From the IMG/VR virus record IMGVR_UViG_3300045902_000169, positions 1 to 24,124 of that record: a stretch of 24,124 bases of DNA. One strand, 5' to 3'. This DNA is from a virus. Positions 1 through 24,124 of this stretch are shown here, in pieces. The position numbers and the translations under genes were made by a program. Below the pieces are notes generated by a model. It had not been told where the DNA came from, ran no database searches, and saw nothing but the letters and a program-made list of their open reading frames with translations. Numbering within the stretch: position 1 is the stretch's first letter; each line of letters starts with the position of its first letter.

Positions 1-10
1 AGGGATCGGG

Positions 11-553
11 TCAGGTGTCGCGCACGTCTCCACCGAGGAAGACGACGCGGCCACGGTGCGTATCGTTGGCGTGCGTGCCGATCCGGCGGAGCCGAAGCCG
101 CACCCAATCGCCCGCGGCGACCGAAGCGCCCAGGTTCGCCGTGGTGATCGCGACCGAGACGTTACGGCCCTTGCCGAGCGTGGGCCGGTTCGTGTCGGGC
201 GGCAAGTCCACGTCGGACGTCGTCTCGGTGCCCACATCGGCTCCCGTTGCGGTCGGGTCGATGGGGATATACGTCGTGCCCGCGAACTCGCCGCAGGTGA
301 CGCCGAAGCGGGCCACCTTGCCGGGGTCGGGGTTGAGCGGATCGTCCGCGAACAACAGGTTGAGCGTCACGCCCGTAGACAAGCCGGCCGTCGCGGGCAA
401 CCGGAAAATCCAGTCAACCCCGCTGTCCGTCTTGGCGTTGAAGCCGACGCCCGAGTAACGGCCGACCGGAACGCCCACCTTCGCGCCGGCGTTGCCGCCG
501 ACCTCGTAGGCGTTGCCCGGTTCGAGCACATGCAGGAGGTTCGTCGCTGCCAT
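11..553 (-). CDS. Putative capsid decoration / head-associated structural protein
   Basis: This 180-residue protein is encoded immediately after the major capsid protein gene, the usual place for a head decoration or stabilisation protein. I see no catalytic motif. It is rich in Gly, Thr, Val and Asp with predicted beta-strand character, and has no signal peptide or membrane segment. The ATG start is supported by a GGAGG ribosome-binding site about 9 nt upstream, in the 14-nt gap after the capsid stop. The strong RBS suggests high expression, as expected for a virion component. The role is inferred from position and composition; a head fibre or a capsid-associated protein of another type is possible. 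Confidence 0.6.
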   Translation of the reverse strand: MAATNLLHVLEPGNAYEVGGNAGAKVGVPVGRYSGVGFNAKTDSGVDWIFRLPATAGLSTGVTLNLLFADDPLNPDPGKVARFGVTCGEFAGTTYIPIDPTATGADVGTETTSDVDLPPDTNRPTLGKGRNVSVAITTANLGASVAAGDWVRLRLRRIGTHANDTHRGRVVFLGGDVRDT

Positions 554-567
554 GTGTCAAAACCTCC

Positions 568-1518
568 TTATTCGGCGATGGTAAAGAGTTGGCACATGTT
601 TTCCCGCACGACCTTGAGGCCGTACCCGGCATCGACGTTGACCACGTAGCCCTGCTTGGGATACTGGTTGTAGCCGATGGAGATTCTCAGGCTGATGCCG
701 CCAAAGGGCATGTACATGTAGTCCACGACCTTGGAGTCTGGCGGCGGCATGTCGCGCGAGACGACCGCGACGGCCCACCGGTGGAGGTAGGCGGCCGTGA
801 ACGTCCGGCTCGGCGACGCGCCCGAAGTCGGCATCTGCTGGTCGAGCTTGATCCGACAGCCGAACGCCGGAACCATCACGCCGGAGGAGCGGATGGATTC
901 GGCGATGTTGCCCCCGGTGATCCGCGCCTGAGCCCAGAACCCGCCGGCGGTGGACGAGGCGTCCATCATGGCGGCGTAGGGCACGGACGGGAGCACCAGA
1001 TTCATGTTGTCGGGGTCGTTCTGGACCGGCACGCGCTGGTCCGCCAGCTTCGCCAACCCCTGCGTGAACTGCGTGACTGAGATCACGCTGGACGTGCAGG
1101 GAATCGCCGTGTTGGTCGTGAAGTTGGCCGTGGTGAACAGGTTCGCCACGTTCTGGTTGATGTGATTTTTGACCCCCTTCATGGCCGCGTCCATGAACAG
1201 GCTGCGGATTTGCTGGGGGCTGTTGAACTGCTCGAAGTCGCGCACCACGAACGCGAAGTTCGGGTGGCGGTCGAAGACGATGGGCACCGTGCTGAAGCCC
1301 ACGTCGGAGATCGTGACGTCGCCCGCGCCAATATCGTTGACGGCATTGGTCGGGTCTTGCGGGATCGGGACGTTGATGGTTTGCCCGATCGTCGCGGGGA
1401 GAGGCTTATAGTCGAGGTAGACCGAATCGAGCGCGTTCCAGGTCGGGGCGAGCAGTTGGCTTGCTTCCGACGCGGCGGCCACGACGGTCTGCCAGAACGA
1501 CGTGAAAGCGTTGGCCAT
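568..1518 (-). CDS. Major capsid protein (HK97-fold, P22 coat-like)
   Basis: This 316-residue protein forms the icosahedral shell. The assignment rests on its overall pattern (N-terminal helical stretch, then a PATIGQTINVPIP strand, then a segment around residues 100-130 rich in aromatics and Asn, resembling P22-type coat proteins) and on gene order portal - scaffold - capsid. Its length is normal for small HK97-fold coat proteins. A GGAGG ribosome-binding site lies about 9 nt before the ATG, and the gene starts 30 nt after the scaffold stop, so it probably has its own strong translation initiation. There is no N-terminal protease-cleaved delta domain, which fits a system with a separate scaffold. 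No odd features were seen. Confidence 0.85.
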   Translation of the reverse strand: MANAFTSFWQTVVAAASEASQLLAPTWNALDSVYLDYKPLPATIGQTINVPIPQDPTNAVNDIGAGDVTISDVGFSTVPIVFDRHPNFAFVVRDFEQFNSPQQIRSLFMDAAMKGVKNHINQNVANLFTTANFTTNTAIPCTSSVISVTQFTQGLAKLADQRVPVQNDPDNMNLVLPSVPYAAMMDASSTAGGFWAQARITGGNIAESIRSSGVMVPAFGCRIKLDQQMPTSGASPSRTFTAAYLHRWAVAVVSRDMPPPDSKVVDYMYMPFGGISLRISIGYNQYPKQGYVVNVDAGYGLKVVRENMCQLFTIAE

Positions 1519-1548
1519 TGTTTATGGCCTCCGTTTCGCGGCGCTGGG

Positions 1549-2208
1549 TCAGTCGGCGATTTCGAGGGTGCCGGCTTCCCGCGCCTCGGCGATCTGCTTC
1601 TGGTTGGCCTGCATCCACGCCGAATCGCGAAGGTTGTCCTTCGTGAGCCGGAAGGTGTGCGGGCTCGTGTCGCGGGCTCCGCGACTCGCGTCCACGCTCG
1701 TCTGGAGCGGTGGGCGCGGCGTTGTCCCTTCGCGGGACGGCGGGGGCGTCTCGCCCGTATCGAGCCAGTGCGGCCGGGTCTTCACGACCTCGCCGATCAG
1801 GCTCGCCAGCTTGGCTTCGTCCACTTCGTCGGACTCGGCCTGATACCCGCTGAGCTTCCAGGCGTCCTCGACCGCTTCGGGGCGCAACTTGGCGTCCCTG
1901 GCGATCCGGTCGAACACGTCGCGGTGCGTCCGCGTCCGTATCTGGCCGGTCAATTCGTCGATCCTGGCCTGCAACTCGGACGGATGTGCTTCGGCTTGCG
2001 CCTTGAATTGATTGTATTCCTGGTCCAACGCCTCGAACCCTTCGGCGAACTCCTGGAGTTCGGCCTGCGTTTTCTGCAACTCCTCGCGCAGCCCCTTGAC
2101 TTCCAGGCGTCGTTTCTTGGCCTCGCTCTTGGTGTCGGCCAGTTCGCTTTGTAGCTCCGCGATCCTCCGATTGAGGCTGTCGATGAGCGACGACGCGCCC
2201 TCGCTCAT
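1549..2208 (-). CDS. Scaffolding protein
   Basis: This 219-residue protein probably acts as the internal scaffold for procapsid assembly. Residues about 5-75 form a long charged coiled coil with regular Leu heptads (SLIDSLNRRIAELQ onward). This is followed by a helical, Glu/Asp-rich segment and a flexible Pro/Thr-rich linker near residues 155-185. A C-terminal helical piece (about 190-219) could bind the coat protein, as in P22- and phi29-type scaffolds. It sits directly upstream of the major capsid gene and its start overlaps the preceding stop by 4 nt (ATGA), indicating translational coupling. There is no protease motif, so it is likely a free scaffold and not a maturation protease fusion. 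Confidence 0.75.
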   Translation of the reverse strand: MSEGASSLIDSLNRRIAELQSELADTKSEAKKRRLEVKGLREELQKTQAELQEFAEGFEALDQEYNQFKAQAEAHPSELQARIDELTGQIRTRTHRDVFDRIARDAKLRPEAVEDAWKLSGYQAESDEVDEAKLASLIGEVVKTRPHWLDTGETPPPSREGTTPRPPLQTSVDASRGARDTSPHTFRLTKDNLRDSAWMQANQKQIAEAREAGTLEIAD

Positions 2209-2576
2209 CGCTCACCCCCCTTCGACCGCGCCCGATAGTGGGCCGCGAGTTCGGCCTCCAGTTCGGCGACGCGGTAATGTTGGGAGTGAAAGTCGGCTTG
2301 AAGCTCGGGGTCGATCTCGTAGGGCGTCAGCGGCGGGTTGAACGCCTCGGGGTCGAACGGCTCGCCGGGGAAGTTGACCTTGTGGAATTCCTTCGCCCGG
2401 TCGATCCGCTGCGCCTGGCGTTGCCGCTTGGCGTTCTCGGCCTCGACGCGCTTGTGCAGTTCGTCGAACCGCTCCCGCTCGCGCCTCATGTCGGCCTGGA
2501 TCGCCTGCGCGGGGCGCATCGGCTTCGGCGGCGGCGACGCGGTGGCGTCGGCCTTCGTCTCAATCTCTTTCGTCAT
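2205..2576 (-). CDS. Small charged coiled-coil protein upstream of scaffold
   Basis: This 123-residue, highly charged helical protein has an Arg/Glu-rich coiled coil at about residues 30-60 and another near 100-115. A Pro-rich, aromatic middle section (about 70-92) separates them. I do not recognise the family. It is translationally coupled to the scaffold gene (4-nt overlap), so a role in head assembly, such as a scaffold partner or head-completion factor, is likely but inferred. A 78-nt gap with a strong hairpin lies before it, which is unusual in this otherwise gapless operon. Confidence 0.6.
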   Translation of the reverse strand: MTKEIETKADATASPPPKPMRPAQAIQADMRRERERFDELHKRVEAENAKRQRQAQRIDRAKEFHKVNFPGEPFDPEAFNPPLTPYEIDPELQADFHSQHYRVAELEAELAAHYRARSKGGER

Positions 2577-2604
2577 TCAAACACCTGTCTACGGGTCAAA
2601 TCGT

Positions 2605-2622
2605 GGCGGCGACATCGCCGCC
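2605..2622 (-). promoter_or_regulatory. Intergenic GC-rich hairpin in the head operon
   Basis: The perfect inverted repeat GGCGGCGA/TCGCCGCC (8 bp, 2-nt spacer, so about 7 bp with a 4-nt loop) lies in the only sizeable gap (2577-2654) of the structural operon, between the basic 482-residue protein gene and the coiled-coil gene. There is no U-tract, so it is not a classical Rho-independent terminator. It could be an mRNA-stabilising or processing hairpin that sets higher levels of the scaffold and capsid messages downstream. Confidence 0.35.
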
Positions 2623-2654
2623 GGGTGGTTGGCTGAAGTTCGCTTGGAGTGGAA

Positions 2655-4103
2655 CTAGGTTCGTCTCGTCGGCTGACCGGACAGGAGCCTCGCTTTCCGT
2701 CGTTGTGTCGCCTTTTCGACGATGCGATTCACCTTGGTAAGCCGATCCTCGGTCGCCCTCAAGGACTCCCGTTCCGCGACGTTCGGGCGGCGCACGACAG
2801 CCATGCGCCCGAATCGATTCACCTCTCCATAGAGACGCGACTGCTCCGCCTTGAGTTGCTCGATCGACGCGGATCGCAGCCCCGCCGATCGCCTCTCCGG
2901 GGCGAGAGACGCGACGCGGGATTCTGCCCGCTCGGATCGTTCCAAAGCCCGTTCGAGGCGATTCGCCCTGCCGATAAGCCTAACTTTGTCTTCGCCTCTG
3001 CTTGTCTTGGACGCGGTTCGCGCCGCCGCGATCCGAGGGTAAATCTTATTGCGGAGCGCAACCCCACGTTCGGTCGCCGTCCCCTTAGTCGCCCGATGCG
3101 CCGCCGCCTGTTCGCGGAGCGAGGGGCGGGCGGGGGGCTTGGCCCGCTGGGGCCGCCCGGCCGTCGCCGCCGCGCGGAGCTTGTCGCGCTGCTGGGCGTC
3201 AACCCTCACGAAGTGGAACTCTGTCACGCCGAATTCCTTCCGCGCCTGGTCGTAGGGAATCACGGAGCCGGAGCGGCCGATTGAGACCTGGCTTCGGCCG
3301 ACCAGCTTGGAGTCCATCGCCTCGACGAGATCGGCGCGGGAGAGGCCCACCTTGCCCTTACGCCCGGACTCGACCAATTTACGGTGAAAATCAAGCTCGC
3401 CGATCCTGGAGCCGGTCGCGCGGCGGTACTGGTCGTACACCGGGCCGATGAACGCCTTGTCGCCGTGGAACCGCTCGGCCGGGCCCGTCCGCTCCGCCGC
3501 GTCGTGGATGCGCGCCGCGAACCGGTTCTCCTTGATCTCCCTGGCCCGCGCGATCCGCTCGACCGTCCCCCTCCCCGCCGCCTTCACGACGGCGGGCTTG
3601 GGGGCAGCCGTCGCCTTCTCGGACAACTGCTGATGGACACGCTGGGCGGCCGAGCGTTCCTCCTTCTTCGCCGCGATCGTCGCCCGTCGCTTCTCGTCGC
3701 TCCGCCGCTTCGCCCGATCGTAAGCCGCAGCAGACTGACGGAGGTTCCGTTCGCTGGTTGGATTCATGATGTCCGCGCGGCGCTGCTCCCTTAGTTCCTT
3801 GGCGCGCTCGATCCGAGCCTTCGCCGAGACCGGCTTGCCGCTGGTGGCGCGATGCTCCAGCGCCTGCGCCTTGGCCTCGTTGCCCGCCGCGCGATGGAGC
3901 GTGCCCTGGCGCAGCGCATGGGCTTTCGCCCGACACTCGCCGAGGATTTTGTTGGCCACGTCCAGCGCCATCGCCACGGGGTTGCCGTGGCGCGCGTTAA
4001 CCTTGGCGCTCATGGCGGCGCTGCACTTGCTGTCGCCGGTCTTCGACCGGGCCGACGCGAGCTTGCCGCCGGGGCCACGCTTCAGGGCGGTCATCTTGGG
4101 CAT
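2655..4103 (-). CDS. Large basic head-region protein, N-terminal module shared with the neighbouring nuclease
   Basis: This 482-residue, very Arg/Lys/Ala-rich protein has three visible parts. Residues 20-60 match the adjacent nuclease protein (its residues 21-61) at 32 of 41 positions, including CSAAM, GNPV, MALDVA, KILG and CRAK. Residues about 90-200 are charged helix. Residues about 213-303 contain a compact module ending FHFVRV, which resembles a small winged-helix-like domain I recall from the C-termini of diverse bacterial proteins. The remainder is again charged helix. It is encoded between portal and scaffold, where minor head or ejected proteins are common. The high basicity would suit DNA contact inside the capsid. 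The function is unknown; a virion-packaged or ejected protein is the best inference. The stop is TAG. Confidence 0.6.
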   Translation of the reverse strand: MPKMTALKRGPGGKLASARSKTGDSKCSAAMSAKVNARHGNPVAMALDVANKILGECRAKAHALRQGTLHRAAGNEAKAQALEHRATSGKPVSAKARIERAKELREQRRADIMNPTSERNLRQSAAAYDRAKRRSDEKRRATIAAKKEERSAAQRVHQQLSEKATAAPKPAVVKAAGRGTVERIARAREIKENRFAARIHDAAERTGPAERFHGDKAFIGPVYDQYRRATGSRIGELDFHRKLVESGRKGKVGLSRADLVEAMDSKLVGRSQVSIGRSGSVIPYDQARKEFGVTEFHFVRVDAQQRDKLRAAATAGRPQRAKPPARPSLREQAAAHRATKGTATERGVALRNKIYPRIAAARTASKTSRGEDKVRLIGRANRLERALERSERAESRVASLAPERRSAGLRSASIEQLKAEQSRLYGEVNRFGRMAVVRRPNVAERESLRATEDRLTKVNRIVEKATQRRKARLLSGQPTRRT

Positions 4104-4104
4104 G

Positions 4105-4416
4105 TCAGTCGATCACCGTGGCGGTTTCGTCGGGGTCGCCGTCGCCGATCCGTTCAAGCAACTGGTCGAGGGTGTGGCGCACGTCCTTATCCTTCGGGGG
4201 CCGCGCCTTGAGGTGGTAAGCGAGTTCGCCCGCCAGGGCGCTCGTGTCGCGGCACGATCCGTCCAGGGCCAGCGCGCGGAGCGTCGGGGCCTGCTTCGCC
4301 GGAAGCGATTCGATCCACTCCGCCGCGCGAGCCCATCCGCTGTTCGTGGCCAGATCAAAAGGGAACCCGTCATGCGGGTCGCCTGATCCGTCCTCGAAGA
4401 CGATCGAGAATCCCAT
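4105..4416 (-). CDS. Small acidic protein between the two shared-module head proteins
   Basis: This 103-residue protein is strongly acidic (many Asp/Glu, for example near residues 8-15 and 92-103), in sharp contrast to the very basic proteins on both sides. It appears cytosolic, with no membrane segment and no Cys motif (one Cys). Its ATG overlaps the stop of the nuclease gene (TGATG), and its own stop is 1 nt before the next ATG, so the three genes are translated together. I do not recognise a family. Possible roles are a chaperone or packaging partner, or an inhibitor that neutralises the nuclease during production. The latter is speculation based only on charge and position. Confidence 0.55.
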   Translation of the reverse strand: MGFSIVFEDGSGDPHDGFPFDLATNSGWARAAEWIESLPAKQAPTLRALALDGSCRDTSALAGELAYHLKARPPKDKDVRHTLDQLLERIGDGDPDETATVID

Positions 4417-5294
4417 CAGGAGCCCCCTTGACGTTCCGCTTTCTTCCGGGCCTTGAGCGCTCGATCCTTGCGAAGCCGGGATGCGTGCGCCTTCTTGGCC
4501 TGCTCCCGGAGATGTTCGAGTTTCTCGCCCGACGGAAACTCGCCCCGCGCTTTGGGCGGCAATTCGTGGTCGGGCATGCGGATCAACCGCTTGAGTTCCG
4601 CGTAGTTCTTGACCTTGTACATCGACGAGAGCGTGTAGGGGCCGGACGCACGACGGTAGTAGAGTTGATGGCCGCTGTAATGCTCGGCGTTCGCGCCGCC
4701 GTCATGGGTCCGCCGGTGATCGACTGCGACCGTATGGTAGATGCTGCCGGGTTTCTCTTGGGCGAGCCGATCGACCTTGCGCGCCAGGGCGTCGTCATGG
4801 ACCGAGATTTTCTGTTTCTTGCCCTTGCTCAGCGACTTGACCTCGATCAAGTGCTTCCGCCCTCCGGCCGCGCGAATCTCGACGTCGTGCGGCTCGTAGT
4901 CCGACATCCACTTGCCGCCGGTCGCTTGCGCGATTTCCTGTTCCGTCTTGTCCGCCAATACATGCTCTGCCTTGCCGACCTTTTTGCCGACGAACTTGCC
5001 TCGGTCCGGCGCGTCGGCGGGCTGCGACTGTCGGTCCGTGCTACGCCGGGTGATCCGCTCCCGTAATCGCTCGATCGTCCGCCGGTTCCGTTCAGCCTGC
5101 TGCGGACCCTGTTTCGCTCGACAGCGCCCAAGAATCTTGTGCGCCACGTCGAGAGCCATGCTGACCGGGTTGCCGAACCGTGCGTCCTGGACCGCTTTCA
5201 TCGCGGCCGAACACTTCGGGTCGCCCGTCTTGGATCGCGTCCTGGACCGCCCCGGTGTATTCGCTTTCGGCGTCGCAACCTTGAGTGCCGGCAC
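4416..5294 (-). CDS. Head-region protein with PD-(D/E)XK-like nuclease domain
   Basis: This 292-residue protein begins with the module (residues 21-61) shared with the 482-residue protein. A Gln/Arg-rich linker follows. Residues about 108-240 form a nuclease-like domain: Glu118/Glu120 in an N-terminal helix, Asp137 (PHDVEI), then Glu151-x-Lys153 (LIEVKS). A helix (DDALARKVDRLA) and a strand (YHTVAVD) come next. This is the E...D...ExK order of the restriction-endonuclease-like fold. Similar domains occur, to my recollection, at the C-terminus of phage minor-head (MuF-like) proteins. The tail (245-292) is basic. The start is GTG, 7 nt after the portal stop. It could be a virion-delivered DNase or a head-assembly nuclease; which of these is not decidable here. 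Confidence 0.65.
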   Translation of the reverse strand: MPALKVATPKANTPGRSRTRSKTGDPKCSAAMKAVQDARFGNPVSMALDVAHKILGRCRAKQGPQQAERNRRTIERLRERITRRSTDRQSQPADAPDRGKFVGKKVGKAEHVLADKTEQEIAQATGGKWMSDYEPHDVEIRAAGGRKHLIEVKSLSKGKKQKISVHDDALARKVDRLAQEKPGSIYHTVAVDHRRTHDGGANAEHYSGHQLYYRRASGPYTLSSMYKVKNYAELKRLIRMPDHELPPKARGEFPSGEKLEHLREQAKKAHASRLRKDRALKARKKAERQGGS

Positions 5295-5301
5295 GACTTA
5301 T

Positions 5302-6822
5302 TTACCCTTCTTCTTCCGCCGCTTCTTCGTCTTCTTCGCCTTGCACTGGCACATCGTCTTCACCTTCCTCGATAGGTTGGCCGTCGGCCCCGAACTGCTG
5401 CGTTTGCGGCGACATCGCCTGAAGTTGTTCCTGCTCCCACTTCAACTCCTCCATGATCTCCACCTGCACGGCTTCTGCTTCCTCGTCGGTGAGGTTCTGC
5501 TCCTCCATCAAAATCCGTTTACGCGACGTCAGCGCGTTGTCGATCAGGAATTGCCAGTGGCGGTCGCGTTCCTCGCCGGGCAGCTTGGGATTGAAGTCGG
5601 GCCAGCGGAGCGTGAGTTGCGGGTTGTGGTAGGCGACTTCGAGGTCCGCCGCCGTGGCCACGTACTCCTGATGGAGTTGCGACCCGAGATGGACCGTGCC
5701 GACCTTGAGCACCAGTTTCGCCAGTTCATCCTCGTAGTAGGCGAACGGCCGCTGACGGCACGTCGCCCAATCGACCAGCGCGATCTGCTCGGCCGCGATC
5801 GACACCCCGGAACGGGCGCTCGACTGCTCCATGCGGATCGCGGCGGGCGGGATGCCCAGCATTTCCAGGGTGTGTCCGAGGAAGGCGTCCAGGTCTTCCC
5901 ACGTCGCGGCGATGAACGACGAATCGGCCTGAAGGTATTCGGCGTTCGCGTCACCCCCATCCTCGCTCGCCGTGTCGCCGCCGGACGGCAGATACCACAC
6001 GTCGCCGGGCTGCGCCGGGCTGGGGGGCCGCCAGTCGCCGCGCACGCCGCTCAACACCACGATCGGGTTCAGGTTGTAGCGGTTGCGGTCGAACGCATCG
6101 GTGATCTGCTTGTTCACCCCGTCGTTGATCTGTTGCAGGACGTGGCCGGGGCTGGGCGTCCAGAAATCGCAGATCGGAAAGTCGAAGTGCACGAAGCAGA
6201 ACGGCAGGAACCCGAGATCGTTCGATTTTTCCTCGACGAACCGATACGCGGTCGCGCCCGAGGTCTGCCCGTTGTACTTCGGCGTCACGAAGGTCGATAC
6301 GGAATCGTCGGTCCAGAGCCGCAAGCGCCGCTGGTTGTCGAACTTGTCCAGGATCGCCACGGCGTAGGGTTCGAGCGGGTCGTCGGGGCTCGCCCAGACC
6401 GTGAACGACGACGCATCCCAGAGCCGCACCTTGATCGGCTTGTCGGGGTCGGGATACGGCACCACCTGGAACGCCGCGACTTCCGACACGACCGACATCC
6501 GGTCGGCTTCCTGCCAGAGCGCGTCGATGCAGTTGACGCGGTAAACATTGTTCAACCAGTCGGTCGCCGCGTCCTGGTCCTTGAGCGTTCGTCCCGGCCC
6601 CTGCTTATATAAAAGTTTCGTCAGCGTCTTGACGCACTGTTGCATTAAAAGGGAATAGCGGGGCCAGCGCGATCGGTCGCCGCTGAAACCCTGCGGACGC
6701 ACGGGAGCCAGGCGGAAGTTGCCCTGGTAGAACTCCAGGCCGATCATCGCGCGGTCCAACCGCTCGCGCTCGTTGGGCAGGCCGGACTCGATCTCCCGGC
6801 GAATCTCGCGTGGGTCGGTCAA
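5302..6822 (-). CDS. Portal protein
   Basis: This protein of about 506 residues forms the dodecameric DNA-entry ring of the head. It lies between the large terminase and the scaffold/capsid genes, the canonical position. It has the mixed stem-and-wing composition of SPP1/P22-class portals, with conserved-looking stretches such as QQINDGVNKQITDAFDR and SGVSIAAEQIALVDW. It ends in a long Glu/Asp-rich tail (EDEEAAEEEG), which is common in portals. The start is uncertain. A GTG at 6873 gives the longest frame but overlaps the previous gene by 55 nt. The TTG at 6822 overlaps that gene's stop by 4 nt, matching the junction style of the operon, so I prefer it. Neither has a clear ribosome-binding site. 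Confidence 0.85.
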   Translation of the reverse strand: MTDPREIRREIESGLPNERERLDRAMIGLEFYQGNFRLAPVRPQGFSGDRSRWPRYSLLMQQCVKTLTKLLYKQGPGRTLKDQDAATDWLNNVYRVNCIDALWQEADRMSVVSEVAAFQVVPYPDPDKPIKVRLWDASSFTVWASPDDPLEPYAVAILDKFDNQRRLRLWTDDSVSTFVTPKYNGQTSGATAYRFVEEKSNDLGFLPFCFVHFDFPICDFWTPSPGHVLQQINDGVNKQITDAFDRNRYNLNPIVVLSGVRGDWRPPSPAQPGDVWYLPSGGDTASEDGGDANAEYLQADSSFIAATWEDLDAFLGHTLEMLGIPPAAIRMEQSSARSGVSIAAEQIALVDWATCRQRPFAYYEDELAKLVLKVGTVHLGSQLHQEYVATAADLEVAYHNPQLTLRWPDFNPKLPGEERDRHWQFLIDNALTSRKRILMEEQNLTDEEAEAVQVEIMEELKWEQEQLQAMSPQTQQFGADGQPIEEGEDDVPVQGEEDEEAAEEEG

Positions 6823-7181
6823 ATCAGGAAGTCCCGAGTCAGGTCGGCCATGATCGTGATCTCGTACTCCCACCGCAGCGGCACCAGCCGCGCGTGGATT
6901 TCCAGCTTCTCGGCCCGATCGACCTTCGGGTTCTCAGCCGCGATCCTGCACAGTTCGCCTTCGAGCCCGTCGAGATCGCGCACCGCGAACCGGATCGACC
7001 AGGGGCCGGGCGTCGCGGCCTGGCGGACCGGCCGGACGAGCTTCTCGGGCCAGAGCTTCGCCGCGACGCGGCGGACGCGCCTCGACAGTTCGGCGTCGTC
7101 GGCCTCGTCGGGGCCGAACCCCTCGGGCGTGTCGTTCCGCCGCTCATGCTGCGCGATCATCCGCGCGGACCAGGGGTCCAT
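6819..7181 (-). CDS. Hypothetical protein between terminase and portal (120 aa)
   Basis: I do not recognise this 120-residue protein. It has an acidic N-terminal third, a helical Arg-rich segment (SRRVRRVAAKLW) and a mixed alpha/beta C-terminal half with a long helix (AEKLEIHARLVPLRWEYEI). There is no membrane segment or Cys motif. An in-frame GTG lies 21 nt further upstream (7202), but the ATG at 7181 forms a TGATG junction with the stop of the preceding small gene, the same arrangement used throughout this operon, so I place the start there. Its position suggests a head or packaging accessory role. Confidence 0.6.
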   Translation of the reverse strand: MDPWSARMIAQHERRNDTPEGFGPDEADDAELSRRVRRVAAKLWPEKLVRPVRQAATPGPWSIRFAVRDLDGLEGELCRIAAENPKVDRAEKLEIHARLVPLRWEYEITIMADLTRDFLI

Positions 7182-7348
7182 CAGTCGGCGGTCGTCCCAC
7201 ACGGCGCGAAACGGCGCAACGTTTCCCGCTCGGCTTCGGTCAGTCGCGGCCAGAGCTTATCGCCCTCGTCCCGCGCGTGTTCCAGCGCGCGTTCGAGTTC
7301 GTCGATCCACAGGGCGATCGCCAGCGCCCGCGCATGGTTGTCGGTCAT
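7181..7348 (-). CDS. Small hypothetical protein (55 aa) after terminase
   Basis: This 55-residue reading frame starts at an ATG that shares its first base with the terminase stop (TGATG) and ends with another TGATG into the next gene. It reads as a plausible amphipathic helix (LAIALWIDELERALEHARDEGDKLW) followed by RLTEAERETLRRF. The double stop-start coupling and the helical, charged composition argue that it is a real gene and not a gap. The function is unknown; a small terminase or portal cofactor is possible. Confidence 0.55.
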   Translation of the reverse strand: MTDNHARALAIALWIDELERALEHARDEGDKLWPRLTEAERETLRRFAPCGTTAD

Positions 7349-8766
7349 CAGTCGGACCACCCGAACGACATGATGAGTGCGTCGGCGAAGTCGGGGCTGC
7401 GCTTGAGCCGAGCGGCGAAGTCCTCTTTCGGCTCCAGGGCCGTGCCCCCTGCCGTTTCGCTGTAGCGCAAGCCCTGCAATTCCTCACGCATCAAGGTCAT
7501 CCAGTCGGGCCGAACGGCGAAGGGCGCTTGCGGAACGCTGGCACCGTCGGGCAGAACGCGACGATACTCGGGGTCGAGACGTTGGCGGAGCTTCCAGGCG
7601 CTGGCCGTGCGGAAGTTGGTGAACTTGACGCCGCCGGGGTTGCCACCTCGGTACGGCCGCGCGCCGGGGATGCCGACCACCTGCAATCGGTTGCCGAAGT
7701 CGGCCCCGATCCCCGCCACGTCGTACACCACGCGATGCGGAGCGACGCCCCATTTCTGTCTCAGCAGCGCCACCCGAGACGCCACGCCCTCGAATCCCGA
7801 TGTGTTCGAGTGCCAGAGGTCGAGAATCCCGTTGTCGTCCCTAACCACGATCACGGATCGGTCGCCGCCCGAACCGAGTCCCAGGTCAACCGCCATGCGG
7901 GGATGCCCCGAGCGGCGGAACGGCTCGCGGCCCGCGTCGGCGGCACGGTCCAGCCACGATCGCGGGATGAGCGTATCCTCGGCGGAGTCGGGGAAGAGCG
8001 CGTCAACGTGGCACGTCCACCAGAGCGACCCTTCGCCGTAGTCGTTGCGCGACTCCTCCAGCCACGTCGCGTCCGCCAGGCCGAACGGCGACCGTTCCCG
8101 TTCGATATGCGGGCTGAGCGTCGAGGGTATGCGGATCACGTTCGCCAGCGGGTTCTTCCCGGATTCGGCGGACGTGCAGCGGTCGTAGAACACGCCGTCG
8201 GGCCGAAGCGGGTTGCCGATGTACAGCCGGCGGGTCGGCTTAAGCGAATCGAGCGCCTCGAAGATCGGCGGCTCGACGCCCGACGCCTCATCGACCACGA
8301 CCAGCAAATCCTTCGCGTGGTGCCCGGACAATCGCTCCGTCTTCGTCGTCGAATACGCCAGCGCCTTCCATTCGGCGTCGATCTCGATTTTGAGCGGGCT
8401 CTTGAACATGCGCCCGCCCAGCGGAATCAGGCTGTCGCGGTAGGCGCGCTCGACCTCTTTCCAGAGGACTTCCTCCAACTGCACCTGAGTCGGCGCGGTC
8501 GCCAGCACGATCGAATTTTGGTAGCGCGTCAAAAAACTGAGAATCACACCGGCGGCCAGGAACGTCTTGCCCACGGCGTTGCCGGTCGGCACGTAGGTCG
8601 AATTGTACTTCTCGACCGATAAGCAGATTTCTTTTTGTTTACGCCAGTATTCGCCGCGCCCGAGAACGACCTCGTTGAAGTAGTCGTGCGGGTTGGGGTC
8701 GTCCTCGCACTCATTCAGGATCGCTTCGATCTCGTCGGGCGTCAGCGCGTTTTCGTCGGGCTTCAT
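7348..8766 (-). CDS. terL: Terminase large subunit (ATPase + nuclease)
   Basis: The 472-residue DNA-packaging motor has both expected domains. The N-terminal ATPase carries the Walker A motif TGNAVGKT (about residues 61-68) and the Walker B motif LLVVVDEAS (about 154-162), followed by a coupling-type segment (YIGNPLRPDG). The C-terminal RNase H-like nuclease shows AVDLGLGSGGDRS (first Asp near 294), a middle acidic segment YDVAGIGADFGNRL and a last acidic motif SPDFADALIM (Asp near 459 and 462). It cuts concatemeric DNA and pumps it through the portal encoded downstream. A TTG one codon upstream of the ATG at 8766 is also possible. The gene overlaps the end of the TerS-position gene by about 56 nt. 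Confidence 0.93.
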   Translation of the reverse strand: MKPDENALTPDEIEAILNECEDDPNPHDYFNEVVLGRGEYWRKQKEICLSVEKYNSTYVPTGNAVGKTFLAAGVILSFLTRYQNSIVLATAPTQVQLEEVLWKEVERAYRDSLIPLGGRMFKSPLKIEIDAEWKALAYSTTKTERLSGHHAKDLLVVVDEASGVEPPIFEALDSLKPTRRLYIGNPLRPDGVFYDRCTSAESGKNPLANVIRIPSTLSPHIERERSPFGLADATWLEESRNDYGEGSLWWTCHVDALFPDSAEDTLIPRSWLDRAADAGREPFRRSGHPRMAVDLGLGSGGDRSVIVVRDDNGILDLWHSNTSGFEGVASRVALLRQKWGVAPHRVVYDVAGIGADFGNRLQVVGIPGARPYRGGNPGGVKFTNFRTASAWKLRQRLDPEYRRVLPDGASVPQAPFAVRPDWMTLMREELQGLRYSETAGGTALEPKEDFAARLKRSPDFADALIMSFGWSD

Positions 8767-9115
8767 CAATGCGTCGTCGCGCGTCCGAGGCGGTGTCGCC
8801 GGTCCGGCCGCCGCGAAGCACCAACGACCGCTCCTGGAGGTCGAGTGATCGCGTCTTCAGGTCGGCCGACACGATCGTCCGCGCGGCCTGGATCACCGTG
8901 CGGGGTTCGTGGTCCGCGTCCGCATCGACGTAACCGGCAAGCCGGTTGAGGATTTGCACGCGGATGTGCTGCGGGACGTTCCACCCTTCGCGGATCGCCC
9001 GCTCCTCCATGCGGCGTTCCGCCAGTCCCGGCGCATGATCGCCCCCCAAATCCCCCGATGAGTCCGGCACATTATAGACCTCACGGCCTCTCGTCACGCC
9101 TCGCGGCGTCGCCAT
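8711..9115 (-). CDS. Putative terminase small subunit-position protein
   Basis: This 134-residue protein is encoded directly upstream of terL, where the DNA-recognition small subunit normally lies. It has a disordered Gly-rich N-terminus. A helical core follows at residues about 30-100, including MEERAIREGWNVPQHIRVQIL and an AARTIVSADLKTRSLDLQER segment. The tail is very Arg/Asp-rich. I do not see a clear helix-turn-helix, so the TerS assignment rests on position, size and helical content. It overlaps the preceding membrane protein gene by 35 nt and terL by about 56 nt. It could also be an unrelated packaging accessory protein. Confidence 0.55.
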   Translation of the reverse strand: MATPRGVTRGREVYNVPDSSGDLGGDHAPGLAERRMEERAIREGWNVPQHIRVQILNRLAGYVDADADHEPRTVIQAARTIVSADLKTRSLDLQERSLVLRGGRTGDTASDARRRIDEARRKRADARRDRSDPE

Positions 9116-9290
9116 GCAACCGCGCGTACACGCCCGGAAACCGCCGCCTCAGCCGTTCGCGTTGCCAGGCCCGGCGCAGCGATTCGGGCGGCCGGCGCGG
9201 GAAGGCGTCCGCCGCGTAGCAGACGACCGCCAGCGCGGCGCACACCAGCGACACGGACAGCAGCGCGGCTTCGAGGCGGCTCACGGTCAC
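9081..9290 (-). CDS. Small membrane protein, single N-terminal TM (69 aa)
   Basis: This 69-residue protein has one hydrophobic segment (about residues 8-28, ALLSVSLVCAALAVVCYAA) and a very basic cytoplasmic tail (RRAWQRERLRRRFPG). It starts with GTG in a GTGA overlap with the preceding gene. Its size and topology, and its place beside other small membrane proteins, suggest part of a lysis or envelope module, such as a holin accessory or spanin-like partner. No lipobox was seen. The exact role is unknown. Confidence 0.55.
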   Translation of the reverse strand: MTVSRLEAALLSVSLVCAALAVVCYAADAFPRRPPESLRRAWQRERLRRRFPGVYARLHGDAARRDERP

Positions 9291-9784
9291 TCCGGTTCCG
9301 GCTCGGGCTCGGGCGCGGGGTCGTCGCGGTACACCTGCCGAAAACTCAGCGACAGTTCGCCGGGGTTCGTCGGCGGCGTGATGTCCGACACCTGCGCCTC
9401 GACGACGGCCGGGTTGGGGCTGGCGTTGCCGGCCGCGTCGATGTAGTGGTGATAGACCCGCACCAGATCACCGTGGGCGAAGTCGCCGACCGTGTAGACG
9501 GTCAGGTTGCGGTCGAGTCCCGGATGCGACGACTTATGCACGCCGTTGACCTCGACGGATACGGTCATCGTGTCGATGTCGGCCAGCGCGGCGGGGTCGT
9601 CCGGCAGCGGGGCGAACAGAACGTCTGCCTCGAACACCAGGGCCATATCTCGAATCTCCTGACGAAAGGTGAGGGTCAATCCGCCGGGGTTCGGCGGCAT
9701 CAACGGATACTGACGTAGCTTGCGGTGAACCCAGCGCCAGAGCACGGGCTCGACGGCGCGGCGCAGTTCGGCGAACAGGCTCAC
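9287..9784 (-). CDS. Beta-rich protein with duplicated motif and Pro-Glu tail (165 aa)
   Basis: This 165-residue protein is not recognised. The longer upstream frame to 10054 is antiframe noise over the preceding membrane gene; the GTG at 9784 gives the usual GTGA overlap with that gene. Two copies of a motif PPxNPGxLxLxFRQxxRD occur at residues 30-46 and 137-154. Between them is a beta-rich domain (TVSVEVNG, LTVYTVGDFAHGDLVRVYHHYIDAAGNASP) that looks like an Ig/fibronectin-type fold. The C-terminus is a repeated Pro-Glu tail. A surface-exposed or virion-attached protein is plausible but unproven. The motif duplication suggests two strands of repeated structural units. Confidence 0.55.
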   Translation of the reverse strand: MSLFAELRRAVEPVLWRWVHRKLRQYPLMPPNPGGLTLTFRQEIRDMALVFEADVLFAPLPDDPAALADIDTMTVSVEVNGVHKSSHPGLDRNLTVYTVGDFAHGDLVRVYHHYIDAAGNASPNPAVVEAQVSDITPPTNPGELSLSFRQVYRDDPAPEPEPEPE

Positions 9785-10086
9785 GGAATCGCCGCTCCGG
9801 GGGTCCGATACCGGACGAGCAATTCCTGGATCGTGCGTTGCGACGCCGCGATCTCGCCGATGACACGGCTCATCTCGCGGTTGGCCTCGGCCATGTCCCG
9901 CAACGCCTCGGCCTGCTGTTTCTGGGTGGCGATCGTCGAATCGGTCTGCTTGTCCTCGCGAATTTGGCTGCGCTTGTACCAGTCGTGGGCGAACAGCAGG
10001 AGAATTCCGCTGGTCACGATCGGGAATCCGACCGTCTTGACAATATCGCTCCACATCCCGATATGTTTTGCGGTTTCCTCGGTCAT
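9781..10086 (-). CDS. Membrane protein with coiled coil, holin-like (101 aa)
   Basis: This 101-residue protein has one transmembrane segment near residues 17-35 (TVGFPIVTSGILLLFAHDW). A helical region of about 55 residues follows, rich in Gln, Glu and Ala with coiled-coil character (QAEALRDMAEANREMSRVI). The architecture resembles small phage membrane proteins encoded next to lysis genes (haemolysin XhlA-type or holin partners), but no diagnostic motif is present. It overlaps the upstream gene by 4 nt (ATGA) and the downstream gene by 4 nt (GTGA). Membrane disruption or lysis timing is the leading guess. Confidence 0.55.
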   Translation of the reverse strand: MTEETAKHIGMWSDIVKTVGFPIVTSGILLLFAHDWYKRSQIREDKQTDSTIATQKQQAEALRDMAEANREMSRVIGEIAASQRTIQELLVRYRTPGAAIP

Positions 10087-10277
10087 GACCGCGACACCGC
10101 CTGGCGCAGTCCGAACGCCGCGAGCGCCGCGAGAAACGACTGAATCGCCGTCTCGTACTGGCCCTCGCTCAGTTGCCAGAGCGCCAGGCCCAGCAATCCG
10201 GCGGCGGCGAGATACGTCTTCACGCCGGGCAGACCGGCCACGATGTAGCGCAGGATGATCGCGATAAATTCATTCAT
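10083..10277 (-). CDS. Small hydrophobic membrane protein, holin-like (64 aa)
   Basis: This 64-residue protein is hydrophobic over most of its length. It has a hydrophobic N-terminal segment (IAIILRYIVAGLPG), a clear TM helix (YLAAAGLLGLALWQL) and an amphipathic C-terminal helix (AIQSFLAALAAFGLRQ). The pattern is that of a small holin or of the holin-superfamily proteins often encoded as a pair with another small membrane protein. It overlaps the previous gene by 8 nt. I infer a role in lysis from size, topology and neighbours. Confidence 0.55.
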   Translation of the reverse strand: MNEFIAIILRYIVAGLPGVKTYLAAAGLLGLALWQLSEGQYETAIQSFLAALAAFGLRQAVSRS

Positions 10278-10428
10278 CGTCGTCGCTCTCCGGCGGTTCC
10301 TCGCACACGAGGAGCAAGATCGACAGCCACACGATTCCGCCGACCATCAGCACGAATACCAGCGGGTAGAGGTCCGAGCCTCGGACGGACATACACCATC
10401 GGACTACCGACACCCACCAGTCGGGCAT
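10270..10428 (-). CDS. Small single-TM protein with acidic tail (52 aa)
   Basis: This 52-residue protein has one TM segment (about residues 21-41, YPLVFVLMVGGIVWLSILLLV) and an acidic end (EEPPESDDDE). The ATG at 10428 follows a G-rich stretch that can serve as ribosome-binding site. The longer frame upstream of it is a shadow of the Cys-rich gene, which it overlaps by 25 nt. It belongs to the block of small membrane proteins at 9081-12540. Its function is unknown. Confidence 0.5.
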   Translation of the reverse strand: MPDWWVSVVRWCMSVRGSDLYPLVFVLMVGGIVWLSILLLVCEEPPESDDDE

Positions 10429-10829
10429 GACGCACCCCCGTAGGCATCGAGCCGGAACGGCGTCCGCTCGGTCGGATCGGCGAGCCGGACGCGGGCGTTG
10501 ACCTGCGCGACCCACTGCTTGAGCCACGCGGGGTCCGTGTGCCGCCACACCTTGCCGGTGACGTCGGCGAGCCGGTAGAGGCGTGGCGACGGCGTGGGCG
10601 CTCGCACTTGCACTTGCGGCCCGGCGTCGATCTCCGCCGTGGGCCGTCGTTCCGTGGTCGCCACGTCGAAGCACGGCCGCTTGCAATCGGCGGCGCTACG
10701 GCACGGGCACGCCTCGCCGCCGCACACGCAGCGAAGCGACGCGACCTCCGCGCGGGCGGGCGCGGGCGGGTCATCGGCGAAACCGGCGTAGGTCCAGGAA
10801 CCCACCAGGAGTAGGCAAACGGCGGTCAT
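10404..10829 (-). CDS. Secreted Cys-rich hypothetical protein (141 aa)
   Basis: This 141-residue protein has a short hydrophobic N-terminus (TAVCLLLVGSW) that looks like a signal peptide ending near AGFA. A Cys cluster follows (CVCGGEACPC, then AADCKRPC, at about residues 34-53), and a CPTGGC motif stands at the C-terminus. The middle is basic and Pro-rich. The start (10829) is in an ATGA overlap with the peptidase gene; the frame continues far upstream only as a shadow. Its first 20 residues contain WTYAGFA, the same seven residues that end the preceding protein, as part of an imperfect DNA duplication. It is probably exported; the function is unknown. Confidence 0.5.
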   Translation of the reverse strand: MTAVCLLLVGSWTYAGFADDPPAPARAEVASLRCVCGGEACPCRSAADCKRPCFDVATTERRPTAEIDAGPQVQVRAPTPSPRLYRLADVTGKVWRHTDPAWLKQWVAQVNARVRLADPTERTPFRLDAYGGASCPTGGCR

Positions 10830-11737
10830 GCGAACCCCGCGTAGGTCCAATGGGCGGGCAGCGACTGGCCGGGATAGCCGTCGAAACTGGACAGCGAGAA
10901 CGAGTCGCGCTGTTTCAGCATCCGATCGACGGTGCCGCGATCGGCCCAGAACGAGTAGTTGGGCTGGTCGAGCGCGAGCGGGCCGTCGGGCACGTTCTCG
11001 CCCCAGGACTGCACGATGCACGCGCCGGGACGGTGGTCGGCCCGCACGCCGACGATGAGCATGCAGTGCATCCACGTCCCGCGCGGCTGGCAGAATCCGT
11101 CGCGGTCGCGAGTCATGGTGAATCCCTGGTCGGAGCAGACGGGCACGGGGTAGCCGTTGGCCAGCGCGTCTTCCAGTTCCTCGTAGGAGGTGACAAGCGA
11201 GACCGTGCGGACCTTGTAGTCCCGAGCCTGATTCTTGATCTCGGCCGGCACGCCGCCTGGCCCGCCCCACTGCGCGGCGCGCTCGCCGCTGTAGGGACCG
11301 ACGACCTCGCGGCTGACCGTACCCTGAGTGCTGAGGGCCTTGGCCGCCCACGCGCCCACCGCGCCGTCGGCCGAGCCGTCGCGGCGGTAGGGGCGAAGAA
11401 AGTTGCCGACCTCGCGCGCCATTCCGTAGAGCGGCTCGGTCGCGGTTTCCTTGAACGTCTGCGGCATCTTTTTCAGCGCGATCTGGACGCAGGCCAGCAG
11501 GTCGGTGCCGTGGCCGAAGCCCTGGCTCACGCAGTCGCCGATGGTCTGCGCCGGATAGGGAATGTAAGCGCCGAGCACGTCCGTCCACGCCTTGTACAGG
11601 AGCGTGGTCTTGTTCCGTCCGCTGCCGCGCAGCCGCGGCGCCGCTGACCGGAACACCGGGCGGGGCAAAGTCGCCGCGATCCGCGCGACTTCGGCGGGAT
11701 CGTTGATCCAGCCCATCGGACCGGGCGTGGCGGTCAC
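10826..11737 (-). CDS. Papain-fold cysteine peptidase-like protein
   Basis: This 303-residue protein shows the order of papain-family (C1-like) active-site elements. Gln64...Cys69 lies in QTIGDCVSQG, His224 in WMHCMLIVGV, and a QSWGENV segment (243-249) sits where papain enzymes have Asn-Ser-Trp-Gly. The catalytic Asn is therefore replaced by Gln. The size fits the catalytic domain plus short extensions; no clear signal peptide was seen. It lies among small membrane genes, so it could be a cell-wall or protein-cleaving lysis enzyme, or a protease acting on host envelope proteins. GTG start in a GTGA overlap with the 38-residue gene. Activity is not certain, given the substitution. Confidence 0.65.
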   Translation of the reverse strand: MTATPGPMGWINDPAEVARIAATLPRPVFRSAAPRLRGSGRNKTTLLYKAWTDVLGAYIPYPAQTIGDCVSQGFGHGTDLLACVQIALKKMPQTFKETATEPLYGMAREVGNFLRPYRRDGSADGAVGAWAAKALSTQGTVSREVVGPYSGERAAQWGGPGGVPAEIKNQARDYKVRTVSLVTSYEELEDALANGYPVPVCSDQGFTMTRDRDGFCQPRGTWMHCMLIVGVRADHRPGACIVQSWGENVPDGPLALDQPNYSFWADRGTVDRMLKQRDSFSLSSFDGYPGQSLPAHWTYAGFA

Positions 11738-11850
11738 GGACGACGCATCCTCTTGACCGCATCGGCGACGGGCGGACCCCAGATTTTACGGGTGATCCAA
11801 CTCGCCAGCAGGCTCCCGAGCGCGACGGAGATGACGGTCACGGGGTCCAT
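11734..11850 (-). CDS. Very small membrane protein (38 aa)
   Basis: This 38-residue protein has a hydrophobic N-terminal segment (VTVISVALGSLLASWI) and a basic end (DAVKRMRRP). Its ATG at 11850 lies 1 nt after the stop of the preceding gene, and its stop overlaps the GTG of the peptidase gene. The frame runs upstream to 11967, but that part overlaps the zinc-ribbon gene and looks non-natural. It is a small membrane peptide of unknown function, perhaps part of the lysis set. Confidence 0.45.
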   Translation of the reverse strand: MDPVTVISVALGSLLASWITRKIWGPPVADAVKRMRRP

Positions 11851-11851
11851 G

Positions 11852-12082
11852 TCAACAAGTTGTTTCCCGGTGTGACACAAAAACCGGATCGACCAGCGTG
11901 GGGGCAACAAAGACTGGCGGGGTATAAGGTCCGGGATAGACATGAACCCATAAATAGCCTGTGCCACAACAGACCGGGCACGTCATCCCGAGCGGCGGAG
12001 TCACGGCCCACCACGGGCGGTTGTCGTATTGCGGGTCGGAGACCGATCCTCTCCCGTAACATTTCCAGCACGTTACCATCAT
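11852..12082 (-). CDS. Small zinc-ribbon protein, DnaJ-like CxxCxGxG motifs (76 aa)
   Basis: This 76-residue protein carries two CxxC knuckles, CWKCYGRGS (Cys5, Cys8) and CPVCCGTGY (Cys35, Cys38), similar to the CxxCxGxG repeats of DnaJ zinc domains. It has no J-domain. The remaining C-terminal half is Pro/Val-rich. It starts in a TGATG overlap with the previous gene. It probably binds one zinc ion; the partner and role are unknown. Confidence 0.55.
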   Translation of the reverse strand: MMVTCWKCYGRGSVSDPQYDNRPWWAVTPPLGMTCPVCCGTGYLWVHVYPGPYTPPVFVAPTLVDPVFVSHRETTC

Positions 12083-12540
12083 CACTTCGCCCCCTTCAGT
12101 CCACGCGCCAGGCCGCGCCACGCCGCGACGGTCCGCGCCCGCTGGGCCGTGTCGGTCGGCTCCGCGCCCTCGGGGAGCACCTTCGCTAGTTCGGGAGCGA
12201 CCCGCGCGTTGAACGCGGCGATGCGGGCGGCTTTCCACGTCTCCTGCTGGGCGCGCTGCGCGTCAGACACGCTCTTGCCCTGCTCCAACACGATCGCGGC
12301 TTCAAGCCACGCATCAGCGTAGGTTTGCGCCAGCACAGGGGCATACGCCCTGCCGACCGCCGCGAAATCCGGTCCGGCGTCGGGTCGGGGACGCGGGCGG
12401 AACGACTCGTAATTGACCACCCCGTACACCACCGCGCCGAACACGATGGCCAGCGGCGTCAGGTAGCCCTTGATCCCCGCGCTCGGCTGAGGCGTGGGGC
12501 TGGAGCCCCAATCGCTCGGCAGCGTGTCATGTCGGGGCAT
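12082..12540 (-). CDS. Membrane-anchored hypothetical protein (152 aa)
   Basis: This 152-residue protein has a Pro-rich cytoplasmic N-terminus and one TM segment at about residues 26-44 (YLTPLAIVFGAVVYGVV). A Pro/Arg linker and a soluble helical domain follow (AYAPVLAQTYADAWLEAAIVLEQ onward, rich in Ala and Gln). The ATG at 12540 overlaps the preceding gene by 14 nt. The longer frame to 12642 is a shadow. Not recognised; it lies in the membrane-protein block and may be part of the envelope or lysis set. Confidence 0.5.
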   Translation of the reverse strand: MPRHDTLPSDWGSSPTPQPSAGIKGYLTPLAIVFGAVVYGVVNYESFRPRPRPDAGPDFAAVGRAYAPVLAQTYADAWLEAAIVLEQGKSVSDAQRAQQETWKAARIAAFNARVAPELAKVLPEGAEPTDTAQRARTVAAWRGLARGLKGAK

Positions 12541-12763
12541 CGTCGCCCCCCGGCGGCACGACCGCGTACCGCTCGATCTTCGCGCCGCGCACGGACAGCA
12601 CTTCGGTCGGGCTGACCTGATAGAGTTTGTCCGGTTCGGCAAGCGACTTGATCTGCGCCTCGATCTTGGCCGCGTCGTCCAGGCAACAGCGATATTGGAC
12701 GCTGTGCCGCTCGGCTTCAGCGCGGAGCGTTTCGAGTTTAGCGGCGAGTTCGGCGACGGTCAC
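12527..12763 (-). CDS. Small coiled-coil protein (78 aa)
   Basis: This 78-residue protein starts with a helix of strong coiled-coil character (AELAAKLETLRAEAERH) and contains two adjacent Cys. It ends in a beta-like segment (TEVLSVRGAKIERYAVV). GTG start in a GTGA overlap with the sigma-factor stop. It is not recognised. Close coupling to the sigma factor leaves open an accessory or anti-sigma-like role, but nothing in the sequence proves it. Confidence 0.45.
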   Translation of the reverse strand: MTVAELAAKLETLRAEAERHSVQYRCCLDDAAKIEAQIKSLAEPDKLYQVSPTEVLSVRGAKIERYAVVPPGGDDAPT

Positions 12764-13437
12764 GACGCGACCCTTTGCGCCAGCGTTGCCAGCGATTCGG
12801 CGAGCACGCGGCGCACCCGGCCGCGATCAATACGATCCGCCCCGGCGATCTCGACCGCCGTCATCGGCTCGCGGCCGTCGAGTCCGTAGCGGCGAGCGAC
12901 GATTTCCCGGCCCTCGGAAGCGATCGACGACAGGGCGGACTTGACCATGCTGATCTCGTCACCGATCTCAGCGGCCCGCGCGGGGTCCGCGTGGTCCACG
13001 GGATGCCAGGATTCAAACGACGATTCAAGCGGAACGACCGGCTCCCGGCACCGCTTCGCGTCGGCCAGGTACGCGCGACGCTCCGGCGTCAGTTTCGGCG
13101 ATTCGCTCCGAGCCCAATACGGCGCGGCGACCATCGTGTCCCGATACCTCACTGTACACAACACGAGATTAATACATCTAGATGCGTAGCCGCCAAACGG
13201 AACCTTGTGCGACGTATCGTAGTTACGTACGCAATCCATGAGGGCGAAGACGGCCTCGTGGGTGTAGTCCTCACGCTTGTGCGCGTCGGCGGTGTATTTG
13301 CGCGCGATCAGCCGCGCTAGGGGCAGGAACGATTCGACGACGCGGTTGCGGCTCTCAATGCACCCGGTCCGCTGATGGTCGCGGCACAGAGCGCGAATCT
13401 CGGCGTCGTCGATCTTCGCCCAGCGGTACACCATCAC
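12760..13437 (-). CDS. Phage sigma-70-family RNA polymerase sigma factor
   Basis: This 225-residue protein has the two essential sigma regions. Region 2 is at residues about 30-95 (NRVVESFLPLARLIARKY, then AVFALMDCVRNYDTSHKVPFGGYASRCI), with the core-binding and -10-recognition pattern. Region 4 is at about 168-222 (EIVARRYGLDG, then TAVEIAGADRIDRGRVRRVL), a helix-turn-helix for -35 contact. There is no region 1.1, as in alternative sigma factors. It probably redirects host polymerase to phage late promoters, which fits its place early in the late operon. Start at GTG 13437 or ATG 13434, both overlapping the previous stop. Confidence 0.85.
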   Translation of the reverse strand: MMVYRWAKIDDAEIRALCRDHQRTGCIESRNRVVESFLPLARLIARKYTADAHKREDYTHEAVFALMDCVRNYDTSHKVPFGGYASRCINLVLCTVRYRDTMVAAPYWARSESPKLTPERRAYLADAKRCREPVVPLESSFESWHPVDHADPARAAEIGDEISMVKSALSSIASEGREIVARRYGLDGREPMTAVEIAGADRIDRGRVRRVLAESLATLAQRVAS

Positions 13438-13925
13438 GGCGTCCCCTCCCGGTCCGGCGGCTCCTTGCGACCAATCACGTTGCCCTTCTTATCCAGGATC
13501 AGCGTCCAGTCGGGCTCCTGACCGATCGACCTCAGCCATTCGCGGCCGACGCGCGCCAGATTCGTGAGTTCGTTGATCGGATGCTCGAACGCGCCGCGAT
13601 AGCCGTTGTGGATGCGCCGCCGTTCGCGCTCGGTCAGGATCGAGCGGTAACGGCCCCGGAACCGCCGCCTGGCCTTGCGCTCGGCTTCCCGCTGCCGATC
13701 CGCGCCGGGCGCGTCGAGCCGAACCTCGTGATAGACGGCCAACCGTGCCAGCGGCGGCGACGCGGTTTCGCACCACGCACAGTATTCGAGCCGTCGTTTC
13801 TGCTTCGCGGTCAGACCGCCGCAACACGGGCACACGTCGCCCCATTCAAGGGGCCACGGACGGCACCCGGTCAAGATCACGATCGCGTCGGGCGTCGAGT
13901 GCGGCACCTGCGGGGATCGCTGCAT
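13434..13925 (-). CDS. Zinc-ribbon protein upstream of the sigma factor (163 aa)
   Basis: This 163-residue protein contains a zinc ribbon, CPCCGG (about residues 31-34) and CAWC (about 49-52). A long, very basic helical stretch follows (REAERKARRRFRGRYR) and then a helical C-terminal domain. The basic part suggests nucleic-acid binding. The start is uncertain: ATG at 13925 overlaps the HTH gene by 80 nt, while a GTG at 13841 with GGGG upstream would place the start just after that gene's stop. The extra N-terminal sequence reads naturally, so I keep the ATG. Not recognised; its position suggests transcription-related work. Confidence 0.55.
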   Translation of the reverse strand: MQRSPQVPHSTPDAIVILTGCRPWPLEWGDVCPCCGGLTAKQKRRLEYCAWCETASPPLARLAVYHEVRLDAPGADRQREAERKARRRFRGRYRSILTERERRRIHNGYRGAFEHPINELTNLARVGREWLRSIGQEPDWTLILDKKGNVIGRKEPPDREGTP

Positions 13926-14100
13926 CGGCCACCGTCTCCCGGATCGACTCGGCTCGACCCAGGCCCCACTGAACGGCCCGGCGGGTCACACCGCACGCCG
14001 CCGCGATCGCGTCGAGCGACCACCCTTCTCGGCGAGCCAGGCGATAGATTTCATGACGCAACGCCGGGTTGACCCTGGCGGCTCTCGGACGCGACCTCAC
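13846..14100 (-). CDS. Helix-turn-helix DNA-binding protein (84 aa)
   Basis: This 84-residue protein is built around a helix-turn-helix at about residues 17-48 (YRLARREGWSLDAIAAACGVTRRAVQWGL), with a basic N-terminal arm. It is the first gene after the strong promoter at 14230-14259 and heads the late operon, so it may regulate that operon or help the sigma factor. The GTG at 14100 is preceded by GGTGGGG at a good spacing. The longer frame from 14217 would begin only a few nt after the predicted transcription start and reads poorly. The last 25 residues overlap the next gene and are less convincing. Confidence 0.5.
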   Translation of the reverse strand: MRSRPRAARVNPALRHEIYRLARREGWSLDAIAAACGVTRRAVQWGLGRAESIRETVADAAIPAGAALDARRDRDLDRVPSVAP

Positions 14101-14229
14101 GGCGTTCCCCACCAGACGCGGATTTTCCCCTCTGTCTACCCCTTTAAGGCAATTCCGCGCAATGGATCGGCTCGTTTCGTGACGCAACTCCAATCGCCGT
14201 AACGGCAAACACGGCATTCAAACGCGCAC

Positions 14230-14259
14230 GTTATACTTGATTTCTTGAACGCTTGTCAA
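14230..14259 (-). promoter_or_regulatory. Near-consensus sigma70 promoter of the late operon
   Basis: On the minus strand TTGACA (14254-14259) and TATAAC (14230-14235) are separated by 18 bp, so 11 of 12 bases match consensus. The -35 box overlaps the stop codon of the AbrB-like gene. The predicted start near 14223 leaves a leader of about 120 nt before the HTH gene. This is one of the strongest promoter matches in the window and is read by host polymerase without phage sigma. Confidence 0.75.
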
Positions 14260-14486
14260 CCAGCGTCGTGAGGAGCGGGCGTAATCTCGATTCCGGTCGA
14301 GCCGTCCGGTAGGCCAACCGTCTCCAGGACAAACCGATCCCCCTCGGTCAGACCGACGGCGCGCAACGCCTTGGCCGGGTAAGGACCGCTCAACCGCTTG
14401 CCGGTCCGGCTGATCACCGTGACCATAGCAATCTTATTTCCTTCGCCCATCTCGTCCACATGACCGTCAAATCGTTCCAACCTCAT
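14256..14486 (-). CDS. AbrB/SpoVT-like small regulator (76 aa), tentative
   Basis: This 76-residue protein has a swapped-hairpin-like pattern: VTVISRTGKRLSG, then PAKALRAVGLTEGDRFVLETV. This resembles the strand-helix-strand (..LxxxGLxxGDxxxLE) core of AbrB-type DNA-binding proteins. It is only partly convincing and no family was confirmed. The ATG at 14486 is preceded by GGAAGTGAG. It lies between the late promoter and the att-like region, with a cluster of 11-bp repeats 20-50 nt upstream of its start; these could be its own operator. A regulator of lysogeny or of the integrase is plausible. Confidence 0.5.
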   Translation of the reverse strand: MRLERFDGHVDEMGEGNKIAMVTVISRTGKRLSGPYPAKALRAVGLTEGDRFVLETVGLPDGSTGIEITPAPHDAG

Positions 14487-14505
14487 TGCTCACTTCCACC
14501 GTTTT

Positions 14506-14536
14506 CTTGGACCGCCCTTGGACCGCTGGGACCGCG
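14506..14536. repeat. Direct repeats CTTGGACCGC (left cluster)
   Basis: CTTGGACCGC occurs at 14506-14515 and 14517-14526, 11 bp apart. A variant, CTGGGACCGC, follows at 14526-14535. The spacing of one helical turn suggests a protein bound to one face of the DNA. The same motif recurs at 14743-14764 on the other side of the gap. Arm-type integrase sites or operator sites of the flanking small regulator are the two readings. Confidence 0.6.
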
Positions 14537-14584
14537 AACAGTGATCCCAATGTGCCTGATGCGCGGCTTTTCCGCAACCGACGA

Positions 14585-14613
14585 TTGACACAAGGGTTTG
14601 CGGCGACTAGGAT
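14585..14613 (+). promoter_or_regulatory. Sigma70-like promoter reading toward int
   Basis: TTGACA (14585-14590) and TAGGAT (14608-14613) with a 17-bp spacer form a good promoter on the plus strand. The start is predicted near 14620, giving a leader of about 165 nt that includes the palindrome and the right CTTGGACC repeats. It is a suitable integrase promoter, and one that would be separated from int if recombination occurs at the palindrome. Confidence 0.6.
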
Positions 14614-14651
14614 TTCCGCGATATGAGAGCAGATAAGTTTCGATTATCATA

Positions 14652-14712
14652 CATGCCAAACGCCGCCCGCTGAACAAACGATATCCGTTGCGGCGTAACG
14701 ACTTATGGCATG
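14652..14712. repeat. Nested inverted repeats (candidate att core)
   Basis: CATGCCA (14652-14658) pairs with TGGCATG (14706-14712). ACGCCGC (14660-14666) pairs with GCGGCGT (14690-14696). Inside lies the near-palindrome CAAACGATATCCGTTG (14675-14690). The three dyads share a centre near 14678-14683. The inner element has the size of a tyrosine-recombinase core (short arms around a 6-8 bp overlap). A cruciform or regulator operator is the alternative. Confidence 0.45.
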
Positions 14713-14742
14713 CGTCAACGCCGATGCGTGCCCGGAAAGCGC

Positions 14743-14764
14743 CTTGGACCACCCTTGGAGCGGA
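14743..14764. repeat. Direct repeats CTTGGA (right cluster)
   Basis: CTTGGACCACC (14743-14753) and CTTGGAGCGGA (14754-14764) are adjacent, 11 bp apart, and match the left cluster at 18 of 21 bases when the two pairs are aligned. They end 10 nt before the int ribosome-binding site, so bound protein would also block int translation or transcription. Confidence 0.55.
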
Positions 14765-14787
14765 ATCCGCAAACGGAGGAACAGGCC

Positions 14788-15912
14788 GTGCCCAGCCCGA
14801 CGCCCGACCCCTCGACGGGATGGTGGTCGATCCGCATCAAGCTCGCCGACGGGACGCGGAAGAAGTTCACGCTGGCGAAGCAGCCGGGGTGGAAGAAGCC
14901 CGGCGACAAGATGCCGAAGAAGCCGCCGCCGGAGGTCGAGATGCTCGCCCGAAGGTATCAGGACATGGCGATCATGGCCAAACACGGGGTGGACGTGTCG
15001 AGCGTCCGGGCCACGGACCTGGCCGCCTACCTCCAGACCTATGCGGACGCCTACGCGCTGAACCGCGCGGCGAACTCGGCGCGCATCCTCCGCCAGACCC
15101 TGGCGCACTTCCTCGCCTACTGTGAGCGGAAGGGGATCAAGACCGTCCAGGCGGTGACGACGGTCGTTTGCGAGGATTACATGGCCTATCGCCGCCGCCA
15201 GGGCGCGGCGCGCTCGACGGTCAAGCTCGAGCGCGGCATCCTCTCGCCGATCTGGTCGAAGGCCGTGCGCAACCGGGTCGCCCCGGAGAACCCGTGGAAG
15301 CTGGTGGACGTGCCGGGCAAGGACGATTCGGCACCCCCGGAATACTGGACGCTCGACGAGCTTAAGCGGCTCATCGAGGGGTGCCGCCAGCCGTGGCTGC
15401 GCGACCTCGTGATCGTCACGGCCGGGATCGGGGCCAGAATTTCCAGCGTCCTGAATCTCCGCTGGCCCAACGTCCTGTTCGACCGGGGCGTGGTCCGGCT
15501 CCACTCCAAGACAGGCGTCTACGAAGTGCCGCTCTCCCCCGACGTCCGCGCCGTGCTGGAACGCCGCAAGCGGGAGGTCCGAGGCCCGCTCGTCTTCCCC
15601 GGCAAGCGGACGAAAAAGGCGATGACGCCCGCGATCGCCTACGTGGCGATCCGCTCCACCGTGCGCCGACTCGGCCTGCCCGAGAAGGGAGATTACAACC
15701 ACATCTTGCGGCATACGTTCGCAAGTCATCATGTGATGCGCGGCGTCCCGCTGGTGATCGTGTCGAAGTGGCTCGGACACTCGAATATCACGATGACGAT
15801 GCGTTACTCGCATCTGTGCCAGGTCGAGAGCCAACGGCACATGGAAAGTTACTCGCTGGGGCTGAACCTGGACGATACCCCTCCGCCCAGCGCTCTACCT
15901 CCGCCCGCCTGA
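14788..15912 (+). CDS. int: Tyrosine-recombinase integrase
   Basis: This 374-residue site-specific recombinase integrates and excises the phage genome at att sites. Residues about 1-45 form an arm-binding-like N-terminus (GWWSIRIKLADGTRKKFTL). Residues about 70-165 are the SAM-like core-binding domain. The catalytic domain carries Arg217 (GARISSVLNL), Lys241, His305 and Arg308 (HILRH), His331 (LGH) and the nucleophile Tyr340 (MRYSH), so all active-site residues are intact. The GTG start is chosen because GGAGG stands 8 nt before it. An upstream ATG at 14710 would translate the repeat cluster and lacks an RBS. It is one of only two plus-strand genes and is followed by a convergent xis-like gene. 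Confidence 0.92.
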   Translation: MPSPTPDPSTGWWSIRIKLADGTRKKFTLAKQPGWKKPGDKMPKKPPPEVEMLARRYQDMAIMAKHGVDVSSVRATDLAAYLQTYADAYALNRAANSARILRQTLAHFLAYCERKGIKTVQAVTTVVCEDYMAYRRRQGAARSTVKLERGILSPIWSKAVRNRVAPENPWKLVDVPGKDDSAPPEYWTLDELKRLIEGCRQPWLRDLVIVTAGIGARISSVLNLRWPNVLFDRGVVRLHSKTGVYEVPLSPDVRAVLERRKREVRGPLVFPGKRTKKAMTPAIAYVAIRSTVRRLGLPEKGDYNHILRHTFASHHVMRGVPLVIVSKWLGHSNITMTMRYSHLCQVESQRHMESYSLGLNLDDTPPPSALPPPA

Positions 15913-16078
15913 AGAGGAACGTCCGATCGACGGTGCGCACGACGGCCGGGAACTTCCCCGCCGCCGCCCACCGGATCACGTCCCGGCGCGGGATGCCGAA
16001 CTCCGCCTCGATGTCCTTCTGATTCATCAGCCGGCCTTTCGGCTGGACCTTTGCCTTCGCCTTCACCCCCACTGTCAC
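15788..16078 (-). CDS. xis: Excisionase-like winged-helix protein
   Basis: This 96-residue protein has a MerR/excisionase-type DNA-binding domain at about residues 18-66 (MNQKDIEAEFGIPRRDVIRWAAAGKFP then TFLFRRAEVERW). This is the classic helix-turn-helix with a Tyr/Phe-rich wing. It would bias recombination to excision and can also act as a regulator. The GTG at 16078 overlaps the stop of the preceding gene (GTGA). An internal ATG (Met18) is an alternative start. Its last 41 codons lie antisense to the 3' end of int (125 nt), an uncommon overlap that could couple or antagonise the two genes. Confidence 0.7.
   Translation of the reverse strand: MTVGVKAKAKVQPKGRLMNQKDIEAEFGIPRRDVIRWAAAGKFPAVVRTVDRTFLFRRAEVERWAEGYRPGSAPASNFPCAVGSRPGTDASNASSS
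16059..16076. repeat. 18-bp direct repeat, copy 1 (xis start region)
   Basis: The sequence GCCTTCACCCCCACTGTC at 16059-16076 is identical to the one at 16460-16477. On the minus strand it covers the first codons of the xis-like gene. It marks a duplication of the translation-start region or a shared regulatory site. Confidence 0.6.
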
Positions 16079-16473
16079 TCCTCCTTTCCGTTGAAATCGC
16101 TCGCCGTGAATGGATCGCCCGACTCCCACTTGTCGCCGAACTCCTCGGTCCATTCATTGCGCGACCATCCGATCATTCGCAGGTGATTGAGCACCTTCGC
16201 GGCGACTTCCGGTGTGACGAAATATTCATTCCAGCACCAGTTGCCGACCCATTCCTTTCCGCCCAGAACCGGGAACTTGCGCCGGCCGATCTTCACGGCG
16301 TCGGCGAACTCGCGGAACCGCGTCGTCGGCCCGTCCAGCGCGATGTGAACGTCATCACTATGCCGGGTGCCCAACTCGATCAAGTCGGCCTCACCGGCGA
16401 ACACGCCGTTGCGGTGGTCGTTGCACGCGACCATCAGGGAGATTGTCTGAGTCGTCGTTGCCTTCACCCCCAC
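16075..16473 (-). CDS. Hypothetical protein (132 aa), early operon
   Basis: This 132-residue protein is not recognised. It is mixed alpha/beta, has aromatic-rich stretches in its second half (NWCWNEYF and MIGWSRNEWTEEFGDKW) and is acidic at the end. No membrane segment or zinc motif is present. Its GTG start region shares an identical 18-bp sequence with the start region of the xis-like gene immediately downstream, so both proteins begin with closely similar residues (xGVKA). Confidence 0.6.
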   Translation of the reverse strand: MGVKATTTQTISLMVACNDHRNGVFAGEADLIELGTRHSDDVHIALDGPTTRFREFADAVKIGRRKFPVLGGKEWVGNWCWNEYFVTPEVAAKVLNHLRMIGWSRNEWTEEFGDKWESGDPFTASDFNGKEE

Positions 16474-16477
16474 TGTC
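16460..16477. repeat. 18-bp direct repeat, copy 2 (upstream gene start region)
   Basis: This second identical copy of GCCTTCACCCCCACTGTC covers the first codons of the 132-residue gene on the minus strand, about 400 bp from copy 1. Confidence 0.6.
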
Positions 16478-16713
16478 TCACCCCCTCTCCTCCGGCCCGT
16501 GGAACACGCCCGCGACTTCCCAGGCGGTTTTGATGCTGATTCCGTAGTGCCACCAGACTTGCAGCGCGCTCATCGGCGGCTCGTCACGACTCGGCCCCGT
16601 GGCCGGACGCCACACGATCGCCGCGAAGAAAGCGCACGCATCAACTCCCCCGTCTCGCGGTCGGCAAGTCCCGCCGCGCGGCGGGCGCGGGCCAGCAGGT
16701 CGTCAGTCGGCAT
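16478..16713 (-). CDS. Small hypothetical gene with apparent frameshift (or two tiny overlapping genes)
   Basis: From the ATG at 16713 (GAGGAG upstream) a frame of 47 codons ends at 16570. Its second half reads unnaturally (Arg/Ser-rich). The -1 frame becomes coherent from about 16640 on (DACAFFAAIVWRPATGPS, then MSALQVWWHYGISIKTAW) and runs to a stop at 16478. A G5 run at about 16642-16646 lies at the switch. Either a sequencing or assembly indel, a true frameshift mutation, a programmed -1 frameshift, or two small genes overlapping at ATGA (16570-16573) would explain this. A single protein of about 78 residues is my preferred reading. Its function is unknown. Confidence 0.4.
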
Positions 16714-16724
16714 GGGTGGGCTCC

Positions 16725-16916
16725 TCACAGAAACAACTGGTCGGCGTCAAATGCCGGGTAATCGTCGGGGTGGTCTTCGTAGCAATCCTCCATTTCAAGG
16801 TCGCGCCAACAATCCTCGCACAGCGAACCGCCTTGCTCGACTTCGGACGTGAAGGTTTCGCCGCAGTTAGAGCAAACCCGCATCACGCGAATTGGAACAA
16901 CGTCGAATTCATCCAT
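16725..16916 (-). CDS. Small acidic zinc-ribbon protein (63 aa)
   Basis: This 63-residue protein carries a CSNCG...CEDC zinc ribbon (Cys15/18 and Cys33/36) and a very acidic second half with DLEMEDCYEDHPDD. The ribbon resembles those of small nucleic-acid or protein-binding phage proteins. Its ATG overlaps the end of the previous gene by 8 nt. The function is unknown. Confidence 0.6.
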   Translation of the reverse strand: MDEFDVVPIRVMRVCSNCGETFTSEVEQGGSLCEDCWRDLEMEDCYEDHPDDYPAFDADQLFL

Positions 16917-17202
16917 CTCGTCTACTCCTCCACGACGAAAGACGCATCTTCACAACTTGGAGCCACAATTGAGCAGGCCCGGTCACTGAGAGATAATCGC
17001 CGCGATGGTCGAGGTCGCTTACGGCCCGGCGCAAGTCAATAACGATCCTTGCGGCTTCGTCGAGTTCTTTCGCTCTCTCGGCGCGCTCATGCCTGATTGC
17101 TTCCAGAACAGCCTGGACGGCACGGTTGAAATCGGGCGTATCCGGGTCGAACTTCGTATGTTGAGATACGAACATCTCCGCACGGTCCTCGGCTTCGTCC
17201 AT
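16909..17202 (-). CDS. Hypothetical helical protein (97 aa)
   Basis: This 97-residue, mostly helical protein has an acidic N-terminus and a central amphipathic helix pair (AVQAVLEAIRHERAERAKEL, then ARIVIDLRRAVSDL). It ends in a basic helix. There are no Cys or membrane segments. The ATG follows the ASCH gene stop by 1 nt. Not recognised. Confidence 0.55.
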   Translation of the reverse strand: MDEAEDRAEMFVSQHTKFDPDTPDFNRAVQAVLEAIRHERAERAKELDEAARIVIDLRRAVSDLDHRGDYLSVTGPAQLWLQVVKMRLSSWRSRRDG

Positions 17203-17203
17203 C

Positions 17204-17680
17204 TCACCCCTCCCCCGGCGTCGCGGCCGGACTGGTCGCCTCGCAAACCAACGCCTTCAGTTCGTCCGGCACGGTCCAGAGCCCTTGCGCGCCGCGCCAC
17301 GCGATCGGCGGGAGAACCGCGCGCACGCGGTCCAGCCGCCAGGCGTACCGGCCCGGCGACAGGTCCCCCCACTCGAAATCGAGCGCCGGAGCCTCCCGGC
17401 CCGGCGACCAGCCGGTCCACGGCACGCGCTCCACGCCGACCAGCCGCGCGACCGCCACGGCCCGGCCGATCGTCTCCCGCCAGGGCAACGCGCCGAGCCC
17501 TTCGTATCGGATCACGCCGCCGGCCAACCGGCAGGTGTCAGCCGTGTCGCGGTCCCACCGCCGCGCCGCGTGGATCAGCAGGTCGCCCCGGTAGTCCGTG
17601 GACCAGGACCGAGTCTCGATCGTCTTCACGCCCAACGCGACCAGCGTTGCGTAGGGTTGCCACAGGGTAATTGCCTTCAC
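17204..17680 (-). CDS. ASCH-domain protein
   Basis: This 158-residue protein opens with VKAITLWQPYATLVALGVKTIETRSW, a typical ASCH-domain start (KAITLxQPxAxLIxxGxKxxExRxW), followed by YRGDLLIHAA. ASCH domains belong to the PUA-like fold and bind or act on RNA or modified nucleotides; some are phage RNA-processing or nuclease proteins. The GTG start at 17680 is supported by GGAGG 4 nt upstream; the longer frame to 17788 is shadow. It lies in the early operon next to small unknowns, so it may act on host or phage RNA. Confidence 0.8.
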   Translation of the reverse strand: MKAITLWQPYATLVALGVKTIETRSWSTDYRGDLLIHAARRWDRDTADTCRLAGGVIRYEGLGALPWRETIGRAVAVARLVGVERVPWTGWSPGREAPALDFEWGDLSPGRYAWRLDRVRAVLPPIAWRGAQGLWTVPDELKALVCEATSPAATPGEG

Positions 17681-17703
17681 GTGTCCTCCGATCCCGTGCA
17701 ACG

Positions 17704-18093
17704 TCACGATTCGCCGCCCAGCGTCTTCGCCGTCACGGCCTCGGCTACGCGGAATGCGACCTCGGCGATCGCCGGCCGCGACAGGCAAAGCATCGCGTCC
17801 GGCCCCATGACTTCCTGGTAAGCCTTGATCGCCCGCCGCTCCTTTGCGGTGAGCTTTTCCAATTCGGGTGTCGGCGACTTGACATAATGAGTTGCGAGTT
17901 CATCGGCGATAATCTTGGTCAACTCCAGCGACGCCGCCATGCGCTGGAATTGCGCTCTCGCGTCGAGCGATTTACGCATCAACGTAAGTCCCGTCTCAAC
18001 AATGACCACCCACACGCCGTCGTCGAGGCCCTCAAGGGCGCACGTGTCGTGGACAGGGTAGTAGCGCCGGCCGCGCTTCTCGTAGAGCGTCAT
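17704..18093 (-). CDS. Hypothetical protein (129 aa), early operon
   Basis: This 129-residue protein has a beta-rich N-terminal half (MTLYEKRGRRYYPVHDT, then GVWVVIVETGLTLMRK) and a helical C-terminal half (FQRMAASLELTKIIADELATHYV...). I do not recognise it. The ATG at 18093 overlaps the previous stop (ATGA); the in-frame codon 9 nt upstream is less likely. Confidence 0.55.
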   Translation of the reverse strand: MTLYEKRGRRYYPVHDTCALEGLDDGVWVVIVETGLTLMRKSLDARAQFQRMAASLELTKIIADELATHYVKSPTPELEKLTAKERRAIKAYQEVMGPDAMLCLSRPAIAEVAFRVAEAVTAKTLGGES

Positions 18094-18383
18094 GAACCAC
18101 ACCCTTTCAACGCAGCATTGCGCTTGGCCTGAAGCGCAAGCATCTTGTCATACAATTGCCATGTTAACTTCGGCAGCGCGGCTCGGCCTCCGTTCCAAGC
18201 CTCATCACACAAGATCAAATCGGCTTCCCAGCGTTCCCATTCGCGCAGCGCGTCTCGCGCCGCGTCACGTTCCCGCTCAGCGTCGGTCAGGCATGACGCC
18301 AACTCCCGCAGCAGCGCCGCATCGGTTTCGCTTGCGCACGTCTCCGCTCGCCTCCGGGTACGCACAATCAGGTCGTCGCACAT
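18090..18383 (-). CDS. Hypothetical helical protein (97 aa)
   Basis: This 97-residue, largely helical and coiled-coil protein (ELASCLTDAERERDAARDALREWERWEADLI) has a Trp-rich turn and a basic C-terminus. The ATG at 18383 follows GGAGG. The much longer frame upstream reads as Gly-rich noise over the Ala-rich gene. The function is unknown. Confidence 0.55.
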   Translation of the reverse strand: MCDDLIVRTRRRAETCASETDAALLRELASCLTDAERERDAARDALREWERWEADLILCDEAWNGGRAALPKLTWQLYDKMLALQAKRNAALKGCGS

Positions 18384-19105
18384 CGCGCGTCCTCCAGTGG
18401 TTTTGCTTCCGCGAGAAATCCGAACAGTGCATCGCCCATGCGGCGGTAGAACGCCTGCTCCGCCTCCGCCGCCGACGCCGCCCGCGCTGTCACCACCGCC
18501 ATCAACACCACTTCCTCCACCCGCACGGCCCACGCCGCCCACGCTGACGCCATCGCCGCCGCCGCCGCCACCACCCGCACGGCCCGCGCCGCCGCCATCC
18601 ACACAGACATTGCCTCCGCCCTTGCCTCCTTCCATTCGTCCGGCGACGGGCGGTCGCCGCTCAGCGCCCGCAGGTGCAACTCCCGCACGGCCACGATCGC
18701 CGCAATCACCCGCGAACGCAGACCGATATCCAGATCTGTGGATCTTACAACGGCGAGCAGTTCATCCATCAGCCACGCCAGGAATCGATGGTGCACGGGC
18801 TCGACGTCCGCACCCACGGGGATTGCGGGGTAGAACCGTGCGGCGAAGCGGCGGGCGTCGGCGAGCGTCATCCCCTCGTGCAACGCGTCCGCCAGGCGGG
18901 CCAACCACATCGGCAAGCCAAGCTCGGCCGGGAACAACGCGTGGTCGTAACGGTGCAGCGTACAGCCCACGAAACACCCGTTGCCGGTCCTCTGATCCCA
19001 GCCGATGCGCTGGACCAGTTCGTCGGCGTCGAGATGCGCCTGCATCCGCGCCGCGTACTTCGCCTTCACCGCCGGGTCGCCGTGAAACGCTCTGAGCGTA
19101 GTCAT
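18368..19105 (-). CDS. Phage family protein of unknown function with Ala-rich tail (245 aa)
   Basis: This 245-residue protein begins MTTLRAFHGDPAVKAKYAARMQAH and contains GNGCFVGCTLHRYDHALFPAELGLP and AIPVGADVEPVHHRFLAWL. To my recollection these mark a widespread phage-associated family of unknown function. Residues about 170-235 are a low-complexity Ala/Val/Trp/Arg helix (ARAVRVVAAAAAMASAWAAW...), typical of that family's C-terminus. The conserved CxxGC...H pattern could bind metal. It overlaps the RusA gene stop by 1 nt (TGATG). Confidence 0.65.
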   Translation of the reverse strand: MTTLRAFHGDPAVKAKYAARMQAHLDADELVQRIGWDQRTGNGCFVGCTLHRYDHALFPAELGLPMWLARLADALHEGMTLADARRFAARFYPAIPVGADVEPVHHRFLAWLMDELLAVVRSTDLDIGLRSRVIAAIVAVRELHLRALSGDRPSPDEWKEARAEAMSVWMAAARAVRVVAAAAAMASAWAAWAVRVEEVVLMAVVTARAASAAEAEQAFYRRMGDALFGFLAEAKPLEDARCATT

Positions 19106-19518
19106 CACACGTCCTCCAATCGGATCACGGTTTGGAGCGGACCCCGGACGTAGCGCGGGGGCCACTCGAAATCGAGCCATTCATCCGAGTCATCCACGAG
19201 TAGTTGCGCTTGAACGAGCGCATCGAACAGGCTCTTGAGCGGCGCGTCGTGGTCCGGCAAGCGTCCGAACCGATTGCGGATCACGACGGACAAACGCCGC
19301 TTGCCGACCGCCCTCGGCAGCCGCTGACTCTGGGCGATCAGCGTCAGCAGGTCGGCGTCGCGTTTCTTCGCGCCGGCCGCGACGAACGGGTGTCGTTTCA
19401 ATTCATTCGCAAGCGTCGGTCGCCAGCCGTCGATCGTGAGCACGATCCGGCCGGGATCGACGACGACCGTGAACTCGACGCGAGGCGGCTCAACGCGGGT
19501 TGGCGGGGGCGAGGGCAT
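19105..19518 (-). CDS. rusA: RusA-like Holliday junction resolvase
   Basis: This 137-residue protein matches RusA spacing: Asp89-x-Asp91-x3-Lys95 and Asp110 (PDHDAPLKSLFDALV...LVDDSDEW). This corresponds to E. coli RusA Asp70, Asp72, Lys76 and Asp91, with the same 19-residue interval between Asp91 and Asp110. It resolves branched DNA during replication and recombination and prepares DNA for packaging. A Pro-rich N-terminal extension of about 12 residues precedes the fold. It works with the single-strand-annealing protein encoded at the right end. Confidence 0.78.
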   Translation of the reverse strand: MPSPPPTRVEPPRVEFTVVVDPGRIVLTIDGWRPTLANELKRHPFVAAGAKKRDADLLTLIAQSQRLPRAVGKRRLSVVIRNRFGRLPDHDAPLKSLFDALVQAQLLVDDSDEWLDFEWPPRYVRGPLQTVIRLEDV

Positions 19519-19533
19519 GGTCGGTCGCTCCAG

Positions 19534-19989
19534 TTACGACACGTCGTCGAGATCGGTCGTCGTCACGCCGCGATCGGTCTCCCACGAGGGATCGACCGCG
19601 CGGTCGCGGCGCAAGGGGCGCTGCATGCGGAGCGAGCCCGCGATGTCCGGCGGTCGCCAGCCACGCGGCTTGAGCACCTTGCCGTCCGCCCGCTCGCCGC
19701 CGCCCGACTTGCTCATGTTGCTCCGATGAATTTCATTCCATGGGCCGCGAGGGTTGACCCCGTAGGCGATCAGCGTGCCCAGAACCACGTACACCAGGTC
19801 GAGCCCGCCGTCGGTGATCTCGACCAGGTCGTCGCGTTCCAGCGCCGCGAGCAACTCGGCGGTCTCCTCGCGGATCAAGGCGATCCGCAGCCGCTTGACC
19901 GCCTCGTCGGGCACGCCCGGCCGCGCCCCAATGGCGCAGCCGAACTTGCGGTGGAAGCTCAACACGTCGTCGGTCCAATCCAGACTCAT
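19534..19989 (-). CDS. MazG-like nucleotide pyrophosphohydrolase
   Basis: This 151-residue protein has the all-alpha NTP-pyrophosphatase signature: IREETAEL (Glu41, Glu42, Glu45) and EITDGGLDLVYVV (Glu57, Asp60, Asp64), which bind Mg and the triphosphate. NPRGPWNEIHRSNMSK and DGKVLKPRGW follow, typical of phage MazG-like enzymes. It probably hydrolyses (d)NTPs or ppGpp-type nucleotides to control pools during infection. A GGGAG ribosome-binding site precedes the ATG. The last 40 residues are a non-conserved charged tail. Confidence 0.8.
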   Translation of the reverse strand: MSLDWTDDVLSFHRKFGCAIGARPGVPDEAVKRLRIALIREETAELLAALERDDLVEITDGGLDLVYVVLGTLIAYGVNPRGPWNEIHRSNMSKSGGGERADGKVLKPRGWRPPDIAGSLRMQRPLRRDRAVDPSWETDRGVTTTDLDDVS

Positions 19990-20028
19990 GCATCAGTCTC
20001 CCAGCACGAGATACAGGGTCCAAGCCGC

Positions 20029-20244
20029 TCATCGATTCAGCGCCTCGCAAAGCCAACTGTGCAGTTCGGCGTCGGTCAACGGCGGGCGCACGCCCTGGAA
20101 GCGCATCTCCCGCCGCACGTGGCGGTAGACCTCGGCCAATGTAGCCGCCACGTCGTCGGGCGTCACCTGCACGCCGTTGCGCCGCTGCCTGAACGCGATC
20201 ACGCGCTCGATCGGCGGGAGCGGTTTGGGTTTGGTCGGAGTCAT
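20029..20244 (-). CDS. Small hypothetical helical protein (71 aa)
   Basis: This 71-residue protein has a Pro/Lys-rich N-terminus and helices (DDVAATLAEVYRHVRREM, then DAELHSWLCEAL). The ATG at 20244 overlaps the preceding gene by 4 nt; upstream frame is shadow. Not recognised. Confidence 0.5.
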   Translation of the reverse strand: MTPTKPKPLPPIERVIAFRQRRNGVQVTPDDVAATLAEVYRHVRREMRFQGVRPPLTDAELHSWLCEALNR

Positions 20245-20819
20245 GTCGTCGCCTCCACATACTCGGGTTCGTGTTCGAGCCATGACCCACGCCCCGCCAG
20301 CACGTCGGCCAGGTCGGGGAAGCGCTTGCGCGTATCCGGCGACCGCTCGCGGTGGTTCGCCTCGATCCAGCGTCCGGCCGGGCACACGCAATACGCGCTG
20401 ACCGTCGGCGGGATGATCCGCCCCCGGTCGTCGCGCGCCAGGTCGCGCATCGTCGAGCGGCGGTGATAGACCACGGCGAGCCCGCCGCCGCCGCACCGCT
20501 CGCAGCCGCGCGACGCCGCTTCGGCCGCGTCGCGGGTATCAGGAGTCTCCGCGTCGCCGTCGTTCCGGTCCCGGTACAAGCCGACCGCGATCGCCAGCAG
20601 GGCCGGGAAGTGGTCGCGCGGGAAGCGCGGCGGGTCCGCCACCAGCCGGATGCTTGCCTCGGTGGCGACGGACAAATCCTGGACGCCCTTGAGCACGAGC
20701 GCCTTCCGCCACGACTCGTACAGGACGCGCCCTTCCTCGCTCTCGATTTCCGGCAAGCCCTCTCGCGCATGGCGGATCAGGTGGTCGATCAGCCAATCAG
20801 TAAACCAATCCTTAACCAT
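20241..20819 (-). CDS. Putative zinc-finger replication accessory (192 aa)
   Basis: This 192-residue protein has an N-terminal helical domain (about 1-90, WFTDWLIDHLIRHAREGLP...) and a C-terminal zinc-binding part: CERCGGGG (about 106-113) and CVCPAG (about 144-149). It follows the replication initiator with an 8-nt overlap. Position and the Cys motif suggest a helicase loader or initiator partner, like lambda P after O, but no AAA+ motif is seen, so this is a guess. Confidence 0.55.
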   Translation of the reverse strand: MVKDWFTDWLIDHLIRHAREGLPEIESEEGRVLYESWRKALVLKGVQDLSVATEASIRLVADPPRFPRDHFPALLAIAVGLYRDRNDGDAETPDTRDAAEAASRGCERCGGGGLAVVYHRRSTMRDLARDDRGRIIPPTVSAYCVCPAGRWIEANHRERSPDTRKRFPDLADVLAGRGSWLEHEPEYVEATT

Positions 20820-21771
20820 TGGTCTGGTCCCCCTGGTCCTCGCCGCCGAAAATCGCCCTTGCCCGCGCCTTGCGTTCGGCGATCGTCCCCGATCCGGTCG
20901 GCGTCGGCGCGGCGCGGGGTCGTGCCGCCGGTCGCGGTCTGCCGTAGTCGTCCGCGATCCGCGACAGGTAGGCGATACTCGACGGATTCGCGCCCTTGAG
21001 CACGGCTTGCTCGATCGCCCAGAGCCACGCCTCGGTCGAGTGGTCGCGCTGCCGGGCGTAGAACTGGTTGCAAAGCCGCTGGTCATGCCAGGCGCGCCAG
21101 AGCCGGTCCCAGACCCGCCGCGCCCCCGGCTCGTCGATCGCGTGCGGTCCCGTCCCGATCTCCAAGGGGTAGTCCTCGTCGGGGTACGGCGGCGTCGCGT
21201 CGTCGCGCGCGGCGCTGCGCTGACTCTCTTCTTGAGTCTCAAAAGTCTTAAAATCTAATACGCGCGCCCGTTCCTCTTTATGCGGTGTCACGCTGGAGTG
21301 TGACACGTTGTCACGCTGGGGCGTGACAGACGATTGTTTATCTGTTTCGTCTTTCCGGGACCGCGCCCGAGCGGCGTAAATGAGCATCTGGGGACTCAAC
21401 AGAGGGAATCCGGTCTTGGGGTCGATCCAGTCGTGGGCGTTCTTATTGATCCAGTAGCCGTTGCCGTCCTCGATGAGAAATCCGGTCGCCTTGAGGTAGT
21501 CGCGGGCCTCGTAAAGCCGCTGTCGCGGGTATCCCCACTCGTTCGCCAGCGCGTTGAAGTTGACCTCGCACGGCTCGGGGTCGGGCCATTCGGCCCCCCT
21601 TCGTTTCGTCTTCGCCACCCCCCACGAATGCTCGATCAGGTAGTAGATGATCGGAAGCTCGTACTTGCCCCACGGCACGCCGAAGATCGCGCGCCCCAGG
21701 TCCACGGCAAGAATCCCGTAGGATTGACCCGCGTTCAGCTTGCCCCACTCCGAGGGTCTCGGTTTCGCCAT
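20812..21771 (-). CDS. Phage replication initiator (O-like)
   Basis: This 319-residue protein has an N-terminal winged-helix domain (about residues 1-105, LNAGQSYGILAVDLGR..., YLIEHSWGV..., VNFNALANEWGYPRQRLYEARDYLKATGFLIED). This matches the pattern of phage O-type and related initiators. The middle (about 130-215) is a low-complexity linker whose DNA contains two 20-bp palindromic repeats. The C-terminal helical domain (about 215-285, ARRVWDRLWRAWHDQ...) may contact a helicase loader. As in lambda, the origin appears to lie inside the gene. The ATG at 21771 is preceded by AAGGTCGAGG; upstream frame to 21807 adds no RBS. Confidence 0.75.
   Translation of the reverse strand: MAKPRPSEWGKLNAGQSYGILAVDLGRAIFGVPWGKYELPIIYYLIEHSWGVAKTKRRGAEWPDPEPCEVNFNALANEWGYPRQRLYEARDYLKATGFLIEDGNGYWINKNAHDWIDPKTGFPLLSPQMLIYAARARSRKDETDKQSSVTPQRDNVSHSSVTPHKEERARVLDFKTFETQEESQRSAARDDATPPYPDEDYPLEIGTGPHAIDEPGARRVWDRLWRAWHDQRLCNQFYARQRDHSTEAWLWAIEQAVLKGANPSSIAYLSRIADDYGRPRPAARPRAAPTPTGSGTIAERKARARAIFGGEDQGDQTNG
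21286..21328. repeat. ori: Two palindromic iterons, putative replication origin
   Basis: TGTCACGCTGGAGTGTGACA (21286-21305) and TGTCACGCTGGGGCGTGACA (21309-21328) are 18/20 identical and repeat every 23 bp. Each has self-complementary arms (TGTCAC/GTGACA). They lie in the linker part of the initiator gene, flanked on one side by an AT-rich stretch (21239-21260, AAAAGTCTTAAAATCTAATA) that stands out in this high-GC DNA. This is the arrangement of initiator-binding sites plus unwinding element. Confidence 0.65.
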
Positions 21772-21819
21772 TGAACCTCGACCTTGGACCACGCGAGCCA
21801 CCATCAAAGCCGTCCTAGC

Positions 21820-21848
21820 ATCATAACGCTAATTCCACTTGGTAGCAA
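21820..21848 (-). promoter_or_regulatory. Leftward early promoter of the replication operon
   Basis: On the minus strand TTGCTA (21843-21848) and TATGAT (21820-21825) with a 17-bp spacer form a promoter. Transcription should begin near 21813 and run into the initiator at 21771 and the early genes beyond. It overlaps the first CCACTT motif (21835-21840), so the nearby regulator could repress it. Confidence 0.6.
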
Positions 21849-21883
21849 TATCCACTTTGTATAATCCGGCCCACTTGCCACTT
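21835..21883. promoter_or_regulatory. Four CCACTT operator-like motifs between divergent promoters
   Basis: CCACTT occurs at 21835-21840, 21852-21857, 21871-21876 and 21878-21883; the last two are exactly 7 bp apart (CCACTTG twice). They cover the leftward -35/spacer and the rightward -10. Closely spaced short repeats of this type are typical operators of ribbon-helix-helix repressors such as the one encoded at 21959-22213. Confidence 0.55.
21839..21865 (+). promoter_or_regulatory. Rightward promoter of the RHH gene
   Basis: A perfect TATAAT (21860-21865) is found on the plus strand, with TTGGTA (21839-21844) upstream at a short 15-bp spacing. Transcription would start near 21872, inside the CCACTT repeats, and lead into the RHH gene, allowing autoregulation. 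The -35 and its spacing are sub-optimal. Confidence 0.5.
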
Positions 21884-21958
21884 GCCGCCCTCGCGGCTAG
21901 AATCTTTTTGCGGAGCCCATGCCACTGGAGTACACTGAGCCCACGAGTGGAGATGACC

Positions 21959-22213
21959 ATGCCGGAAGCGCCTCCGTTGGATCGACAGACGATGGCCAAG
22001 CGCGACGACATATCCGTGAAGGTTGACCGGGAAGCGGTCCGCATCGCCCGCCGTGCCGCCGCGCTCCAAGACAAAACGCTGGTCGAGTACATCTCTTCGG
22101 TCCTGATGGATGCCGCCACCCGTGACTACCAGGCGGAAATCCGCAAGGCGATCGGTAAGTCGGACAAGCCCCCAAGTAACCCCACCCCAGGCGGGGCGGC
22201 TGACGCCTTGTGA
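21959..22213 (+). CDS. Ribbon-helix-helix DNA-binding regulator
   Basis: This 84-residue protein has a ribbon-helix-helix at about residues 13-58: strand DDISVKVDREAV, helix 1 (RIARRAAALQ) and helix 2 (TLVEYISSVLMDAATRDY). A flexible Pro/Gly tail follows. Such proteins bind short repeated operators as dimers of ribbons. The ATG at 21959 has GGAG 6 nt upstream; the ATG at 21953 is directly against the RBS and less likely. It is the only plus-strand gene besides int, is divergent from the replication operon, and has repeat motifs in its own promoter. A repressor or plasmid-like copy regulator is likely. An antitoxin is possible, but no toxin gene is adjacent. Confidence 0.72.
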   Translation: MPEAPPLDRQTMAKRDDISVKVDREAVRIARRAAALQDKTLVEYISSVLMDAATRDYQAEIRKAIGKSDKPPSNPTPGGAADAL

Positions 22214-22253
22214 TGCGCCGACGGACGAACGATGCGAAAATTCGCCCCGCGCA

Positions 22254-22294
22254 ACCCGGCCCGGCAATGCGCGCCGACACCATCAGGGCCGGGT
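22254..22294. terminator. Inverted repeat between convergent genes
   Basis: ACCCGGCCC (22254-22262) and GGGCCGGGT (22286-22294) form a perfect 9-bp stem with a 23-nt loop in the 92-nt gap between the RHH gene (plus) and the SpoVG-like gene (minus). The position suits a two-way terminator, but there is no U-tract and the loop is long. Confidence 0.35.
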
Positions 22295-22305
22295 CGTGTG
22301 CCACG

Positions 22306-22707
22306 TCAGACCTCCACCGCCCGCAGCGCCGCGAAATACTCGCGCAACACGGCCTCGTTGACCTGAGACCGCATCGCGGGCGTGGTCGGGTGCGCCACGT
22401 CCGAATGCCAGACCGGCTTGCCTCCGCGTGTCCTCGGCGGATCGAGCCGGGCGAGCTTCGAGCCGCAGTAATTGCAGTATTGCGCACGCATGTAATTGTT
22501 CGTGCCACAGACCGGGCACGGGGCGACGTGCCGCCGGTCGGGCATAGCGACGATGTGCCCGGCGCGGGCCGACAGCACCTTGACGCCGTGGACCACGAAG
22601 GCGTCGTCGAACGTGATGCTGGCGTAGGCGGCGACGCGCGGGATGTTCTGGTCGTCGCGGTTCCGGTAGTCCTCGACCAGCGTGATCTGGACCTCGGTGA
22701 TCGTCAC
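22306..22707 (-). CDS. SpoVG-like protein with inserted zinc ribbon
   Basis: This 133-residue protein follows the SpoVG pattern: N-terminal VTITEVQITLVED, AAYASITFDDAFVVHGVKVL and HIVAMPDRR, then DVAHPTTPAMRSQVNEAVLREYF at the end. SpoVG proteins bind nucleic acids and regulate gene expression. Between AMPDRR and DVAHP, where SpoVG has only a short loop, stands an extra segment of about 40 residues with a zinc ribbon (Cys64, Cys67, Cys78, Cys81). The GTG start at 22707 overlaps the preceding stop (GTGA). The longer frame upstream is shadow. Probably a nucleic-acid-binding regulator. Confidence 0.8.
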   Translation of the reverse strand: MTITEVQITLVEDYRNRDDQNIPRVAAYASITFDDAFVVHGVKVLSARAGHIVAMPDRRHVAPCPVCGTNNYMRAQYCNYCGSKLARLDPPRTRGGKPVWHSDVAHPTTPAMRSQVNEAVLREYFAALRAVEV

Positions 22708-22976
22708 GGCGTCACCCCCGTTCCTCCGCAGCGCGGGCACGGGTCGCCCGCGAGGCGGATGTCGCGCGACACATAGCGTCCTCTTTCCTTGATGCACCCT
22801 TTCTTTTCCAGCGCGTTCAGGTGGCCAATCACGCTGTGATGGTTCCGCAGGCCGAACCACGCACCGATCTCTCGCACCGTGGGCGGACGGCGATGCTCGC
22901 CGATGTACGCCCGAATGAAATCCAGGATTTGCCGCTGCCGTGCGGTCAGCTTGGGCTGACACGTCGTCGTGCTCAT
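22704..22976 (-). CDS. LexA-type DNA-binding domain protein with zinc knuckle (90 aa)
   Basis: This 90-residue protein matches the N-terminal winged helix of LexA (LTARQRQILDFIRAYIGEHRRPPTVREIGAWFGLRNHHSVIGHLNALEKKGCI) but has no peptidase domain. It ends with CPRCGGTG (Cys80, Cys83). It cannot self-cleave, so it is probably a plain DNA-binding regulator, perhaps one that competes at SOS-like operators. The ATG at 22976 overlaps the annealing-protein stop (ATGA) and the gene is coupled to SpoVG-like. Confidence 0.75.
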   Translation of the reverse strand: MSTTTCQPKLTARQRQILDFIRAYIGEHRRPPTVREIGAWFGLRNHHSVIGHLNALEKKGCIKERGRYVSRDIRLAGDPCPRCGGTGVTP

Positions 22977-24022
22977 GCGTCGTCGTCTCCGGGTTCGCGT
23001 GTGGTGGTCTCGATGGATGCGTCGTCGTCGTCGATCGCGGTATCGTCGTAGGCCGCATCGCCCTCGATCTCGGCGCGCAACTCGGGATGCTTGCGGTAGA
23101 TCGCCTCCGTGGCTCGACGGGCAAGTTCCTCCTTGTAGCGCGTCATCTCCTGGCGCATCGCCTCGGCGTCGGCGTCGGAGCGGAAATAGACGATCGCGGT
23201 GTAGCGGCCCAGCACGCGATGCTTGCCCGCGACGGACGGATCGACGTGTTCCAGGCGTCCCGTTTCCTGGCACCACTTGAGCAGGTGCCCGTCAGCTTGG
23301 TAGATATTCATGAGTTCGCGGAACCCCTCGGGTCGCTCGCCGTCGCTCCAGTTGGTCCACCAGTCGGCCCACTCGCCGTTACTGGCATCGACGAACGCGC
23401 GGAGCCGCTTGAGGTAGCGTTCCGTGTCCTCGGGGCTGGCGTAGTGTCCCGACGCGAACCCGGAGCCGTTGTCGCTCTTGGGCTGACGCCTGGCGTCGGG
23501 CGCGTCGAGCATTTCCGGGCGCGTGGCGTCGGGGATCGTCTCGACCTCGGTTTCGTCGAGCATGCCCAGGCCGCACGCGGACAAAACCGTCCGCCGCTTC
23601 GCCTTTGTGACGCACTTCATGACGGCGTTGCAGAGCGCGTCGCCCTTAAACCCCGCGACGTTGAGCGCCCCGACATCCTCGACGAAGTGACCGTCAGGGA
23701 ACGTCACGCGGCACTGGACCTCGTAGATGCCGACCTCGGCAAGCAGCCGTCGGTCAATAATTTGCGTGGTCAATCGGCGATTGGCGATCAGTTGATCCGT
23801 CGCGGCCTTTGTGGCGTACAGGGTCAGCTTGCCCTGGAGATTGAGATATTGAAACGGCTGGGTGCGCGGGTCGAGTCCCGCCGCGTCGCAGCGTGCGCGA
23901 TACCAGGCCAGTCGTTCGCCCGGACTGAGCCGGGACAGGTCGCCTTGCACGACGACCTTTTCCAGTGTTGACAGGTCGATTCCGCCGCCGTCTCCGTTCG
24001 TTGTCGCAAGCTCGCTGTTCAT
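22973..24022 (-). CDS. Putative single-strand annealing recombinase (RecT/Sak-like)
   Basis: This 349-residue protein's first part (about residues 15-165) has LSTLEKVVVQGDLSRLSPGERLAWY, GLDPRTQPFQYLNLQGKLTLYATKAATDQL, and KGDALCNAVMKCVTKAKRRTVLSACGLGMLDETEVE. I recall this pattern from phage recombination proteins placed near RecT/Rad52-like (Sak) annealing proteins. The TKAKRR segment is typical. The C-terminal half is a Trp-rich helical region, then a basic helix, ending in an acidic tail (DDDDASIETTTREPGDDD), common in ssDNA-binding partners. ATG at 24022 overlaps the preceding stop (ATGA). The family assignment needs a profile search. Confidence 0.6.
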   Translation of the reverse strand: MNSELATTNGDGGGIDLSTLEKVVVQGDLSRLSPGERLAWYRARCDAAGLDPRTQPFQYLNLQGKLTLYATKAATDQLIANRRLTTQIIDRRLLAEVGIYEVQCRVTFPDGHFVEDVGALNVAGFKGDALCNAVMKCVTKAKRRTVLSACGLGMLDETEVETIPDATRPEMLDAPDARRQPKSDNGSGFASGHYASPEDTERYLKRLRAFVDASNGEWADWWTNWSDGERPEGFRELMNIYQADGHLLKWCQETGRLEHVDPSVAGKHRVLGRYTAIVYFRSDADAEAMRQEMTRYKEELARRATEAIYRKHPELRAEIEGDAAYDDTAIDDDDASIETTTREPGDDDA

Positions 24023-24124
24023 GCAAATTCTCCCATCTGTTGCGTTCGATAGGTGCGCTCCCATCCTTGCCGTTCGTCGGTCCCGTCGCGCCACCAGTCG
24101 AGCAGCGCGTCGTATTCGGCGGTC
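24019..24124 (-). CDS. 3' end of an unidentified gene (partial)
   Basis: The C-terminal 34 residues of a protein run off the right edge. They end ...LLDWWRDGTDERQGWERTYRTQQMGEFA and the stop overlaps the start of the annealing-protein gene (ATGA). A nuclease or other recombination partner would be expected here, but the fragment is too short to identify. Confidence 0.5.
   Translation of the reverse strand, partial: TAEYDALLDWWRDGTDERQGWERTYRTQQMGEFA

Follow-up and report, generated by a model that had tools for sequence, protein, structure and literature searches.

A probable oriλ-like replication origin marked by TGTCAC palindromes inside a phage initiator gene

The window analysed here, the whole 24,124-base virus record IMGVR_UViG_3300045902_000169, very probably carries an oriλ-like replication origin inside the gene for its own initiator, to which the putative winged-helix protein encoded by this gene would bind. 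We regard this as the best explanation because the region has the layout of oriλ, because selection has acted on its DNA word across reading frames, and because the same word is found at the same place in many initiator genes. An initial annotation of this DNA had proposed a lambda-type origin within the initiator gene; with the layout, the DNA-level selection and the presence of the same word in recognised initiators, it is now the best-supported reading.

Results

The origin candidate centres on two repeats, TGTCACGCTGGAGTGTGACA (21286–21305) and TGTCACGCTGGGGCGTGACA (21309–21328), that are identical at 18 of 20 positions and follow each other with a period of 23 bp. Both are palindromic, with perfect outer 6-bp arms (TGTCAC/GTGACA); when the arms are extended to 8 bp, pairing remains perfect in 21309–21328 and shows one mismatch in 8 in 21286–21305. 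These are the only two TGTCAC-N8-GTGACA palindromes in the whole 24,124-base record. We also used a motif-agnostic test that looks for adjacent 20-mers whose 6-bp arms are complementary and have the same sequence in both. Exactly one such pair was present in the window, and none was found in any of 300 dinucleotide-preserving shuffles.

The iterons occupy codons 148–161 of the 319-residue initiator ORF on the minus strand (gene offsets 443 and 466; Table 1), a stretch that was modelled with a pLDDT below 50 and is thus linker-like. A period of 23 bp does not divide by three, so each copy falls in its own frame and yields its own peptide (SVTPQRD and VSHSSVT). We held the peptide fixed and drew synonymous codons according to the usage of the window; under these conditions, the probability of obtaining all four half-sites was 5.8e-7. 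The codons that are forced by the half-sites include rare ones, namely TCA (2% of its set), TCT (6.5%), ACA (7%) and CGT (8%). Given this probability with a fixed peptide, and two copies in different frames, we conclude that selection acted on the DNA word and not on the peptide.

At 15% GC, the 20-mer at 21241–21260 is the minimum for this length both in the window and in the gene, and the 25-, 30- and 40-mer minima of the window fall at the same place. The initial annotation had described two self-complementary 20-bp iterons with this identity and period, located in linker-coding DNA beside an A/T-rich tract unusual for this DNA. Direct sequence comparison bears out the repeats, the poorly modelled stretch agrees with a linker, and the tract is confirmed as the GC minimum of the window. 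The cumulative GC-skew minimum also falls near the iterons, at 22375; we set it aside as evidence for an origin because nearly all genes of this fragmentary record share one strand, so that skew is confounded by gene direction.

Table 1 Features of the origin candidate and of the surrounding genes in the window.
Feature	Position	Strand	Remarks
Iteron 1 (first on coding strand), TGTCACGCCCCAGCGTGACA	21309–21328	-	Perfect 8-bp arms
Iteron 2, TGTCACACTCCAGCGTGACA	21286–21305	-	23 bp after iteron 1, in a different reading frame
A/T-rich tract, candidate DNA-unwinding element	21241–21260	.	Begins some 25 nt downstream (3') of the iterons, coding strand
Putative replication initiator, 319 aa	20812–21771	-	ORF; predicted N-terminal winged helix (about 72–108), disordered linker, C-terminal helices
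Next gene, 192 aa	20241–20819	-	Start overlaps end of initiator gene; helicase-loader position
SpoVG-family protein	22309–22659	-	Pfam E 1e-16
LexA-type DNA-binding domain (wHTH) gene	22707–23000	-	Pfam E 3e-18; adjoins early region
Possible single-strand annealing protein	22973–24094	-	Weak Pfam Rad52_Rad22 match, E 0.009, below cut-off

As a control, we ran the same script on gene O of phage lambda (NC_001416) with its annotated iterons. These occupy codons 116–143 in mixed frames, and the lowest-GC 20-mer of the gene lies 3' of iteron 4. The two regions share their arrangement: palindromic iterons lie in mixed frames in the linker-coding part of an initiator gene, and the lowest-GC 20-mer of that gene, at 15% GC in both, follows on the 3' side of the coding strand at a distance of 25 nt in the window and 13 nt in lambda. 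The minimal oriλ that is competent for unwinding consists of two iterons and the adjacent AT-rich region (Dodson et al. 1986, as cited in PMC7466680). The initial annotation had taken the palindromic nature of the repeats as a departure from lambda. This was mistaken, since the lambda iterons are themselves imperfect inverted repeats that are bound by O dimers (PMC7466680). The window does differ from lambda in having two iterons rather than four, in its word (TGTCAC-N8-GTGACA as opposed to TCCCTC...GAGGGA) and in iteron spacing (23 bp, compared with 20–24 in lambda); its initiator has no detectable similarity to O-like families, and a P gene is not recognisable.

The window initiator produced no sequence match in Pfam, PHROG or the PDB and none by profile comparison, and no relative was found in the viral contigs or phage records that we searched; only initiators unrelated to it have the word in common with it. 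By sequence it falls outside HTH_36 (PF13730) and the O-like PHROG families, and a hidden Markov model of 14 HTH_36-type initiators, built with the window left out, did not recognise it. Two 22-bit matches among 392 genomes of one phylum were at chance level. A model that matched the protein at 2e-8 was discounted because the protein had been part of that model; the match was lost without it.

A first single-sequence fold of the protein was poor. AlphaFold, in an aligned run, placed helices at residues 72–79 and 83–96 and strands at 99–101 and 106–108, with a pLDDT of about 80 in these elements. The structural neighbours of the model are mostly winged helices of the MarR/SlyA type with modest Z scores of up to 7.7; values below 8 can reflect a common arrangement, and confidence in the winged-helix model is modest. 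Together, the models point to a winged helix near residues 72–108. The protein had initially been called an O-like initiator; its sequence does not show homology to O. By analogy, it may work like the O/HTH_36 initiators and yet not be filed as a member of the family.

The record is complete as deposited and is itself probably a fragment. It encodes a terminase, a portal and a major head protein, together with an integrase and a sigma-like gene, and its 20–24 kb end reads as an early region, with a gene for a MazG-like pyrophosphohydrolase beside the initiator, SpoVG-like, LexA-type and candidate annealing-protein genes. The 192-residue gene that follows the initiator showed no family match in Pfam or PHROG and no relative, and could not be recognised as either a loader or a helicase; searching through this gene for relatives of the initiator also returned none. 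Six relatives of the annealing-protein gene (L063–L068) have neither a TGTCAC palindrome nor an initiator that resembles that of the window. The SpoVG match spreads 100 residues over 65 profile positions, with a CxxC...CxxC zinc-ribbon-like segment between, and from its sequence this protein appears to be a SpoVG domain into which a zinc ribbon is inserted. The intergenic stretch upstream of the initiator gene (21834–21890) contains CCACTT four times; it precedes a divergent ORF that weakly matches a TacA1-like antitoxin, and the cluster is possibly an operator.

Two TGTCAC-N8-GTGACA units in tandem occur at 11 loci in the viral contigs that we scanned, compared with none for a control with reversed half-sites. 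A relaxed GTCAC/GTGAC word returned 40 loci and its reversed control 1. At 27 of these 40 loci, an initiator ORF contains the word or directly precedes it; these ORFs were identified as HTH_36 (Pfam), as PHROG 'replication initiation O-like', 'replication initiation protein' or 'replisome organizer', or as DnaD-like; the lone control locus is not an initiator. Several loci are closely related, so that independent cases are fewer, about 14 groups by our reading, and most of the enrichment comes from scans that were chosen for the motif. Among genome contigs, those of Leptotrichia, Methylobacterium, Nocardioides and Schlesneria carry the word within an HTH_36 gene or next to one. Of the named phages, Vibrio phages D160 and 1.042.O have it as well, and 1.211.A has several half-sites. 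The genome scan matched 48 loci, of which about 30 come from one Prevotella metagenome-assembled genome (MAG) and were left out as support.

In that MAG, RUG759, palindromes of the form TGTCACGTT...CGTGACA are arrayed on about 30 contigs (L016, L018–L024, L030 and others), and the arrays that we examined (L016, L023 and L030) are non-coding and not in an initiator gene. Two loci from rumen Lachnospiraceae/Bacillota MAGs (L028 and L033) have tandem repeats with GGGGACGGTTCT...TGTCACC that were matched by the same pattern and are not linked to an initiator.

The TGTCAC-bearing initiators of the HTH_36/O-like type (for example L004, L011, L048, L152, L169 and Vibrio phage D160) have the same half-site as the window, mostly with an N8 spacer, in arrays of period 20–24 just after the winged helix, and their A/T-rich side is usually 3', as it is in the window. 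Unlike the window protein, these initiators have a match to Pfam HTH_36 or to a PHROG O-like profile. A second group (L010, L151, L155, L162 and L179) likewise carries tandem GTCAC/GTGAC palindromes in the linker. It comprises PHROG 2509/9474 'replication initiation protein' and 5968 'replisome organizer', which have other N-terminal families and no detectable relation to the window protein. Other phages have intragenic repeats of different words at the same place: Pseudomonas MD8 (TGCACC), Stenotrophomonas BUCT708 (TATGCC), Salmonella S135 (TGTGCC) and Pseudomonas phiPSA1 (GTCCGC). The window iterons share the features of the TGTCAC class, with at least two units, a period of 20–24 and a position just after the N-terminal domain. 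The suggestion that they might show a new iteron type therefore needs revision, as their word is no one-off and belongs to a class that recurs across phage initiators. We found no description of this class in the open-access literature searched, a scope that took in few subscription papers.

The reading frame of the word varies among the array-bearing genes, with frames 0 and 2 in use. In 25 such genes, many of them close relatives, the lowest GC content within 100 nt was on the 3' side in 20 and tied in 3. At three loci, L075 (Schlesneria) and L005 and L009 (viral), a short winged-helix ORF stops just before the TGTCAC array; the array lies past the stop codon and thus does not code for the winged-helix protein. 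We also sampled 30 O-like genes blind to the motif and examined the 360 nt after the winged helix for hexamer clusters. A significant cluster was present in 13 of them and in none of 141 control stretches. Most of these clusters are made of other words, and TGTCAC is one class among many.

The palindromes could instead act in transcription, with a repressor or the encoded protein itself using them as an operator or for autoregulation. Each repeat is a classic dimer-type palindrome, a gene for a LexA-type wHTH lies nearby, and repression is common among winged-helix proteins. We consider this role improbable: the sites are found about 445 nt into the gene and not at a promoter, they adjoin the most A/T-rich 20-mer of the window, and at other loci the word keeps its place immediately 3' of the wHTH part irrespective of the genes around it, even past a stop codon (L005 and L075). 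Still less probable, and in our view very unlikely, is a function as RNA hairpins for attenuation or translational control in the initiator mRNA. The 63-nt RNA folds as two hairpins (-23.3 kcal/mol, z -5.5), but such folding is expected of any pair of palindromes. Across 33 distinct units, the outermost inner position pairs at a frequency of 0.70 and the others at 0.21–0.36, which is near chance, and a dimer site with a free spacer therefore fits better than a hairpin. It is scarcely credible that the repeats were selected as a VT/SVTP linker peptide with DNA similarity as a by-product: VTP, GDT and ERD motifs do occur in many array-bearing proteins, but the two copies differ in frame and peptide, the half-sites are highly improbable given the peptide, other genes use frames 0 and 2 (frame 1 would place a TGA in frame), and the array is untranslated in L075 and L005.

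Discussion

In the intragenic origin that we propose, a dimer of the encoded protein would contact the two TGTCAC-N8-GTGACA iterons, which sit inside the DNA that codes for the protein's own linker, by way of the N-terminal winged helix. The resulting nucleoprotein complex would melt the A/T-rich tract, some 25 bp distant, and the replicative helicase would be brought in by the C-terminal part of the protein, directly or via a loader protein.

TGTCAC-N8-GTGACA may in addition serve different phages as a common origin word. Phages from at least four bacterial phyla, with initiators that lack detectable sequence similarity, would then keep or repeatedly re-evolve the half-site in the linker DNA of the initiator, either by one ancient specificity of the winged helix or by convergence under a common constraint. 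We offer this broader proposal tentatively, as possible rather than probable. The recurrence of one iteron word in dissimilar initiators across phyla may surprise specialists, and with TGTCAC found across phyla and initiator families, the cause of this recurrence becomes directly testable.

In the window, a likely origin and its initiator were located by an intragenic DNA word alone, and no family model recognises the initiator. As repeat clusters also mark a part of the O-like genes sampled blind to the motif and are absent from control stretches, intragenic iterons could help to find initiators and origins, at the level of sequence, in phages that lack annotation.
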